Assembly (NCBI RefSeq): GCF_025869515.1
Contig: NZ_JAOZVR010000051.1
Location: forward strand, 1-64,000
Source: Ferrovibrio sp.
Lineage (GTDB): Bacteria; Pseudomonadota; Alphaproteobacteria; Ferrovibrionales; Ferrovibrionaceae
Direction: 5' to 3'
Length of the DNA: 64,000 nt
The first letter of the stretch is position 1, and each line of letters begins with the position of its first letter. Positions 1 through 64,000 of this stretch are shown in pieces. Under the pieces are notes generated by a model. It was not told where the DNA came from, did no database searches, and was given only the letters and a program-made list of their open reading frames with translations. The position numbers and the translations under genes are program-made.

Positions 1-41
1 AAAAATACACCATGGCTGGCAGGCTTGACCGGTCCGGGGAT

Positions 42-67
42 TGATCCAGATTGCAAATGGATACGTA
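42..67 (+). promoter_or_regulatory. Candidate ECF11 (RpoE/ChrR-type) sigma promoter of chrR-SDR
   Basis: TGATCC at 42-47 and CGTA at 64-67 are separated by 16 bases and lie about 40 bases upstream of the chrR start. The same two elements with the same 16-base spacer precede the photolyase operon on the other strand at 6722-6747. TGATCC is known as the -35 element of singlet-oxygen sigma-E promoters in alphaproteobacteria. Assignment here is inferred from sequence and gene context. Confidence 0.65.
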
Positions 68-107
68 CATTACGGTGTAATCCAGAGACCGGAACTTCGC
101 AAAGACC

Positions 108-812
108 ATGGCTGTGACCGATTTGGCCGCTTATCCCGATTCGCCCCGCGGTTCCATGCAGGGACCGGCGCATCATATTCCGGCCGAGTTGCTGTTGGAT
201 TACGCTACCGGCACCCTGGCCGAGCCGTGGTCGCTGGTGGTGGCCTGCCATCTGACGCTGTGCCCCCATTGCCGCCGCGAACTGGCCGCCATCGAGGCGA
301 CCGCCGGCGCCATGCTCGAGGAGATTGCGCCGCAGCCGGTCAGCGCAGGCGGCTTTGCCGCCGTGGCCGCCAGGCTCGGCCCGCAGGACGCCGCGCCGGC
401 TGTGCGGGCACCGGCAAAGGACGGCCTCCCGGCACCGCTGCGCGATTATCTGGCCACCGGTATTGATGCCATCCGCTGGCGCTGGAGCGGCGCCGGCCTG
501 CAGTCCCATGCCCTGCCGATGCGCAAGACGAGCGGCGGCATGGTCAGCCTGCTCAGGGTCGCGCCGGGTGCCGGGCTGCCGATGCACACCCATGCCGGCA
601 ATGAAATGACCCTGGTGCTCAGCGGCGGCTATACCGCCGGGAATGACGCCTTCCGCCGCGGCGATGTCGAGATCGCCGATGGCAGTATCGAGCATCGCCC
701 GGTTGCCATGGCAGACGGCCCCTGCATCTGTCTCGCAGTGACTGACGCGCCGCTGCGTTTCAGCGGCTCTTTCGGATGGCTGCTGAATCAATGGGCCAGA
801 CTCTCCGCCTAG
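108..812 (+). CDS. chrR: ChrR-family zinc anti-sigma factor with cupin domain
   Basis: The 234-residue protein resembles ChrR, which holds an ECF11 sigma factor inactive until singlet oxygen or peroxides release it. The N-terminal zinc anti-sigma domain shows a histidine pair near residue 23 and the HxxxCxxC pattern (CHLTLCPHC) near residues 46-54. The C-terminal half is a cupin-like domain with HTH followed by an acidic residue near residue 160, which are probable metal ligands. The ATG at 108 is used because the promoter-like site ends at 67. No sigma gene lies between promoter and chrR, unlike the classic rpoE-chrR operon, so the partner sigma must lie upstream of the window or elsewhere. 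An SDR gene follows after 4 bases. Confidence 0.88.
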   Translation: MAVTDLAAYPDSPRGSMQGPAHHIPAELLLDYATGTLAEPWSLVVACHLTLCPHCRRELAAIEATAGAMLEEIAPQPVSAGGFAAVAARLGPQDAAPAVRAPAKDGLPAPLRDYLATGIDAIRWRWSGAGLQSHALPMRKTSGGMVSLLRVAPGAGLPMHTHAGNEMTLVLSGGYTAGNDAFRRGDVEIADGSIEHRPVAMADGPCICLAVTDAPLRFSGSFGWLLNQWARLSA

Positions 813-816
813 CATC

Positions 817-1581
817 ATGACGGCAAACGGTGTCGTCTGGATCACCGGTGCCGGCTCCGGTATCGGCCGTGCGCTGGCGCTGCGCTACCTGCGTGCCGGC
901 GCCATCGTCGCCGGCACGGCGCGCCGGCGCGAAACCCTCGACAGCCTGCCGGACGAAGCACGCGGCGCCGGCGGACGTTTTCATGCCTTTGCCGCCGACC
1001 TGACCGATCTGGCCGCCACCCGCGCCGTCGTCGCGCGCATTGAGGCCGATCTCGGCCCGATCCGCCTTGCGGTGCTCAATGCCGGCACGCACAAGCCGAC
1101 GCCGGGCACGCGCTTCAGCGCCGATGATGTGCGCCTGCTGCTCGACAGCAATGTGATGACGGTGGCCAACAGTCTGGATGCCGTGCTGCCCGCGCTGCTG
1201 CGGCGCGGCGCCGGCATGGTGGCGATCAATGCCTCGCTTGCCGGCTATGGCGGCCTGCCGTCGGCGGCCGGTTATGGCGCCAGCAAGGCGGCCCTGATCA
1301 ACATGGCCGAGGCGCTGAAACTCGATCTGCAGGGCCGGGGCATTGACGTGCGGCTGATTTCGCCGGGCTTCATCAAAACACCGCTGACCGATCGCAATAC
1401 CTTTCCGATGCCCTTCCTGATGCCGGTCGAGGCCGCGGCCGGGCGGCTGTGGCAGGCGCTGGAAACCGGCACGGATTTCGAGATCGTCTTCCCGCGCCGC
1501 TTCGCCTGGATCATGAAGCTGCTGCGGCTGCTGCCGTACGGCCTGTATTTCCCGCTGGTGCGCCGCCTCACCGGGATCTAA
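817..1581 (+). CDS. SDR-family NAD(P)-dependent oxidoreductase
   Basis: A 254-residue short-chain dehydrogenase. The cofactor motif TGAGSGIG is near residues 10-17, LNAG is near residue 85 and the catalytic YxxxK (YGASK) is near residue 152. It starts 4 bases after chrR, so the two are probably co-transcribed from the 42-67 promoter. Such an SDR accompanies the photolyase/CFA genes in several alphaproteobacterial singlet-oxygen regulons. The substrate is unknown; a lipid or membrane-derived carbonyl is a guess. The basic, hydrophobic C-terminus (residues about 230-254) might associate with the membrane. Confidence 0.85.
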   Translation: MTANGVVWITGAGSGIGRALALRYLRAGAIVAGTARRRETLDSLPDEARGAGGRFHAFAADLTDLAATRAVVARIEADLGPIRLAVLNAGTHKPTPGTRFSADDVRLLLDSNVMTVANSLDAVLPALLRRGAGMVAINASLAGYGGLPSAAGYGASKAALINMAEALKLDLQGRGIDVRLISPGFIKTPLTDRNTFPMPFLMPVEAAAGRLWQALETGTDFEIVFPRRFAWIMKLLRLLPYGLYFPLVRRLTGI

Positions 1582-1592
1582 CCCGGGAAGAT

Positions 1593-2969
1593 TTATGACC
1601 GGGTGAAACCGTATTGCAGCACGTCGATGGTGCCGGCGTTGAAACCGCCCTCGCAATAGGCGAGGTAGTAGCGCCACATGCGACGGAAGCGTTCGTCGAA
1701 AGCCAGCTTGCGGCTGTCCAGCGCGCGAATCTGCGGCCAGGCCGCCTCGAAGCTCTGGTGCCACAGATTGAGCGTGCGGGCATAGTCGCGACCGAAGCTG
1801 AACGTATCGGCGATCTGCAGGCCGGCCGCTGCGGCCTGACGCTGCACCGTTCCGGGCGACAGCAGCATGCCGCCGGGAAAGATATGGGCCTGGATGAAAT
1901 CCATGGTGCCGCGATAGTCCTCGAAATACCGGTCGGCGATCACGATGGCCTGGATGCCGGCGCGGCCCTGCGGCATCAGGCGGTCGCGCAACTGGCCGAA
2001 ATAGCGCGGCCAGTATTTCTCGCCCACCGCCTCGATCATCTCGATGGAGGCGACGGCATCATACTGCCCGGTCAGGTCGCGATAGTCGCGCAGCTCGATC
2101 TGCACGCGGTCGGTCAGTCCGGCCTGCTGCACGCGGCGCTGGGCGTAATCATGCTGCTCGCGGCTGATGGTGATGGCATGCACGCGGGCGCCGAATTCCC
2201 GTGCCGCAAGGCAGGCGAAGCCGCCCCAGCCGCAGCCGATTTCCAGCACGCGCTGATCCGGTCTGATCCGCAGCACGTCGCCGGCCAGACGCCGGTATTT
2301 GTTCAGCTGTGCCTGTTCCAGCGTCTCGTTTGTGTCGCGCCAGATCGCGGCGGAATAGGTCATCGAGGGATCGAGCCACTGGCCGTAGAAATCGTTGCCG
2401 AGGTCGTAATGGTAGGCGATGTTGCGGCGGCTGCCGCGCCGGCTGTTGGCGGCAAGGGCAAAACCAAGCCGGCGCAGCAGGCGCAGCCACGGCTTGCCCA
2501 TCAGCGTGGAATCCAGATCGCTGTTGCGGCAGGCCCATTCGGTCAGCGCGGCCAGGTCCGGGCAGTCGAAATCGCCATCGAGATAGGCTTCGCCGACCGC
2601 CAGGTTGCCGCCGAGCAGCAGCCGCTTCGCCAGGCGATGCGTATTGATGTCCAGCCGCGCATCGGGGCCGGGATGCGGGCCGCGCGCCTGCACGGCGCGG
2701 CCGTCGGGCAGGGTGATGGTCAGGCTGCCGTGACTGACACGGGCGGCGAGCGACAGCATCAGGCGGGTCCAGCGCGGCACGTTGTGCAGGCGGAGTGCAT
2801 CCTGCGCGGACTTGAGCAGCAGCGGTTCGGAAGTGGCGGCATGAGGACCGGGGATGGCCCCGAGGCCTGTATGCGCCATCACTTCGGCGGCGGCATCGCG
2901 CGCGGCATCCATGGCAATGTCGGCTGCCCGGTCCAGCGCCGTGGTGCGATCGGCAAAGGCTTCAGTCAT
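1593..2969 (-). CDS. Cyclopropane-fatty-acyl-phospholipid synthase family protein
   Basis: A 458-residue SAM-dependent methyltransferase of the CFA synthase family, which adds a methylene bridge to unsaturated phospholipid acyl chains at the inner membrane. The SAM-binding motif VLEIGCGWGGFA is in the middle of the protein, followed by the acidic loop ending in ITISREQ; the YSAAIW segment typical of the family precedes it. It is the last gene of a four-gene minus-strand operon, 29 bases after the DUF1365 gene. CfaA is a known member of the sigma-E singlet-oxygen regulon in Rhodobacter sphaeroides, which fits this context. Exact product (cyclopropane or furan fatty-acid precursor) cannot be told from sequence. 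Confidence 0.9.
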   Translation of the reverse strand: MTEAFADRTTALDRAADIAMDAARDAAAEVMAHTGLGAIPGPHAATSEPLLLKSAQDALRLHNVPRWTRLMLSLAARVSHGSLTITLPDGRAVQARGPHPGPDARLDINTHRLAKRLLLGGNLAVGEAYLDGDFDCPDLAALTEWACRNSDLDSTLMGKPWLRLLRRLGFALAANSRRGSRRNIAYHYDLGNDFYGQWLDPSMTYSAAIWRDTNETLEQAQLNKYRRLAGDVLRIRPDQRVLEIGCGWGGFACLAAREFGARVHAITISREQHDYAQRRVQQAGLTDRVQIELRDYRDLTGQYDAVASIEMIEAVGEKYWPRYFGQLRDRLMPQGRAGIQAIVIADRYFEDYRGTMDFIQAHIFPGGMLLSPGTVQRQAAAAGLQIADTFSFGRDYARTLNLWHQSFEAAWPQIRALDSRKLAFDERFRRMWRYYLAYCEGGFNAGTIDVLQYGFTRS

Positions 2970-2998
2970 GCAATCCGCTCCCGTCAGTCTCGCACCGG

Positions 2999-3850
2999 CT
3001 ATTCGTCGATCATCGGCCGGCCCGGCGACACCGCATCGCGCGGCGGCGGGCTCCAGCCGAAAAAGGCCGCGCCCTTGCGCCAGAGCTGCAGCGCCTCCCA
3101 GTGGATGCCGGCTATGACTTTTACGGTCATCAGCGGATGCCGGATGACGGCTTTCAACAGACTGTGATCGGTCAGGTCTTCGCGGCGGCCGGTCTGCGTC
3201 GCCAGCAGCTGCAAGGCGCCGCCCGGCGCCAGCTGGCGGATCAGGATGCCGATCTTGTCGCCCGGCGGCAGCAGCCGGAAATGGTAGTCGCCGTCCATCG
3301 GCAGGAAGGGCGAGACATGGAAGCGCTTGGCCACGCTCTGCTCGATCACCGGTCCGCTGTTGCGGTTCAGCGGCACCTCGATCAGATAGCCATGCTGGTC
3401 GCCGAAGGTGTTCTTCACCTCATACAGCACGGCGCGCAGGCGGCTGCGCACGTCGTAGCAGAAGAACACGCTGAGCGGATTGAACACATATCCGAACAGG
3501 CGCGGGAAGCAGAAGATGCGGATCTGCGCTGCCGCTTCCTGCAGGCCTTCGCGGGCCAGTGCCGCTTCCACCCAGGGCCGCAGCGGCGCGCCGTCGCGCG
3601 GGCCATGGTCGCGGTCGTGGAAACTGACCAGGCCGAAGCGGTTGTGCCGCAGCAGCCGCGAGTTGGCGGCAATCGCCGGCAGCCGGTTGATATCGAGCAG
3701 CAGCGAAAAGACGCGATAGGTGAATTTGTGTTTGAACGGCAGCAGCCGCTCATGCACCACCCGGCACCAGTACAGGCTGGCGCCAGGCAGAGTTTCTGGC
3801 AGAGTTTCTGGCAGAGTTTCAGGTGGCAGCGGTATGGCGGCGTCCATCAT
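2999..3850 (-). CDS. DUF1365 family protein
   Basis: A 283-residue protein of the DUF1365 family; its core starts with YWCRVVHERL and includes the conserved FKHKFTYRVF and FNPLSVFFCYD segments. The biochemical function is not established. It almost always sits between an FAD-dependent amine-oxidase-like gene and a CFA synthase, and a role in furan fatty-acid or modified-lipid formation has been proposed for such clusters. The start overlaps the stop of the FAD gene in an ATGA arrangement, so translation is coupled. The N-terminus carries a short repeat, ETLP three times, encoded by a 12-bp tandem repeat near 3786-3821. Confidence 0.85.
   Translation of the reverse strand: MMDAAIPLPPETLPETLPETLPGASLYWCRVVHERLLPFKHKFTYRVFSLLLDINRLPAIAANSRLLRHNRFGLVSFHDRDHGPRDGAPLRPWVEAALAREGLQEAAAQIRIFCFPRLFGYVFNPLSVFFCYDVRSRLRAVLYEVKNTFGDQHGYLIEVPLNRNSGPVIEQSVAKRFHVSPFLPMDGDYHFRLLPPGDKIGILIRQLAPGGALQLLATQTGRREDLTDHSLLKAVIRHPLMTVKVIAGIHWEALQLWRKGAAFFGWSPPPRDAVSPGRPMIDE
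3786..3821 (-). repeat. 12-bp tandem repeat inside the DUF1365 gene
   Basis: The unit GGCAGAGTTTCT (plus strand) occurs three times in a row with one change at the end. It encodes ETLP repeats just before the conserved DUF1365 core. Because the unit is a multiple of three, copy-number change would alter length without a frameshift. Confidence 0.75.
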
Positions 3851-5175
3851 TCAGCCGCATCCCGGAGGCTGGTTGCCGCATCGAACGGCCGGACGCCGAG
3901 CGCCTGCGCCACCTGCAGGCCGGCGCTGAAGCCGTCCTCATGGAAGCCGTATTTGCACCAGGCGCCGCAGAACCACAGCCGGTCCTTGCCCTGAATCTCA
4001 TGCAGCCGCGCCTGCGCGTCGATGGCGGGGCGGTCGAACAGCGGATGCTCGTAGGCGAATTCGGCAAACACCAGATCGGGTCGCGGCTCGACAATCGGGT
4101 TCATGGTCACGAACAGCGGTCGGCTGTCGTCGATCGATTGCAGCCTGTTCATCCAGTAGGTCAGGCCGACGCGGCGCTGCAGGTCGCGGCGCTGTTCGGA
4201 CAGATAGTTCCAGCTGGCCCAGACGCTGCGGCGTCGCGGCATCTGCGCGACATCGCGATGCAGCACGGCACGGTTGGGCTGGAAGCGGAAGGCGGACAGG
4301 ATGCTGTGTTCCGTGGCGGTGGCGCCGTCATCCAGCAGGCGCAACGCCTGATCGCCATGGCAGGCGAGCACTGCCTGGTCGAAATGCTGGCTGCCGCCGG
4401 CGGTGCTCACGGTCACGCCGACCGCTTCGCGGTGCACGGCATGAACGGGGGTATGCAGGTGCAGCGCGAAATCGCCATCGGCGATCAGGCGCTTCACATA
4501 TTCGCGGCTGCCGCCCTGCACCGTATACCATTGCGGTCGGTCGTTGACGCTGAGCAGGCCGTGATTCTTGAAGAAGTTGGCAAAGGTCTCGGCCGGGAAG
4601 GCGAGCATCTCGGCAAGCGGCGCCGACCAGATCGCTGCACCCATCGGCAGCAGGTAATCCAGCATGAAACTGTCGCTGTAGCGGTCCTGCGCCAGATAGT
4701 CGCCCAGGCTCAGGCCGGCCATGCGGCCGCCCGCCAGATCGGCGATGGCGCGTTTGTTGAAACGCAGGATGTCGCGCCACATGCGATGGAAACTCGGCCG
4801 CAGCAGGTTGCGCTTCTGCGCGAACAGCGTGGAGAGTGTGTCGCCACTCCATTCCAGCGCGCCCCGGGACTCGCCCTGGCCGACCGAAACCGCGAAGGAC
4901 ATGTCGCTCTTGATCGAGGGCACATCCAGCTGTGCGAAAAGCCGGCGCAGGTTGGGGTAGTTCCAGTCGTTGAAGACGATGAAACCGGTATCGACGGCGA
5001 TGCTGGCACCATCGTAATCGACGTCGACGGTGTTGCTGTGGCCGCCGGGAGTGGCATTGGCCTCGAAGACGGTGACGTCATGGCGTTTCGACAGCGCCCA
5101 GGCTGTGCCCAGACCGGCGATGCCGGCCCCGATCACGGCGATACGTTGCCGCCGCTCCCCCGCGACTGTCGTCAT
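3847..5175 (-). CDS. FAD/NAD(P)-binding amine-oxidase-like oxidoreductase
   Basis: A 442-residue flavoprotein. The dinucleotide-binding motif IAVIGAGIAGLGTAW is at residues about 12-26, followed by an acidic residue in VFEANATPGGHSNT, as in the amine oxidase/phytoene-desaturase superfamily. It overlaps the photolyase stop by 4 bases and the DUF1365 start by 4 bases, so the three genes are translationally coupled. Family members in singlet-oxygen regulons are linked to fatty-acid modification with CFA synthase, but the substrate is not proven. The final residues are alanine-rich and otherwise unremarkable. Confidence 0.87.
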   Translation of the reverse strand: MTTVAGERRQRIAVIGAGIAGLGTAWALSKRHDVTVFEANATPGGHSNTVDVDYDGASIAVDTGFIVFNDWNYPNLRRLFAQLDVPSIKSDMSFAVSVGQGESRGALEWSGDTLSTLFAQKRNLLRPSFHRMWRDILRFNKRAIADLAGGRMAGLSLGDYLAQDRYSDSFMLDYLLPMGAAIWSAPLAEMLAFPAETFANFFKNHGLLSVNDRPQWYTVQGGSREYVKRLIADGDFALHLHTPVHAVHREAVGVTVSTAGGSQHFDQAVLACHGDQALRLLDDGATATEHSILSAFRFQPNRAVLHRDVAQMPRRRSVWASWNYLSEQRRDLQRRVGLTYWMNRLQSIDDSRPLFVTMNPIVEPRPDLVFAEFAYEHPLFDRPAIDAQARLHEIQGKDRLWFCGAWCKYGFHEDGFSAGLQVAQALGVRPFDAATSLRDAAE

Positions 5176-6686
5176 TCAGCCCCCGCTGCCTCGGCTGCAT
5201 CATTGCGCAAAGCGGCGAAGGCTGCCAGTGCTGCCTTGCGCGCCGTATCGTGATCGACCAGCGGCCGCGGATAGTCGCGGCCGAGGACAATCCCCGCCTG
5301 ATTCAGCACCGTCTCCGGTGCCGACCATGGCTTGTGAATGTATTTATCGGGCAGCGCCGCCAGTTCCGGCAGCCAGCGCCGCACATAGGCGCCCTGCGGG
5401 TCGAACTTTTCGCCCTGCAGCACCGGATTGAAGATGCGGAAATACGGCGCGGCATCGGCGCCCGAACCGGCCACCCACTGCCAACCGCCGGCATTGTTGG
5501 CCAGGTTGGCATCCACCAGCGTGTCCCAGAACCAGGCTTCGCCTTTGCGCCAGTCCTGCAGCAGGTGCTTGATCAGGAAGGAGGCGGCGATCATGCGCAC
5601 CCGGTTGTGCATCCAGCCGGTCTGCCAGAGCTGGCGCATGCCGGCATCGACGATGGGATAGCCGGTGCGGGCCTCTTGCCATGCTTTGACGTGATCTGCA
5701 CGGGGATTCCACGGAAAGGCATCGAAACCGGCGCGGAAATTCTGCTGCGGCAGGGTGGGGAAATGAAACAGCAGGTGATGGCAGAATTCGCGCCAGCCGA
5801 GTTCGCTCAGGAATTTTTCGGCATTATGGGCAAGTCCGGCGCCGCCGCGCTCCACGGCCATCTGCACCGCCTGCCAGATCTGGCGCGGGCCGATCTCGCC
5901 GAACTGCAGATGGGCCGACAGGCGCGAGGTGCAGTCGAGATCCGGCCGGTCGCGGCCATCGGCATACTGGATCAGGTCATGCTCGATGAAAGCCTGCAGC
6001 CGCGCAGCGGCGCCGGCTTCGCCGGGGGTCCAGCGCGCGCGCAGGCCGCCGGCCCAGTCGGGCGCCGTCGGCAGCAGGGCCCAGCTGTCCAGCGCGTCGC
6101 TGTCGACGGTCTCGGGCCAGCGCGTCACGCTTTGCGGCGCGCGCTGCGGCGCGGCCGGGCCTCGCGCGCGGCAGGCACGCCAGAACGGCGAAAACACCTT
6201 GAACCAGCCGCCTGCCTGGGTCTGCACGGTCCAGGGTTCGAACAGCAGGGCGGCGTTATGCGTCTCGACTGCGATGCCGTCGTCTTTCAGCGCCGTTTTC
6301 AGGGCGCTGTCGCGCGCAATCGCCGCCGGTTCGTAACAGCGGTTCCAGTGCACGGTTTCCGTGACGGTTTCGCGCAGCAGGGCCGGCAGGATCGTGGCCG
6401 GATCGCCGCGGCGCAGGATCAGCCCGATATCGTATCGTTGCTTGAGATCGGCGCCGAGCTGCACCAGGCTGTGATGCAGCCACCAGCGTGTGGCACCGCC
6501 CATCGCCCAGGCCGTGGTTGCCGTGTCGAGGATATAGAGCGCCAGCACCGGCCGGCCGCTCGCCGCGGCTGCCGCCAGGGCCGGATTGTCGTTCAGCCGC
6601 AGATCCTGGCGGAACCAGACCACAACCGGAGACAACGCGGATGAAAGAGGCGACATTCTGCCAGGCCGTATCTGCTGCTGCCGCAT
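5172..6686 (-). CDS. phrB: Deoxyribodipyrimidine photolyase
   Basis: A 504-residue protein of the cryptochrome/class I CPD photolyase family, which repairs UV cyclobutane dimers with light through FADH. The N-terminal antenna domain begins VVWFRQDLRLNDNPAL at about residue 22. The C-terminal FAD/DNA-binding region shows SELGWREFCHHLLFHFP, MRQLWQTGWMHNRVRM and NNAGGWQWVAGSG, all hallmarks of the family. The ATG at 6686 follows the TGATCC-N16-CGTA site by about 35 bases; an in-frame ATG at 6656 is a possible shorter start. It leads a four-gene operon with the FAD oxidase, DUF1365 and CFA synthase. phrA of R. sphaeroides is controlled by sigma-E in the same way. Confidence 0.93.
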   Translation of the reverse strand: MRQQQIRPGRMSPLSSALSPVVVWFRQDLRLNDNPALAAAAASGRPVLALYILDTATTAWAMGGATRWWLHHSLVQLGADLKQRYDIGLILRRGDPATILPALLRETVTETVHWNRCYEPAAIARDSALKTALKDDGIAVETHNAALLFEPWTVQTQAGGWFKVFSPFWRACRARGPAAPQRAPQSVTRWPETVDSDALDSWALLPTAPDWAGGLRARWTPGEAGAAARLQAFIEHDLIQYADGRDRPDLDCTSRLSAHLQFGEIGPRQIWQAVQMAVERGGAGLAHNAEKFLSELGWREFCHHLLFHFPTLPQQNFRAGFDAFPWNPRADHVKAWQEARTGYPIVDAGMRQLWQTGWMHNRVRMIAASFLIKHLLQDWRKGEAWFWDTLVDANLANNAGGWQWVAGSGADAAPYFRIFNPVLQGEKFDPQGAYVRRWLPELAALPDKYIHKPWSAPETVLNQAGIVLGRDYPRPLVDHDTARKAALAAFAALRNDAAEAAGAE

Positions 6687-6721
6687 CCACCGGAACTGAC
6701 CGTGCGGCGTTCATCATTTGA

Positions 6722-6747
6722 TACGCAAGGCGCGGCGGGGTGGATCA
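6722..6747 (-). promoter_or_regulatory. Candidate ECF11 sigma promoter of the photolyase operon
   Basis: On the minus strand TGATCC (6747-6742) and CGTA (6725-6722) are separated by exactly 16 bases, identical in sequence and spacing to the site before chrR at 42-67. It lies about 35 bases upstream of the photolyase ATG and 16 bases past the stop of the response-regulator gene. Two matching sites flanking the same cluster make chance unlikely. Confidence 0.72.
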
Positions 6748-6762
6748 CCCCGGGGTTGATGG

Positions 6763-7653
6763 TCAGCGCAGCGGGGTTTCGCCGTCGCGCTCCAGCAGGC
6801 GCAGTGCCAGCGAGGCAGCCTGGGTGCGGTTGAACACCTGCATCTTGGTGAAGATCTGGCGCAGATGCGCCTTCACGGTGACTTCCTGAACGCCGAGCCG
6901 GATGGCGATGGCCTTGTTTGAATCGCCCTGGCTGACCCATTTCAGCACTTCGCGTTCGCGGTCGGTCAGCGCGGCGAGGCGCGGATCGGCAGGCTCGCTG
7001 GCGGCCGGCGGCCGCGCGGCCCCGTCATCGGCGGCATCGAGTTCATGGCGCAGGCTGCGCAGCAATTCACGATCATCGGCGCCGGCCCTGGCGCGTTCGG
7101 CCAGATTGGCGAATTTGGCGGCGGCGATATAGCTGGGCAGGAATTCCTCATACAGCCGCAGTGCCTTCACCACGGTGAGGATCATGGTCTGCTGCGTCAG
7201 CTCGGTCTTTTCCTTGTAATCGTTGATGCCGTGGTTCGACACCACGGTCAGCGGCGGGGCCTGGCCCGGCTGGCCGGTGCGGATCACGATCTGCGCCGAC
7301 TTGTTGTTGAGGTCGGTGCGGATGAAATCCACCAGCGCCAGACCGGCATGCTCGGTCTCCATCACCACATCCAGCAGCACCAGGGCGGTGTCGGGATTGT
7401 CGCGCATCACGTCGCGCGCCTCGGTGGCGGAGTAGGCACTGAGGAAGGTGAGGCCGCGCTTGCGGTAGTTGAAATTGCGCAGCAGCAGTTTGGTCAGCGA
7501 ATGGACATCGGGCTCGTCGTCGACGATCACCACTTTCCAGTTGCGCCGGTCGCTGCCGCCCGTCGGGCCGCCGCCACCGCCACCACCCGGCGGGCGCGTG
7601 TCGTCGCGTCGGTCCGCGCGCTCGTCGAGAAAGTTGATTGAAGGTTCCGCCAA
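6763..7653 (-). CDS. Response regulator, DUF3369-type receiver fused to a LuxR-type HTH
   Basis: A 296-residue two-component regulator. After a low-complexity lead containing a run of seven glycines (residues about 24-30), the receiver domain begins KVVIVDDEPDVHSLTK; the phospho-acceptor aspartate is in VLLDVVMETEHAG and the conserved lysine in NDYKEKTEL. This receiver reads like those normally followed by a DUF3369 domain. The C-terminus is instead a LuxR/FixJ HTH (LTDREREVLKWVSQGDSNKAIA onward in two parts). The start codon is TTG at 7653 with GGGAGAAG 7-8 bases before it. No histidine kinase is adjacent. It lies 100 bases after the HxlR gene. Target genes are unknown; the photolyase operon is immediately downstream but has its own promoter. 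Confidence 0.85.
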   Translation of the reverse strand: MAEPSINFLDERADRRDDTRPPGGGGGGGPTGGSDRRNWKVVIVDDEPDVHSLTKLLLRNFNYRKRGLTFLSAYSATEARDVMRDNPDTALVLLDVVMETEHAGLALVDFIRTDLNNKSAQIVIRTGQPGQAPPLTVVSNHGINDYKEKTELTQQTMILTVVKALRLYEEFLPSYIAAAKFANLAERARAGADDRELLRSLRHELDAADDGAARPPAASEPADPRLAALTDREREVLKWVSQGDSNKAIAIRLGVQEVTVKAHLRQIFTKMQVFNRTQAASLALRLLERDGETPLR

Positions 7654-7723
7654 GGCTGCTTCTCCCGTACAGCGCGTATTGTAGCGGATCGGCTCGCAAA
7701 AGAAACGAGGCGCTGCCTGAAAT

Positions 7724-7737
7724 TCAACTTAAGTTGA
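7724..7737. promoter_or_regulatory. 14-bp perfect palindrome between hxlR-type and response-regulator genes
   Basis: TCAACTTAAGTTGA is its own reverse complement and lies 71 bases upstream of the response-regulator start, in the only noncoding stretch between the two genes. It is a plausible dimeric repressor site. The binding protein is unknown. Confidence 0.45.
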
Positions 7738-7753
7738 GGCTGAAAACCGCAAA

Positions 7754-8197
7754 TCAGGCACGCGTCCGGATCAGGGTGTCGGCGCCGGCGAGTCGGCGTC
7801 CGTCGGCGGCGCGCAACTCCAGCGGTTGGACCGGCGCGCCCTTGTCGCGGTCGACCAGTTCGATCCTGCAGGCTTCCCCGGGAAACTGATGGGCCTCGCC
7901 CCACTGGCGCAGGGCGACCAGAACCGGAAACAGGTCGCGGCCCTTGGCTGTCAGCACATACTCCTTGTAAGCGCCGCCATCCGCCGCCGGCACGGCGTCC
8001 AGGATGCCGCTCTCCACCAGGCCGCGCAGCCGCACGGTCAGGATGTTCCTGGCCATCCCGAGGCTTTTCTGGAATTCGCCGAAGCGGCGCAGGCCGAAAA
8101 AGGCGTCGCGCACGATCAGCAGCGACCACCAGTCGCCGACCGCATCCAGCGCCCGTGCCACCGGGCAGTCCGCATCGTCCAGGCTGGTGCGCCGCAT
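7754..8197 (-). CDS. HxlR-family winged-helix transcriptional regulator
   Basis: A 147-residue regulator of the HxlR family. Conserved features are the N-terminal cysteine in DDADCPVARALD, the helix GDWWSLLIVRDAFFG, and the recognition part RFGEFQKSLGMARNILTVRL followed by a wing and KGRDLFPVL. The ATG at 8197 was chosen because AGGAG sits 6-7 bases upstream; the reading frame stays open to 8260 but without a site of that quality. HxlR proteins often sense electrophiles or redox change through the N-terminal cysteine. The gene is divergent from an SDR gene at 8357, its most likely target, with repeated motifs in the shared promoter. Confidence 0.88.
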   Translation of the reverse strand: MRRTSLDDADCPVARALDAVGDWWSLLIVRDAFFGLRRFGEFQKSLGMARNILTVRLRGLVESGILDAVPAADGGAYKEYVLTAKGRDLFPVLVALRQWGEAHQFPGEACRIELVDRDKGAPVQPLELRAADGRRLAGADTLIRTRA

Positions 8198-8279
8198 GGT
8201 TCTCCTCGCGAGGTCTGGCCCACCAATGGATCGGGGCCGGCCAATTTGTGCCCCCGTCACGAGGCGGGTTCACTGATCG

Positions 8280-8333
8280 GTTGCATCATAAAACTACCAG
8301 GTCTACACAGCAAGTATAGTTGCATTATTAAAC
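8280..8333. promoter_or_regulatory. Imperfect direct repeat in the HxlR/SDR divergent promoter
   Basis: GTTGCATCATAAAAC at 8280-8294 and GTTGCATTATTAAAC at 8319-8333 match at 13 of 15 positions, with starts 39 bases apart. The copies lie between the divergent HxlR and SDR starts in the AT-richest part of the spacer. They are candidate operator half-sites for the HxlR protein; some of the match may reflect promoter elements. Confidence 0.5.
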
Positions 8334-8356
8334 CAATAACCGGACTGGAGAGACCC

Positions 8357-9130
8357 ATGAGGCTCAAGAACAAGACGGCGCTGATCACCGGCGGAAACAG
8401 CGGCATCGGCCTGGCCACCGCCAAAGCTTTCATTGCCGAGGGTGCCCGCGTCGCCATCACCGGCCGCAACCAGGCCACCCTGGATGCGGCTCTGGCCGCG
8501 CTGGGCGCCAATGCGATCGCCCTGCAGGCCGACGCCACCGATATCGCCGCCACCGAGCAGGCCGTGGCATCGGCCGTGAAGGCCTTCGGCGGGCTCGACA
8601 TCCTGTTCGCCAATGCGGGCATCCCGGGCAGCACGCCGCTGGGCGGCAGCAAGCTCGAGGTTTTCGAGCAGATCCTGCGCACCAACATCACCGGCGTCTT
8701 CTTCACCGTGCAGGCGGCAGCGCCGTATCTCAACGACGGCGCGTCGATCATCCTGAACGGCTCGGTGATGTCGCAGCTGGGATCGCCCGGGTCATCGGCC
8801 TATGCCGCCAGCAAGGCCGGCGTGCGCGGCATGAGCCGCGTGCTGGCCGCCGAACTGGCGCCGCGCGGCATCCGCGTGAATGTCGTCTCGCCCGGCGCCA
8901 CCCGCACGCCGATCTGGAATGGCGCGGCGCCGACGCCCGAGGCGATGACTCAGCTGGAAAAGCGCCTGGCCGGCATCATCCCGCTCGGGCGTCTGGGCGA
9001 GGCGGAGGAGATCGCGAAGACCGTGCTGTTCCTCGCTTCCGACGACGCCTCGAATGTCAGCGGCGCCGAACTCTTCGTCGATGGCGGCAGCAACGGTTCG
9101 CCGGTCGGCGGACCGGTGTTTCGCGGCTGA
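8357..9130 (+). CDS. SDR-family oxidoreductase
   Basis: A 257-residue classical short-chain dehydrogenase. TGGNSGIG is near residues 11-18, FANAG near residue 88, and the catalytic YAASK near residue 152; the C-terminus ends with the family's VSGAELFVDGGSNGSP. The ATG at 8357 follows CTGGAGAG. It is divergently transcribed from the HxlR regulator, an arrangement common for HxlR-controlled reductases that remove electrophilic or carbonyl compounds. Substrate unknown. A strong terminator follows at 9155. Confidence 0.88.
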   Translation: MRLKNKTALITGGNSGIGLATAKAFIAEGARVAITGRNQATLDAALAALGANAIALQADATDIAATEQAVASAVKAFGGLDILFANAGIPGSTPLGGSKLEVFEQILRTNITGVFFTVQAAAPYLNDGASIILNGSVMSQLGSPGSSAYAASKAGVRGMSRVLAAELAPRGIRVNVVSPGATRTPIWNGAAPTPEAMTQLEKRLAGIIPLGRLGEAEEIAKTVLFLASDDASNVSGAELFVDGGSNGSPVGGPVFRG

Positions 9131-9154
9131 GCGCCACAACGAGATCGTGCGGAG

Positions 9155-9182
9155 AAGAGGGGCCGGCCGGCCCCTCTTTTTT
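9155..9182 (+). terminator. Rho-independent terminator
   Basis: A 24-bp perfect inverted repeat (9155-9178), rich in GGGGCCGG/CCGGCCCC, runs into a six-T tract. It lies between the SDR stop (9130) and the stop of the convergent lysE-type gene (9191). Confidence 0.85.
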
Positions 9183-9190
9183 GCGGGCGG

Positions 9191-9817
9191 CTACTGCAGC
9201 CGGGTGGTCAGCAGTTTGACCCCGGCATAACCGAAGGCCAGCGCGAATGTCGCCTCGAACCAGCGGCGCAGCCGCATATAGCCGCGCGCCACCGGCGGGC
9301 TGGAAAACAGCAGCGCATAGCCGTGGAAAACCAGCGTGCTCTGCAGCGCGACGGCGGCGATGATCACCAGCAGCGTCGCCGGCGCGGCATGGGCCGGCAC
9401 GCCGACGGCATAGAGCGAGCCGAAGAACAGGATCGGCTTCGGATTGGTCAGGTGCAGGCCGAGCCCGGCGGCGTAGGCGCGTTTCCACGTCGGGTTCGCC
9501 AGGCCTCCCGGTTCGATGTCGCCCGGCGTCAGAGCCGACCTGGCGGATTTGACGGCGAGAAAGATCAGGTAGCCGGCGCCGCAATAGCGCAGCAGTTCGA
9601 ACAGCCAGGCATTCGCCAGCATGATGGCGCCGAGCCCGAAGGCGGCCGCCGTCGACCACATCAGCGATCCGGTGCTGATGCCGGTGGCGACGGCGAGGCC
9701 GTATTTGCGGCCGGCTTTCATCGAGGTGCCGGCGATGGTCACGGTGGCCGGGCCGGGACTGGACGTGGCCATCAGCGCGGCCAGCAGGATCAGGGGGAGA
9801 TTGATATCGTCGGGCAT
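9191..9817 (-). CDS. LysE/RhtB-family amino-acid exporter
   Basis: A 208-residue inner-membrane protein with about six hydrophobic segments. The N-terminal signature LMATSSPGPATVTIAGTS matches the SPGP motif of LysE/RhtB transporters, and GxxxGxSTGSLMWS-like residues follow. Such proteins export amino acids or related metabolites by proton exchange. The substrate cannot be read from the sequence. It stands alone, convergent with the SDR gene and 51 bases downstream of the DUF2182 gene on the same strand. Confidence 0.87.
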   Translation of the reverse strand: MPDDINLPLILLAALMATSSPGPATVTIAGTSMKAGRKYGLAVATGISTGSLMWSTAAAFGLGAIMLANAWLFELLRYCGAGYLIFLAVKSARSALTPGDIEPGGLANPTWKRAYAAGLGLHLTNPKPILFFGSLYAVGVPAHAAPATLLVIIAAVALQSTLVFHGYALLFSSPPVARGYMRLRRWFEATFALAFGYAGVKLLTTRLQ

Positions 9818-9868
9818 GCGCGAGTTTGGTTCGGCGCGTGGCGCGAAGGCAAGGGCGGAGATGTATCG

Positions 9869-10684
9869 CTACAATCCGCCCGGGCCGATGCGCAGGACGA
9901 TCAGGCCTAATCCGGCCGCGATGGCGGCGCCGCCGGTGGCGCGCGCGATGCGCGGGCCCGCCGGGGCGAGACGTTCGAGGGTGATGGCCGCCGTGACGAT
10001 GGCCATCGCGCGCAGGTCCATGACGCCGATGACGAGCAGGATCGCGGTCAGGCCGGCACAGCTGCGGAGGCAGTGCAGGCCGAGGCGCAGGCCCAGATGC
10101 AGGCCCTGATGCCAGGCCGTGCCGATGCCCGCCGGTGCCTGCCGGCAGCAGGCCAGGTGGCGCGCCTTCCATGCGGTGCACTGGACCGCGCCGGCGATCA
10201 GCACGACCATGCCGGCCGCGACCGGAACGGCGCGCGCCAGCGCCGGCCACTGCGTGGCGCTCTCCGCCAGCGCGGCGCCCAGCAGGAAAATCGCCAGGCC
10301 CGCCATGGCCCATACGAAGAAATATCCCGCGCCGGCCAGCGCGGTCGGCCGCGCCCCGCCGCCGGCCCGGTAACAGCGCCACAATGTCGGGGCCAGCGAT
10401 GGCAGCATCATCGCCGCCATCATCACGACCCACATGCCGAGGAAAGATGCGGCGGCGCCGGCCCAGCTCTGGCCGCACATCGGCATCCAGGCCATCGACA
10501 TGGTCCAGCCGCCGGCCATCGGGATCTCGCCCATTGTCGCCATCGACAGGCACCACATCGCCGTCACCGTCGCGCTGCCGGCGAACAGCAGTGCCATGAT
10601 GCCGAAGAAGGCGGCGTACCGGGAGTCCCGTGCGGCCATGCTGCCGCGCGGGACCCTGCCGGTTGCCTGGCTTAGCCGCAGCAT
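9869..10684 (-). CDS. DUF2182 family integral membrane protein
   Basis: A 271-residue polytopic membrane protein with about seven hydrophobic segments. The methionine- and tryptophan-rich stretch (MSMAWMPMCGQSW, then GMWVVMMAAMMLPSL) is characteristic of DUF2182, described as a predicted metal-binding membrane protein. The start chosen overlaps the end of the DUF899 gene by 13 bases; an in-frame ATG at 10639 would remove the overlap. Function is unknown. DUF2182 genes often sit beside DUF1326 or DUF899 genes, so co-expression with the upstream DUF899 gene is expected. Confidence 0.8.
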   Translation of the reverse strand: MLRLSQATGRVPRGSMAARDSRYAAFFGIMALLFAGSATVTAMWCLSMATMGEIPMAGGWTMSMAWMPMCGQSWAGAAASFLGMWVVMMAAMMLPSLAPTLWRCYRAGGGARPTALAGAGYFFVWAMAGLAIFLLGAALAESATQWPALARAVPVAAGMVVLIAGAVQCTAWKARHLACCRQAPAGIGTAWHQGLHLGLRLGLHCLRSCAGLTAILLVIGVMDLRAMAIVTAAITLERLAPAGPRIARATGGAAIAAGLGLIVLRIGPGGL

Positions 10685-11472
10685 GACGCGGCGGGGCGCG
10701 TCTTTGCCGCCGGCTGGTCATACTCGTCATGGCGACGCCACCAGATGCCGGCCTCGTTGCGGCCCTTTGGCGCGCGGTCGAGCCACTGATACGACCCCCA
10801 CAGGCTGTCCAGTCCGCGGGCATAGGTCGAGTAGGTGTGGTAGACCGCACCATCTTCCAGCACGAAACTGCTCATGCCCGGCCGGTCGCGCGAATAGGTG
10901 GCGACATCGGTGCCGCAGACCGCCGCGATCCTGACGACAGCGTCGGGAATCACGGTTGCCTTCATCGTCTGGCGGCCGCGGTCGTAGTTGTAGTCGATGT
11001 CGTTCTTGCGCTGCTGCTCCTCGGTGAAGGAGACGTTGAAGTCGAAATTGAAGTCGCTGACCAGCGCCGAGGCCCAGGGGAAAGTCCAGCCCATCCGCTG
11101 CCTGTAGGCCTGCAGCTTGGCCAGCGGCGCGCGCGACACCGCCGTCAGCGTGACGTCGTGGTTGGCCAGATGCGTGGCGAAACCGTTGAAGCCGTCGGCG
11201 ATCATCGAACAGGACGGGCAGCCGGCCGTGTAGTCGGGCCCGAACATGAAATGATAGACCAGCAGCTGCGAGCGGCCCTGGAACAGGTCGGCCAGCGTGG
11301 CGCTGCCGGCTTCGGTCTCGAACCGGTATGCCTTGTCGACGCGCACCCAGGGCAGGTCCTGGCGCTGCCGTGCCAGTGCGTCGCTGCGCCGCGTCAGCTC
11401 CTTTTCCGCTTTCAGCAGTTCGAGCCGCGCGGCCAGCCAGTCTTCGCGGGTGCCGGTGATATGTGTGGTCAT
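10672..11472 (-). CDS. DUF899 family thioredoxin-like protein
   Basis: A 266-residue protein of the DUF899 (AhpC/TSA-like) family. The segment LLVYHFMFGPDYTAGCPSCSM carries a thioredoxin-like CPSC pair near residues 90-93, and the C-terminal half has the family's DYNYDRG and SSFVLEDGAVYHTYSTYARG-type segments in two parts. The ATG at 11472 has AGGAG about 8 bases upstream. No signal peptide is visible, so it is probably cytoplasmic. The biochemical role is not established. It overlaps the DUF2182 gene and is divergent from a TPR-HTH regulator, with a repeated sequence between them. Confidence 0.83.
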   Translation of the reverse strand: MTTHITGTREDWLAARLELLKAEKELTRRSDALARQRQDLPWVRVDKAYRFETEAGSATLADLFQGRSQLLVYHFMFGPDYTAGCPSCSMIADGFNGFATHLANHDVTLTAVSRAPLAKLQAYRQRMGWTFPWASALVSDFNFDFNVSFTEEQQRKNDIDYNYDRGRQTMKATVIPDAVVRIAAVCGTDVATYSRDRPGMSSFVLEDGAVYHTYSTYARGLDSLWGSYQWLDRAPKGRNEAGIWWRRHDEYDQPAAKTRPAASCCG

Positions 11473-11570
11473 GGGTCTGTCTCCTCTGGGTTCGCCGGCA
11501 TGCGCAGCGTTTTTCGATGCGACAGGCCGGTCGGTGTGCGGAGAAGACTAGGAGCGCGCGGCGCAGGGCA

Positions 11571-11592
11571 GGGAGTGACAAGTGTGTCGCGA
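11571..11592. promoter_or_regulatory. Copy 1 of a ~21-bp repeat in the DUF899/TPR-regulator promoter
   Basis: GGGAGTGACAAGTGTGTCGC and the bases after it are nearly repeated at 11697-11717 (GGGAGTCACAGTGTGTCGG). The core GTGACA/TGTGTC resembles an inverted repeat. It lies about 100 bases upstream of the DUF899 start and is a candidate regulator-binding site. Confidence 0.45.
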
Positions 11593-11696
11593 TTCCGTTT
11601 CCGCGGCGCCGGCGCCAGGCCGCAGCGGGATCGTGCGCGTGTTCGCGATAGTCTGGTTGGCGGAGGACGGATAGACTGGCATCGGACGCGACAGCC

Positions 11697-11717
11697 GGGA
11701 GTCACAGTGTGTCGGGA
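11697..11717. promoter_or_regulatory. Copy 2 of the ~21-bp repeat, just before the regulator start
   Basis: This copy ends 5 bases before the ATG of the TPR-HTH gene, where a bound protein would block translation start or transcription elongation. Together with copy 1 it suggests autoregulation and control of the divergent DUF899 operon. Confidence 0.45.
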
Positions 11718-11722
11718 CTGCA

Positions 11723-12946
11723 ATGGATTCGCTGATCACGGCGGCGGCGCGGGCGCTGGCAGGCGGTGATCCGCTCGGCGCGCTGAAACGCGTTGCCCTG
11801 CGCGATGACGCGCCGGCCCTGGCGCTGCGCGGCATCGCCATGGCGCAGCTTGGCGATTTCGCCCGCGCGAAACTCCTGCTGCGCGGCGCGGCGCGTGCCT
11901 TCGGTGCGAAAGAACCCGTGGCCCGGGCCCGGTGCGTCGTCGCCGAGGCCGAGATCGCGCTGGCCGCGCGCGACCTCGGCTGGGCGGCGAAGACGCTGGA
12001 TGCGGCCCGCGCGACGCTGGAAGCGCATGGCGACCAGGCCAACGCCGCCCATGCGCGCTATCTCGAGATCCGGCGCCTGCTGCTGATCGGGCGCCTCGAC
12101 GAAGCCGAGCATCTGATCGGCCGGCTCGATCCGGTGCTGCTGCCGCCCGCCCTGCGCGCCGCGCATGAGATGGTGGTGGCGGGGATCGCGCTGCGCCGCC
12201 TGCAGACCAGGGCAGCGCGCGCCGCCCTCGGCCGTGCGGCGCGGGCCGCGCAGCAGGCCGGCATTCCCGCGCTGGCAACCGAAGTCGAAACCGCCTTCCG
12301 CGTGCTGGATATGCCGGCGGCACGCCTGATCGCGCGTGGCGGCGCCGAGCGTCCGCTCCTGCTCGAAGAGGTCGAGGCGCTGCAGACATCCAAAGCGCTG
12401 GTGGTGGATGCCTGCCGCTATGTCCTGCGCGATGCCGGCAGGACGGTCTCGCTGGCGACGCGGCCGGTCCTGTTCGCGCTGGTCCGCGCGCTGGCCGAAG
12501 CCTGGCCGGCCGATGTGCCGCGCGCCGTGCTGCTCGCGAAAGCCTTCGGCGCGAAACATGCCGATGACTCGCATCGCGCGCGGTTGCGGGTCGAGATCGG
12601 ACGGCTGCGCATGGAGCTGCGGTCCGTGGCCGGGGTGAACGCCACCAAAGCCGGCTTCGCGCTGGCGCCGTGCCGGGCGCGCGAGGTCATCGTGCTGGCG
12701 CCGCCGGTCGAGGAGCCGCATGCGGCGGTGCTGGCGTTTCTTGCCGATGGCGAATCATGGTCGAGTTCGGCGCTGGCGCTGGCGCTGGATACCAGTCCGC
12801 GCACCGTGCAGCGGGCGCTCGACGCGCTGGCCGCCGCCGGCAAGGTGCAGTCCTTCGGCCGCGGCCGGGCACGCCGCTGGATGACGCCGCCGATCCCGGG
12901 ATTCACGACGGCTTTGTTACTCCCGACGCCTCTGCCCAATCATTAG
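11723..12946 (+). CDS. TPR-like/winged-helix transcriptional regulator (unnamed family)
   Basis: A 407-residue protein with no family name I can give. Residues about 1-210 are alanine-rich paired helices of TPR type (ALRGIAMAQLGDFARAKLLL, then GRLDEAEHLIGRLD). Residues about 225-330 look like a winged-helix DNA- or signal-binding unit, with DSHRARLRVEIGRLRMEL resembling the OmpR-type wing region. The C-terminus has a second HTH (SSSALALALDTSPRTVQRAL) and a basic tail. No receiver domain is present. It is divergent from DUF899-DUF2182 and 38 bases upstream of a beta-propeller gene, so it probably controls both. Confidence 0.65.
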   Translation: MDSLITAAARALAGGDPLGALKRVALRDDAPALALRGIAMAQLGDFARAKLLLRGAARAFGAKEPVARARCVVAEAEIALAARDLGWAAKTLDAARATLEAHGDQANAAHARYLEIRRLLLIGRLDEAEHLIGRLDPVLLPPALRAAHEMVVAGIALRRLQTRAARAALGRAARAAQQAGIPALATEVETAFRVLDMPAARLIARGGAERPLLLEEVEALQTSKALVVDACRYVLRDAGRTVSLATRPVLFALVRALAEAWPADVPRAVLLAKAFGAKHADDSHRARLRVEIGRLRMELRSVAGVNATKAGFALAPCRAREVIVLAPPVEEPHAAVLAFLADGESWSSSALALALDTSPRTVQRALDALAAAGKVQSFGRGRARRWMTPPIPGFTTALLLPTPLPNH

Positions 12947-12984
12947 GATGACGGCATGACACGATCAGCGAGGAGGACAGACCC

Positions 12985-13623
12985 ATGAAACGATCGACCG
13001 CCGACATCATCCGCGAATACGGTCCCTATCCCGGCGTCGAGGCCGTGCATGGCGTCAGCTATGACGGCCGCAATGTCTGGTTCGCGGCCGGAGACACGCT
13101 CAACGCCATCGATCCGGACAGCGGGCAGACGCAGCGCACGCTCAATGTTGCCGGGCATGCGGGCACCGCCTTCGACGGAAGGCACCTGTTCCAGATCGCC
13201 GAGAACCGCATTCAGAAGATCGACCCGCAGACCGGCGAGGTGCTCGCCACCATCCCGGCGCCTGGCGGCGGCAACGATTCAGGCATGGCCTGGGCCGAAG
13301 GCACGCTCTGGGTCGGTGAGTATCAGGCGCGCAGGATCCACCAGATCGACCCCGAGACCGGCGCCATCCTGCGCACCATCGAGTCAAACCGTTTCGTCAC
13401 CGGCGTCACCTGGGTCGACGGCGAACTCTGGCACGGCACCTGGGAGGCCGACGAAAGCGAACTGCGCCGGATCGATCCGCAAACCGCAGAGGTGCTGGAA
13501 AGCATCGCGATGCCGGCCGGCACCGGCGTGTCGGGACTGGAATCCGACGGTGCCGACCGCTTTTTCTGCGGCGGCGGCAACAGCGGCAAGGTGCGGGCGG
13601 TGCGCCGGCCGAAGCGGGCATAA
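12985..13623 (+). CDS. YncE-like beta-propeller protein
   Basis: A 212-residue protein built from repeats of the type IDPQTGEVLxTI (near residues 38, 75, 118 and 160), each with a preceding W- or F-containing strand (GRNVWFAAGD, EGTLWVGEYQ, DGELWHGTWE). This is a small YncE/PQQ-type beta-propeller of four to five blades, shorter than usual. No signal peptide is visible. GAGGAGG lies 8 bases before the ATG. A relationship to glutaminyl-peptide cyclotransferase-like propellers is possible, but catalytic residues cannot be assigned. It probably forms an operon with the TPR-HTH gene upstream. Confidence 0.72.
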   Translation: MKRSTADIIREYGPYPGVEAVHGVSYDGRNVWFAAGDTLNAIDPDSGQTQRTLNVAGHAGTAFDGRHLFQIAENRIQKIDPQTGEVLATIPAPGGGNDSGMAWAEGTLWVGEYQARRIHQIDPETGAILRTIESNRFVTGVTWVDGELWHGTWEADESELRRIDPQTAEVLESIAMPAGTGVSGLESDGADRFFCGGGNSGKVRAVRRPKRA

Positions 13624-13647
13624 CGGCGACGGCGCGCCGGCATCCTG

Positions 13648-14070
13648 CTAGCGCGACGTCTTTTTTCTGTGCGCGCGGCTGAGTTTGCCGGCCGCGCGCA
13701 GCCGGCGCCGGAAACTCGGGCATTCCAGATGGCTCGGCGCCTTGCACACCGCGGCGTGGCGCAGCCCGTCGCGCATCGCCGTCAGCCGCCGGATGGTCTC
13801 ATCCAGCTCGTCCGCCTTGGCGACCAGTTGCTCGCGCCGGATGCGCAGGCGGCCGTTGGGCGAAAACATGCCGGCGATCTCCTCCAGGCTGAATCCCGCC
13901 AGCCGCCCCAGCGCGATCAGCGCCAGGTGGTCCAGCACGACCGGTTCGAACAGGCGCCGCAGGCCGCGCCGCCCCACCGAGGCGATCAGGCCTTTCTCCT
14001 CATAGAAGCGCAGCGCCGAGGCCGGCACGCCGGCCCGGGCCGAGACTTCCGCGATATCCAGCAACTGCAT
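13648..14070 (-). CDS. MerR-family regulator, SoxR-like
   Basis: A 140-residue MerR protein. The N-terminal HTH is LDIAEVSARAGVPASALRFYEEKGL, given here in shortened form as AEVSARAGVPASALRFYEEK, followed by the wing (GRRGLRRLFEP) and a dimerization helix. The C-terminus has VCKAPSHLECPSF, whose two cysteines align with two of the four [2Fe-2S] ligands of SoxR; the other two are alanines, so a normal cluster is unlikely. The ATG at 14070 has AAGGA upstream and leaves the operator outside the gene; an earlier in-frame start at 14097 would place the operator inside the coding sequence. Its probable target is the divergent DUF2938 gene. Confidence 0.85.
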   Translation of the reverse strand: MQLLDIAEVSARAGVPASALRFYEEKGLIASVGRRGLRRLFEPVVLDHLALIALGRLAGFSLEEIAGMFSPNGRLRIRREQLVAKADELDETIRRLTAMRDGLRHAAVCKAPSHLECPSFRRRLRAAGKLSRAHRKKTSR

Positions 14071-14087
14071 GCCAAAGAGATTCCTTC

Positions 14088-14118
14088 TTGACCTCAAGTG
14101 AACTTGAAGTCGTAGGCT
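14088..14118 (+). promoter_or_regulatory. MerR-type promoter with SoxR-like box
   Basis: TTGACC at 14088-14093 and TAGGCT at 14113-14118 are separated by 19 bases, the long spacer typical of MerR-activated promoters. The spacer region holds CCTCAAGTGAACTTGAAG (14092-14109), which differs from the textbook SoxR box CCTCAAGTTAACTTGAGG at two positions. It sits between the SoxR-like gene and the DUF2938 gene at 14155. Confidence 0.75.
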
Positions 14119-14154
14119 ACCCCAACATCACAACTGCACAAGAGGAATTTCAAG

Positions 14155-14640
14155 ATGCTGGATACGATTTTACAGGTCGCGGCGGTGGGCGCGGGCGCCA
14201 CGCTGGCGATGGATGCCTGGGGCCTGCTGCTGCGGCGGGTCTATGGCGTGGCCGGACTGGATTATCGCTTCGTCGGGCGCTGGCTCGGCCACCTGCCGCG
14301 CGGCCGTTTCCGCCACGATGGCATCGGCAAGTCGGCGCCGGTGGCGGGCGAGGTGCTGCTCGGCTGGGCCGCGCATTACGCCATCGGCATCGCCTTCGCC
14401 GCCGGCCTCGTTGCCATCCGTGGCGCCGACTGGCTGGCAACGCCGACGCCGGCGCCGGCTTTGCTGGCCGGGCTGGTCACCGTTGCCGCGCCGTATTTCG
14501 TGATGCAGCCGGCCTTCGGCATGGGCATCGCGTCATCGCGCACCCCCGATCCGACGGCGGCGCGGCTGCGCAGCCTGATCACCCATCTGGTGTTCGGCAC
14601 CGGGCTCTATCTCGCCGCACGGCTGATGGCGGCGCTGTGA
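14155..14640 (+). CDS. DUF2938 family membrane protein
   Basis: A 161-residue protein with about four hydrophobic segments and the DUF2938-like features ATLAMDAWGLLLRRV, FVGRWLGHLPRGRF and HYAIGIAFA. Function is unknown. It starts 36 bases after the SoxR-like promoter and is followed by a DUF2798 gene 31 bases on, so the pair forms a small redox-regulated membrane operon by inference. In other proteobacteria DUF2938 genes are often found next to MerR or AraC regulators. Confidence 0.78.
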   Translation: MLDTILQVAAVGAGATLAMDAWGLLLRRVYGVAGLDYRFVGRWLGHLPRGRFRHDGIGKSAPVAGEVLLGWAAHYAIGIAFAAGLVAIRGADWLATPTPAPALLAGLVTVAAPYFVMQPAFGMGIASSRTPDPTAARLRSLITHLVFGTGLYLAARLMAAL

Positions 14641-14671
14641 CTCGCTCTCCCCAACCTGAAAGGAAAGAACA

Positions 14672-14896
14672 ATGATCTCCCCGCGTTTCGCTCCCGTCGT
14701 GTTCGGCTTTGTGCTCTCCGCCCTGATGTCCTTCATCGTCTCGGGCATCGCCACCGTCCGCACGGCCGGCCCGGTCGATGGCTTTCTCACTCTCTGGATC
14801 GGCGCCTGGCTGCCGTCCTGGCTGGTGGCTTTCCCGGTCGTGCTGGTGGTCGCGCCGGTGGCGCGCAAGATCGTGCAGGGGATGGTGCGGGCATAA
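14672..14896 (+). CDS. DUF2798 family small membrane protein
   Basis: A 74-residue protein with two transmembrane segments (residues about 7-27 and 40-63), matching the short DUF2798 family (FGFVLSALMSFIVSGIAT and SWLVAFPVVLVVAPVAR). AAAGGAAAG lies just upstream of the ATG. It follows the DUF2938 gene and should be expressed with it. No function is known. Confidence 0.8.
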   Translation: MISPRFAPVVFGFVLSALMSFIVSGIATVRTAGPVDGFLTLWIGAWLPSWLVAFPVVLVVAPVARKIVQGMVRA

Positions 14897-14976
14897 GCAT
14901 GGTCAGGCTGCGGTCGGACAATGGTCTCCGGCCGCAGCTTGCGCTGCGCTTGCATGTCTGGCGATGTCTTGGAGAA

Positions 14977-15051
14977 TGGCTCCCAGGGAGGGATTCGAAC
15001 CCCCGACCGGGCGGTTAACAGCCGCCTGCTCTACCACTGAGCTACCTGGGA
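14977..15051 (-). tRNA. tRNA-Asn (GTT)
   Basis: On the minus strand the acceptor stem TCCCAGG pairs with CCTGGGA, followed by discriminator G and an encoded CCA. The D arm contains AGCTCAGTGGTAGAGC, the anticodon stem-loop is GGCGGCTGTTAACCGCC with anticodon GTT, and the T arm has GGTTCGAATCC. The length is 75 nt including CCA. Confidence 0.96.
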
Positions 15052-15065
15052 CCAGTGCGGCGCGC

Positions 15066-15094
15066 AACCTAGCCACCCAGGCCCCCGACCGCAA
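15066..15094 (-). promoter_or_regulatory. Probable sigma-70 promoter of tRNA-Asn
   Basis: On the minus strand TTGCGG (15094-15089) and TAGGTT (15071-15066) are 17 bases apart and end 14 bases before the tRNA 5' end. The layout matches that seen for tRNA-Asp in this window. Confidence 0.55.
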
Positions 15095-15194
15095 GGCCTG
15101 TCCGCAAAAATTCCGCAACCGGTTTTGCGGCCCGTCAAACCGGCTTTTCCCTTTGCGCGCCAGATGCTAAGCGGAAGGTGAGGGAGCCGCGAAA

Positions 15195-15611
15195 ATGAAA
15201 ATGACCCGGGCCGAACTGGCCGCCTTTCTCGATACCGAATTTCCGCAGATGCGGGCGCAGCAGTTTCGAATCGAACACTGGGACGGCGCGACGCTGCGGC
15301 TGGCCATGCCGATCGGCGAGCAGAACCTGCGGCCGGGCAACACGGTGTCGGGCCCGGCGATGATGACGCTGGCCGACTGCGCCGCCTATCTGCTGCTGCT
15401 CGGCCTGATCGGCCCGGTGGCGCTGGCGGTCACCACCAACCTCAACATCAACTTCCTGCGCAAGCCGGGCCTGGGCGAGCTGAGCGCCGAAGCCGACATG
15501 CTGAAACTGGGCAAGACGCTGGCGATCATCGAGATCACGCTGTATTCGGCCGGGGTGGACGAACCGGTGGCGCATGCGGTGATGACCTACGCGATTCCGC
15601 CCAAAGGCTGA
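15195..15611 (+). CDS. PaaI-family thioesterase (hotdog fold)
   Basis: A 138-residue hotdog-fold protein. The motif NTVSGPAMMTLADCAAYLLL corresponds to the helix that carries the catalytic acidic residue in PaaI-type acyl-CoA thioesterases, and TTNLNINFLRKP is the typical following strand. It hydrolyses an acyl- or aryl-CoA thioester; the substrate is unknown. It stands alone. A 19-bp tandem duplication starts within its last codons and covers the stop. Confidence 0.85.
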   Translation: MKMTRAELAAFLDTEFPQMRAQQFRIEHWDGATLRLAMPIGEQNLRPGNTVSGPAMMTLADCAAYLLLLGLIGPVALAVTTNLNINFLRKPGLGELSAEADMLKLGKTLAIIEITLYSAGVDEPVAHAVMTYAIPPKG

Positions 15612-15639
15612 GGACAGGTCCAAAGGCTGAGGACTGGCC
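15602..15639 (+). repeat. 19-bp tandem duplication over the thioesterase stop codon
   Basis: CAAAGGCTGAGGACAGGTC (15602-15620) is followed directly by CAAAGGCTGAGGACTGGCC (15621-15639). The first copy contains the last codons and the TGA stop. It is probably a slippage product with no effect on the protein. Confidence 0.8.
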
Positions 15640-15673
15640 CAAGAGGACAGACGCGGTAAGCCGGGCAGGGGGC

Positions 15674-15702
15674 TTGACCCCGGCACCAGCTGTTCCTATA
15701 TC
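15674..15702 (+). promoter_or_regulatory. Sigma-70-like promoter before the decamer array
   Basis: TTGACC (15674-15679) and TATATC (15697-15702) are 17 bases apart, a good match to the housekeeping consensus. It points into the noncoding stretch between the thioesterase and rplM, where I see no convincing protein gene. It could make a noncoding transcript through the decamer array, or contribute to rplM expression. Confidence 0.45.
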
Positions 15703-15746
15703 GTTCTCTGCGTGCAGGGCCGGCATCCGTAAACCCGCAGGAGCAG

Positions 15747-15857
15747 AAACGAACTCAAACGAAGCGAAACGAACCCGAACGAAGCCAAACGAACCGCAAC
15801 GAAGCCAAACGAGCACCGAACGAACCGCAACGAACCCAAACGAAGCGGAACGAACGT
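15747..15857 (+). repeat. Array of about eleven 10-bp repeats (AAACGAACCC-like)
   Basis: Eleven consecutive units of 10 bases, with one extra base at 15817, follow the pattern AAACGAAnCC (for example AAACGAACTC, AAACGAAGCG, CAACGAACCC). Units differ from each other at two or three positions. The array lies in the 521-base gap 15612-16132, which also holds the promoter-like site at 15674, an inverted-repeat element at 15871 and the rplM promoter. A related array with period about 10 occurs at 52080-52172. Confidence 0.85.
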
Positions 15858-15870
15858 TTTTCTGAGGTTT

Positions 15871-15952
15871 CGTCGCGCCCGCGAAGGCGGGAGTCCAGTC
15901 TTAAAACCCGGGTTCGATAAATAAGCTGGATTCCCGCTGTCGCGGGAATGAG
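15871..15952. repeat. Dispersed inverted-repeat element (REP/RPE-like)
   Basis: The arm with CCCGCGAAGGCGGGAGTCCAG is mirrored about 30 bases later by CTGGATTCCCGCTGTCGCGG. Each arm also has a small internal hairpin. Elements of this form are scattered through many alphaproteobacterial genomes. A different element with GGGTCAAGCCCGGGC-type arms is present at 45823-45903. Confidence 0.75.
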
Positions 15953-16045
15953 GATAAAGTTGTTAAGTCTTTGTTTTATATGATCCTGGACAATGGTATC
16001 ATAATACCGCTATCTAAGATGTTGATTTCTAAGGCCAGAACCTGT

Positions 16046-16073
16046 TTGACAGCACGCGAAAAATCCTCATAGT
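16046..16073 (+). promoter_or_regulatory. Probable rplM-rpsI promoter
   Basis: TTGACA at 16046-16051 is a perfect -35 box, and CATAGT 16 bases further is an acceptable -10. It lies about 60 bases upstream of the rplM ATG, with a GC hairpin in the leader. Confidence 0.6.
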
Positions 16074-16086
16074 GCGCCCCGATCCG

Positions 16087-16106
16087 CCCGCCGGCTGTCC
16101 GGCGGG
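16087..16106 (+). promoter_or_regulatory. GC hairpin in the rplM leader
   Basis: CCCGCCGG (16087-16094) and CCGGCGGG (16099-16106) form a perfect 8-bp stem with loop CTGT, followed by ATTTTA and then the rplM ribosome-binding site. It could be an attenuator or a protein-binding leader for feedback control of the L13-S9 operon. The U-run is short for a full terminator. Confidence 0.5.
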
Positions 16107-16132
16107 ATTTTACTACTCTGTCAGGACGTCAG

Positions 16133-16600
16133 ATGAAGACTTTCACCGCCAAAGAGTCCGAAGTGGACAAGAAGTGGCTGCTGATCGACGCCGACGGTTT
16201 GGTGCTGGGGCGGCTTGCCTCCCTGATCGCCATGCGTCTGCGCGGCAAGCACAAGGCCATCTTCACGCCGAACTGCGATACCGGCGACAATATCATCGTC
16301 ATCAATGCCGAGAAGGTTCGCCTCACCGGCCGCAAGGCCGCGAATGAGGTCTTCTACTGGCACACCGGTCATCCGGGTGGCATCAAGGGTCGCACCCTGG
16401 GCGAAGGCCTGGCCGGCAAGTATCCCGAGCGCGTCATCATGAAGGCCGTCGAGCGCATGCTGCCGAAGGAGAGCCCGCTGGCTCGCCGTCAGCTCACCAA
16501 GCTCAAGGTCTACAAGGGTGCCCAGCATCCGCATGAGGCACAGCAGCCGGTGAAGCTGGATGTCGCCGCGCTCAATCCGAAGAACAAGAGGAACGACTAA
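16133..16600 (+). CDS. rplM: 50S ribosomal protein L13
   Basis: A 155-residue L13 protein of the large ribosomal subunit. Conserved segments are [38 protein letters not shown], the [11 protein letters not shown] stretch and VKGMLPK-like [14 protein letters not shown] lies 8 bases before the ATG at 16133. The stop shares its last base with the rpsI start, so the two are translationally coupled as in most bacteria. Confidence 0.98.
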
Positions 16601-17085
16601 TGGCTGAGTCCCGCACGCTCGCCGATCTGAGCCTCGGCAACGCCCAGGCCGCCGTGGCCGCCACTGCCGCCGCTCCCGCCGAGCGCAAGCTCGACAAGTA
16701 CGGCCGCGCCTACGCCACCGGCAAGCGCAAGAACGCCATCGCCCGCGTCTGGATTAAGCCCGGCACCGGCAAGTTCACCGTGAACGGCAAGGAGAGCAAC
16801 GACTACTTCGCTCGTCCCGTGCTGCGCATGCTGCTCGCCCAGCCGATGGTGGTGACCAACCGCAGCGGCCAGTTCGACATCTATGCCACCGTCGTCGGCG
16901 GCGGCCTGTCGGGCCAGGCCGGCGCGCTGCGTCACGGCATCTCCAAGGCGCTGACCTATTTCGAGCCGACGCTCCGTCCGGCCCTGAAGGCCCAGGGCTT
17001 CCTGACCCGCGACAGCCGCGTGGTCGAGCGCAAGAAGTACGGCAAGCCGAAGGCCCGCCGCAGCTTCCAGTTCTCGAAGCGCTAA
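16600..17085 (+). CDS. rpsI: 30S ribosomal protein S9
   Basis: A 161-residue S9 protein with an N-terminal extension of about 35 residues, common in alphaproteobacteria. The core begins [18 protein letters not shown] and ends with the universal basic tail [11 protein letters not shown], whose last residues contact P-site tRNA. It overlaps rplM by one base and ends before a strong terminator. Confidence 0.98.
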
Positions 17086-17114
17086 TAAGACTCGCTGTCA
17101 TCTGGCGGCGGATG

Positions 17115-17146
17115 AAAGGGCCGGGGCGCAAGCTCCGGCCTTTTTG
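17115..17146 (+). terminator. Terminator of rplM-rpsI
   Basis: GGCCGGGGC, loop GCAA, GCTCCGGCC forms a stable hairpin followed by TTTTTG and a second T-run. It lies 30 bases after rpsI. Confidence 0.88.
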
Positions 17147-17235
17147 CTTTTTTTAAGGATGTATGCATCGCCCAGCGGTGCTATGGCTGAAACGACTGCA
17201 ACGCTTTAGAATTGCAGCGCAAACGGAGTTTCGCG

Positions 17236-17787
17236 ATGGATGCCGAAGACGCATTGCTTCTGGTTGTGCCGGCGATGCTGGTGCTGCTCGCGGCCGGCGG
17301 TCTCGCCGGCTATATCGAAGCCGCGGTCTACCAGCTCTACGGCAGCGGCAGCGGCCCCGGCGATGCCACGCGCCAGGCGCAGATGCAGAGCGACTACAGC
17401 CGGCGCCGCACCGACTTCGCCGCCCTGCGCGACGAGAAGGCGCAGCTCGATGCCGATCTCGCCATGCTGATGAAGGACCGCGCCAACCTGCAGGACCAGG
17501 AACGCCGTCTCGCCGACCGGCAGAACAACCTGGTGGCGGAGGCCGGCTATCCGGCGCCGGGCACGCCGGGCTTCTATTTCCGCATCGAAGGCCCCGCCGC
17601 GGTGATGCCCTTTGCCGGGCTGGCCTCGGTGCCGACCGCGATGGGCGGCAAGCGCCGCGTGCGGCTGGTGGTCTGGGCCGGCAATATGGAAGCGGCGCAG
17701 GCACTGGCGGCGAACTGGGTCGGCGATGGCACCAAGATGATCGACAGCCGTGAATTCGCCGGCAAAGTCTTCTGGCACGAGGCCTGA
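17236..17787 (+). CDS. Membrane-anchored coiled-coil protein, module gene A1
   Basis: A 183-residue protein of no family known to me. Residues about 5-30 form a transmembrane helix (ALLLVVPAMLVLLAAGGLAG). Residues about 50-100 are a charged coiled coil (RDEKAQLDADLAMLMKDRAN, then LQDQERRLADRQ). Residues about 110-183 are a small globular domain with GFYFRIEGP and RRVRLVVWAGNMEAAQALA. GGAG lies 7 bases before the ATG at 17236. It resembles the protein at 18464 (shared MDAxD start, G[FW]Yx[RK][IL]xGP and RxVxVW-type positions). Its stop is 3 bases before gene B1. No function can be assigned. Confidence 0.8.
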   Translation: MDAEDALLLVVPAMLVLLAAGGLAGYIEAAVYQLYGSGSGPGDATRQAQMQSDYSRRRTDFAALRDEKAQLDADLAMLMKDRANLQDQERRLADRQNNLVAEAGYPAPGTPGFYFRIEGPAAVMPFAGLASVPTAMGGKRRVRLVVWAGNMEAAQALAANWVGDGTKMIDSREFAGKVFWHEA

Positions 17788-17790
17788 GCG

Positions 17791-18333
17791 ATGGCGGAGC
17801 TGCTCACCGCGCTGGCGGCGCTGATCGCGCTGCTGCTGTTCGGCCTGGCGCTGGCCATCGTGGTCGATCGTGCCCGCATGGGCTATCGCCGCGCCGAGTA
17901 TGAAAAGGCCATGCGACGCCAGGGCGAGCATGAACTCTCGATGCGGCTGGAACAGCTCGAACGCGCCATCGCCGAGCAGCGGCCGGCGATTGCCTCGGCG
18001 CGGCGTCAGTTCACCCAGATGCAGGACGAATGCGACGGGCTGAAGCGCCGGCTCGACAGCACCGAATATCCCTTCGCCTATACCGCCGTGCCGATGGAAA
18101 GCCGCGACATGTATGCGCGCTCCTGGCGCTTCTCCGCGCGCCATCCCAGCCTCGGCGCCGACCTGTCCGAAATCGAACCGGCCGGGCAGTGGGGGCAGGG
18201 ACGGCTCTATGTGGTGGCGGCCGAAAACCAGGCCGAGGCGCGCTCGCTGATGGATCGCCTGCTGCCGCGCCATCGCGGCTTCGTCGTGGTGACTGTGGGC
18301 GAGGCGCCGGCCGAGCCGCCGCCGCCGGCCTGA
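17791..18333 (+). CDS. Membrane-anchored coiled-coil protein, module gene B1
   Basis: A 180-residue unrecognised protein. A strong transmembrane helix at residues about 4-25 is followed by basic residues (DRARMGYRR), which by the positive-inside rule puts the C-terminus in the cytoplasm. A coiled coil spans about residues 38-90. The C-terminal domain has YPFAYTAV, YARSWRFSARHPSLGA and WGQGRLYVVAAENQAEA, and a proline-rich tail. These positions match the protein at 19014 (LPFGYTA, YRTWRVVVRNADLGA, WIEGRFYEVPAPNMEYA). It starts 3 bases after A1. Function unknown. Confidence 0.8.
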   Translation: MAELLTALAALIALLLFGLALAIVVDRARMGYRRAEYEKAMRRQGEHELSMRLEQLERAIAEQRPAIASARRQFTQMQDECDGLKRRLDSTEYPFAYTAVPMESRDMYARSWRFSARHPSLGADLSEIEPAGQWGQGRLYVVAAENQAEARSLMDRLLPRHRGFVVVTVGEAPAEPPPPA

Positions 18334-18463
18334 CATCAGTACGCCGCGTCCGAGTCGGCGCAACGCCCTGCTACCAGCGGTAAAACTCCGATTGATTTGA
18401 TACTGCCTTTGCCCGACAGTACCCGGAGGATCACTCTAGGGGGCATGGCCAGAGGCCGCCGGC

Positions 18464-19021
18464 ATGGACGCCGTCGACATCGTTTCCGCACTGCTGCCGT
18501 CGCTGCTGATGTTCTTCGCCGTCTCGCTCGGCGCGAACAGCCTGGAACGCTATGTCTTCAGTTATGCGCGCGGCCGTTTCCAGCTCGACCAGCTGGTCAG
18601 CGAGGCCGAGCAGCTGCGCAATCGGATGGCCGAGATCCGCGTCGACTACGACAAGCTGCAGGAAGACAAGGCCCGGCTCGAGTTACACCTGAGCGAACGC
18701 CAGAACACCTATGGCGGGATGATGGCGCGCGAGGTCGAATTCAGCGACGCGCGCAACATGGTGATCTACGAGGTCGGCACGCCCAGGCCGCATCACACCG
18801 GCTGGTATGTCAAGCTGATCGGCCCCGAGATGCACGAGATGTTCAGCGGCCCCGGTTCGGGCGTGTCGGCGTTTCCCGGCCGCCGCACCGCGCGGGTGGT
18901 GATGTGGGGCATCGAAGACGAGCATATGGCGCGGCTGCGCACCAAGAAGATTTTCGGCGCGCTGTCGGAAGTCATGCTGATCCGTCCGTTCAACGGCAAG
19001 ATCAGGCTCGGCGATGTCTGA
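18464..19021 (+). CDS. Membrane-anchored coiled-coil protein, module gene A2
   Basis: A 185-residue unrecognised protein, paralogous to the protein at 17236. It starts MDAVD, has a transmembrane helix at residues about 5-25, a coiled coil at about 38-85 (SEAEQLRNRMAEIRVDYDKL, then QEDKARLELHLSERQ), and a C-terminal domain with GWYVKLIGP and RRTARVVMWGIEDEHMA. The 130-base gap before it is the longest in the cassette and could hold a promoter. AGAGG lies 8 bases before the ATG. Its end overlaps gene B2 by 8 bases. Confidence 0.8.
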   Translation: MDAVDIVSALLPSLLMFFAVSLGANSLERYVFSYARGRFQLDQLVSEAEQLRNRMAEIRVDYDKLQEDKARLELHLSERQNTYGGMMAREVEFSDARNMVIYEVGTPRPHHTGWYVKLIGPEMHEMFSGPGSGVSAFPGRRTARVVMWGIEDEHMARLRTKKIFGALSEVMLIRPFNGKIRLGDV

Positions 19022-19610
19022 GATTTCCATCACCCAGTTCATCGGCATCCTGGCCGCGGCTGCCAATATCGGCATCGCGGTGATGATCATCATCCTGCTC
19101 GGCGAGCGCAGCCATGCCGCCTGGACCCGCGTGCGCCTGAAGGCCGAGGAACTGACCGGCGTCAAGGAAGACTTCGCACGCCAGGTCGAGGATGCGGTGA
19201 AGGCCGTGCAGACGCTGCATGAAAGCATCGCCGATCTGAAGAACCAGGTGACGCGCGCCGAACAGGATCTTGAATCGCTGACCAGGCGACACAAGGAAAC
19301 CGACCTGCCGTTCGGCTACACCGCCACCATCGTGGATATCGTGGACCGCCGCTACCGCACCTGGCGCGTGGTGGTGCGCAATGCCGATCTCGGCGCCCAG
19401 GCCGGCTCGTTCAGCCATCCGGCGCATAAATGGATCGAGGGCCGCTTCTACGAAGTGCCGGCGCCCAACATGGAATACGCCGTGCAGGCGATGCAGCAGC
19501 GGTTCCTGCTGCGCGACGGCTTCACCGTCGATCCGGCGCCCTTGCGCGGCAGTGTCGCCGAGGCGCCTGCGCCGGCGGCGAGCCTCGAGGCGGCGATCAG
19601 CGCGATCTAG
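19014..19610 (+). CDS. Membrane-anchored coiled-coil protein, module gene B2
   Basis: A 198-residue unrecognised protein, paralogous to the protein at 17791. A transmembrane helix at residues about 8-30 is followed by basic residues (ERSHAAWTRVRLK). A coiled coil covers about residues 40-93. The C-terminal domain carries LPFGYTATIVD, YRTWRVVVRNADLGA and WIEGRFYEVPAPNMEYAVQA, then an alanine-proline tail. The start lies inside the end of A2 (8-base overlap), so translation is coupled. Its stop overlaps the stop of the convergent VWA gene by 4 bases. Confidence 0.8.
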   Translation: MSEISITQFIGILAAAANIGIAVMIIILLGERSHAAWTRVRLKAEELTGVKEDFARQVEDAVKAVQTLHESIADLKNQVTRAEQDLESLTRRHKETDLPFGYTATIVDIVDRRYRTWRVVVRNADLGAQAGSFSHPAHKWIEGRFYEVPAPNMEYAVQAMQQRFLLRDGFTVDPAPLRGSVAEAPAPAASLEAAISAI

Positions 19611-20791
19611 CGGTTCAGCTCTTTCATCCCGCGTTCCAGGCCTTCGAGGGTGAGCGGGAACATGCGGTTGCCCATCAGCTGGCGGACCACCCCGACCGAC
19701 GGCGTGAAGTCCCAGTATTTTTCCTGCACCGGGTTGAGCCAGATCGCCTTCGGATAGGTATCCAGCAGGCGCTGCAGCCACACCGCGCCGGCTTCCTCGT
19801 TCCAGTGCTCGACGCTGCCGCCGGGCTGCACGATCTCGTAAGGCGACATGGTGGCGTCGCCGACGAAGACCAGCTTGTAGTCATGCTGGTAGGTGCGCAG
19901 CATCTCGAAGGTCGGCGTGAAATCGGCATGCCGGCGGCGATTGTCCTTCCACAGCTTCTCGTAGACGCAATTGTGGAAGTAGAAGAATTCCATATGCTTG
20001 AATTCGGCGCGCGCCGCCGAGAACAGCTCCTCGGTGATACGGATATGATCGTCCATCGAGCCGCCGATATCGAACAGCAGCAGCACCTTCACCTTGTTAT
20101 GCCGCTCGGGCACCATCTTGATGTCGAGATAGCCGGCATTGGCCGCCGTCGACTTGATGGTGTCGGGCAGGTCGAGTTCCAGGTCGGCGCCGTCGCGGGC
20201 GAATTTGCGCAGGCGGCGCATCGCCACCTTGATGTTGCGGGTGCCGAGCTCGACGCTGTCGTCCAGGTTCTTGTATTCGCGCTTGTCCCACACCTTCACG
20301 GCGCGGCGGTTGCGCGACTTGTCCTGGCCGATGCGCACGCCTTCGGGATTGTAACCATAGGCGCCGAAGGGTGAGGTGCCGGCGGTACCGATCCACTTGC
20401 TGCCGCCCTGGTGGCGGCCCTTCTGCTCTTCGAGGCGCTGCTTCAGCGTCTCCATCAGCTTGTCCCAGCCGCCGAGCGCCTCGATCTGCGCCATTTCCTC
20501 CGGGGTCAGAACCTTCTCGGCCAGTTTGCGCAGCCATTCCTCCGGGATTTCGGCGGTGATCTCGGCGCCGGCGCCGACGGACTGCAGGCCGTTGAAACAC
20601 TGGCCGAAGACGCGGTCGAATTTGTCGAGGTTGCGCTCGTCCTTCACCAGCGCGGTACGCGACAGGTAATAGAAATCCTCGACGCGATATTCGGGCACGC
20701 CCTTGTCCATCGCCTCGATCAGCGTGAGATATTCCCGCAGCGTGGCGGGCACCTTGGCCTTGCGCAGTTCGAGGAAGAAGTTGATGAACAT
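19607..20791 (-). CDS. VWA-domain protein, CoxE-like (COG3825 type)
   Basis: A 394-residue protein without signal peptide. The N-terminal 200 residues are the charged helical region typical of CoxE-like proteins (starting FINFFLELRKAKVPATLREY). The von Willebrand A domain follows with the metal-site motif DIGGSMDD, a DxGxS variant of the usual DxSxS, then LVFVGDATMSPYEI. It pairs with the upstream MoxR-type ATPase, 33 bases away; such pairs act as chaperones that insert metals or remodel protein complexes. The target here is unknown. It converges on the four-gene membrane cassette. Confidence 0.88.
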   Translation of the reverse strand: MFINFFLELRKAKVPATLREYLTLIEAMDKGVPEYRVEDFYYLSRTALVKDERNLDKFDRVFGQCFNGLQSVGAGAEITAEIPEEWLRKLAEKVLTPEEMAQIEALGGWDKLMETLKQRLEEQKGRHQGGSKWIGTAGTSPFGAYGYNPEGVRIGQDKSRNRRAVKVWDKREYKNLDDSVELGTRNIKVAMRRLRKFARDGADLELDLPDTIKSTAANAGYLDIKMVPERHNKVKVLLLFDIGGSMDDHIRITEELFSAARAEFKHMEFFYFHNCVYEKLWKDNRRRHADFTPTFEMLRTYQHDYKLVFVGDATMSPYEIVQPGGSVEHWNEEAGAVWLQRLLDTYPKAIWLNPVQEKYWDFTPSVGVVRQLMGNRMFPLTLEGLERGMKELNR

Positions 20792-20824
20792 GCCAGCTCT
20801 CCTGGGCGGCCTCGTCTCTAAGGC

Positions 20825-21670
20825 TTAGTTCCGCTCACGGCGCGCGATGAAGGCGAGCCGCTCAAACAGATGCACATCCTGCTCGTTCTTCAGCAGCGCG
20901 CCGGCCAGCGGCGGAATCAGCTTGCCCTGGTCCTTGCTGCGCAACGCATCGGCCGGCAGGTCTTCGGCCATCAGCAGCTTGAGCCAGTCGAGCAGTTCCG
21001 AGGTGGACGGCTTCTTCTTCAGGCCGGGCGTCTCGCGGATATCGTAGAAGACATTCAGCGCATCGCGCAGCAGGTTTTTCTGCACGCCGGGATAATGCAC
21101 CTCGACGATCTCTTCCATCGTCTCGCGTTCGGGGAAACGGATGTAGTGGAAGAAGCAGCGGCGCAGGAAGGCGTCGGGCAGTTCCTTCTCGTTGTTCGAG
21201 GTGATGATGATGATCGGCCGCACGCTGGCCTTCACGGTCTCGTTCGTCTCGTAGACGAAGAATTCCATGCGGTCGAGTTCGAGCAGCAGGTCGTTGGGGA
21301 ATTCGATATCGGCCTTGTCGATCTCGTCGATCAGCAGCACCGGGCGCTGCGGCGCCGTGAAGGCATCCCACAGCTTGCCCTTCTTGATGTAGTTGCGGAT
21401 ATCCTTGACGCGCTCGTCGCCGAGCTGGCTGTCGCGCAGGCGCGACACGGCATCGTATTCGTACAGGCCCTGCTGGGCCTTGGTGGTGGATTTGACATGC
21501 CAGGTGAGGAGCGGGGCGTTCAGCGCCCGGGCGATCTCGATGGCCAGCACGGTCTTGCCGGTGCCCGGTTCGCCCTTCACCAGCAGGGGCCGCTCCAGCG
21601 CGATCGCGGCATTCACCGCCACCTTGAGATCGTTGGTGGCGACGTAGGATTCGGTACCCTTGAACTTCAT
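20825..21670 (-). CDS. MoxR-family AAA+ ATPase
   Basis: A 281-residue AAA+ ATPase. The Walker A motif is GEPGTGKT near residues 34-41, Walker B is VLLIDEIDKAD, and the sensor region TSNNEKELPDAFLRRC follows. The ATG at 21670 begins the conserved segment KFKGTESYVAT; the frame is open 42 bases further upstream but without support. It precedes the VWA gene on the same strand, the standard MoxR-VWA arrangement, and acts as a cytoplasmic chaperone-like ATPase. Confidence 0.92.
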   Translation of the reverse strand: MKFKGTESYVATNDLKVAVNAAIALERPLLVKGEPGTGKTVLAIEIARALNAPLLTWHVKSTTKAQQGLYEYDAVSRLRDSQLGDERVKDIRNYIKKGKLWDAFTAPQRPVLLIDEIDKADIEFPNDLLLELDRMEFFVYETNETVKASVRPIIIITSNNEKELPDAFLRRCFFHYIRFPERETMEEIVEVHYPGVQKNLLRDALNVFYDIRETPGLKKKPSTSELLDWLKLLMAEDLPADALRSKDQGKLIPPLAGALLKNEQDVHLFERLAFIARRERN

Positions 21671-21785
21671 TGCGGTTTTCCCGGAGTCTGCAAATGAACA
21701 GTGTCGGGACAAACGCTAGGTCGCGCCCCGGCAGGGCGCAAGCCGTGACGTTACGTCAATGCAGCAGCCGCGACCGCAGGTCGCT

Positions 21786-22427
21786 TCAGTTGGCGGTCTT
21801 GTAGTTGACGCAGATTTTGGCTTTTTCACCGGTCTCGATGGCTTCGCCATTGTTGCCGCAGATGCCGGTGGCCGCGTCCGCGCCATTCTGCTGGGCGTTG
21901 ACGCAGAACAGCGAACAATCCTGGCAGACGCCGAATTCGCTGATCTGGTTGCGGGTCTGCAGGTCGTGCAGCAGGCGCGACAGGCCCTTCACCATCTGGA
22001 TGCCCAGCTCGTCGGCCACTTCCAGCGTCGCCTGTTCCAGGGTCTGCATCGGGTCCTTGACCAGCATGGCCTGGCCGGCCTCGGTGAGGCAGAGATCCAC
22101 CTGGCGGCGGTCCTCAGTCTTTTTGCAGCGGGTGATCAGGCCCTTGGACTCGAGGGCGATGAGGGTCTGCGAGACGGTTCCCTTGGTGGCGCCGAGATAA
22201 TGGGCCAGCGCGGTGGGGGAGCGGGAATATTTGTTGGCCTGGGCCAGGAACCGCAAAGCTTCCCATTGGGCAGGGTTGAGTCCGTCGGCGAACTGCAACT
22301 CGCGGGTGAGCCGCCCCAGGCGGTCCAGCAATATGATAACCCGTTGAGCAAGCGCGACTTTTCCCTCATGGGCGGCACCGTTTCCGGTCCCGGCGATCTG
22401 GGCGTGGCTGTGGTCGGTGATCGGCAT
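21786..22427 (-). CDS. MarR-family regulator with a cysteine-rich C-terminal tail
   Basis: A 213-residue regulator. Residues about 25-150 form a MarR winged helix (LNPAQWEALRFLAQANKYS, ATKGTVSQTLIALESKGLI, DRRQVDLCLTEAG). The tail adds about 50 residues with five cysteines: CxxCxxxC near residues 168-175, then GICGNNGEA near 190 and KICVN near 206. This spacing suggests a metal or Fe-S site or a redox switch, which would make it a sensor; that is inference. The start is ATG at 22427; a GTG directly before it is an alternative. It is divergent from rpoH and upstream of the MoxR gene on the same strand. Confidence 0.85.
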   Translation of the reverse strand: MPITDHSHAQIAGTGNGAAHEGKVALAQRVIILLDRLGRLTRELQFADGLNPAQWEALRFLAQANKYSRSPTALAHYLGATKGTVSQTLIALESKGLITRCKKTEDRRQVDLCLTEAGQAMLVKDPMQTLEQATLEVADELGIQMVKGLSRLLHDLQTRNQISEFGVCQDCSLFCVNAQQNGADAATGICGNNGEAIETGEKAKICVNYKTAN

Positions 22428-22480
22428 CACAGTTTTGTTTCGACTCGCTAATACGGCTTGCTGGAGGAACGGCCCCGGGC

Positions 22481-22508
22481 GTATCGTGTTTTTATATCGA
22501 CCCGATAC
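22481..22508. promoter_or_regulatory. Inverted repeat between marR-type gene and rpoH
   Basis: GTATCG (22481-22486) and CGATAC (22503-22508) are perfect inverted arms around a 16-base AT-rich centre in the divergent promoter region. It is a possible operator for the MarR protein or another regulator of rpoH. Confidence 0.4.
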
Positions 22509-22597
22509 AAATTAGCCCCTTCGCCTGACCCTGTACTCGGCTCCAGTGCAAGCAACCTAGTGCAGACAAGGGCGAAAGTCGATGGAGGACCTACAAA

Positions 22598-23524
22598 ATG
22601 GCCATCGCATCCGCCCCCCGGACTCTCGACAGCGCCGACCGGCGCTACCTGTCCACCGTCATGACCAAGGCCATGCTGACGGAAGAAGAAGAATTAAAGC
22701 TGGCCCGCGGCTGGCGCGTTGACGGAGATCAAAAGGCCATGCAGAAGCTGGTCACAGCCTATCTGCGCCTGGTGGTCGCCACCTCGACCCGCTTCCGCAA
22801 TTACGGCCTGCCGATGCCCGACCTGATCCAGGAAGGCAATATCGGCCTGATGCTGGCGGTCAACCGCTTCGACCCCGAGCGCGGCGTGCGCTTTTCCACC
22901 TATGCGTCCTGGTGGATCCGCTCGTCGATCCAGGAATATGTGCTGCGCAACTGGTCGATCGTGCGCTCCGGCACTTCGGCCGGCCAGAAGGCGCTGTTTT
23001 TCAACCTGCGCTGGCTGCGCGCCAAGCTGGAACGGGCCGGCGGCGGCACGCTGACGCTGGACAATGCCACCCGCGACGAAATTGCCACGGCGCTCAAGGT
23101 GTCGCCGAATGACGTGACCAACATGGCCCAGCGCCTGTCGGCCCGCGACCATTCGCTGAACGAGACGGTCGGCGGCGAGGAGGGCGGCGACGCCTTCCAG
23201 GATTTCCTGGTCGATCCCGGCCCGAATCCCGAGGAAATCGTCACCACCAAGATGGATGGCGGCCAGCGCCACGTCTGGCTGACGGAATCGCTGCAGGAGC
23301 TCAGCGCGCGCGAGCAGATGATCATCGTCGAGCGCATGCTCACCGATGACAAGGCGACCCTGGAAGAGCTGGGCGGCAAGCTCGGCGTCACCAAGGAACG
23401 CGTGCGCCAGATCGAGACCAAGGCCTTCCGCAAGCTGCAGAATGCCGTGCACCGCAAGGCCAAGCAGGCCGGCGAAAAGCTGGCCCCGATGCTGGACGAC
23501 ATGAGCCACATGGCCCCGGCGTGA
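22598..23524 (+). CDS. rpoH: RNA polymerase sigma factor RpoH (sigma-32 family)
   Basis: A 308-residue sigma factor. Region 2 has LIQEGNIGLMLAVNRFDPE and FSTYASWWIRSSIQEYVLRN, and the RpoH box reads QKALFFNLRWLR. Region 4 ends with LGVTKERVRQIETKAFRKLQ. It directs heat-shock and related stress genes. Alphaproteobacteria often carry two rpoH genes, and one (RpoHII) serves the singlet-oxygen response; which type this is cannot be decided here, and I find no TGATCC-N16-CGTA promoter before it. AUGGAGG-like sequence (TGGAGG) lies 12 bases upstream of the ATG. Confidence 0.93.
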   Translation: MAIASAPRTLDSADRRYLSTVMTKAMLTEEEELKLARGWRVDGDQKAMQKLVTAYLRLVVATSTRFRNYGLPMPDLIQEGNIGLMLAVNRFDPERGVRFSTYASWWIRSSIQEYVLRNWSIVRSGTSAGQKALFFNLRWLRAKLERAGGGTLTLDNATRDEIATALKVSPNDVTNMAQRLSARDHSLNETVGGEEGGDAFQDFLVDPGPNPEEIVTTKMDGGQRHVWLTESLQELSAREQMIIVERMLTDDKATLEELGGKLGVTKERVRQIETKAFRKLQNAVHRKAKQAGEKLAPMLDDMSHMAPA

Positions 23525-23566
23525 TCCTGGCCTGAAGCCGGGCTGACGAAAGCCTTCCAAGTCTTT

Positions 23567-23598
23567 GCAGGCGTGGCCGGAATATCGGTCACGCCTGC
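23567..23598 (+). terminator. Strong inverted repeat after rpoH
   Basis: GCAGGCGTG (23567-23575) pairs with CACGCCTGC (23590-23598), with additional inner pairs. No T-run follows, so it may act as a 3'-end stabiliser or factor-dependent stop for the rpoH transcript. The tRNA-Asp promoter starts directly after it. Confidence 0.5.
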
Positions 23599-23627
23599 TT
23601 GACATCGGGGGTGGTGAAGGGTAAACC
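23599..23627 (+). promoter_or_regulatory. Sigma-70 promoter of tRNA-Asp
   Basis: A perfect TTGACA (23599-23604) and TAAACC (23622-23627) are 17 bases apart and end 12 bases before the tRNA 5' end. Confidence 0.75.
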
Positions 23628-23639
23628 GCCTGCCGCCGC

Positions 23640-23716
<77 letters not shown>

Positions 23717-23807
23717 TTTCCCCGCCGGCACCTTTTCTCAAAATCCGTCCTGCATGACCGCCCCGCCGGGCGGGCCGAATCCGCGTCTTCGTACACGGAT
23801 CGATTCG

Positions 23808-23880
23808 CCCGCAAGTCCTGCCGCGAGTGATTCTCAAAAAGCTGAAAACCGGTTTTTCGCCGGCCACTTGCGGGTTTTTT
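23808..23880 (+). terminator. Terminator between tRNA-Asp and the nuo operon
   Basis: CCCGCAAGT (23808-23816) pairs with ACTTGCGGG (23866-23874), followed by six T. The loop of about 50 bases contains an inner CCGG/CCGG hairpin. Confidence 0.6.
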
Positions 23881-23896
23881 AGCTCACGGGCGCGTG

Positions 23897-23925
23897 TTGC
23901 GGCGCGGCACGGAACCGGCTAGAAC
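23897..23925 (+). promoter_or_regulatory. Candidate nuo operon promoter
   Basis: TTGCGG (23897-23902) and TAGAAC (23920-23925) are 17 bases apart, about 57 bases before the nuoA ATG and just after the preceding terminator. Confidence 0.55.
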
Positions 23926-23982
23926 AACCCGGAACTCGGGCAGGGTGGGACCAGCCCGGGCAGACCGTTTGTTCGGAGGGGA

Positions 23983-24354
23983 ATGACCGTGGACGCCCTG
24001 CTGCGGGAATATCTGCCGATCCTGCTTTTCCTTGGCCTGGCCATCGCGCTGGCCGTGATTCTGGCCCTGCTGCCCTTCGTGGCAGCCAAGCGCGCGCCGG
24101 ACCCCGAGAAGAATTCCACTTACGAGTGCGGCTTTGAGCCCTTCGGCGATTCCCGCAAGCAGTTTGATGTGCGGTTCTACCTCGTCGCCATCCTCTTCAT
24201 CATCTTCGACCTGGAAGTGGCCTTCCTGTTCCCCTGGGCGATCAGCCTGGGCGAGATCGGCGTCTACGGCTTCTGGTCGATGATGATCTTCCTCGGCATC
24301 CTCACCATCGGCTTCATTTACGAGTGGAAGAAGGGGGCTCTGGAGTGGGAATGA
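23983..24354 (+). CDS. nuoA: NADH-quinone oxidoreductase subunit A
   Basis: A 123-residue subunit of the proton-pumping membrane arm of complex I, with three transmembrane helices. The conserved YECGFEPFG loop near residues 47-55 carries the cysteine that reports the active/deactive state in mitochondria, and [20 protein letters not shown] follows. GGAGGGG lies just before the ATG. It opens the nuoA-N operon and overlaps nuoB by 4 bases. Confidence 0.97.
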
Positions 24355-24920
24355 GCAACGCCATGCAGACTGCCGCCTCACAGAATACCGCCCCGGCCGA
24401 AACCGCTCTCAAGCTGGGTTCGGACCAGGACGGCTTCTACAAGGACCTGTCCGACGAACTGGCCGACAAGGGCGTGGTGATTTCCACCCTCGACAAGCTG
24501 GCCAACTGGGCCCGCAGCGGCTCGATGTGGCCGATGACCTTCGGCCTGGCCTGCTGCGGCGTCGAGATGATCCACGCCTATATGGCGCGTTACGATCTCG
24601 ACCGTTTCGGAGCGATGCCGCGGGCCTCGCCCCGCCAGTCCGATGTGATGATCGTCGCCGGCACGCTGACCAACAAGATGGCGCCGGCCCTGCGCAAGCT
24701 GTACGACCAGATGGCCGAGCCGCGCTACGTCATCTCGATGGGCAGCTGCGCCAATGGCGGCGGCTATTATCACTATTCCTATTCGGTGGTGCGCGGCTGC
24801 GACCGCATCGTGCCGGTCGACATCTACGTCCCCGGTTGCCCGCCGACCGCCGAGGCGCTGGTCTACGGCCTTCTGCAGTTGCAGAAGAAGATCTGGCGCA
24901 CCGGCACGATTGCCCGCTGA
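24351..24920 (+). CDS. nuoB: NADH-quinone oxidoreductase subunit B
   Basis: A 189-residue peripheral-arm subunit that holds the [4Fe-4S] cluster N2 and hands electrons to quinone. Cluster ligands are the adjacent cysteines in GLACCGVEM, the cysteine in [19 protein letters not shown] and that in [10 protein letters not shown]. The ATG at 24351 overlaps the nuoA stop (ATGA) and has GGAG upstream; the frame is open further upstream but inside nuoA. Confidence 0.97.
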
Positions 24921-24930
24921 GGGACGCGAC

Positions 24931-25569
24931 ATGACCGACAGCAAGGCGATCTTGCATGAACAGGAACAGGCGCTGCGCGACCTGGCCGACCATCTCGCCG
25001 CCGGTCTCGGCGCCGACCTGCTCGACAGCCGCATCACGCTGGGCGAGCTGACCATCCAGGTGCCGGCCGAGCGCATCGTCAAGGTGCTGACCTTCCTGCG
25101 CGACGACGGCAACTGCCAGTTCACCGAGCTGGTCGATCTCACCGGGCTGGACTGGCCCGAGCGCGCCAGGCGTTTCGATGTCGTCTACCATCTGCTCAGC
25201 ATGAAGCTGAACCAGCGCATCCGCATCAAGGCGCAGACCGATGAAGAGACGCCGGTGCCGTCGGCGGTCGGCGTCTATGCCGCCGCCAACTGGTTCGAAC
25301 GCGAGACCTGGGACATGTATGGCGTGATGTTCTCCGGCCATCCGGACCTGCGCCGCATCCTGTCGGATTACGGTTTCGAAGGGCATCCGCTGCGCAAGGA
25401 TTTCCCGCTCACCGGCTATGTCGAAGTGCGTTACGACGAATCCCAGAAGCGCGTGGTCTACGAGCCCGTGCAACTGACCCAGGAATTCCGCCGCTTCGAT
25501 TTCATGAGCCCGTGGGAAGGCGCGAAATACGTGCTGCCGGGCGACGAAAAGGCCGAGGGGCAGAAGTAA
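24931..25569 (+). CDS. nuoC: NADH-quinone oxidoreductase subunit C
   Basis: A 212-residue 30-kDa subunit of the peripheral arm that supports the quinone site with NuoD. Conserved segments are [16 protein letters not shown], the [20 protein letters not shown] region and [21 protein letters not shown] lies about 10 bases before the ATG. It is separate from nuoD, as in mitochondria-type operons and unlike the E. coli nuoCD fusion. Confidence 0.97.
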
Positions 25570-25570
25570 C

Positions 25571-26749
25571 ATGGCCGAAGTCACAATCGCCAACTACATG
25601 GTCAATTTCGGGCCGCAGCATCCGGCGGCCCACGGCGTGCTGCGCCTGGTGATGGAACTCGACGGCGAGATCGTCGAACGCTGCGATCCGCATATCGGCC
25701 TGCTGCATCGCGGCACCGAGAAGCTGATCGAGCACAAGACCTATCTGCAGGCGGTGCCGTATTTCGACCGCCTCGATTATGTCGCGCCGATGAACCAGGA
25801 GCATGCCTTCGCGCTCGCCACCGAGCGGCTGCTCGGCCTGGAAGTGCCGGCGCGCGGCCAGGCAGTACGCGTGCTGTTCGCCGAGATCGGCCGTCTGCTC
25901 AACCACCTGCTGAACGTGACCACGCATGCCCTCGACTGCGGCGCCATGACGCCGGCGCTCTGGGGCTTCGAGGAACGCGAGAAGCTGATGGAATTCTACG
26001 AGGGCGTTTCCGGCGCCCGCATGCATGCGGCCTATTTCCGGCCCGGCGGCGTGCACCAGGACATGCCCAGGGGCATGGACGAGGAGATCGTCAAATACCT
26101 GCCGCGCATGCTGAAGGTGATCGACGATATCGAAGGCCTGCTGACCGAGAACCGCATCTATCGCCAGCGCAATGTCGATATCGGCGTGATCAGCGCCAAG
26201 GATGCGATGGACTGGAGCTTCTCCGGCGTCATGCTGCGCGGTTCGGGTGTCGCCTGGGACCTGCGCAAGTCGCAGCCCTATGACGGCTACGAGAAATACG
26301 ATTTCGACATTCCGGTGGGCAAGAACGGCGATTGTTTCGACCGTTACCTCTGCCGCATCGAGGAGATGCGCCAGAGCGCCAAGATCATCGAGCAGGTGGT
26401 CGCCAGCATGCCGACCGGGCCGATTGCCTCCGACGACCGCAAGGTGGTGCCGCCCAAGCGCGGCGAGATGAAGAAGTCGATGGAAGCGCTGATCCATCAC
26501 TTCAAGCTCTACACCGAAGGTTATCACGTGCCCGAGGGCGAGACCTATGCCGCCGTCGAGGCGCCGAAGGGCGAGTTCGGCGTGTATCTGGTGTCGGACG
26601 GTTCGAACAAGCCATATCGCTGCCGCATCCGCGCCCCGGGCTTCCCGCATCTGCAGGCCACCGACTTCCTGTCGAAGGGTTACATGCTGGCCGATGCCGT
26701 CTCCATCGTCGGCAACATGGATATCGTGTTCGGAGAGATCGACCGATGA
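25571..26749 (+). CDS. nuoD: NADH-quinone oxidoreductase subunit D
   Basis: A 392-residue 49-kDa subunit that forms the quinone pocket with NuoB. The N-terminal [20 protein letters not shown] loop holds the quinone-binding histidine, and [12 protein letters not shown] and [16 protein letters not shown] are further family signatures; the C-terminus is [11 protein letters not shown]. It starts one base after the nuoC stop and overlaps nuoE by 4 bases. Confidence 0.97.
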
Positions 26750-27384
26750 GTGGCGTCCATATCGCACCGCCCGAGCAGCAGCCGGCCAGCTTCGCCTTCA
26801 CGGCGGAAAATCTGGAACTGGCGAAGCAGCATATCGCCAAGTATCCGGCCGGCCGCCAGCAGAGCGCGGTGATGCCGCTGCTGGATATCGCGCAGCGCCA
26901 GCATGACAACTGGGTGCCGCAGGCTGCCATCAGGTACATCGCCGAGATGCTCGGCATGGCGACGATCCGCGTGCTGGAAGTCGCCAGCTTCTACACGATG
27001 TACAACCTCGCGCCGGTGGGTAAGCATTTCGTGCAGGTCTGCACCACCACGCCGTGCTGGCTTGCCGGTTCGGACAAGGTGCTGAGCGCCTGCAAGAAGC
27101 ATCTCGGCATCAATCCGGGCGAGACGACGCCCGATGGCCAGTTCACCGTGATCGAGGTGGAATGCCTCGGCGCCTGCGTGAACGCGCCGATGCTGCAGTA
27201 TGGCGACGACTTCTACGAAGACCTGACCGAGGAAAGCACCGGTAAGGTTCTCGAGGCGCTGAAGCGTGGCGAGCGGCCGAAGCCCGGCCCGCAGAGCGGC
27301 CGCCTTTCGTCGGAGCCGCTTGGCGGCGCCACCACCCTGACCACCTTCAACCCCGCCGGTAATGCCGGCGGCGGTGACGACTGA
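26746..27384 (+). CDS. nuoE: NADH-quinone oxidoreductase subunit E
   Basis: A 212-residue 24-kDa subunit with the [2Fe-2S] cluster N1a, whose ligands are seen in [10 protein letters not shown] and [10 protein letters not shown]. The ATG at 26746 overlaps the nuoD stop (ATGA); the frame is open further upstream inside nuoD. It has a C-terminal extension of about 45 residues rich in Pro, Gly and Thr, as in other alphaproteobacteria. Confidence 0.96.
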
Positions 27385-27398
27385 GGCGGAGCCGGATC

Positions 27399-28697
27399 AT
27401 GCTTCAGGACAAAGACCGCATTTTCACCAATCTCTACGGCCAGCAGTCGTGGCGCCTTGAGGCTGCCCGCAAGCGTGGCGACTGGGATAATACCAAGGCA
27501 CTGCTCGACAAGGGCCAGGACTGGATCATCGAGGAGATGAAGAAGTCCGGCCTGCGCGGTCGTGGCGGCGCCGGTTTCCCGACCGGCCTGAAATGGTCGT
27601 TCATGCCCAAGCAGTCGGACGGCCGTCCGAGCTATCTCGTCGTCAATGCCGACGAGGGCGAGCCCGGCACCTGCAAGGACCGCGACATGATGCGGCACGA
27701 CCCGCACAAGCTGGTCGAGGGCTGCCTGGTGGCCGGCTTCGCCATGCGCGCGGTCGCAGCCTATATCTACATCCGCGGTGAATTCTATCGCGAAGCCGAA
27801 AACCTGCAGGGCGCCATCGACGAGGCCTATGCGGCCGGCCTGATCGGCAAGAATGCCTGCGGTTCGGGTTATGACTTCGACGTCTTCGTGCATCGCGGCG
27901 CCGGCGCCTATATCTGCGGCGAGGAAACCGCGCTGATCGAAAGCCTGGAAGGCAAGAAGGGCCAGCCGCGCCTGAAGCCGCCGTTCCCGGCCAATATGGG
28001 CGTCTGGGGCTGCCCGACCACGGTGAACAACGTCGAGAGCATCGCGGTGGCGCCGACCATCCTGCGCCGCGGCGGCGAGTGGTTCGCCGGCATCGGCCGC
28101 CCGAACAACACCGGCACCAAGGTGTTCTGCATTTCCGGCCATGTGAACAAGCCGTGCAATGTCGAAGAAGAGATGGGCATTCCGCTCAAGGAACTGATCG
28201 AGAAGCATGCCGGCGGCGTGCGCGGCGGCTGGGATAACCTGCTGGCGATCATTCCGGGCGGTTCCTCGGTGCCGCTGCTGCCCAAGACGATCTGCGACGA
28301 CGTGCTGATGGATTTCGACTCACTTCGCGCGCAGCGTTCGGGCCTCGGCACCGCGGCCGTGATCGTGATGGACAAGTCGACCGACGTGGTGCGCGCCATC
28401 GCGCGGCTTTCCAAATTCTACAAGCATGAATCCTGCGGCCAGTGCACGCCGTGCCGCGAAGGCACCGGCTGGATGTGGCGCGTGATGGAGCGGCTGGTGC
28501 AGGGTCGCGCCGAAAAGCGCGAAATCGACATGCTGCTCGAAGTCACCACGCAGGTGGAAGGCCACACGATCTGCGCGCTCGGCGATGCCGCGGCGTGGCC
28601 GATCCAGGGCCTGATCCGGCATTTCCGCGGCGAGATCGAACGCCGCATCGACGCATATCACACGGGCGCGCCGGTTCTGCCGGCGGCAGCCGAGTGA
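27399..28697 (+). CDS. nuoF: NADH-quinone oxidoreductase subunit F
   Basis: A 432-residue 51-kDa subunit, the NADH entry point. The FMN site is [14 protein letters not shown], the NADH site includes [13 protein letters not shown] and [16 protein letters not shown], and the [4Fe-4S] cluster N3 is bound by [14 protein letters not shown] and a later cysteine in HTICALGD. It lies 14 bases after nuoE in the operon. Confidence 0.97.
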
Positions 28698-28725
28698 CAC
28701 GGCAGTAGGCGGGGAAGGGTAAGCA

Positions 28726-30792
28726 ATGCCCACGTTGACCATCGACGGCATCCAGGTAACGGTCGAGCCCGGCACCACCGTGCTGCAGGCCTGCGAGTTG
28801 GCCGGCAAGGAAATCCCGCGCTTCTGCTACCACGAGCGCCTCACCATCGCCGGCAACTGCCGCATGTGCCTGGTCGAGCAGGAGAAGGCGCCGAAGCCGA
28901 TCGCCTCCTGCGCCATGCCGGCCGCCGACAACATGGTGATCAAGACCGACACGCCGCTGGTCAAGAAGGCCCGCGAAGGCGTGATGGAATTCCTGCTGAT
29001 CAACCATCCGCTCGACTGCCCGATCTGCGACCAGGGCGGCGAGTGCGACCTGCAGGACCAGTCGATGGGCTACGGCAAGGGCGCTTCGCGTTACGACGAA
29101 AACAAGCGCGCCGTGAACGACAAGTATATGGGTCCGCTGGTCGCCACCACGATGACCCGCTGCATCCACTGCACCCGCTGCGTGCGTTTCGCGCAGGAAG
29201 TGGCCGGCGTGCCGGAACTCGGCGCCATCGGCCGCGGCGAGGACATGCAGATCACCACCTATCTCGAGCAGGCGATGACGTCGGAGCTGTCCGGCAACGT
29301 GATCGATCTCTGCCCGGTCGGCGCGCTCACCTCCAAACCCTATGCCTTCACCGCGCGGAGCTGGGAACTGCGCAAGACCGAGACCATCGATGCGATGGAC
29401 GCGGTCGGCGCCAACATTCGTGTGGACGTGCGCGGTCGCGAAGTGATGCGCGTGCTGCCGCGCGTGAACGAGGACGTCAACGAGGAATGGCTGTCGGACA
29501 AGAGCCGCTTCGCCTATGACGGCCTGCGCGCCCGCCGCCTGGACCGCCCCTATGTGCGCAAGGCCGGCAAGCTGCAGGAAGCCACCTGGCCGGAAGCCTT
29601 CGCCGCCGTCGCCGGCGCGTTCAAGGGCCTGCAGGGCAGCCAGATCGCGGCCATTGCCGGCGATCTTGCCTGCGCCGAGAGCATGACGGCGCTGAAGGAT
29701 TTGATGGAGAAGCTGGGGTCGCCCAATCTCGACTGCCGGCAGGACGGCGCGAAGATCGATGCGTCGACCCGCGCCGGTTACATCTTCAACAGCGGCATCG
29801 CCGGCATTGAAGAGGCCGATGCCATCCTGATCGTCGGCAGCAACCCGCGCCGCGAAGCCGCCCTGATCAACGCCCGCATCCGCAAGCGTTCGCTCACCGG
29901 CAAGGTGAAGATCGCGCTGATCGGCAATGAGCAGCCGGTCCTGACTTACAAATACGACTATCTCGGTGCCGGCGCCGCCACGCTGAAGGACATCGCCGAG
30001 GGCCGTCATGCCTTCGCCGAAGTGCTGAAGACCGCGCAGAAGCCGGTGCTGATCCTGGGGCAGGGCGCGCTTGCCCGCGCCGACGGCGCCGCCGTGCTGG
30101 CGCTGGCGAAGCAGGCCGCCGACGGCCTCGGCCTCGTGAAAGACGGCTGGAACGGCTTCAACATGCTGCACACCGCCGCCGCCCGCGTCGGTGGGCTCGA
30201 TCTCGGCTTTGTTCCGGGCCAGGGCGGCAAGGACGTGACCGGTATCCTGGCCGCTGCGCAGTCGGGCGAGATCAAGGCCGTGTATCTGCTCGGTGCCGAC
30301 GAGATCGACATGAGCAAGCTCGGTTCGGCCTTCGTGATCTACCAGGGCAGCCATGGCGATGCCGGCGCGAAGCGCGCCGATGTGATCCTGCCGGGCGCCG
30401 CCTATGTCGAGAAGGACGCCACCTGGGTGAATACCGAGGGGCGGGTTCAGTTGGGACGTCGCGCTGCAGCTCCCCCGGGCGATGCCCGCGAGGACTGGTC
30501 GATCATCCGCGCGCTGTCCGAGCCGCTCGGCCATAAGCTGCCCTACGACAATCTCGGCATGCTGCGCCGTCGTATGCTGCAGCTGGCACCGCATTTTGCC
30601 GCCGTCGACAAACTGACGCCGGCCGCCTGGGGTGCGTTTGGCACCGCCGGCACCGTCACCGACGCGCCGTTCGTTTCGGCGGTGGCCGATTTCTATCTGA
30701 CCAATCCGATTGCGCGCGCCTCGGCCACCATGGCCGAATGCTCCGCCATCGCGCGCGGCATCACGCAGCCGAAGACGGGTACCCATGACTGA
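28726..30792 (+). CDS. nuoG: NADH-quinone oxidoreductase subunit G
   Basis: A 688-residue 75-kDa subunit. The N-terminal ferredoxin-like domain binds N1b ([2Fe-2S]; [18 protein letters not shown]). The N5 and N4 clusters are bound by the His/Cys motif around [15 protein letters not shown] and by [10 protein letters not shown] with [12 protein letters not shown]. The rest is a degenerate molybdopterin-oxidoreductase domain. The length matches the mitochondrial NDUFS1 type. It overlaps nuoH by 8 bases. Confidence 0.96.
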
Positions 30793-31816
30793 GTCGCTCT
30801 GGCAAACACTCTGGACCGGCTACGTCTTTCCGGGCGGCCTGATCCTTGTCCATATCCTGATGCTGACGGTGCCGCTGCTGATCGCGGTGGCCTATCTTAC
30901 GCTGATGGAACGCAAGGTGCTGGCGGCGATGTCGCTACGCATGGGCCCCAACGTGGTCGGGCCTTTCGGCCTGCTGCAGCCGTTTGCCGATGCGGCCAAG
31001 CTGATCTTCAAGGAAACCATCATCCCGTCCGGCGCGAACAAGTTCCTGTTCATCGCCGCGCCCTGCATCACCTTCATCCTGGCCCTGATCGCCTGGGCGG
31101 TGATCCCGGTGGGCGAGGGGCTGGTGATCGCCAATATCAATGTCGGCGTGCTGTATCTCTTCGCGATCTCCTCGCTCGGCGTCTACGGCATCATCATCGC
31201 CGGCTGGTCGTCGAATTCGCGCTACGCTTTTCTCGGTGCGCTGCGCTCCTCGGCACAGATGGTGTCCTACGAAGTCTCGATGGGCTTTGTCATCATCAGC
31301 GTGCTGCTCTGCGTCGGCTCGCTGAATCTCAGCGCCATCGTGCAGGCGCAGAAGACGGTGTGGTTCGCCATTCCGCTGTTCCCGATGTTCATCGTCTTCT
31401 TCATCTCGGCGCTGGCCGAGACCAACCGGCATCCTTTCGATCTGCCGGAAGCGGAAGCCGAACTGGTTGCTGGTTACCAGGTCGAATATTCGTCGATGGC
31501 CTTTGCGCTGTTCTTCCTCGGCGAATACGCCAACATGATCCTGATGTCGGGCATGACGACGATCCTGTTCCTCGGCGGCTGGCTGCCGCCCTTCGACATT
31601 GCGCCGTTCAACTGGATTCCGGGCATTGTCTGGTTCTGCCTGAAGATCTTCGTGCTGCTGTTCGTCTTCATCTGGGTGCGTGCCACCGTGCCGCGCTATC
31701 GCTACGACCAGCTGATGCGTCTGGGCTGGAAGGTGTTCCTGCCGTTCTCTCTGTTCTGGGTGGTGTTGACCGCGGGCGTGCTTCTCGCCTTCGATCTGCT
31801 GCCGAAAGGGGTCTAA
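30785..31816 (+). CDS. nuoH: NADH-quinone oxidoreductase subunit H
   Basis: A 343-residue membrane subunit with about eight helices that joins the quinone site to the pump. Signatures are [17 protein letters not shown] and [19 protein letters not shown], the latter being the conserved acidic loop near the quinone channel. The ATG at 30785 lies inside the end of nuoG; the frame is open further upstream only within nuoG. Confidence 0.97.
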
Positions 31817-31819
31817 GCC

Positions 31820-32308
31820 ATGGCTTTGCTCGATCGCGGCGCCCGTTCGATCTTCCTGTGGGAACTGGTCAAGGGCCTCAGCCTGACCTTCTCCTACATG
31901 TTCAAGCCGCGCGCCACCGTGAACTATCCCTATGAAAAGGGCCCGCTCGGCCCGCGCTTCCGCGGCGAGCATGCGCTGCGCCGTTATGCCAACGGCGAGG
32001 AACGCTGCATCGCCTGCAAACTGTGCGAGGCGATCTGCCCGGCCCAGGCCATCACCATCGAGGCCGAACCGCGCGATGACGGCTCGCGCCGCACCACGCG
32101 CTACGACATCGACATGACCAAATGCATCTATTGCGGCTTCTGCCAGGAAGCCTGCCCGGTCGATGCCATCGTCGAGGGGCCGAATTTCGAATTCGCCACC
32201 GAGACGCGTGAAGAGCTGTTCTACGACAAGGACAAGCTGCTCGCGAATGGCGAACGCTGGGAATACGAGATTTCGCGGAACATCGCCGCGGACGCGCCGT
32301 ACCGTTGA
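31820..32308 (+). CDS. nuoI: NADH-quinone oxidoreductase subunit I
   Basis: A 162-residue ferredoxin-like subunit carrying the two [4Fe-4S] clusters N6a and N6b, bound by [16 protein letters not shown] and [16 protein letters not shown]. The N-terminus matches the 23-kDa mitochondrial type ([16 protein letters not shown]). It starts 3 bases after nuoH. Confidence 0.97.
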
Positions 32309-32334
32309 GCGCGCCGCAGGCGAGGGGGTAGACG

Positions 32335-32949
32335 ATGATTATCCAGGCTTTGGCCTTCTATCTGTTCGCAGCCATCACCGTGGCCTCCGGCTTCATGGTG
32401 ATCGCGTCGCGCAACCCGGTGCACAGCGTGCTGTTCCTGATCCTGGCATTCTTCAATGCGGCCGGGCTGTTCGTGCTGATGGGCGCCGAATTCCTCGGCA
32501 TGATCCTGGTGATCGTCTATGTCGGCGCCGTGGCGGTGCTGTTCCTCTTCGTGGTGATGATGCTCGACATCAACTTCGTCGAACTGCGCCAGGGCTTCCT
32601 GCAATACCTGCCGATCGGCGGCCTGATCGGTTTCATCCTGCTGGTCGAACTGGCGCTGGTGCTGGGCGGCTGGGTGATTACTCCGGCGGCCAGGAGCGCC
32701 GGTACCGATCCGATCCCGGCGCTGGACCAGGTGACCAACACCCATGCGCTCGGCGCGGTGATCTACACGAAATACATCTACCTGTTCCAGGGTGCCGGCC
32801 TGATCCTGCTGGTCGCCATGATCGGCGCCATCGTGCTCACCCTGCGCTCGCGTCCCGGCGTGAAGCGCCAGAGCATCTCCGAGCAGGTCAACCGCCCGCG
32901 CGGCGACGCCGTGGCGGTCCGCAAGGTCGAGCCGAGGAAGGGAATCTGA
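32335..32949 (+). CDS. nuoJ: NADH-quinone oxidoreductase subunit J
   Basis: A 204-residue membrane subunit with five predicted helices. The conserved helix [25 protein letters not shown] contains the pi-bulge region near residues 58-80 (written here as two parts: [15 protein letters not shown] and [10 protein letters not shown]). It is 26 bases after nuoI and 2 bases before nuoK. Confidence 0.96.
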
Positions 32950-32951
32950 CC

Positions 32952-33260
32952 ATGACCATCGGCCTCGGACATTATCTCACGGTCGCCGCGATCCTGTTCA
33001 CGCTCGGCATCCTCGGCATCTTCCTGAACCGCAAGAACGTGATCGTCATCCTGATGTCGGTCGAGCTGATGCTGCTCGCCGTCAACCTGAACCTGGTGGC
33101 ATTTTCCACCCACCTGAACGATCTGGTCGGCCAGGTCTTCGCCCTGTTCGTGCTGACGGTTGCCGCCGGCGAGGCGGCGATCGGCCTGGCGATCCTGGTG
33201 GTCTATTTCCGCAACCGCGGCACCATCGCGGTTGAAGACATCAATATGATGAAGGGCTGA
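32952..33260 (+). CDS. nuoK: NADH-quinone oxidoreductase subunit K
   Basis: A 102-residue subunit with three transmembrane helices. The two conserved membrane glutamates of the proton path are in [19 protein letters not shown] and [17 protein letters not shown]. It begins 2 bases after the nuoJ stop and ends 7 bases before nuoL. Confidence 0.97.
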
Positions 33261-33267
33261 GGCGGCG

Positions 33268-35202
33268 ATGACGATGTACCATCTGATCGTTTTCCTGCCG
33301 CTGCTGGCCGCTATCGTCGCCGGCCTGTTCGGTCGCCGCCTCGGCGACGCGGCCTCCATGGCCGTCACCTGCGTGGCGGTGATCATCTCGGCCATTCTGT
33401 CCTGGGTCGCCTTCTACCTGGTGATCTCCAAGGGCATGGTCGTCACCGTCAAGGTGCTCGACTGGATCGATTCCGGCAGCTTCAGCGTCGACTGGGCGCT
33501 GAAGATCGACCAGCTCACCGCCGTGATGCTGGTGGTGGTCAACACCGTGTCGGCCGTCGTGCATGTCTACAGCGTCGGCTACATGAGCCACGATCCGCAC
33601 CGGCCGCGCTTCTTCGCCTATCTGTCGCTGTTCACGTTTGCCATGCTGATGCTGATCACGGCGGACAATTTCGTGCAGCTCTATATGGGCTGGGAAGGCG
33701 TCGGCCTCGCCTCCTACCTGCTGATCGGCTTCTGGTATCACAAGCCGACCGCCAATGCGGCCGCCATCAAGGCCTTCGTGGTCAACCGCGTCGGCGATTT
33801 CGGCTTCGCACTCGGCATCATGGCGCTGTTCCTTGCCACCAATTCGGTCAGCTTCGATGCGGTCTTCGGCGCCGCGCCGGCGCTGGCTGGCAAGACCTTC
33901 CATTTCCTCTGGAAGGACTGGGATATCCTGACGGTGGCCACCTTCCTGCTGTTCCTCGGCGCCATGGGCAAGTCGGCCCAGCTCGGCCTGCACACCTGGC
34001 TGCCGGATGCGATGGAAGGCCCGACCCCGGTGTCGGCGCTGATCCATGCCGCCACCATGGTCACCGCCGGCGTCTTCATGGTGGCGCGCTGCTCGCCGCT
34101 GTTCGAATACGCGCCCGATACGCTGGCCTTCGTCACCGTGATCGGCGCCAGCACCGCCTTCTTCGCCGCCACCGTCGGCCTGGCGCAGAACGACATCAAG
34201 CGCGTGATCGCCTATTCGACCTGCTCGCAGCTCGGCTACATGTTCTTCGCGCTCGGCGTCTCGGCCTATCCGGCCGCGATCTTCCATCTTTTCACCCATG
34301 CCTTCTTCAAGGCGCTGCTGTTCCTCGGCGCCGGCTCGGTGATCCATGCCGTCGACGGCGAGCAGGACATGCGCCGCATGGGCGGGCTGTGGAAACACAT
34401 CAAGGTCACCTATGTGATGATGTGGATCGGCAGCCTCGCACTGGCCGGCTTCCCGATCTTCGCCGGCTATTACTCCAAGGACATGATCCTCGAAGTGGCT
34501 TATGCCGCCGGCGGGGTAGGGCAGTATGCCTACATCATGGGTATGGCGGCGGCGATCCTGACCGCCTTCTATTCCTGGCGCCTGATCTTCATGACCTTCC
34601 ATGGCAAGCCGCGCGCCGACCATCACGTGATGGAGCACGTGCATGAAAGCCCGATGATCATGCTGGCGCCGCTCGCCGTGCTGGCCGTCGGTGCGGTCTT
34701 CGCCGGCATCGCCTTCCACGACGGTTTCATCGGCCATCACTGGAAGGACTTCTGGGGCAGCTCGATCCTGATCCTGGAAAACCACAAGGCGATGGACGAG
34801 GCGCACAGCGTGCCCTTCCTGGTCAAGGTCGGCCCGATCATCGTCGGCATCATCGGCATCTTCGTGGCCTGGATCGCCTATATCCGCGATACCAGCCTGC
34901 CGCACCGCGCCGCCGCGCAGCAGCCGCTGCTGTACCAGTTCCTGCTCAACAAGTGGTATTTCGACGAGCTGTATGACCGCATCTTCGTGCGTCCGGCCTT
35001 CTGGATCGGCCGGGTGCTGTGGAAGGGCGGCGACGGCAAGATCATCGACGGCCTCGGCCCGGATGGCTTTGCCGCCACCGTGGTCCGCCTGGCCCGGCGC
35101 GCCAGCATCCTGCAGTCCGGCTATGTCTATCACTATGCCTTCGCCATGCTGATCGGCGTGGCGGCGCTGGTGACCTATTTCTTCAGTGCGATGGGGCACT
35201 AA
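33268..35202 (+). CDS. nuoL: NADH-quinone oxidoreductase subunit L
   Basis: A 644-residue antiporter-like proton-pumping subunit with about 16 helices. It shows the core segments [40 protein letters not shown] (with the conserved lysine) and the long C-terminal helix region that clamps the membrane arm. Conserved H/K residues of the central axis ([16 protein letters not shown]) are present. Confidence 0.97.
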
Positions 35203-35206
35203 TCCG

Positions 35207-36721
35207 ATGTCGAGCATGCCCTTGCTGTCGATCGTCACCTTCCTGCCGCTGGTCGGCGCCGCCTTCATCTTCCTGGCGCGCGGCCCGGAAGAGATTGTGG
35301 CCCGCAATGCCCGGTCGGTGGCGCTGTGGACCACCACGATCACCTTCCTGGTGTCGCTGCTGATCTGGCTGAACTTCGATAACAGCACCGCCGCCTTCCA
35401 GTTCGTCGAGAAGGTCGACTGGATCGGCGCCGGCATCAACTACCATATGGGCGTCGACGGCATCTCCATGCTGTTCGTCATCCTCACCACCTTCCTGATG
35501 CCGTTCTGCATCCTGGCCTCGTGGGAATCCATCGAGACCCGCGTCAAGGAATACATGATCGCCTTCCTGGTCATGGAAACCCTGATGATCGGCGTGTTCT
35601 GCGCGCTCGATCTGGTGCTGTTCTACCTGATGTTCGAAGCCGGCCTGATCCCGATGTTCCTGATCATCGGCATCTGGGGCGGCAAGCGCCGCATCTATGC
35701 CAGCTTCAAGTTCTTCCTCTACACCCTGCTCGGCTCGGTGCTGCTGCTGCTGGCGCTGCTCTACATGTATTTCATCGCCGGCACGACCGACATCCCGAGC
35801 CTGATGAAGACCGGGCTGTTCTCGGCGCAGGCGCAGACCTGGCTCTGGCTCGCCTTCTTCGCCTCCTTTGCGGTGAAGATGCCGATGTGGCCGGTGCATA
35901 CCTGGCTGCCGGATGCCCACGTCGAAGCGCCGACCGCCGGTTCGGTGATCCTGGCCGCCGTGCTGCTGAAGATGGGCGGCTACGGCTTCCTGCGCTTCTC
36001 GCTGCCGATGTTCCCGATCGCCTCGGAATATTTCGCGCCCTTCGTCTTCACGCTTTCCGTCATCGCCATCGTCTATGCCTCGCTGGTGGCGCTGGTGCAG
36101 GAAGACATGAAGAAGCTGATCGCCTATTCCTCGGTGGCGCATATGGGCTTCGTCACCATGGGCATCTTCGCGCTCAACACGCAGGGCGTCGAAGGCGCCA
36201 TCTTCCAGATGCTGAGCCATGGCATCGTCTCGGGCGCGCTGTTCCTATGCGTCGGCGTGGTCTACGACCGCCTGCATACCCGCGAGATCGCCCGTTACGG
36301 CGGTCTGGCCAGCAACATGCCGAAATACGCCGCGGTGTTCATGCTGTTCACCATGGCCAATGTCGGCCTGCCGGGCACCGGCGGTTTCGTCGGCGAGCTG
36401 CTCACCCTGGTCGGCGCCTTCCAGGCCAACACCTGGGTCGCCCTGATCGCCACGTCTGGCGTGATCCTCGCGGCGGCCTACGCGCTGTATCTCTATCGCC
36501 GCATCGTCTTCGGCGAACTGACCAAGGCCGACCTCAAGGCGATGGTGGATCTCAGCCCGCGCGAGATCGCCATCTTCGCCCCGCTGGTGATCATGACGCT
36601 GTGGATGGGTATCTATCCGGCGCCGTTCTTCGATGTCATGGCCGCCTCGGTCAAGCATCTGCTCGACCAGCACCAGACTGCGCTCGCCGCCGCCAAGGCG
36701 ATAGCGACCGCTGCCCGCTAG
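35207..36721 (+). CDS. nuoM: NADH-quinone oxidoreductase subunit M
   Basis: A 504-residue antiporter-like subunit with about 14 helices. [20 protein letters not shown] holds the conserved glutamate and [20 protein letters not shown] the conserved lysine. The ATG at 35207 lies 4 bases after the nuoL stop; an ATG three codons later is possible, and the frame is open slightly upstream within nuoL. Confidence 0.96.
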
Positions 36722-36731
36722 GAGTTTGACC

Positions 36732-38186
36732 GTGACCGCTCTGCCCGCACTCGCGCCCGCCTATCCGGAACTCTGGCTCGCGCTGTCTGCCATGGCGCTG
36801 CTGATGCTCGGCGTCTTCCGCGGCGACGGCGCCACCCGGCTGGTTTCCTGGCTTTCGGTCGCGGCGCTCGCCGTTACCGTGCTGCTGATCACCATGCAGC
36901 CGGCCGAAACCGTCACCACTTTCGGCGGACTGTTCGTGGTCGATGGTTTCGGCCGTTTCGCCAAGGTGCTGATCCTGCTCGGCTCGGCATTTTCCATCAT
37001 CCTGTCGCTCGGCTATATCCGCTATGAGCGCATGGAGCGCTTCGAATATCCCGTACTGATCCTGCTTGCCAGCACCGGCATGCTGATGATGGTCTCGGCC
37101 AACGACCTGATCGCGCTGTATCTCGGGCTCGAGCTGCAGTCGCTGTCGCTCTATGTGCTGGCGGCCTTCAAGCGCGATTCCGGTCGCGCCACCGAAGCCG
37201 GCCTGAAGTATTTCGTGCTCGGCGCGCTGTCGTCCGGCATGCTGCTCTACGGCGCTTCGATGATCTACGGCTTCGCCGGTTCGACCGGTTTCCCCCAGAT
37301 CGCCCAGATTCTGAGTCAGGGGGCACTGGTCGGCGGCCAGGCTTCGATCGGTCTCGTGGTCGGCATCGTCTTCCTCACCGCCGGCCTGGCCTTCAAGGTT
37401 TCGGCCGTGCCGTTCCATATGTGGACGCCCGATGTGTATGAGGGCGCGCCCACGCCGGTGACTGCCTTCTTCGCCGTGGCGCCGAAGATCGCCGCCATGG
37501 CGCTGTTCGTGCGCGCCATCCTCACGCCCTTTGGCGAGATCGCCCATGAATGGCAGCAGATCATCATCGTGGTCAGCGCGCTCTCCATGCTGCTCGGCGC
37601 TTTCGCCGCCATCGCGCAGAGCAATATCAAGCGCCTGATGGCCTATTCCTCCATCGGCCATGTCGGCTATGCCCTGATCGGCCTGGCGGCCGGCACGGAA
37701 GAGGGCGTGCGCGGCATCCTGATCTATCTGGCGATCTATCTCGCCATGAATGTCGGTACCTTTGCGATCATCCTGTGCATGCGCCAGAAGGACCAGATGG
37801 TGGAGGGCGTGAACGACCTCGCCGGACTGGCCAAGACCCATCCGGGCATGGCGCTGCTGCTCGCCGCCTTCATGTTCTCGCTCGCCGGCGTGCCGCCGAT
37901 GGCCGGTTTCTTCGGCAAGTTCTACATCTTCATGGCCGCGATCAATGCCGGCCTCTATACGCTGGCGGTGATCGGCGTGCTCAGCTCGGTGGTGGGCGCC
38001 TATTACTACCTGCGCATCGTCAAGCTGATGTATTTCGACGAGACGGCCGAGCCGCTGGCCAAGCCGGTGCGCGGCGAGTTGGGCGCGGTGATGACCGTGA
38101 CCGGCCTGTTCACCATGCTGTTCTTCATCTGGCCGGCCCCGCTGCTCAGCATGGCCGCCACGGCTGCCCGGGCGCTGTTCCCGTAA
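36732..38186 (+). CDS. nuoN: NADH-quinone oxidoreductase subunit N
   Basis: A 484-residue antiporter-like subunit, the last of the operon. Signatures are [40 protein letters not shown] and [20 protein letters not shown]. The GTG at 36732 is chosen because TAGGAG ends 7 bases before it; a TTG two codons upstream overlaps that site. birA follows after 24 bases. Confidence 0.95.
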
Positions 38187-38210
38187 GCGGATCGCCGCCG
38201 GACCCATGCG

Positions 38211-38960
38211 ATGAAGTGGGATCTCCGGGTATTCGACAGCCTCGACAGCACCAATGAGGAAATCCGCCGCCAGGCCGAAGCCGGCGCGGCGGAAGGCCTC
38301 GCGGTGCTGGCCCGGCAGCAGACGGCTGGCCGTGGCCGCCGTGGCCGCGGCTGGACCTCGGTGCCGGGCAACATGTTCCTGTCGCTGCTGCTGCGGCCCC
38401 AGTTAAACGGACAGCGGGCCTCACCCGCGCAGGCGGCCACGCTGTCTTTCCTCACGGCCGTGGCCGTGTTGGAGGCCATCGATCTGGCTGGTCCTGCAGC
38501 AGGCACGCAATTGACATGCAAATGGCCCAACGACGTGCTGGTGGACGGCGCCAAGGTGGCTGGCATCCTGCTGGAATCGCGCACCACGCCCGATGGTGCC
38601 CTGGGCTGGGTCACGGTCGGCATCGGCGTCAATCTGGTTTCACATCCCGCCGATACGCTCTACCCGGTCACGGCGCTGAACCGCCATGGCATCGAGGCCA
38701 TGCCGGAAGACTTCGCCGGCTGGCTGCTGGCGCGCTATGGCTACTGGTATGACCGCTGGCAGGCCGAAGGCTTCGCACCGGTGCGTGCTGCCTGGCTGAG
38801 ACGGGCGCAGGGCGTGGGCCAGCCGGTGATCGTGCGGTTGCCGGACCAGGAGCTGCGCGGGACTTTCATCGCGCTGGACGACGGTGGCGCGCTTATACTG
38901 GAATTGCCCGACGGACGGCGTCACACTGTCACCGCCGGCGATGTTTTCCCGGCCGGCTGA
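38211..38960 (+). CDS. birA: Biotin--[acetyl-CoA-carboxylase] ligase
   Basis: A 249-residue biotin protein ligase that activates biotin to biotinyl-AMP and transfers it to carboxylase carrier domains in the cytosol. The catalytic segment is QQTAGRGRRGRGWTSVPGN, followed by LTCKWPNDVLVDGAKVAGIL. There is no N-terminal HTH, so it is a ligase only and not the E. coli-type repressor. It follows nuoN and precedes coaX, a common alphaproteobacterial order. Confidence 0.95.
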   Translation: MKWDLRVFDSLDSTNEEIRRQAEAGAAEGLAVLARQQTAGRGRRGRGWTSVPGNMFLSLLLRPQLNGQRASPAQAATLSFLTAVAVLEAIDLAGPAAGTQLTCKWPNDVLVDGAKVAGILLESRTTPDGALGWVTVGIGVNLVSHPADTLYPVTALNRHGIEAMPEDFAGWLLARYGYWYDRWQAEGFAPVRAAWLRRAQGVGQPVIVRLPDQELRGTFIALDDGGALILELPDGRRHTVTAGDVFPAG

Positions 38961-38972
38961 AGAGGACGCGCC

Positions 38973-39737
38973 ATGCTGCTCGCCATCAATGCCAACAATA
39001 CCAACGTGAAGTTCGGCGTCATCGACGGCGACCGCATCGTCGGTGAATGGCGCCAGCATACCTCGGCCATGCGCACCGCCGACGAACATGCCGTCTGGCT
39101 GCTGCAACTGATGCAGATCGAGGGCATCGACCCGAAAAGCGTGCGCAGCGCCATCATCGCCAGCGTGGTGCCGCAGGCCACTTTCAATCTGCGCCGGCTC
39201 TGCACCCGCTATTTCGAGACCGAGCCGCTGGTGCTGGGCGAACCGAATGTGAAATACGGCATCCAGATCAAGGGCGCCGGTGCCGGTGCCGACCGCATCT
39301 GCAACACCGTGGGCGCCAGCGTGATGTTCCCCAAGACGCCGCTGATCGTGGTCGATTTCGGCACCGCCACCACCTTCGACGTGGTCGATGAAGAAGGCAG
39401 CTACTGCGGCGGCGTGATCGCGCCCGGCATCAACCTGTCCATCGAGGCGCTGGTCAATGCCACAGCCCTGCTGCCGCGGATCGTGGTCGAGAAGCCGAAG
39501 AACGTGATCGGCACCACCACCGTGGCCTGCATGCATTCCGGCGTGTTCTGGGGCTATGTCGGCCTGATCGACGGTATCGTCGCCCGTATCCGCGAAGAGT
39601 TCGGCCGGCCGATGAAGGTGATTTCCACCGGCGGCCTGGCGCCGGTCTTCGACGGTTCCACCGACGTGATCGAGCAGAATGTGCCCGATATCACCGTGCG
39701 CGGCCTGATCGAAATCTATCGCCGCAGCACCACGTAA
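38973..39737 (+). CDS. coaX: Type III pantothenate kinase
   Basis: A 254-residue ASKHA-fold kinase for the first step of coenzyme A synthesis. GAGADRICNTVGAS and VVDFGTATTFDVV are clear family motifs, and MKVISTGGLAPVF is the adenosine motif. The first phosphate motif, usually DxGNT, here reads NANNT (INANNTN, residues 5-11), so the usual aspartate is asparagine. It lies 12 bases after birA and 5 bases before rnj. Confidence 0.94.
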   Translation: MLLAINANNTNVKFGVIDGDRIVGEWRQHTSAMRTADEHAVWLLQLMQIEGIDPKSVRSAIIASVVPQATFNLRRLCTRYFETEPLVLGEPNVKYGIQIKGAGAGADRICNTVGASVMFPKTPLIVVDFGTATTFDVVDEEGSYCGGVIAPGINLSIEALVNATALLPRIVVEKPKNVIGTTTVACMHSGVFWGYVGLIDGIVARIREEFGRPMKVISTGGLAPVFDGSTDVIEQNVPDITVRGLIEIYRRSTT

Positions 39738-39742
39738 ACCGA

Positions 39743-41407
39743 ATGTCAGCCCGCCTCAAAAAAGACAGCCTGTATTTTCTGCCGCTCGGCGGCGTGAACG
39801 AGATCGGGATGAATCTCAATCTCTACGGCTACAACGACCAGTGGCTGATGGTCGATCTCGGCACCAGCTTTGCCGATGACGCCATGCCCGGCGTTGACAT
39901 GATCGTGCCTGATGTCACCTGGATCGCCGACCGTCGCGACCAGCTGCTCGGCCTTGTGCTGACCCATGCGCATGAGGACCATCTCGGTGCCATCAGCCAT
40001 TGCTGGGATGAATTGCAATGCCCGGTCTGGGCCACCGGCTTCGCTGCCAGCGTGCTGCGCCGCAAGCTGGCCGAGAAGGGCATGGTCGACGACGTGCCGC
40101 TGCATATCTATCAGCCGGGCGACCTGATCGAACTGGGGCCGTTCAGGATCCGCTCGATGAACATCACCCATTCGACGCCGGAGAGCCAGGCGCTGGCCAT
40201 CGAGACGCCGCAGGGCACCGTGCTGCATACCGGCGACTGGAAGCTCGATCCGCGCCCGATGCTGGGCCCGCAGACCGAGGTCGAGGCGCTGCGCGGCTAT
40301 GGCGACAGGGGCGTGCTGGCGCTGGTTTGCGACAGCACCAATGTGTTCAGCCGCGGCAGTTCGGGCTCCGAAGGCGAGGTGCATGACAGCCTGATCCCGC
40401 TGCTGCGCGACAAGCCCGGCCGCATTGCCGTCACCACCTTTTCATCAAATCTAGCCCGGCTGGAAACCCTGTTCACCGTGGCGAACGAACTCGGCCGCCA
40501 TATCTGCCTGATCGGCCGTTCGCTGCACCGTTTCCTGGCGGCGGCGCAGGAGAACGGTTACCTGAAGCATATCCCCAATCAGGTGGACGACCGCGAGGCC
40601 GGTTTCCTGCCGCGCGAGAAGATCATGTATATCTGCACCGGTTGCCAGGGCGAGCCGCGCGGCGCCATGGCGCGCATCGCCTTCGGCAGCCATCCGCATG
40701 CCGTGGTCTCGCCCGGCGATACGGTGGTGTTCTCGTCCAAGATCATCCCCGGCAATGAGCGCACGCTGTTCAAGCTGCATAACGAACTGGTCAGCCGCGG
40801 CATCGAGGTGATCACCGAGAAGGATGCCTTCGTGCATGTCTCCGGCCATCCCTCGCGCGACGAACTGGCCGAGATGTATGCGCTGGTACGGCCGCAGATC
40901 GCCGTGCCGGTGCATGGCGAACCGCGCCATCTGGTGGAGCATGCGCGCTTCGCCCAGAGCCTGCAGGTGCCGCACGGCATCGTGCCGCGCAACGGCGACC
41001 TGATCCGACTGGCGCCCGGCGCCCCCGATGTGGTGGAGCAGGTGCCGGCCGGCCGGCTGGCGATCGACGGCGACGAACTGATCCCGATCCAGGGCGGCAC
41101 CCTGCAGGTGCGGCGCAAGCTCGCCTTCAACGGTGCCGCCGCCGTGACCCTGGTGGTGGACGAACGCGGCAGCCTGCGCGCGCCGCCACAGGTGCTGCTG
41201 GCCGGCGTGGTGAATTACGACATCGAGGATATCGAGGCCGAGATCGCCGACGAGATCGCCGATGCGCTGGTGCTGCTGAAATCCGCCGCCCGCGACGATG
41301 CCGCGCTGGAGCAGGCGGCGCTGCGGGCCATGCGCGGCTACCTGCGCGGCCTGACCGGGCGCAAGCCGGTCTGCCAGGTGCAGATCGTCCGCCTGCCGCA
41401 GGGGTAA
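39743..41407 (+). CDS. rnj: Ribonuclease J
   Basis: A 554-residue metallo-beta-lactamase/beta-CASP nuclease with 5' exo- and endoribonuclease activity in mRNA decay and rRNA maturation. The zinc motif is LTHAHEDHLGAI (HxHxDH), with further ligands in THSTPESQALAI and HTGDWKLD, and the beta-CASP region has SGHPSRDELAEMYALVRP and PVHGEPRHL. It lies 5 bases after coaX. Confidence 0.95.
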   Translation: MSARLKKDSLYFLPLGGVNEIGMNLNLYGYNDQWLMVDLGTSFADDAMPGVDMIVPDVTWIADRRDQLLGLVLTHAHEDHLGAISHCWDELQCPVWATGFAASVLRRKLAEKGMVDDVPLHIYQPGDLIELGPFRIRSMNITHSTPESQALAIETPQGTVLHTGDWKLDPRPMLGPQTEVEALRGYGDRGVLALVCDSTNVFSRGSSGSEGEVHDSLIPLLRDKPGRIAVTTFSSNLARLETLFTVANELGRHICLIGRSLHRFLAAAQENGYLKHIPNQVDDREAGFLPREKIMYICTGCQGEPRGAMARIAFGSHPHAVVSPGDTVVFSSKIIPGNERTLFKLHNELVSRGIEVITEKDAFVHVSGHPSRDELAEMYALVRPQIAVPVHGEPRHLVEHARFAQSLQVPHGIVPRNGDLIRLAPGAPDVVEQVPAGRLAIDGDELIPIQGGTLQVRRKLAFNGAAAVTLVVDERGSLRAPPQVLLAGVVNYDIEDIEAEIADEIADALVLLKSAARDDAALEQAALRAMRGYLRGLTGRKPVCQVQIVRLPQG

Positions 41408-41515
41408 GTTCCGCGCGGCGCTGCGACTTTCCGCCGTCTTACTGGCCACCGGCTTGCCGGCTGCCGCTTTCGGCCCCATATTGCGGTGCAGAAAAGCCAG
41501 CAGGGAATCCCGTCC

Positions 41516-41920
41516 ATGATCGGTCGCCTCAACCACGTCGCCATTGCCGTTCCGGACCTCGCCGCCGCCGCCGCCATGTATGCCGATACGCTCGGCGCCA
41601 GGGTGTCGGCGCCGCTGGCGCAGCCCGACCATGGCGTGACCGTGGTGTTCGTCGAACTGCCCAACACCAAGATCGAGCTGCTGCATCCGCTGGGCGAGAA
41701 TTCCACCATCGCGAAATTTCTCGCCAACAATCCCTCGGGGGGCATGCACCATGTCTGCTACGAGGTGGAAGACATCATCGCGGCACGCGACCGGCTGAAG
41801 GCGCAGGGCGCCCGCGTGCTCGGCGACGGCGAGCCGAAGATCGGCGCGCATGGCAAGCCGGTGCTGTTCCTGCATCCGAAGGATTTCGCCGGCACGCTGG
41901 TTGAGATCGAACAGGTCTGA
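41516..41920 (+). CDS. mce: Methylmalonyl-CoA epimerase
   Basis: A 134-residue vicinal-oxygen-chelate protein that interconverts the methylmalonyl-CoA epimers in propionate catabolism. Metal ligands are visible in LNHVAIAVPDL, in the ELLHPLGENSTIAKFL region (residue E) and in GMHHVCYEVEDI and a later TLVEIEQ glutamate. The ATG at 41516 is used because the protein starts with the conserved strand; the frame is open 30 bases upstream. The 108-base gap after rnj could hold a promoter. Confidence 0.94.
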   Translation: MIGRLNHVAIAVPDLAAAAAMYADTLGARVSAPLAQPDHGVTVVFVELPNTKIELLHPLGENSTIAKFLANNPSGGMHHVCYEVEDIIAARDRLKAQGARVLGDGEPKIGAHGKPVLFLHPKDFAGTLVEIEQV

Positions 41921-41940
41921 CGGCAGCGGAGTTCAGCAGC

Positions 41941-42198
41941 GTGACCTGGTTCAATAACGGAATCGCTTTCGTCATCATCTACATGGTGACGCTGTTCTGC
42001 GTGCTGCCGATCGGTGTGAAGACCGCCGAAGAGGCCGGTGAGGCGAAGCTGCCCGGCCAGGCCGATTCCGCGCCGGCCAACCCGCGCCTCGGCTTCAAAT
42101 TCCTGCTGACCTTCGGGATCAGCTGCGTGCTGTTCGGGATTTATTACGTGGTCGGCACTTACGACCTGCTGGGCCTGAGCGCGCGCTTCGACCGCTAG
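41941..42198 (+). CDS. DUF1467 family small membrane protein
   Basis: An 85-residue protein with two transmembrane segments (residues about 6-25 and 54-74) and the DUF1467 pattern FCVLPIGVKTAEEAGE. The start codon is GTG at 41941. Function is unknown, but the gene is conserved between mce and proS in many alphaproteobacteria. It lies 20 bases after mce. Confidence 0.9.
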   Translation: MTWFNNGIAFVIIYMVTLFCVLPIGVKTAEEAGEAKLPGQADSAPANPRLGFKFLLTFGISCVLFGIYYVVGTYDLLGLSARFDR

Positions 42199-42220
42199 GC
42201 GGAAAAGCCTGCGCGGAAAA

Positions 42221-42282
42221 GCCCTGTACAGGGCAGAAATTTTCGAATTTGAGATCGGAAATCCGGGGCCTGGCCCGGTTTT
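42221..42282 (+). terminator. Weak terminator-like hairpins after the DUF1467 gene
   Basis: GCCCTGTACAGGGC (42221-42234) is a perfect palindrome, followed by AGAAATTTT. A second hairpin, CCGGG/CCCGG at 42263-42278, is followed by TTTT. Either could end the nuo-to-DUF1467 transcription unit. Together with the small reading frame at 42382 these are the only features I see in the gap 42199-42551. Confidence 0.45.
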
Positions 42283-42381
42283 GGCCGTTCATGGGGAGCG
42301 AAGGCTGATTTCAGCCGGATTACTCAACCTATAGGCGTGATTTTCGGAAGGGGTATGCACAAAAAAGAAAGGAGCAAGGAC

Positions 42382-42480
42382 ATGCCTCGCTCCGGACCCC
42401 GTCTCGCACGGGTAAGTTTAAGCCTCCCCAGACTTGGGCCGCCTGTTACCAAGCGGTTGCGTATTTTCTATACCGAATGA
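42382..42480 (+). CDS. Candidate 32-residue basic small protein
   Basis: The frame ATG (42382) to TGA (42478-42480) encodes 32 residues, beginning MPRSGPRLARVSLSLPRLGP and ending KRLRIFYTE. It has about eight basic residues and several prolines. GAAAGGAG and AAGGA precede the ATG at good distance, better than for many real genes here. It is not a family I recognise. It lies alone in the gap between the DUF1467 gene and the secreted protein gene. Confidence 0.45.
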   Translation: MPRSGPRLARVSLSLPRLGPPVTKRLRIFYTE

Positions 42481-42551
42481 TGAAAGCGTTGTCATCCAAA
42501 AAGTTATGACCTCCTAACAAAATGGTAATAATGCCGGTACAGAGTGCCCAG

Positions 42552-43109
42552 ATGCTCCGGATTCCGACCACCCTGCTGCTCGGACTGCTGCTGCTACCGC
42601 TGGCCGGGCAGGCGCAGACAGGTAGTCAGCCTACGAAATCCCCGCCCAAAGCCCCCGACTCGGGCGCCAGGGCTGCCCCAAAGGCCGAAGGGCCGGGGGA
42701 TTTACCCGTCGTCGTTGCCCTGGATGCGAAGGAATGCCGCCGCCTGCTGGCCCAGCGCGGCATGGTGACCGCGCACCAGCCCGCGCCGGACGTGAATTAC
42801 CAGCCTGGCCGCGATGTCGATTCCAAAGGTCGCCCGATTGCGCCCGCCGATCTGCCGGGCAGCAATCCGCTGCCGCTGGACGGCATGATCGAGCTGCCGA
42901 TCCGCATGCCGCTCAGCGGCCTGCCGGGCCTGTCGCAGGTGCCCACCGCGGTGAAGGAAGAGTCCCGGCTGCGCATCGCCACGCTCAGCGTCGATCCGCT
43001 GACCGGCAAGCTGGCTTTCAACGGCAAGCCGCTGGAGCCGACCACGGAAGACGCCATTGCCGTGGCCTGCCGGGATTACCTGACCAAGGCCCAGCCCCCC
43101 AAACGCTGA
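42552..43109 (+). CDS. Hypothetical secreted or periplasmic protein
   Basis: A 185-residue protein with an N-terminal signal peptide (MLRIPTTLLLGLLLLPLAGQAQ, that is MLRIPTTLLLG then LLLLPLAGQA, cleavage after residue about 20). A proline-rich linker follows, then a domain with DVNYQPGRDVDSKGRPIAPADLP and a C-terminal VDPLTGKLAFNGKPLE stretch containing one cysteine near the end. This pattern recurs in alphaproteobacterial hypothetical proteins, but I know no function. ATG at 42522, ten codons upstream, is an alternative start; 42552 gives a compact signal peptide. Confidence 0.72.
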   Translation: MLRIPTTLLLGLLLLPLAGQAQTGSQPTKSPPKAPDSGARAAPKAEGPGDLPVVVALDAKECRRLLAQRGMVTAHQPAPDVNYQPGRDVDSKGRPIAPADLPGSNPLPLDGMIELPIRMPLSGLPGLSQVPTAVKEESRLRIATLSVDPLTGKLAFNGKPLEPTTEDAIAVACRDYLTKAQPPKR

Positions 43110-43215
43110 CAGCCGGGCATTGCAGCAAGGGGGCCATTGCAGTCAGCAGGACTGGGCCTTAAAAACGCCCCATTATCCCGCCATCACCGCACGATAATTC
43201 AGGATAACCAGACCT

Positions 43216-44541
43216 ATGCGGCTCAGCAGTTTCTTCCTGCCCGTTCTCAAGGAAAACCCCTCCGAAGCCCAGATCGTCAGCCACCGGCTGATGCTGCGCG
43301 CCGGCATGGTGCGCCAGACCGCCGCCGGCATCTATGCCTGGCTGCCGCTCGGCCATCGCGTGCTGAAGAAGATCGAGCAGATCGTGCGCGAGGAGCAGGA
43401 CAATGCCGGCGCCCAGGAACTGCTGATGCCGACCATCCAGTCGGCCGAACTGTGGCAGAAGAGCGGCCGGTATGAGGATTACGGCAAGGAGATGCTGCGC
43501 ATCACCGACCGCCACGAGCGGCCGATGCTGTATGGCCCGACCAACGAGGAAATGCTCACCGACATCATCGCGACGGAATTCAAGAGCTATCGCGACCTGC
43601 CGAAAATTCTCTACCACATCCAGTGGAAATTCCGCGACGAGGTGCGCCCGCGCTTCGGCGTCATGCGCGGCCGCGAATTCCTGATGAAGGATGCCTATTC
43701 CTTCGATCTCGACCAGGCCGCCGCACGCCGGTCCTACAACCGCATGTTCGTCGCCTACCTGCGCACCTTCGCGCGCCTGGGCCTGAAGGCGATCCCGATG
43801 CAGGCCGATACCGGGCCGATCGGCGGCGACCTCAGCCATGAATTCATCGTGCTGGCCGAGACCGGCGAAAGCGGCGTGTTCTGCGACAGGGCACTGATCG
43901 AGCGCGACGTGCTGGGCGAGGGCGTGGATTACAGCAGCGACCTGCAGCCGATCGTCGATTCCTGGACCGCCCCCTATGCGGCGACCGAGGAAAAGCACGA
44001 TGCCGCCCGCTTCGAGGCTTTGCCGAAGGAACGCCAGGTGGCGGCCCGCGGTATTGAAGTGGGCCATATCTTCTATTTCGGCACCAAGTATTCCAAGCCG
44101 ATGGGCGCGGTGGTGCAGGGTCCGGGCGGCGAGAGCATCACGCTGGAGATGGGCTCCTATGGCGTCGGCGTGTCGCGTCTGGTCGGCGGCATCATCGAGG
44201 CCAGCCATGACGAGGCCGGCATCATCTGGCCGATGAGCGTGGCGCCCTTTCATGTCGGGCTGATCAACCTGAAGGCCGGCGATGCCGACTGCGACAAAGC
44301 CAGCGACGATCTCTACGGCAAGCTGAAGGCGGCCGGGCTGGATGTGCTGCTGGATGACCGCGACGAACGCGCCGGCGCCAAATTCGCCACCATGGACCTG
44401 ATCGGTCTGCCCTGGCAGGTGACGGTCGGTCCGCGCGGCCTGAAGGCCGGCGTGGTCGAGATCAAGAACCGCGCCAGCGGCGAAAAACAGGAACTTTCGG
44501 TCGAGGCCGCGCTGAACAAGCTCGCCGCCGCTAAAGTGTAA
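43216..44541 (+). CDS. proS: Prolyl-tRNA synthetase (short alphaproteobacterial form)
   Basis: A 441-residue class II synthetase that charges tRNA-Pro. Motif 2 is visible in [27 protein letters not shown] (parts: [17 protein letters not shown] and MKDAYSFD) and motif 3 in [16 protein letters not shown]. The length fits the alphaproteobacterial type that lacks the INS editing domain, so trans-editing by a separate factor would be needed. It is followed 17 bases later by the Lol permease gene. Confidence 0.96.
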
Positions 44542-44558
44542 TCAGCTCCGGACATCGC

Positions 44559-45812
44559 ATGCCCTTCTTCTCGCGTTTTGAATGGATGCTCGCCCTGCGG
44601 TATTTACGGGCGCGGCGGCAGGAGGGCTTCATCTCGGTGATCGCGATCTTCAGCTTCCTCGGCATCATGCTCGGGGTGGCGACGCTGATCATCGTGATGA
44701 GCGTGATGAACGGCTTCCGCGCCGAGCTGCTCGGCCGCATCCTCGGCCTCAACGGCCACCTGACCATCCAGTCCGAATCCGCGCCGGTCATCCGCGACTT
44801 CCAGTTCGTCACCGATGCGGTGGGCCAGATGCCCGGCGTGGTGATGGCCAATCCGATCGTCGAGGGCCAGGTGATGGCCACGGCGGATCGCGGCTCGTCC
44901 GGCGCCGCCGTGCGCGGCGTGCGGCCGGAAGACCTGGCGAAAGAGAGCGCCATCGCCAAGGGTATCCGCGAGGGTTCCTTGCGCGATTTCCATGGCGACG
45001 ACGCCGCCGTGATCGGCCACCGCCTGGCGCGCAAGCTCGGCCTGCGTGTCGGCGACCAGATCACCCTGATCTCGCCGCAGACCAACGCCACGCCCTTCGG
45101 CAGCGTGCCGCGGCTGGTGCGCTACCGCGTCGCCGCCGTCTTCGATGTCGGCATGTTCGAATACGACAGCGCCTTCATCTATCTGCCCTTCGAGGCGGCG
45201 CAGACCTATTTCCGCCTGCAGAACATGGCCAGTTCGGTGGAAGTGCGGCTGGTCGATCCGCTCAAGGCCCGCGAGGCCGCCCGCGCCATCATGCAGCGGC
45301 TCGGACCCAATTACCGGCTCTACGACTGGCAGCAGGCCAATGCGCAGTTCGTCAGCGCGCTGGAGGTGGAACGCAATGTGATGTTCCTGATCCTCACCCT
45401 GATCATCGTGGTGGCGGCCTTCAATATCATTTCCAGCATGATCATGCTGGTGAAGGACAAGGGCAGGGATATCGCCATCCTGCGCACCATGGGCACGGCG
45501 CGCGGCACCATCATGCGGATATTCGTCATCGCCGGCGCCAGCATCGGCGTGCTGGGCACCGGCTCGGGCTTCGCGCTCGGCCTGGCCTTCGCGCTCAATA
45601 TCGAAAGCATCCGCCAGGCGCTGCAGGCCATGACCGGCTGGCAGCTCTTCCCGGCCGAGATCTATTTCCTCTCGCAGCTGCCGGCCAAGGTCGACAGCAC
45701 CGAGGTGGTTTACGTGGTGATCATGGGCCTGACCCTCACCCTGCTGGCCACGCTCTATCCCAGCTGGCGCGCCGCCCGCCTCGATCCGGTGGAGGCGCTG
45801 CGGTATGAGTGA
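44559..45812 (+). CDS. lolC: Lipoprotein-releasing ABC transporter permease LolC/E family
   Basis: A 417-residue inner-membrane permease with four transmembrane helices and a large periplasmic domain between helices 1 and 2. The N-terminus RFEWMLALRYLRARRQEGFI and the first helix FLGIMLGVATLIIVMSVMNG are typical. It extracts outer-membrane lipoproteins for LolA with the ATPase LolD. Only one permease gene is present here, as in alphaproteobacteria with a single LolC/E-like (LolF-type) subunit. A repeat element separates it from lolD. Confidence 0.93.
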   Translation: MPFFSRFEWMLALRYLRARRQEGFISVIAIFSFLGIMLGVATLIIVMSVMNGFRAELLGRILGLNGHLTIQSESAPVIRDFQFVTDAVGQMPGVVMANPIVEGQVMATADRGSSGAAVRGVRPEDLAKESAIAKGIREGSLRDFHGDDAAVIGHRLARKLGLRVGDQITLISPQTNATPFGSVPRLVRYRVAAVFDVGMFEYDSAFIYLPFEAAQTYFRLQNMASSVEVRLVDPLKAREAARAIMQRLGPNYRLYDWQQANAQFVSALEVERNVMFLILTLIIVVAAFNIISSMIMLVKDKGRDIAILRTMGTARGTIMRIFVIAGASIGVLGTGSGFALGLAFALNIESIRQALQAMTGWQLFPAEIYFLSQLPAKVDSTEVVYVVIMGLTLTLLATLYPSWRAARLDPVEALRYE

Positions 45813-45822
45813 GGTCAAAGTG

Positions 45823-45903
45823 AAATGGGATGCCCGGGTCAAGCCCGGGCATGACAAACACACTAAAACCGTCACTCGCGGGCTTGACCCGCGCGTCCCA
45901 TTT
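45823..45903. repeat. Inverted-repeat element between lolC/E and lolD
   Basis: The arm AAATGGGATGCCCGGGTCAA (with a GGGTCAAGCCCGGGC-type hairpin) at 45823-45855 is mirrored at 45871-45903 by an arm ending GACCCGCGCGTCCCATTT. It is a dispersed alphaproteobacterial palindromic repeat. It ends 10 bases before the lolD ATG and so replaces the usual ribosome-binding region. Confidence 0.8.
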
Positions 45904-45913
45904 GGTGCCCGTC

Positions 45914-46588
45914 ATGTCTGACGTGCTTGTCCTCGAAAACATCCAGCGCGTGTTCAGACAGGGCGGCGAGGACATCGCCGTGCTGCGCGGCGTCGATCTC
46001 AGTGTGAAGCGCGGCGAGATCGTCGCGCTGCTGGGTCCGTCCGGCTCGGGCAAGTCGACACTTCTCCATATCGCCGGCCTGCTGGAGCAGCCGTCGTCCG
46101 GCCGCATCGTCATCGGCGGGCAGGATTGCAGCGCCATGAACGACGCCGAGCGCACGCTGACCCGGCGCCACCGGATCGGCTTCGTCTACCAGTATCATCA
46201 CCTGCTGCCGGAATTCTCGGCGCTGGAAAATGCCGCCATGCCGCTGCGCGTGCGCGGGCAGGGCGCCGGTGAGGCCAAACGCACCGCCGGCGATCTGCTC
46301 ACGCATCTTGGCCTGGGCCATCGCCTCGACCACCGCCCGGCGCGGCTGTCGGGCGGCGAGCAGCAGCGCGTGGCGATTGCGCGTGCCGTGGTCGGCAAGC
46401 CGGATCTGCTGCTGGCGGACGAGCCGACCGGCAACCTGGATGAAAAGACCGCCGAGATCGTGTTCGGCGAACTGACCGGCCTGGTGCGCAACAGCGGTAT
46501 CGGCGCGCTGATCGCCACCCATAACCTGGAGCTGGCCAAACGCATGGACCGCGTGGTGACGCTGCATGAGGGCAGGCTGGCCACCTGA
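45914..46588 (+). CDS. lolD: Lipoprotein-releasing ABC transporter ATPase LolD
   Basis: A 224-residue ABC ATPase that powers lipoprotein release with the LolC/E permease. Walker A is GPSGSGKST near residues 41-49, the signature is LSGGEQQRVAIARA, and Walker B is LLLADEPTGNLD. The ATG at 45914 matches family starts (SDVLVLENIQRVF). An in-frame ATG at 45830 would read through the inverted repeat and is not favoured, and a GTG at 45905 is possible. No clear Shine-Dalgarno sequence precedes 45914. Confidence 0.95.
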   Translation: MSDVLVLENIQRVFRQGGEDIAVLRGVDLSVKRGEIVALLGPSGSGKSTLLHIAGLLEQPSSGRIVIGGQDCSAMNDAERTLTRRHRIGFVYQYHHLLPEFSALENAAMPLRVRGQGAGEAKRTAGDLLTHLGLGHRLDHRPARLSGGEQQRVAIARAVVGKPDLLLADEPTGNLDEKTAEIVFGELTGLVRNSGIGALIATHNLELAKRMDRVVTLHEGRLAT

Positions 46589-46596
46589 GTGACGGG

Positions 46597-47181
46597 TCAG
46601 CCGGCGCGCGCGCCGAGTGCCTGCATCTCTTCCAGCCAGAGCTCGCGTTGTTCCGCGCTGGCGCCGGCAATGCTGCCGTAGATCGTGTCGGCCACCGGCG
46701 CGATGCCGACGAAGCCGAGGATATTGCGCTTGAGCAGGCGCAGGCTGTGACCGCAGTAGAACCAGCGATAGGCGAAGGCCGGCATGCCCATGGTGATGAC
46801 CACATGGCCGGTGCGGCCGGCGAGGCGCTTCTCCGGAAAGCCCTTGGCGCGATAGGCGAAGGCGAAACCCGGTCGCAGCACCTGTTCGAAAAACGCCTTC
46901 AGCCTGGCCGGCATGTCGCCGAGCCAGAGCGGAAAAAACACCACCACATGCTCGGCCCAGGCCAGCGCCTCCTGCGCCTCCGCCAGTGGCGGCGGCGGGG
47001 TGCCATTTTCGAACTCGTCCTGTCCGCGCAGGAACGGAATATCCAGCGCGGCGATGTCGATGCGGCGGATGTCGTGGCCGGCCGACATGGCGCCATAGGC
47101 ATAGGCATCGGCCAGGGCACGGCCCAGCCGGGCCTGGTCAGGGTCGGGATGGCCCTGCAGAATCACGATACGGCGGTACAT
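46597..47181 (-). CDS. NAD(P)H-dependent oxidoreductase, flavodoxin fold
   Basis: A 194-residue flavoprotein of the NAD(P)H:quinone reductase/KefF type. The N-terminus RIVILQGHPDPDQARLG is the FMN-phosphate loop, HVVVFFPLWLGDMPARLKAF the central helix, and HVVITMGMPAFAY the second FMN loop. It reduces quinones or electrophiles with NAD(P)H in the cytosol; the exact substrate is unknown. It lies 52 bases downstream of the GNAT gene on the same strand and is convergent with lolD. Confidence 0.87.
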   Translation of the reverse strand: MYRRIVILQGHPDPDQARLGRALADAYAYGAMSAGHDIRRIDIAALDIPFLRGQDEFENGTPPPPLAEAQEALAWAEHVVVFFPLWLGDMPARLKAFFEQVLRPGFAFAYRAKGFPEKRLAGRTGHVVITMGMPAFAYRWFYCGHSLRLLKRNILGFVGIAPVADTIYGSIAGASAEQRELWLEEMQALGARAG

Positions 47182-47233
47182 GGTTGGCAGGCTGCACCGG
47201 CGGCCGGAGGTCCGCTTTGATCTGGGTCATGCG

Positions 47234-47761
47234 TCAGCGCCGCCGTGCCTTCCACTGCTCCCGCGTCTGGCCCCAGACCACCGTCGCCATATTGAGCGGC
47301 GCCGGCAGCCAGCCGTCGCGCAGGATGGTCGAGCCCAGCCGCTGGGCCACCTTCTGCGAGTTCACGTTCTCCGGCACGATGGTATGGATCACCTCGGTCC
47401 AGCCGAGATGGTCGAAGGCCCAGTCGATGGTGGCCGTGGCGCCTTCGGTGGCGTAGCCCTTGCCCCAGGCCTCGCGCACCAGGCCCCAGCCCACTTCGGT
47501 GCCCGGCCAGTCATGCGGCTGCCAGGGGCCGAGGCGGCCGATCCAGCGGCCGGTCGCCTTCTCGATCACCGAAAACATCGAATAGCCGTCCAGCGCCCAG
47601 TTGCCGGCCATGATGCGGATCGAGCGCCAGACCGCGGCCGGCGGCAACACGCCGCCGAGATGCTTCATGGCTTCTTCGTCGGCGGCCCAGTGACTCCAGG
47701 CGTCGAAATCCTCTTTCGCCGGCGGGCGCAGGATCAGGCGGGCGGTTTCAAGCTGGACCAT
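47234..47761 (-). CDS. GNAT-family N-acetyltransferase (RimJ/RimL type)
   Basis: A 175-residue acetyltransferase. The start LETARLILRPPAKEDFDAW is typical of RimJ/RimL-like enzymes, EVGWGLVREAWGKGYATEGA contains the acetyl-CoA loop, and NVNSQKVAQRLGSTI the last strand-helix. The ATG at 47761 was chosen because GGAG lies 8 bases upstream; the frame continues another 54 bases. The substrate is unknown. It probably shares a transcript with the flavodoxin-fold gene. Confidence 0.88.
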   Translation of the reverse strand: MVQLETARLILRPPAKEDFDAWSHWAADEEAMKHLGGVLPPAAVWRSIRIMAGNWALDGYSMFSVIEKATGRWIGRLGPWQPHDWPGTEVGWGLVREAWGKGYATEGATATIDWAFDHLGWTEVIHTIVPENVNSQKVAQRLGSTILRDGWLPAPLNMATVVWGQTREQWKARRR

Positions 47762-47852
47762 GCATTCTCTCCGGAAACGGACCGGCATCCCAATGAAAGC
47801 CGCCGCTCCGGTCAAGCCGGAGAAATGTCACCCGGACAATAATGCTGACATA

Positions 47853-47878
47853 AAAGGGCCGGAGCGATCCGGCCCTTT
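47853..47878 (-). terminator. Terminator of the TonB-receptor gene
   Basis: AAAGGGCCGGA, loop GCGA, TCCGGCCCTTT is a perfect 11-bp stem. On the minus strand it ends in TTTTA, 26 bases after the receptor stop. Confidence 0.85.
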
Positions 47879-47903
47879 CCGTCTGGCAGCCGTTTCGCGC
47901 GGC

Positions 47904-50354
47904 TCAGAAATCCACGCTGGCCGAGAGCAGGAAAGTGCGCGGCGCGCCCAGCGACAGGCTTTCGAAGCCGCGATTGGTCGAGGTCCAGTAATTGGCGTCG
48001 AACAGGTTCTCGATATTGGCGCGGATCGTCACCGGGGTGCCGCGCGTCTCCAGGCGGTAGCGCGCGCCGATATCGAAGCGCTGCCAGGACGGAATGCTCA
48101 GCGTATTGCCGGCATTGGCATATTGCGATCCGGTATGGATCATGCGGGCCGTCAGGGTCAGGTCCCGGTCGAACCAGGTGTCGTATTCGACGCCGAGATT
48201 GAGATAGGTCTCGGGCACGCCGATGGCGGCCTTGCCGTCGTTGGTGCCGCTGGCGGTCTTGGTCTGCTCGGCCTTGATATAGGTGACGCCGCCCAGGATG
48301 CGCAGGTCGTCGGTCAGGCTGCCGAAGGTGGACAGCTCGATGCCGCGATTGCGCTGCTCGCCATCGTCCGTGAAGGTGTTGTTGACGATGATGCCATTCG
48401 GCTTGCTGATCTGGAACACGCTCAGGGTGGTGGCGAAACTGCCATGGTCCAGTTTCACGCCGGCTTCATACTGCTGGGTCTTGTAGGGCGCCAGGTAGAC
48501 GCCCTTGTTGGTCAGGCCGGTGGTGTCGTTCTTTTCGCCGGGCGACAGGCCCTCGATGTAGTTGCCGTAGACCGAGACAGTCTCCCACGGCTTCACCACC
48601 AGGCCGGTCATCGGCGAGAAGGCCCGTTCGTCGAAGCTGGTGGTCTGGCCGCCGGTGGCGACGAAGTTGATCGTGTTCACCCGCTGCAGCCGGCCGCCGA
48701 CCGTCCACTGGATGCGGTCATCAAAGAAGGACAGGGTATCGGCCAGGCCGATCGACTGCAGGGTCTTCTCGCCCAGTTTGGGCGCATAGGTGCTGAAGTT
48801 GGAATGGCTGGGTTCCGTCACCGACAGCGGGTTGTAGATGTTCGATGCTGTCGTTGTGTAGGAGTTGAAGGTGTAGCCGTTCTCCAGCCGGGCGGCGTTC
48901 ACCGCCAGAGAAACATTGTGCTTCACGTCACCGGTCTCGAAATCGCCGCGCAGACCGGTTTCGCCGGCCAGCGTGTTGAACTCGGAATAAATGTAGCTGG
49001 CGCCGTTCTGGGAGGAGGAGGCGCTGTTGCCGAAATTGCCCGCCGCATCGACATAGACCGCCTGGCCGAAGGTGGTGTTGGACGAGCGCCGCGCGCCGAA
49101 GGCGGCAAAGGCGGTGACGCGGTCGGTCAGGTCGACCTCGCCGCGCACCACGCCGAACAGGTCGCGGGTTTCGGCAAAGCTCCAGGGCGCCAGAAAGCTG
49201 TCGCTGGCATCCGGGGCATTCGGGATGATGCTCAGGCCGCTCTGCAGGTTGATGAAGCCGACCGGCTGCGTGGTGTTCTGCGCCTGGTAGCCGGCATCGA
49301 GCGAGATACGCACCCGTTCGCCCCGCAGGTCGAGGCCGACGGCGCCCAGGCCGTATTCCTGGTCCACGCCATCGGTGGCGGTCTCGCCATTGCGATAGGC
49401 GCCGTTGAAGCGGAGGCCATACTGGCTGCGCTCGCCGGCCCGGCGGCCGATATCGACATGGGTACCGAAATTGGCCTCCGACATGTAACCGAAGGTCAGC
49501 CGGGTCAGCGGCTCGTCCTCGGCGCGCTTGGGCACGATGTTGATGTCGCCGCCCACCGAGCCTTCGGGCTTGATGCCGCCCAGCATGGCACTGGGGCCGC
49601 GCAGGGTCTCGACCCGCTCGGCATATTCCACGCCGGCGGTCTGGCGCGGCACGATGCCATAGAGGCCGTTGAAGGCAACGTCGTCGTTCGGCACGTCGAA
49701 GCCGCGGATCTTGTACTGGATGTCGTAGCTGCCGCGCGTGGTGGTGGTGCGTACCGACGGGTCGTTGTCCAGCACATCGGCGATGGTGCGGGCCTGCTGG
49801 TCCTGCATCGCCTTGGCGGTATAGGTCGTGGTGTTGAAGGGCGTATCCATGATGTCGCGGTTGCCGAGCAGGCCCAGCTGGCTGCCGCGCGCCACCTGGC
49901 CGCCGGCATAGGCGGGCGGCAGATTGCCGATCATGGCAGTCGACGGCACGCTGTCGCCGCGACCTTCGATGGTCACCGGCGGCAGCACGGTGGCGGCGCC
50001 GCTTTTCGGAATCTCCACCACCGTGACGCCGTTGTTGCCGGTGAAGCGGTACGTCAGTCCGGTGCCGGTCAGCAGGCGCTGCAGCGCCTGTTCGGCGGTC
50101 AACTGGCCGGTGACGGCCGTCGACTGGCGCCCGGCCAGCAGCTCGCTGCTGACCAGCAGGCGCAGGCCGGCGCGTTCGCCGAAGGCGGTCAGCGCGGCGC
50201 CGAGCGGGCCGGCCGGGATGCTGTAGCTCTGCAGGACGACCGCCTGGGCGACCTGGATATCGGCGGACTGTGCCTGAACGGCGGCAGGCGTCAGCACGGT
50301 TGAGGCCAGCAGGATCATGGCCAGACGGGCGCGCGCGCCGGAAAACTCAGTCAT
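47904..50354 (-). CDS. TonB-dependent siderophore receptor, FecA/FpvA type
   Basis: An 816-residue outer-membrane receptor. A signal peptide (ARLAMILLASTVLTPAAVQA) is followed by a signalling STN domain (SYSIPAGPLGAALTAFGERA to about residue 105), a plug domain (residues about 140-270, with MLGGIKPEGSVGGDINIVPK) and a 22-strand barrel ending in the aromatic C-terminus SASVDF. The STN domain transmits substrate binding to FecR. The ATG at 50354 starts the signal peptide; the frame is open much further upstream over fecR on a shadow reading. It is the last gene of a fecI-fecR-fecA-type unit; the ferric siderophore is unknown. Confidence 0.93.
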   Translation of the reverse strand: MTEFSGARARLAMILLASTVLTPAAVQAQSADIQVAQAVVLQSYSIPAGPLGAALTAFGERAGLRLLVSSELLAGRQSTAVTGQLTAEQALQRLLTGTGLTYRFTGNNGVTVVEIPKSGAATVLPPVTIEGRGDSVPSTAMIGNLPPAYAGGQVARGSQLGLLGNRDIMDTPFNTTTYTAKAMQDQQARTIADVLDNDPSVRTTTTRGSYDIQYKIRGFDVPNDDVAFNGLYGIVPRQTAGVEYAERVETLRGPSAMLGGIKPEGSVGGDINIVPKRAEDEPLTRLTFGYMSEANFGTHVDIGRRAGERSQYGLRFNGAYRNGETATDGVDQEYGLGAVGLDLRGERVRISLDAGYQAQNTTQPVGFINLQSGLSIIPNAPDASDSFLAPWSFAETRDLFGVVRGEVDLTDRVTAFAAFGARRSSNTTFGQAVYVDAAGNFGNSASSSQNGASYIYSEFNTLAGETGLRGDFETGDVKHNVSLAVNAARLENGYTFNSYTTTASNIYNPLSVTEPSHSNFSTYAPKLGEKTLQSIGLADTLSFFDDRIQWTVGGRLQRVNTINFVATGGQTTSFDERAFSPMTGLVVKPWETVSVYGNYIEGLSPGEKNDTTGLTNKGVYLAPYKTQQYEAGVKLDHGSFATTLSVFQISKPNGIIVNNTFTDDGEQRNRGIELSTFGSLTDDLRILGGVTYIKAEQTKTASGTNDGKAAIGVPETYLNLGVEYDTWFDRDLTLTARMIHTGSQYANAGNTLSIPSWQRFDIGARYRLETRGTPVTIRANIENLFDANYWTSTNRGFESLSLGAPRTFLLSASVDF

Positions 50355-50443
50355 TACGGAAATCCCCCAGAGGAAACTGCGACTCACTCTCAAAGGGAAA
50401 GACGCCGCACGGCCGGGACACGACAGCAGTTTTTCAAAAATTC

Positions 50444-51400
50444 TCAGTCGGCCGCCGCGATGGGCCGGATGACGGTGACCAGCGGCAGGCGCAGCACCCG
50501 CACCGGCAGGCTGGCGGCGATGGCCTCCACCAGGCCATCGCTGTCGCCGGTGGCAAACACGCCGGTGACCGGCAGCGCCCGCAGCCGCGCATCGCTGATC
50601 AGGATCAGGCCGCGGCGATAGCGCTGCATGTCGGCCACCACATCGCCCAGCGGCTGGCCGTCGAAGACCAGGCGGCCGCGCTGCCAGGCGGTCAGGCTGG
50701 CCAGATTCGCCGGCTGTGCCGTCTGCAGGCCGGTGGCGGGGCCATAGCGCAGGCTCTGGCCGCTCTGCACCGCGCGGCTGCTTCCGTCTGGGGCGCTGAC
50801 GCGCACGGCATGCTCGGTCACCGTCACCTGCACGCTGTCGTCGCGCCGGCGTACCTCGAAGGCGGTGCCCAGCGCCCGGGTGGTGGTGCCGGCGGCGATC
50901 ACCTCGAAGGGGCGGGCCGGATCGGGCGCCACCGTCACATGCAGGGCGCCGCGATGCAGGTGCAGGCGGCGATGCTCTGGCGTGATCTCGATATCCAGGC
51001 TGGTCTCGGCATCCAGCAGCAGCGCCGAGCCATCGGCCAGCGTCATCTGCCGGCGTTCGCCTGTGGCGGTGCTGATATCGCCGTCCGGCAGCAGGGCGGC
51101 CCCCAGACCGAGCAGGCCGAGGCCGACGAGCAGCAGGGCCAGCAGCGGGCGTGTGCGCCGGCGCGGGCGATGCAGGGCCGCGCCCAGGCCTTCCCACAGG
51201 CGTTCCGCACGCAATGCTGCCGACCGATGCTCGGGGCCTGCGGCCTGCCAGCTGTCATAGGCGGCCCAGTCGGCCTCGCCGGCGGTGCCGTCATGCAGGC
51301 GCACCAGCCATTCCAGCGCGGTCTCGCTCAGGGGATCGAGCGGCGCATCGAGCTGGTCGGCTGGGACGGGGGCAGAGGCGGGGCGTGCGGTCATGGGCAT
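50444..51400 (-). CDS. FecR-family anti-sigma/signal transducer
   Basis: A 318-residue inner-membrane regulator. The cytoplasmic N-terminus (residues about 20-75, ALEWLVRLHDGTAGEADWAA) is the DUF4880/FecR-type sigma-binding part, residues about 85-103 form one transmembrane helix (RPLLALLLVGLGLLGLGAAL), and the periplasmic FecR domain follows (GERRQMTLADGSALLLDAET, ALGTAFEVRR), then a short STN-like end. It relays receptor occupancy to the sigma factor encoded 52 bases upstream. The receptor gene follows after 89 bases. Confidence 0.92.
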   Translation of the reverse strand: MPMTARPASAPVPADQLDAPLDPLSETALEWLVRLHDGTAGEADWAAYDSWQAAGPEHRSAALRAERLWEGLGAALHRPRRRTRPLLALLLVGLGLLGLGAALLPDGDISTATGERRQMTLADGSALLLDAETSLDIEITPEHRRLHLHRGALHVTVAPDPARPFEVIAAGTTTRALGTAFEVRRRDDSVQVTVTEHAVRVSAPDGSSRAVQSGQSLRYGPATGLQTAQPANLASLTAWQRGRLVFDGQPLGDVVADMQRYRRGLILISDARLRALPVTGVFATGDSDGLVEAIAASLPVRVLRLPLVTVIRPIAAAD

Positions 51401-51452
51401 GGAGTCAGACGATGCTGCCGGCTGGAACGACAGCGGAAAGGATGGAGCTGGC

Positions 51453-51956
51453 TCAGCGGTCCAGTCCCAGGCGGCGCGCGCAATGGCGCAGCGCGCGCAT
51501 GATGTATTTTGTCACCATACTGGTGGAAACCTTTAATCGGCTTGCGATTTCTGCGTGGCCCATGCCGTCGAGGCGGTTCATCAGCAGGGCGCTGCGGCAG
51601 TTCGCCGGCAGTTCGTTCAGCGCCGCCTGCAGGCGGGCGAGCTGCTGCCGGCCTTCGAGATGGCGGTCGATGGTGGGGGCAGGGTCAGCCAGGGAGTCGG
51701 CCATGCTGTCGAGCCCGACATGTTCGCCACGACGGCGCTCCCTGCGGCGCAGGTCGATCACCAGGTTGCGCAGGATGCGCCAGAGGAAAAAGCGCGGCTG
51801 CTCGATGCCGAAACTGCCGGCCGGCTGGCTGGCATAGCGGAGGAAGGTGTCCTGCACCAGGTCGGCGGCCCGGTCACGGTCGCGCGTCTCGCGATAGGCG
51901 AAGCGTCGCAGCTCCAGGCTGTGTTCGCGGAACAGGGTGTCGAGATCAGTCGCCAT
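51453..51956 (-). CDS. FecI-type ECF sigma factor
   Basis: A 167-residue ECF sigma factor. Region 2 has RRFAYRETRDRDRAADLVQD and the promoter-melting helix PRFFLWRILRNLVIDLRRRE; region 4 has GMGHAEIASRLKVSTSMVTK and YIMRALRHCARRLG. It is expected to transcribe the downstream receptor gene when FecR signals iron-siderophore binding. A perfect palindrome 22 bases upstream of the start is a candidate metal-regulator site. Confidence 0.93.
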   Translation of the reverse strand: MATDLDTLFREHSLELRRFAYRETRDRDRAADLVQDTFLRYASQPAGSFGIEQPRFFLWRILRNLVIDLRRRERRRGEHVGLDSMADSLADPAPTIDRHLEGRQQLARLQAALNELPANCRSALLMNRLDGMGHAEIASRLKVSTSMVTKYIMRALRHCARRLGLDR

Positions 51957-51977
51957 GCGGCGGCAGATTAGTAATTA

Positions 51978-51992
51978 TGCGAATAATTCGCA
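51978..51992. promoter_or_regulatory. 15-bp palindrome upstream of the fecI-type gene
   Basis: TGCGAAT-A-ATTCGCA is a perfect inverted repeat, 22 bases from the sigma-factor ATG, in an AT-rich stretch. It is not a textbook Fur, Irr or RirA site, but its location suits an iron-responsive repressor. Confidence 0.5.
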
Positions 51993-52079
51993 ATAGCGTA
52001 TGAGGGCCTTGTCCGGGATAAAGTTCGCACTATGTTCCGTACCGGTTGTGCATCGACCGGAGCTGGACAAGGAGAAATC

Positions 52080-52172
52080 GAAATAAGACGGAATAAGCCG
52101 AAATAAGCCCCGGCTAAGCAGAAATAAGCCGGGAATAAGCTGGCTTAAGCCGGCAATAAACCAGCATAAGCC
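52080..52172 (+). repeat. Degenerate array of about nine 10-bp repeats (GAAATAAGCC-like)
   Basis: Units such as GAAATAAGAC, GGAATAAGCC, GAAATAAGCC, GGGAATAAGC and CAGCATAAGC follow with a period of 10 (once 11). It lies in the 241-base gap between the fecI-type gene and the Rieske gene, which otherwise holds the palindrome at 51978. The consensus agrees at 7 of 10 positions with the AAACGAAGCC units at 15747-15857. Confidence 0.8.
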
Positions 52173-52197
52173 ATTGCAGCTCAATAATAAGGCGAAA

Positions 52198-53235
52198 TTA
52201 GCTGCGCCAGCGAAGGACCGTGTCCTTCACCGCATTCATGAAGGGCCGGCCTTCATCCCGGGCGCGCTGGTATTCGTTCTTGAGCTGGTAATACCACCGC
52301 GCCTGCGTATCGGTGTCGCGGATCAGCATCAGGGTCGGGTCGTATTTCAGGCCGCGCTGCTGGCGGATCAGGATGTCGCGGTCCTGGCCCAGGAAATGGT
52401 CCATGACGACAAGTGCGAGTGGAGTCAGCAGCTTGAGCCAGGGCATGGTCCAGAAGAAGATGTTGGTCACCTCGGTCTGGGTGTCGTCGATCGGGGTGAC
52501 GGCGGTGAAGTTCCAGACGCTGTTGCGGCCGATGCGGATATGCTCGATGCGCACGCCGGGCAGGCGGAAGCTGATCTCGGTTTCCGGCGCGGCGCCGAGG
52601 ATGCGATAGGCCAGCGTGATCGCCGGCTTGTGCCGCTTCATCGTGAAACCATAAGGACTTGGGCCGAATTCCTTAGACTTTGTCTTAAGTTTGATCGGGC
52701 CGGTGCGCCAGTACCAGGAGCGGTGGATGAAGGGCACATGGGCCGGGTCCATCAGGCCGACCACGGCATGGTCCATGCTGCAGGGGAACAGCATCGCCTT
52801 GGTCAGGGTCGGGCGCAGCTCGGCCGGCAGGTCGGGCAGGCCGGGCGGCTCCTGGTCGGGCTCGTCCTTGCCCATCCAGATCCAGACCAGGCCGTTCTGC
52901 TCCCGCACCGGGTAGCGGCGGACCTTGATCTTGCCGATGTCGAACTCCTGGCCTTCGACCAGCGACGGGATATGGGTGCACTGGCCGGACGGACCGAACT
53001 TCCAGCCATGGTAGGGACACTGCACCTCCTGGCCGTCGAAGCTGCCTTCCGACAGCGGCACGCCGCGATGCGGGCAGATGTCGCGGATGGCGAAGACCTC
53101 ACCATCGCGCGTCCGGCCAAACAGCACCGGCTCGTTGAGCAGGATCTTGGTTTTGGTCTTGCCCGGCTTGAGATCGTGGCCGGGCAGGGCGAAATACCAG
53201 ATGTCTTTCAGCAGGAAGGGCGTGGCGGCACTCAT
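52198..53235 (-). CDS. Rieske [2Fe-2S] oxygenase alpha-subunit-like protein
   Basis: A 345-residue Rieske non-heme iron oxygenase. The cluster is bound by CPHRGVPL and CPYHGWKFG (CxH...CxxH, near residues 54 and 73), and the catalytic mononuclear iron site by DPAHVPFIHRSWYW. It starts with LLKDIWYFALPGHDLKPG, as in vanillate/phenoxybenzoate-type enzymes that hydroxylate or demethylate aromatic or steroid-like substrates. No reductase gene is adjacent, so electrons must come from elsewhere. Substrate unknown. Confidence 0.9.
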   Translation of the reverse strand: MSAATPFLLKDIWYFALPGHDLKPGKTKTKILLNEPVLFGRTRDGEVFAIRDICPHRGVPLSEGSFDGQEVQCPYHGWKFGPSGQCTHIPSLVEGQEFDIGKIKVRRYPVREQNGLVWIWMGKDEPDQEPPGLPDLPAELRPTLTKAMLFPCSMDHAVVGLMDPAHVPFIHRSWYWRTGPIKLKTKSKEFGPSPYGFTMKRHKPAITLAYRILGAAPETEISFRLPGVRIEHIRIGRNSVWNFTAVTPIDDTQTEVTNIFFWTMPWLKLLTPLALVVMDHFLGQDRDILIRQQRGLKYDPTLMLIRDTDTQARWYYQLKNEYQRARDEGRPFMNAVKDTVLRWRS

Positions 53236-53385
53236 ACCGGGTTACCTAGCATGCGCGGGGTCGTGGCAGCCAGCGACAGGCCGACGCACCCCGGCTGGCT
53301 AATCCTAGGACGGATTTTCGCTCCGTTCTCCCGCATCTGGGATTCGTCCGCAGGCGTTCCCCTGACCCTGGGCCGGAATCGGCAC

Positions 53386-53394
53386 TTATCCACA
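53386..53394 (+). promoter_or_regulatory. DnaA-box-like 9-mer upstream of dnaE
   Basis: TTATCCACA matches the consensus DnaA box exactly and lies about 130 bases upstream of the dnaE start in the 292-base gap 53236-53527. One such match in a window this size is not rare by chance. I see nothing else firm in the gap beyond several GGGATTCG/GGGAATC variants. Confidence 0.35.
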
Positions 53395-53527
53395 AGATAT
53401 TGGGAATCAACACAATTTCGCCACACTCCTTATGGGATTCGGATTCCATGCGTTCTGGTTTTGCGGCCCTAGGTCGCGTATCGTAAAGCGTGAACGGGAA
53501 TCGAAAATCCAGCTGCATCCGGGGTTC

Positions 53528-56500
53528 ATGAGTCACGCCGATTTCGTCCATTTGCGCGTCCACACCGCCTATTCGCTGACCGAGGGCGCCATCCGTCTGC
53601 CCAAGCTGGCCGAGCTGTGCAACCGCAACCGCATGCCGGCGGTGGCGATCACCGATACCAACAACCTGTTCGGCGCGCTGGAATTCTCCAAGGAGATGGC
53701 CGGCAAGGGCATCCAGCCGATCATCGGCTGCCAGCTCAGCCTCGCCCGCGCCGACCATGCCCAGCCGAGCGCCCGCAACCTGCGCAAGCCCGACCCCGAC
53801 CGGATCGTGCTGCTGGCCCAGACCGAGGCCGGTTACGCCAACCTGATGAAGCTCTCGACCAAGGCCTATCTGGAGCCGCCGCCGGGCGAGGTGGCGCAGA
53901 TCCAATGGGCAGACCTGGAGGCCTGCAATACCGGCCTGATCTGTCTGACCGGCGGCCCCGGCGGCCCGATTGCCCGTCTGCTGCTGGACGGCCAGATGGA
54001 AGCGGCGCGCGAACAGCTGGTCGCGCTGGCCGGGATTTTCCCCGGCCGGCTCTATGTCGAACTGCAGCGCCACGGCTGGACCTCGGAAGCCAAGAGCGAG
54101 CCCGGCCTGCTCGACCTGGCCTACGAGCTGAACCTGCCGCTGGTCGCCACCAACGACTGCTATTTCCCCGACGAGGATATGTACGAGGCGCATGACGCGC
54201 TGCTCTGCATCGCCGAAGGCGCCTATGTCAGCGAGCAGGACCGCCGCCGGGTGACGCCCGACCACCGCTTCAAGTCGGCCGAAGAGATGCGGGTGCTGTT
54301 CGCCGACCTGCCCGAAGCCATCGACAACACGCTGGTGATCGCCCGGCGCTGCGCCGTGAAGGCCAACGAACGCGCCCCGATCCTGCCCAATTTCGGTGAC
54401 GGTACGGGGGAAAGCGAGGCCGACATGCTGCGCCGCATGGCGCGCGACGGCCTGGAAGAGCGCCTGCAGCAGATCGGCATCACCGACCCGGACAAGGCCA
54501 AGGTCTATTACGACCGTCTCGAATTCGAATGCGAGACGATCATCAACATGAAATTCCCCGGCTACTTCCTGATCGTGGCCGACTTCATCCAGTGGTCGAA
54601 ACGCAAGGGCATCGCCGTGGGTCCGGGCCGCGGTTCGGGCGCCGGCTCGGTGGTTGCCTGGGCGCTGACCATCACCGACCTCGACCCGCTCCGCTTCGGC
54701 CTGCTGTTCGAACGCTTCCTCAATCCGGAACGCGTCTCGATGCCCGACTTCGATATCGATTTCTGCCAGGAACGCCGCGACGAGGTGATCCGTTATGTGC
54801 AGACCCGCTACGGCGCGGCCAACGTGGCGCAGATCATCACCTTCGGCAAATTGCAGGCGCGTGCGGCTTTGCGCGACGTCGGTCGCGTGCTGCAGCTGCC
54901 GCTCGGCCAGGTCGACCGCATCTGCAAGCTGATCCCCAACAACCCGGCCAATCCGGTGACCCTGGCGCAGGCGATCAAGGAAGAGGTGCGCCTGCGCGAA
55001 GAACGCGACCGCGATGAAGCCGTCGGCCGCATGATGGATGTGGCGCTGAAGCTGGAGGGCCTGTATCGCAACGCCTCGACCCATGCCGCCGGCGTGGTGA
55101 TCGGCGACCGGCCGCTGGTCGAGCTGGTGCCGCTCTATCGCGATCCGCATGCCTCGATGGCGGCGACGCAGTTCTCGATGAAATACGCCGAGGCCGCCGG
55201 CCTGGTGAAATTCGACTTCCTCGGCCTGAAGACGCTGGACGTGCTGGAAAAGGCCGTCGCGCTGATCCGCGCCCGGGGCGTGCCGATCGAGCTGGCCGGC
55301 ATTCCGCTCTCCGATCAGCCCACCTTCGACCTGCTCGGACGCGGCGATGCGGTCGGCGTGTTCCAGTTTGAAGGCAGCGGCATGCGCGACATGCTGCGCA
55401 ACATGAAACCCGATGCCTTCGAGGACCTGATCGCGCTGGTGGCGCTGTATCGCCCGGGCCCGATGGAAAACATCCCGAGCTACATCGCCCGCAAGCACGG
55501 CAGGGAAAAGCCGGATTACCTGCACGACTGGCTCAAGCCGGTGCTGGAGGAAACCTACGGCGTCATCATCTATCAGGAACAGGTGATGGAAATCGCCAAG
55601 GTCCTGGCCGGCTATTCGCTCGGCGATGCCGATCTCTTGCGCCGCGCCATGGGCAAGAAGATCAAGGCCGAGATGGATGCGCAGAAGGACCGCTTCGTCG
55701 AGGGCGCCAAGGCCAAGGGCGTTGATGCCGAGCGTGCCGCCTTCATCTTCGAGCTGGTGGAGAAATTCGCCGGCTACGGTTTCAACAAGAGCCATGCGGC
55801 CGCCTATGCGCTGGTCGCCTGGCAGACCGCCTATCTGAAGGCCAATTATCCGGTCGAGTTCATCGCCGCCTCGATGACGCTGGATATCTCCAATACCGAC
55901 AAGCTGAACGTGTTTCGCCAGGAATGTGCGCGCCAGGGCATCACGCTGCTGCCGCCGGATATCAATCGTTCGCAGGTCGAATTCTCGGTCGAATACGACC
56001 GCCACGAGAAAGGCGCGATCCGGTATGCGCTGTCGGCCGTGCGCAATGTCGGCGCCGCGCCGATGGCGCAGATTGTCGCCGAGCGCGAGAAGAACGGCCC
56101 GTTCAAGTCGCTGTTCGATTTTGCCGGCCGGGTCGATCCCTCGGCGCTGAACAAGCGCATGCTGGAAAACATCGCCAAGGCCGGCGCCTTCGATGGCCTG
56201 GAAAAGAATCGCGCCAGGGTGATGGCGTCGCTGGAGACGCTGGTCCGCTTTGCCCAGAGCAAGGCCGAGGAGCGCAGCAGCAACCAGGTCAATCTCTTCG
56301 GTGGCGGCAAGACCGAAGAACGCCTGCCCAAGCTGCCCGAGGGCGAGGCCTGGACGCCGATGGACCAGCTTGCCAAGGAATTCGAGGCGATCGGCTTCTA
56401 TCTCTCGGCGCATCCGCTCGATGCCTATCAGGCGACGCTCAACCGCGTCGGCGTCAAACGCTATGCCGATGTGCTGAAGCAGCTGCATGCCAGCGAGCAG

Positions 56501-56998
56501 ATCGTCAAGGTGGCCGGCACGGTGATCTCGAAACAGGAACGCACCTCGCAGAAAACCGGCAACCGCTTCGCCTTCGTCCAGTGTTCGGATGCCTCGGGCA
56601 TGTATGAGGTGATGCTGTTCTCCGAGGTGCTGGCGCAGCATCGCGAGCTGCTGGAGCCCGGCACCAACGTGGTGTGGAATCTCTCGGCCAAGGTGGATGG
56701 CGAGCAGCCGCGCCTGAACGGCCAGCGCATCGAGAAGCTGGACGATGTGGCGGCGCGGGCCGCCGCCGGCATCAGGATTCTGGTGGAGAGCGACCGCTCG
56801 CTGCCGCAGATCAGAAGCCTGCTCGACAAGGCCGGCAAGGGCAGGGGCCAGGTCTATCTCGGCCTCAAGCTGGAAGAGCCCGGCGTGCCCGGCGGCATCG
56901 AAGCCGAGATTAAGCTGCCGCAGGCTTATTCGATCAACCCGACCACGCGCCACCAGATCCGCGTGCTGCCGGGGGTGTTAGAGGTTTACGATATTTAA
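53528..56998 (+). CDS. dnaE: DNA polymerase III subunit alpha
   Basis: A 1156-residue replicative polymerase subunit. The N-terminal PHP domain starts FVHLRVHTAYSLTEGAIRLP. The catalytic aspartates are in PDFDIDFCQERRDEVIRYV, preceded by GPGRGSGAGSVVAWALTITD; the fingers region has IIYQEQVMEIAKVLAGYSLG and KKIKAEMDAQKDRF. A helix-hairpin-helix and OB fold follow in the last 300 residues. The ATG at 53528 begins the PHP domain; upstream in-frame codons to 53432 have no family support. pepN starts 9 bases after the stop. Confidence 0.97.
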   Translation: MSHADFVHLRVHTAYSLTEGAIRLPKLAELCNRNRMPAVAITDTNNLFGALEFSKEMAGKGIQPIIGCQLSLARADHAQPSARNLRKPDPDRIVLLAQTEAGYANLMKLSTKAYLEPPPGEVAQIQWADLEACNTGLICLTGGPGGPIARLLLDGQMEAAREQLVALAGIFPGRLYVELQRHGWTSEAKSEPGLLDLAYELNLPLVATNDCYFPDEDMYEAHDALLCIAEGAYVSEQDRRRVTPDHRFKSAEEMRVLFADLPEAIDNTLVIARRCAVKANERAPILPNFGDGTGESEADMLRRMARDGLEERLQQIGITDPDKAKVYYDRLEFECETIINMKFPGYFLIVADFIQWSKRKGIAVGPGRGSGAGSVVAWALTITDLDPLRFGLLFERFLNPERVSMPDFDIDFCQERRDEVIRYVQTRYGAANVAQIITFGKLQARAALRDVGRVLQLPLGQVDRICKLIPNNPANPVTLAQAIKEEVRLREERDRDEAVGRMMDVALKLEGLYRNASTHAAGVVIGDRPLVELVPLYRDPHASMAATQFSMKYAEAAGLVKFDFLGLKTLDVLEKAVALIRARGVPIELAGIPLSDQPTFDLLGRGDAVGVFQFEGSGMRDMLRNMKPDAFEDLIALVALYRPGPMENIPSYIARKHGREKPDYLHDWLKPVLEETYGVIIYQEQVMEIAKVLAGYSLGDADLLRRAMGKKIKAEMDAQKDRFVEGAKAKGVDAERAAFIFELVEKFAGYGFNKSHAAAYALVAWQTAYLKANYPVEFIAASMTLDISNTDKLNVFRQECARQGITLLPPDINRSQVEFSVEYDRHEKGAIRYALSAVRNVGAAPMAQIVAEREKNGPFKSLFDFAGRVDPSALNKRMLENIAKAGAFDGLEKNRARVMASLETLVRFAQSKAEERSSNQVNLFGGGKTEERLPKLPEGEAWTPMDQLAKEFEAIGFYLSAHPLDAYQATLNRVGVKRYADVLKQLHASEQIVKVAGTVISKQERTSQKTGNRFAFVQCSDASGMYEVMLFSEVLAQHRELLEPGTNVVWNLSAKVDGEQPRLNGQRIEKLDDVAARAAAGIRILVESDRSLPQIRSLLDKAGKGRGQVYLGLKLEEPGVPGGIEAEIKLPQAYSINPTTRHQIRVLPGVLEVYDI

Positions 56999-57007
56999 GG
57001 TGAGTGC

Positions 57008-59635
57008 ATGACCGCGCAGCCGACCGCCATCCATCGCAAGGATTACCGCGCTCCGGATTTCCGCATCGAGACCGTCGATCTGGAATTCGACCTGCAGCCC
57101 GAGGCCACGCGGGTGAAGTCGCGGCTGGCGCTGCAGCCGCTGAAACCCGGCACGCCGCTGGTGCTGGATGGCGAGGACCTCGACCTGCTGTCGGTGACCA
57201 TCGACGGGCACCGGCTGGCGCATGCCGATTACAAGACCGATGCGCAGGCCCTGACCATTCCGGCGGTGCCGGCGGCGCCTTTCGTGCTGGAGATCGAGAC
57301 CCGCATCAACCCGAAGGGCAATACGCAGCTTTCGGGCCTGTTCCAGTCGAGCGGCGTCTATTGCACGCAATGCGAGGCGGAAGGCTTCCGGCGCATCACC
57401 TATTTCTTCGACCGCCCCGATGTGATGACGGTCTACCGCACCACCATCCGGGCTGACAAAAACGCCTGCCCGGTGCTGCTGTCGAACGGCAACCTGCTGG
57501 AAGAAGGCAGCCTGTCGGACGGCCGGCATTTCGCTGTCTGGCATGACCCGTTTCCCAAGCCGAGCTATCTCTTTGCCCTTGTCGCCGGCGATCTCGCCGT
57601 CAACGAGGACGTGTTCGTCACCCGCAGTGGCCGCAAGGTGAAGCTGCGGATTTTCGTCGAACACGGCAAGGAAGGCCGCACGGCCTATGCCATGGACGCG
57701 CTGAAACGTTCGATGCGCTGGGACGAGACGCGCTTCGGCCTGGAATACGATCTCGACCTGTTCAACATCGTCGCCGTCAGCGATTTCAATATGGGCGCGA
57801 TGGAGAACAAGAGCCTGAATGTCTTCAACGACAAATACATTCTGGCCGATCCGGAAACCGCCACCGATGTGGATTATGCCGGCATCGAAGCCGTGGTGGC
57901 GCATGAATATTTTCACAACTGGACCGGCAACCGCATCACCTGCCGCGACTGGTTCCAGCTGTCGCTGAAGGAAGGCCTCACGGTTTTCCGCGACCAGGAA
58001 TTCTCCGCCGACATGCGTTCGCGGCCGGTGCGGCGCATCCAGGATGTGCGCGCGCTGCGGTCGCGCCAGTTCCCCGAGGATGCCGGGCCGCTGGCGCATC
58101 CGATCCGGCCGGACAGCTACATCGCCATCGACAATTTCTATACCGCGACGGTTTACGAGAAGGGCTCCGAAGTCATCCGCATGATCCACACCATGCTGGG
58201 CGAGGATGGCTTCCAGAAGGGCATGAAACTGTACGTCGAACGCCACGATGGAGAAGCCGCGACCTGCGACCAGTTCGTCGCCGCCATGGCCGATGCCAAT
58301 GGCGCCGACCTGTCGCAGTTCCAGCTCTGGTACAGCCAGGCCGGCACGCCGGAGGTGGCGGTCGAGGGCCGCTACGATGCCGCCAGCGGCGACTACGACC
58401 TGACGGTGACGCAGACCGTGCCGCCGACGCCGGGCCAGCCGGTGAAACAGCCGGTGCATATGCCATTCCGTCTCGGCCTGCTGGATGCGCAGGGCCAGGA
58501 TATCGCGCTGAAGCTGGATGGCGATGTCGCCGCTATGCCGAAGCCCGGCGTGCTGTCGCTGACCGCGCCGAAGCAGACCTTCCGCTTCAAGGGCGTGCCG
58601 GAGCCGAAAGCCATTTCGCTCAACCGCGGCTTCTCGGCGCCGGTGCTGGTGAAGGCCAGGCAGGATGGCGCGGCGCAGGCCTTTCTGATGGCACATGACA
58701 GCGACGCTTTCGCGCGCTGGGAAGCCGGCCAGCAGTATGCCACCGAGCTGCTGCTGAAGCGGGTGGCCGATCCGTCGCAGCCGTTCGATCCGGCCTTCAT
58801 CGAGGCCATCGGCCAGACGCTGCGCGACGACATGCTGGAAAAGGCCTTCATCGCCGAGGCGATCACCCTGCCCAGCGAGGATTATGTCGCCGACCGCATG
58901 GCGGTGGTGGATGTCGAGGGCATCCATGCCGCGCGCCGGGCGCTGCGGCAGGAGATCGCGCACCGCTTCCGCCCGCTGCTGGAAGACGCCTATGCGTCCA
59001 ATGCCGTGCCCGGTCCCTATAGTCCCGATGCCGCATCGGCCGGGCGGCGCGCGCTGAAGAATGCGGCGCTGTCCTATCTGGCCGAACTGGCGGATGGCGA
59101 TGCCGGCCTGCAGCGCCTGATCCACGACCAGTATATCAGGGCCGACAACATGACCGACCGCGCGGCGGCCTTGCGCCTGCTGGTCGATATCGCCGGGCCG
59201 GAGCGGCAGTCGGCGCTCGATGATTTCTACCAGCGTTTTGCCGACGATCCGCTGGTGCTCGACAAATGGCTGATGCTGCAGGCGATCTCGGCGCTGCCCG
59301 ATACGCTGCAGCAGGTGAGAGGCCTGCTGAAACATCCGGCGTTTTCATTGCAGAAGCCGAACAAGGTGCGCGCGCTGGTCGGCGCCTTCACCACCAACGC
59401 GCTGCGCTATCATGCCGCCGATGGCTCCGGATATGAATTCCACGCCGACCGCATCCTGGAGATCGAGCCGATCAATCCGCAGCTGGCCGCGCGCCTGCTG
59501 GGGCCGCTGGGCCGCTGGCGCCGGTTCGATGCCGGCCGGCAGGATAAGATGAAGGCGCAGCTGCGCCGCGTGCTGGCCCAGCCGAGCCTGTCGCGCGATA
59601 CCTACGAGATCGCGACCAAGTCGCTGGAGAATTAA
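57008..59635 (+). CDS. pepN: Aminopeptidase N (M1 family)
   Basis: An 875-residue zinc aminopeptidase that removes N-terminal residues from peptides in the cytosol. The substrate motif is FNMGAMENKSLN, the zinc site HEYFHNWTGNRITCRDWFQL (HExxH) with a downstream glutamate in LKEGLTVFRDQEFS. The N-terminal saddle domain and C-terminal helical domain have normal length for the PepN subfamily. Its stop overlaps that of the convergent tetR-type gene by 4 bases. Confidence 0.97.
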   Translation: MTAQPTAIHRKDYRAPDFRIETVDLEFDLQPEATRVKSRLALQPLKPGTPLVLDGEDLDLLSVTIDGHRLAHADYKTDAQALTIPAVPAAPFVLEIETRINPKGNTQLSGLFQSSGVYCTQCEAEGFRRITYFFDRPDVMTVYRTTIRADKNACPVLLSNGNLLEEGSLSDGRHFAVWHDPFPKPSYLFALVAGDLAVNEDVFVTRSGRKVKLRIFVEHGKEGRTAYAMDALKRSMRWDETRFGLEYDLDLFNIVAVSDFNMGAMENKSLNVFNDKYILADPETATDVDYAGIEAVVAHEYFHNWTGNRITCRDWFQLSLKEGLTVFRDQEFSADMRSRPVRRIQDVRALRSRQFPEDAGPLAHPIRPDSYIAIDNFYTATVYEKGSEVIRMIHTMLGEDGFQKGMKLYVERHDGEAATCDQFVAAMADANGADLSQFQLWYSQAGTPEVAVEGRYDAASGDYDLTVTQTVPPTPGQPVKQPVHMPFRLGLLDAQGQDIALKLDGDVAAMPKPGVLSLTAPKQTFRFKGVPEPKAISLNRGFSAPVLVKARQDGAAQAFLMAHDSDAFARWEAGQQYATELLLKRVADPSQPFDPAFIEAIGQTLRDDMLEKAFIAEAITLPSEDYVADRMAVVDVEGIHAARRALRQEIAHRFRPLLEDAYASNAVPGPYSPDAASAGRRALKNAALSYLAELADGDAGLQRLIHDQYIRADNMTDRAAALRLLVDIAGPERQSALDDFYQRFADDPLVLDKWLMLQAISALPDTLQQVRGLLKHPAFSLQKPNKVRALVGAFTTNALRYHAADGSGYEFHADRILEIEPINPQLAARLLGPLGRWRRFDAGRQDKMKAQLRRVLAQPSLSRDTYEIATKSLEN

Positions 59636-60276
59636 GCCGGTTTGCTGTAGGCGCGCAGGAAGGCGCTGACCGCGCTGTCCACCCGGCGGCGAATCTCGGC
59701 TTCCGGCATCTCGCCATCGATGCGCAGCGTGCGGCGCATGCTGCGATGGCCCATCAGCATGCCGAAGAACTGTTCGGCCGCCAGCACGGGATCGTCGACG
59801 GCGAGGCGGCCGGTTTCGGTTTCGCGGTCGAGGAAGGCGGCGAGGCGGGCGAGGCCGCGCCCCGGGCCGTTGGCATAGAAGGTCGGGCCGAGCGTCGGGA
59901 AACTGGCCGACGATCCGATCAGCAGGCGCTGGAACTGCACGGCACGGTCGGACAGAATCTTGGTCAGGAAGCCGATGCCGAGCGCGGTCAGCACCTCGCG
60001 CGGCGTCGCTTCGGGCGACAGTTCGGCCAGCGCCGCGGTGATCTGGCCCGAGGTATCCTGCACGATGGCGGCGAACAGGTCGTCTTTCGAATCGAAAAGA
60101 TTGTAGATGGTCTGGCGCGACACGCCGGCCTTCACGGCGATGGTTTCCAGGCCGATGCCGTAGCCATGCTCGAAGAACAGCTCGCGTGCCGTTTCCAGGA
60201 TCGCGGCGCGTTTGGCGGCATCGACGGGCCTGCCTCTTTTGGGCGTGCCTCGTCTGATCGGAGCGGCCCGGGTCAA
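59632..60276 (-). CDS. TetR-family transcriptional regulator of the emrAB operon
   Basis: A 214-residue TetR regulator with the N-terminal HTH (ILETARELFFEHGYGIGLET, then VKAGVSRQTIYNLFDSKDDL) and a C-terminal ligand domain of the type with SGQITAAL and FFGMLMGHRSMRRTL. It starts inside the end of the emrB-like gene (4-base overlap) and so belongs to the same operon, most likely as its repressor. A candidate operator lies before the emrA-like gene at 62969-62987. Confidence 0.92.
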   Translation of the reverse strand: MTRAAPIRRGTPKRGRPVDAAKRAAILETARELFFEHGYGIGLETIAVKAGVSRQTIYNLFDSKDDLFAAIVQDTSGQITAALAELSPEATPREVLTALGIGFLTKILSDRAVQFQRLLIGSSASFPTLGPTFYANGPGRGLARLAAFLDRETETGRLAVDDPVLAAEQFFGMLMGHRSMRRTLRIDGEMPEAEIRRRVDSAVSAFLRAYSKPA

Positions 60277-61868
60277 TGCGCGTCTCCCGACGCGGGGGCC
60301 TGCTTCGGCCTCTGCGCGAAAGCCACGGCGACGGCTGCGGCGGCGAACAGGATGGTCAGCAGGGTGAACACGTCGATGAAGCTCATGATATAGGCCTGGC
60401 CCTGCACCTTGGTGGTCAGCATTTTCACGGCGAAGGCCGTCTGGTCGGCGGCGGTGCGGTCGCCGAACAGGCCGGCGATACTGTCCATATACTGCTGCAC
60501 TTCCCAGCGGCCGGGATTGATGAAGTCCACCATGCGGTTCCAGTGGAAATTGGTGCGTTCGGTCATGATCGTGTTGATGCCGGCGAGGCCGAAGGCGCCG
60601 CCGAGGTTGCGCGTCAGGTTATAAAGCCCGCTGGCATTCTTCAATTCGTTCTGCGGCAGGGTGCCGAGCGCGATCACGTTGATCGGCACGATGCAGAACA
60701 TCAGCGCGGCACCGCGCATGATCTGCGGCAGCAGCAGCTGGTCGAACTGCCAGTCGCCGGTCAGGTCCGACATCAGCCAGGTGCTGGCCGCCAGCAGGGC
60801 GAAGCCGAAAGCCAGCACGGGGCGCGGATCGGGCACCTTGCGGGCGAGGAAACCGGCCAGCGGCGCGGAAAGGAACTGCGCCAGGCCGGTGACGAACATG
60901 ACCTCGCCGATCTGCAGGCTGTTCAGCCCGCGCACGCGGCCGAGATAGAGCGGCAGCAGGTAGACCAGTCCGTAGAGGCCGACGCCGATGGTGAGGCTGA
61001 ACAGGCAGCCGGTGGCGAAGTTGCGGTTGCGGAAAGCCTTCAGGTCGACGATCGGGTTGCTGTAGGTGAGGCTGCGCCAGAAGAACAGCACGGCGCCGAG
61101 GATGCTGGCGGCGGTGAAGCCGCGGATCGCCTCGTCGGCGAACCAGTCGTTGCGGGTACCTTCCTCCAGCACGTATTCCAGGCTGCCGAGGAACAGGCCA
61201 AGGCCGATCAGGCCGGTATAATCGAAGCCCTTCAGCAGCGCGTAGTTCGGCTTGTCGATGTCGATGAAGGTCCAGACCAGCGCGATGACGATGACACCGG
61301 GGACGATGTTGATCAGGAACAGCCAGTGCCAGGAGAACAGCTGGGTCAGGTAGCCGCCCAGCGTCGGGCCGATCGTGGGCGCCAGCGTCGCCACCAGGCC
61401 GATGATCACCGTGGCGCCGGCCATCTTCTCGCGCGGGAACATCATGTAGGTGCTGGCAAACACCGTCGGGATCATGGCGCCGCCGAGAAAGCCCTGCAGG
61501 GCGCGCAGCACGATCATGGTTTCCAGATTGGTGGCCAGCGCGCAGCCGATGCTGGCCAGCGTGAAGCTGGCCGCCGAGACGGTGAACAGCACGCGCGTCG
61601 ACAGCAGCCTTGAGAGATAGCCGCTGAACGGAATCATGATTACTTCGGCGATCAGATAGGAGGTCTGCACCCAGCTGATCTCGTCGGCCGAGGCCGAAAG
61701 ACCGGCCTGGATCTCGGTCAGCGACGACGAAACGATCTGGATATCCAGGATCGCCATGAACATGCCGAGCACCATGGCGAAATAGCCGATCAGCCGGCCT
61801 TTCGGCGTTGCCCCGGCAGAGGACGGGGCGGCCGGATTCTGTGCCATGGTGGCGGCAGGCGCAGACAT
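60273..61868 (-). CDS. emrB: DHA2-family MFS drug efflux permease, EmrB type
   Basis: A 531-residue inner-membrane transporter with 14 predicted helices. Motifs are LDIQIVSSSLTEIQAGLSAS in helix 1, the QTSYLIAEVIMIPFSGYLSR segment and the motif C-like GPTLGGYLTQLFSWHWLFLI. With the EmrA-type adaptor and a TolC-like channel it exports hydrophobic compounds across both membranes. The adaptor gene ends 6 bases upstream and the TetR gene overlaps its end. Confidence 0.93.
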   Translation of the reverse strand: MSAPAATMAQNPAAPSSAGATPKGRLIGYFAMVLGMFMAILDIQIVSSSLTEIQAGLSASADEISWVQTSYLIAEVIMIPFSGYLSRLLSTRVLFTVSAASFTLASIGCALATNLETMIVLRALQGFLGGAMIPTVFASTYMMFPREKMAGATVIIGLVATLAPTIGPTLGGYLTQLFSWHWLFLINIVPGVIVIALVWTFIDIDKPNYALLKGFDYTGLIGLGLFLGSLEYVLEEGTRNDWFADEAIRGFTAASILGAVLFFWRSLTYSNPIVDLKAFRNRNFATGCLFSLTIGVGLYGLVYLLPLYLGRVRGLNSLQIGEVMFVTGLAQFLSAPLAGFLARKVPDPRPVLAFGFALLAASTWLMSDLTGDWQFDQLLLPQIMRGAALMFCIVPINVIALGTLPQNELKNASGLYNLTRNLGGAFGLAGINTIMTERTNFHWNRMVDFINPGRWEVQQYMDSIAGLFGDRTAADQTAFAVKMLTTKVQGQAYIMSFIDVFTLLTILFAAAAVAVAFAQRPKQAPASGDAH

Positions 61869-61874
61869 GGCGCG

Positions 61875-62933
61875 TTACTTCGCCGCAACCGTGCGGGTGG
61901 CTGTTTCGCTGCGCTTGTCGATATCGACCACCACTGACATGCCGGGCACCAGCAGCGGGTGCGCCTCGCCGGTCTTGTCGAGCAGCAGCTTGACCGGCAC
62001 GCGCTGCACGATCTTGGTGAAGTTGCCCGTGGCGTTGTCAGGCGGCAGCAGGCTGAACTTGGCGCCCGAAGCCGGCGCGAAACTGTCGATATGGCCTTTG
62101 ATCACCTGGTCGGGGAAGGCATCGACATGCAGCGCGGCGCTCTGGCCCGGCTTCATGCCGCGCAGCTGGGTTTCCTTGAAATTGGCGACGACATAAATTT
62201 CGTCGGTCGGCACGATCACCATGATCTGCGTACCCGGTTTCACATACTGGCCGGTCTGGCCGGTGCGGTTGCCGATCACGCCATCGACGGGCGCGCGGAT
62301 CACGGTGTTGTCGAGATCGAGCTGCGCGGCGGCGAGGTCGGCCCCGGCCTGCGCGAGCTGGGCCAGCGCCTGCACGCGGTTGGCCTGCAGCACGGCAATC
62401 TGGTTCTGCTCGACCGACCTGGCGGCGTCGGCACGGTCGACCGCGGCCCTGGCCTTGCGCTGGTCGGCCTGCGCCACTTCGAGCTTCTGGTTCGAGACAT
62501 AATTGGAGGCGGCGAGCTGGCGGTAGCGCTTGAGGTCTTCCTCGCTGCGTACCTGGTCGGCGCGGGTGCTGCGCCAGGAGGCATCGGCCTCGGCAATCGT
62601 CGCCTGCTGGCTGGCCAGCTGTTTGTCGATCACGTCGATGGCGGCGTGGCGCGCCTGCACGGCGGCCTGGGCCTGCGCCACCTTGGCGCGGTAGTCGCTG
62701 GCATCGATCTCGAACAGCACAGTGCCGGCCCTGACCTGCTGGTTGTCGGCCACGGCCATGGTCGTGATGTAGCCGGTCACCTTCGGCGCCACCACGGTGA
62801 TGTCGGCGCCGATATAGGCATTGTCGGTGGTTTCGATGAAGCGGCTGTAGCTCCACCAGTGCCAGCCGCCATAAGCGGCGCCGGCAACCGCCGCCAGGGC
62901 GGCGAGCGAGAGGAAGGCTTTTTTCTTGGTCAT
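61875..62933 (-). CDS. emrA: HlyD-family membrane fusion protein, EmrA type
   Basis: A 352-residue periplasmic adaptor. A single N-terminal transmembrane anchor (residues about 7-25) precedes the signature TDNAYIGADITVVAPKVTGY. A coiled-coil hairpin covers about residues 85-190, then the lipoyl/beta-barrel part with VIRAPVDGVIGNRTGQTGQY. It links the EmrB permease to an outer-membrane channel, which is not encoded here. It is the first gene of the emrA-emrB-tetR operon. Confidence 0.93.
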   Translation of the reverse strand: MTKKKAFLSLAALAAVAGAAYGGWHWWSYSRFIETTDNAYIGADITVVAPKVTGYITTMAVADNQQVRAGTVLFEIDASDYRAKVAQAQAAVQARHAAIDVIDKQLASQQATIAEADASWRSTRADQVRSEEDLKRYRQLAASNYVSNQKLEVAQADQRKARAAVDRADAARSVEQNQIAVLQANRVQALAQLAQAGADLAAAQLDLDNTVIRAPVDGVIGNRTGQTGQYVKPGTQIMVIVPTDEIYVVANFKETQLRGMKPGQSAALHVDAFPDQVIKGHIDSFAPASGAKFSLLPPDNATGNFTKIVQRVPVKLLLDKTGEAHPLLVPGMSVVVDIDKRSETATRTVAAK

Positions 62934-62968
62934 CGTCGGGGTCCCGAGAGGAGAGGCGGATGATCTAT

Positions 62969-62987
62969 AGGATTACTGTACGGTCCT
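62969..62987. promoter_or_regulatory. Candidate TetR operator before emrA
   Basis: AGGATTACTGTACGGTCCT has outer arms AGGA/TCCT and a near-palindromic core ACTGTACGGT (8 of 10). It lies 36 bases upstream of the emrA start in the divergent promoter region and is a plausible site for the operon's TetR protein. Confidence 0.5.
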
Positions 62988-63014
62988 GTCCATGAAATAG
63001 AAGGGCGGCGGTGA

Positions 63015-63029
63015 CGCCTGTCACAGGCG
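63015..63029. promoter_or_regulatory. 15-bp palindrome in the emrA/MFS divergent promoter
   Basis: CGCCTGT-C-ACAGGCG is a perfect inverted repeat, 85 bases before the start of the divergent MFS gene. It could be an operator for that gene or a second site for the TetR protein. Confidence 0.4.
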
Positions 63030-63113
63030 CACTGCGCATGACAGCGCAACTTCCGGATAGTTTGTGGCGGGCCAAGGCTTTACCCCGGTTACAGCCCCTG
63101 GAGCCTGCCTGTC

Positions 63114-64000
63114 ATGACACCCCTCAGTCGCCTGTCCTTCGCCAACCTGGCCGCCAATGGCGCCGAACAGCTCGCCATGGCGGCGATCCCGCTGATGGCG
63201 GCGCTGATGCTGGGCGCCACCGCCGAGACGATGGGGGCGCTGAGCGCCGCCCAGACCCTGCCGTATCTGCTGCTGTCGCTGCTGGCCGGCCTCTGGGCCG
63301 ACCGGCTGCCGCGGCATTATCTGATGGCCGGCAGCGAGGCCGGCCGCGCGCTGCTGCTGGCGCTGGTGCCGCTGCTGGCTTTTGCCGGCCGGCTCGATCT
63401 GGCCAGCCTCGCGGTACTCGGCTTCGCGCTCTCGGCCTGCACGGTGCTGTTCAATGTCGCGGCCCAGGCCTATCTGCCGGCCATCGTGGCCAGAGACGGT
63501 CTGCCGGCCGCCAATGCGAAAATCGAATTCACCCGCGCCGCTGCCGTCTTCCTCGGGCCGGGTCTCGCCGGCGCGATTGCCGGCTGGACCTCGCCGGCCT
63601 GGGCGCTGGCGGTTTCGGCCGTCACCTCGGCGATCACAGTGGCATTGCTGCTGACACCCGGCATGCGGCGCGATGTCGCCATGACCGAAAAGCCGCCGAT
63701 CCGTCAGGCACTGACCGAGGGGCTGATCGTGGTGTGGCGCCATCCGTTGCTGCGCGCCATCGCCGCCTGCGCCATGGCGTGGAATTTCAGCTGGTTCGTG
63801 CTGATGGCGGTGTTCGTGCTGTTCGCCGTCAACACGCTCGGCCTGACCCCGGCGCAAACCGGCATCGCGCTCGGCGCGCAGGGGCTCGGCATGCTGCTGG
63901 CCGCGCTGGCAGCACCAATGATCCATACCCGCCTGCGGCTCGGCATCATGATCCTGCTTGGCCCGGCAACCTCGCTGTTCGCCGCTTTCGCCATCGGCGC
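63114..64000 (+). CDS. MFS transporter (EntS/MFS_3-like), cut by the window end
   Basis: The frame from ATG 63114 stays open for 295 codons to the window end. The product is strongly hydrophobic with about eight helices visible. The N-terminus is LSRLSFANLAANGAEQLAMA, the loop between helices 2 and 3 is GLWADRLPRHYLM, and FTRAAAVFLGPGLAGAIAGW is the helix 5 region. This resembles the MFS group related to enterobactin exporter EntS. It is divergent from emrA. Substrate unknown; the C-terminal third lies outside the window. Confidence 0.85.
   Translation, partial: MTPLSRLSFANLAANGAEQLAMAAIPLMAALMLGATAETMGALSAAQTLPYLLLSLLAGLWADRLPRHYLMAGSEAGRALLLALVPLLAFAGRLDLASLAVLGFALSACTVLFNVAAQAYLPAIVARDGLPAANAKIEFTRAAAVFLGPGLAGAIAGWTSPAWALAVSAVTSAITVALLLTPGMRRDVAMTEKPPIRQALTEGLIVVWRHPLLRAIAACAMAWNFSWFVLMAVFVLFAVNTLGLTPAQTGIALGAQGLGMLLAALAAPMIHTRLRLGIMILLGPATSLFAAFAIG

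Follow-up and report, generated by a model that had tools for sequence, protein, structure and literature searches.

The genes for PilN and PilO lie next to each other, as do those for GspL and GspM. PilN and PilO are described as heterodimer-forming proteins with short cytoplasmic N-termini, a single transmembrane (TM) helix, a periplasmic coiled coil and a ferredoxin-like core (PMC5805733), and GspL and GspM are the counterpart platform in type II secretion, with a similar build (PMC6233222). Here we describe a real, conserved, unnamed and multi-copy gene-pair family in Alphaproteobacteria, whose two proteins, A and B, resemble these systems: they are a related pair, each with a single TM helix, a coiled coil and, at the C-terminus, a small alpha/beta domain. 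Unlike both PilN/PilO and GspL/GspM, the A-B pairs occur in many copies per genome. They further differ from PilN/PilO in their predicted orientation, which is inverted, and in the predicted order of elements in the domain, which is beta-helix-beta-alpha-beta (from shallow alignments, with a B model of moderate quality) in place of two alpha-beta-beta units.

Architecture of the locus

The window, a 64,000-nucleotide stretch of a Ferrovibrio genome (G000, contig C51; NZ_JAOZVR010000051.1), contains four plus-strand genes in the order A1-B1-A2-B2, which sit between rplM-rpsI and a VWA_CoxE/AAA gene pair on the opposite strand (Pfam assignments on seven window neighbours; Table 1). All four adjacent reading frames listed in the initial annotation were found where it places them. 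The stop of A1 is separated from B1 by a 3-nt gap, and the A2 and B2 genes overlap by 8 nt. An alternative upstream start of A1, TTG at 17212, would give the protein a basic N-terminus; the ATG at 17236 is preferred because the alignment with the G002 and G005 orthologues starts there and a CGGAG precedes it by 7 nt. The terminator-like hairpin 3' of rpsI is likely the upstream boundary of the A1-B2 unit, although the terminator scan by itself is no evidence, since it found 2 such sites where shuffled sequences gave 1.8.

Table 1. Positions of the features of the A1-B2 locus within the window.
Feature	Position	Strand	Basis
Terminator-like hairpin 3' of rpsI	17113..17146	+	15-pair stem, then T run
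A1, 183 aa: TM, helical zone, C-terminal domain	17236..17787	+	ORF; orthologues in G002, G005, G008
A1 TM helix, residues 6-24	17251..17307	+	Kyte-Doolittle 2.51
A1 C-terminal domain	17509..17784	+	Alignment A6; domain profile E 2.4e-4
B1, 180 aa: TM, helical zone, C-terminal domain	17791..18333	+	ORF; BLASTP to B2
B1 TM helix, residues 7-25	17809..17865	+	Hydropathy 3.01; K/R 0 before, 5 in 15 residues after
B1 C-terminal domain	18043..18309	+	Alignment A5; profile match E 8e-18
A2, 185 aa: TM, coiled coil, C-terminal domain	18464..19021	+	ORF; BLASTP to A1
A2 TM helix, residues 6-24	18479..18535	+	Hydropathy 2.13; K/R 0 before, 3 after
A2 C-terminal domain, predicted beta-helix-beta-alpha-beta	18743..19018	+	AlphaFold2 best model, mean pLDDT 82.5
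B2, 198 aa: TM, coiled coil, C-terminal domain	19014..19610	+	ORF; BLASTP to B1
B2 TM helix, residues 10-28	19041..19097	+	Hydropathy 2.63; K/R 0 before, 4 after
B2 C-terminal domain, predicted beta-helix-beta-alpha-beta	19290..19556	+	AlphaFold2 best model, mean pLDDT 67

Sequence comparisons revealed that A1 is paralogous to A2 (27% identity over 181 columns, BLASTP E 9e-19) and B1 to B2 (29% over 173 columns, E 1e-19), as had been proposed by eye, and the negative controls gave no BLASTP match (A1 against B1, E 4.2; A2 against B2, E 7.0). The duplication that separates A1-B1 from A2-B2 is old, since only 25-27% identity is left between both pairs. The motifs quoted in the initial annotation are present, except that YxxWR is exact in B2 only and reads YxxxWR in B1. 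Each of the four proteins has one TM-like stretch and none has a second by hydropathy, which agrees with the single TM helix claimed for each. A coiled coil, claimed for all four, is supported by heptad periodicity in B2 (0 of 1000 shuffles as good) and moderately in A2 (34 of 1000); the periodicity is weak in A1 (211 of 1000) and B1 (251 of 1000).

The four TM helices are preceded by no K or R. Behind the helix, A1 has none within 15 residues either, which makes it a tie by the positive-inside rule; across 56 members, a count that takes in near-identical rows, 50 place the C-terminus inside, none outside, and 6, including A1, are ties. Because more K/R follow the TM helix than precede it, this rule of thumb predicts a cytoplasm-facing topology for the helical zone and the domain, and the N-terminus would lie outside, with everything past the TM helix in the cytoplasm. 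The charge pattern also argues against a cleaved signal peptide.

The A domain starts with a nearly invariant E-x-G, and the domain of A1 is the weakest of seven domain-profile matches in the window genome. AlphaFold2 models of the A2 and B2 domains (best of five each, from alignments of 7 and 8 sequences) share one order of elements: strand, short helix, strand, helix, strand in A2, and the same with a second short helix in B2. The other four A2 models had pLDDT values of 41-71; in the best B2 model the core blocks reached 70-83, against 55-60 in the other four. On these best-of-five models, the A and B folds would not be unrelated, in line with the initial annotation.

Distribution within Ferrovibrio

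Both A and B are present in all ten genomes of the genus, with 18 complete pairs in total: one apiece in G003, G004, G006, G007 and G009, two in G008, three apiece in G000, G002 and G005, and two in G001, which has a further half pair at a contig end. In the latter case the script had paired B1 with A2 at one locus (L054); reading by eye, which was counted instead, gave one complete pair there, with pair 1 truncated by the contig end. The two window pairs are real, but a duplicated gene pair undercounts the genome, which has three pairs and one solo member: the third pair lies at C93:105873-106424 and about 106441-106989, and the solo relative at C111:25216-25590.

The genomic site is constant, with rplM-rpsI immediately upstream of the pair or tandem in all eight other genus genomes whose contig reaches there; in G001, a VWA gene adjoins the pair locus on its other side. 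The alignments of the genus took in 16 of 18 A proteins (alignment A1) and 17 of 19 B proteins (alignment A2), with identical (G003/G009) and near-identical (G004/G007) rows omitted. Judged by dN/dS ratios of 0.17-0.34 between near species for three Ferrovibrio pairs, and of 0.33-0.64 against the more distant G008, the A and B genes are under purifying selection. In other genera of the family, none of eight genomes matched A2 or B2 at E <= 0.001, and one (G013) contains a domain-only frame.

Distribution in other Alphaproteobacteria

The survey of A-B conservation suggested in the initial annotation yielded complete pairs at 42 loci, spread over 16 genomes; the script counted 39 of them and reading added three (L174, L176, L182). 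Outside Ferrovibrio there are 24 pairs, which come from six genomes in four further families of Alphaproteobacteria: six in G115, five each in G191, G286 and G068, two in G292 and one in G262. Within this set, one partner of L182 (G115) was identified by build only, and the A frame of L174 is short and has no TM stretch. Half-pairs at contig ends are L183 and the truncated pair of G001. Solo members also exist (L164-L166, L181), and for a pair-type member, L178, no partner was found on reading the locus; the solo members of L164-L166 and L181, together with L178, show that the build is not strictly dependent on the pair.

Membership required a profile match to reach the C-terminal domain, and the best 10 candidates per genome were scored in the class searches, which makes the counts lower bounds. 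In 337 class genomes, the Ferrovibrio A profile recovered full-length members from the genus alone; its four matches are three genomes of the genus and G208, where the match covers the helical zone only. The Ferrovibrio B profile found weak relatives outside the genus, and the gene directly upstream of the match had the same build in all ten full-length loci read. Extended profiles, built from 5 of 19 Ferrovibrio and 9 of 10 distant B proteins (A3) and from 4 of 18 Ferrovibrio and 9 of 10 distant A proteins (A4), recovered full-length members in at least 10 of the 337 genomes, three of them Ferrovibrio and the others G068, G191, G286, G115, G292, G262 and G061, the last with a solo member. Matches to A3 occur in 74 of 337 class and 65 of 249 phylum genomes, in most of them in the helical zone only. 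The union of the A3 and A4 searches further gave domain-only frames of about 70-140 aa in at least 17 of 337 class genomes, seven of which, from five genomes, were read individually. In the phylum sample, at least 46 of whose 249 genomes come from classes other than Alphaproteobacteria, A3 matches outside the window genome never pass model position 149 of 180, and the domain profile (alignment A7, 35 of 68 domain sequences) matches two genomes, that of the window and one further alphaproteobacterium.

G068, G191 and G286, with their five pairs each, form one family, probably Azospirillaceae, because a B protein of G068 matches 12 Azospirillum plasmids (27-77% identity), where the proteins are annotated only as hypothetical. 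All three plasmids opened carry adjacent A and B genes with the correct profile types: AMK58_RS27225/27230 in A. brasilense Sp7, AZL_RS31405/31410 in B510 and AZOLI_RS28095/28100 in A. lipoferum 4B. The genes overlap by 4 nt in B510 and Sp7 and are separated by a 28-nt gap in 4B, and the proteins have the same charge pattern as the family. A plasmid search with A2 and four other queries gave no match. Among the papers listed for Ferrovibrio and for Azospirillum, drawn mostly from outside subscription journals, no description of the family was seen, and searches for six tags or accessions, including those of the three Azospirillum A genes, returned no mention.

Read by eye at 34 loci, the neighbouring genes vary among lineages and provide no conserved clue to a client. 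Pentapeptide-repeat proteins lie near loci of two kinds, a weak link because such proteins are very numerous in these genomes.

Relationship and co-duplication of A and B

When each lineage was left out in turn, held-out typing agreed with gene order for 75 of 76 genes, the one miss being the A gene of G286_C26, and A precedes B in all 38 pairs typed with profiles from other lineages. At L180, where the script had typed both genes as A, held-out typing gives A then B. The window genes match the profiles of their own type at 4e-52 to 2e-54, and in a joint tree A and B fall on opposite sides of one split, with no gene misplaced and a support of 0.944. Held-out typing and this split indicate that the divergence of A and B is older than the lineage expansions and that both were kept.

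The proposal that the C-terminal domains of A and B belong to one family does not stand on Ferrovibrio alone, where the two show no link (11 of 100 column shuffles did equally well). It does with distant pairs: the A and B domain profiles align in hhalign at 96.9%, a value matched by 0 of 100 column shuffles, in a comparison of 26 A and 24 B domains from adjacent pairs only, from which stand-alone domains were excluded as a possible bridge. The view of A and B as old sister families with a shared small alpha/beta domain is thus well supported at the sequence level, and the common domain and architecture make the duplication of a single gene their likely origin.

Trees were built from 38 of the 42 pairs (omitted were G009, L174, L176 and L182). 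In the A, B and A+B trees alike, all Ferrovibrio pairs stand apart from the rest at 100% support, and the three trees also concur on several pair groupings; G115_130 and G262 shift place, and the branching among Ferrovibrio pairs 0, 2 and 3 has a support of just 60-65 in the A+B tree. By these phylogenies, A-B pairs duplicate as units. A distance test on 26 pairs gave A/B correlations of r 0.99 for 16 Ferrovibrio pairs and r 0.92 for 13 pairs combining G000 with distant ones (0 of 5000 permutations in both cases), while the five G115 pairs by themselves were not significant (408 of 5000); outside G115, much of the correlation comes from shared duplication history. Gene order, spacing and co-duplication make an A-B partnership well supported.

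Comparison with known families

Assignment to a known family failed for all four window proteins: Pfam, NCBIfam, PHROGs and PADLOC returned weak matches only, mostly to the coiled-coil or helical zone. In PDB profile searches, the full-length profiles turned up coiled coils and further weak matches (best E 0.098 and 0.0039), and the domain produced six matches, none significant. Foldseek found nothing at E <= 0.001 for the A or B domain in the PDB, or for the A domain among viral models. A phage origin was set aside, as two queries (B2 and one stand-alone domain) matched no phage, and so was a role in defence, given only weak PADLOC matches.

Among the weak Foldseek matches are 4iit_B, 4v9f_6 and 9znf_AO (TM by target 0.54-0.57; E 1.1, 3.5 and 3.5), and the sequence of the domain matches the gene 2 protein (2wnm) locally, though not significantly (E 0.42). 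We take 4iit_B to be PaaB of the PaaABC subcomplex, the two ribosomal chains to be LX, and the gene 2 protein to be that of T7; all presumably share a beta-beta-alpha-beta order. Unlike A and B, these proteins are soluble and not known as pairs. One stand-alone member matches the DpnD/PcfM-like model PF14207 (E 0.0048), over 22 residues only and with a score of 17.3 bits, below the cut-off of 25.

Discussion

We give an even chance to a reading in which each A-B pair encodes an obligate heteromeric scaffold of the inner membrane that faces the cytoplasm and carries client-docking domains, and in which pairs duplicate whole. The helical zones would join A and B in a parallel coiled coil, which would place a single domain of each type at a constant distance from the membrane, and these domains may be docking surfaces that bring a cytoplasmic client to it; docking is suggested because no catalytic pattern was recognised in the A or B domains. 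Paralogous pairs, three here and up to six elsewhere, could serve different clients, and the stand-alone domain of other alphaproteobacteria may be the free form of the docking unit. Physical pairing of A with B is likely, and we infer two heteromeric A-B complexes for the window, as the initial annotation did.

Several other readings have to be weighed against this scaffold. A and B could be homomers or act independently, their adjacency being a relic of the one-gene tandem duplication from which they probably arose; the solo members and the partnerless L178 fit such a history. We regard it as unlikely, because a relic would often lose one partner, whereas both types, though older than the lineage expansions, survive in nearly every copy, and the other half-pairs end at contig ends. 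Somewhat less probable still is a membrane sensor or gate, in which the TM bundle would sense the state of the envelope or its lipids and the cytoplasmic domains would relay it. ACT and MgtC C-terminal domains are indeed among the weak fold matches of the A domain; these are not significant (best listed E 0.05), and a periplasmic sensor part has no room in the window proteins, whose TM helix has fewer than 10 residues ahead of it.

A heterodimeric platform of the PilN/PilO or GspL/GspM type, facing the periplasm and with a cytoplasmic N-terminus, would account for a build very similar to the published one (PMC5805733, PMC6233222), and there are very faint matches to a GspM model (E 0.044 and 0.75, at 13.4 and 9.4 bits where the cut-off is 60). 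We consider it improbable: the charge pattern is opposite in 50 of 56 members and fits in none, no PilN, PilO, GspL or GspM Pfam model appears at E <= 1 among the matches listed for 14 proteins, no pil or gsp genes were recognised by eye around 34 loci, Pfam on seven window neighbours likewise gave no sign of a pilus or secretion operon, and the predicted fold differs from two alpha-beta-beta units. Since the predicted orientation, the family models and the genomic neighbourhood all disagree, the A-B family is not classed with PilN/PilO. Least probable by far is a selfish, toxin-antitoxin-like or defence cassette. Two overlapping genes in multiple copies, carried also by large Azospirillum plasmids of which two of 12 are rated mobilizable, would suit it, but the constant ribosomal-gene site in the genus and the purifying selection speak against it, as do the weak, mostly helical-zone PADLOC and PHROG matches and the lack of a phage match for either query.

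None of the families in Pfam, NCBIfam, PHROGs, PADLOC or the PDB suits these proteins, and yet all ten Ferrovibrio genomes keep a pair. The co-duplication of partners makes the family a natural case for studying specificity among paralogous heteromers, and the named pairs of Azospirillum, a soil bacterium of the laboratory, make the pairing claim directly testable. More tentatively than for the scaffold itself, and with some doubt, we suggest an undescribed class of scaffolds, in which each of the paralogous pairs would have its own platform and client, docking domains would also occur free and soluble in related bacteria, and the whole would, if true, mirror the PilN/PilO platform on the cytoplasmic side, having expanded through whole-pair duplication.

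Genomic neighbourhood of the pairs

In the window, the pairs are neighbored by genes encoding a VWA_CoxE-domain protein, an AAA ATPase and a DUF2938 protein (Table). The VWA gene adjoins the pairs at eight of the nine rpsI-site loci that were fetched from other Ferrovibrio-genus genomes; a search for it at the ninth, in genome G006, gave no match.

Pentapeptide-repeat proteins are found near two kinds of pair locus. This nearness may be due to chance, because such proteins are very abundant in these genomes, with 122 repeat matches in the genome that contains the window. Close to one pair (locus L176), a lysozyme-like frame and other phage-like frames were recognized, by eye only.

Table. Neighbours and unpaired relatives of the A/B pairs (L, fetched locus; G000:C51, contig of the window)
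Feature	Location	Strand	Remark
VWA_CoxE-domain gene and AAA ATPase gene	19607-21712	-	window
DUF2938 protein	14155-14640	+	window; E 5e-61
Pentapeptide-repeat protein	L177:7258-8550		close to pair locus
Pentapeptide-repeat protein	L168:9243-10556		close to pair locus
Pentapeptide-repeat protein	L184:3533-4726		close to pair locus
Two pentapeptide-repeat frames	G000:C51:64394-66585		460 and 347 aa; adjoin window end, outside it
Lysozyme-like and other phage-like frames	L176:8581-9444		near pair; by eye
Solo member	L164:5094-5594
Solo member	L165:5111-5617
Solo member	L166:5315-5875
Solo member	L181:5772-6311
Stand-alone domain	L082:6389-6742		alphaproteobacterium
Stand-alone domain	L083:6536-6841		alphaproteobacterium
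Stand-alone domain	L085:6490-6903		alphaproteobacterium
Stand-alone domain	L086:6727-6963		alphaproteobacterium

Family members outside pairs

Four stand-alone proteins of about 70-138 aa consist solely of the C-terminal domain, and library scans of three of them returned nothing above cut-off. Four solo members, which combine the transmembrane helix, helical zone and domain without an A/B partner, occur in three Ferrovibrio-genus genomes, where their flanking genes are alike, and in another alphaproteobacterium (G061). Judged by eye, the solo-member domain looks nearest to the stand-alone domain proteins.
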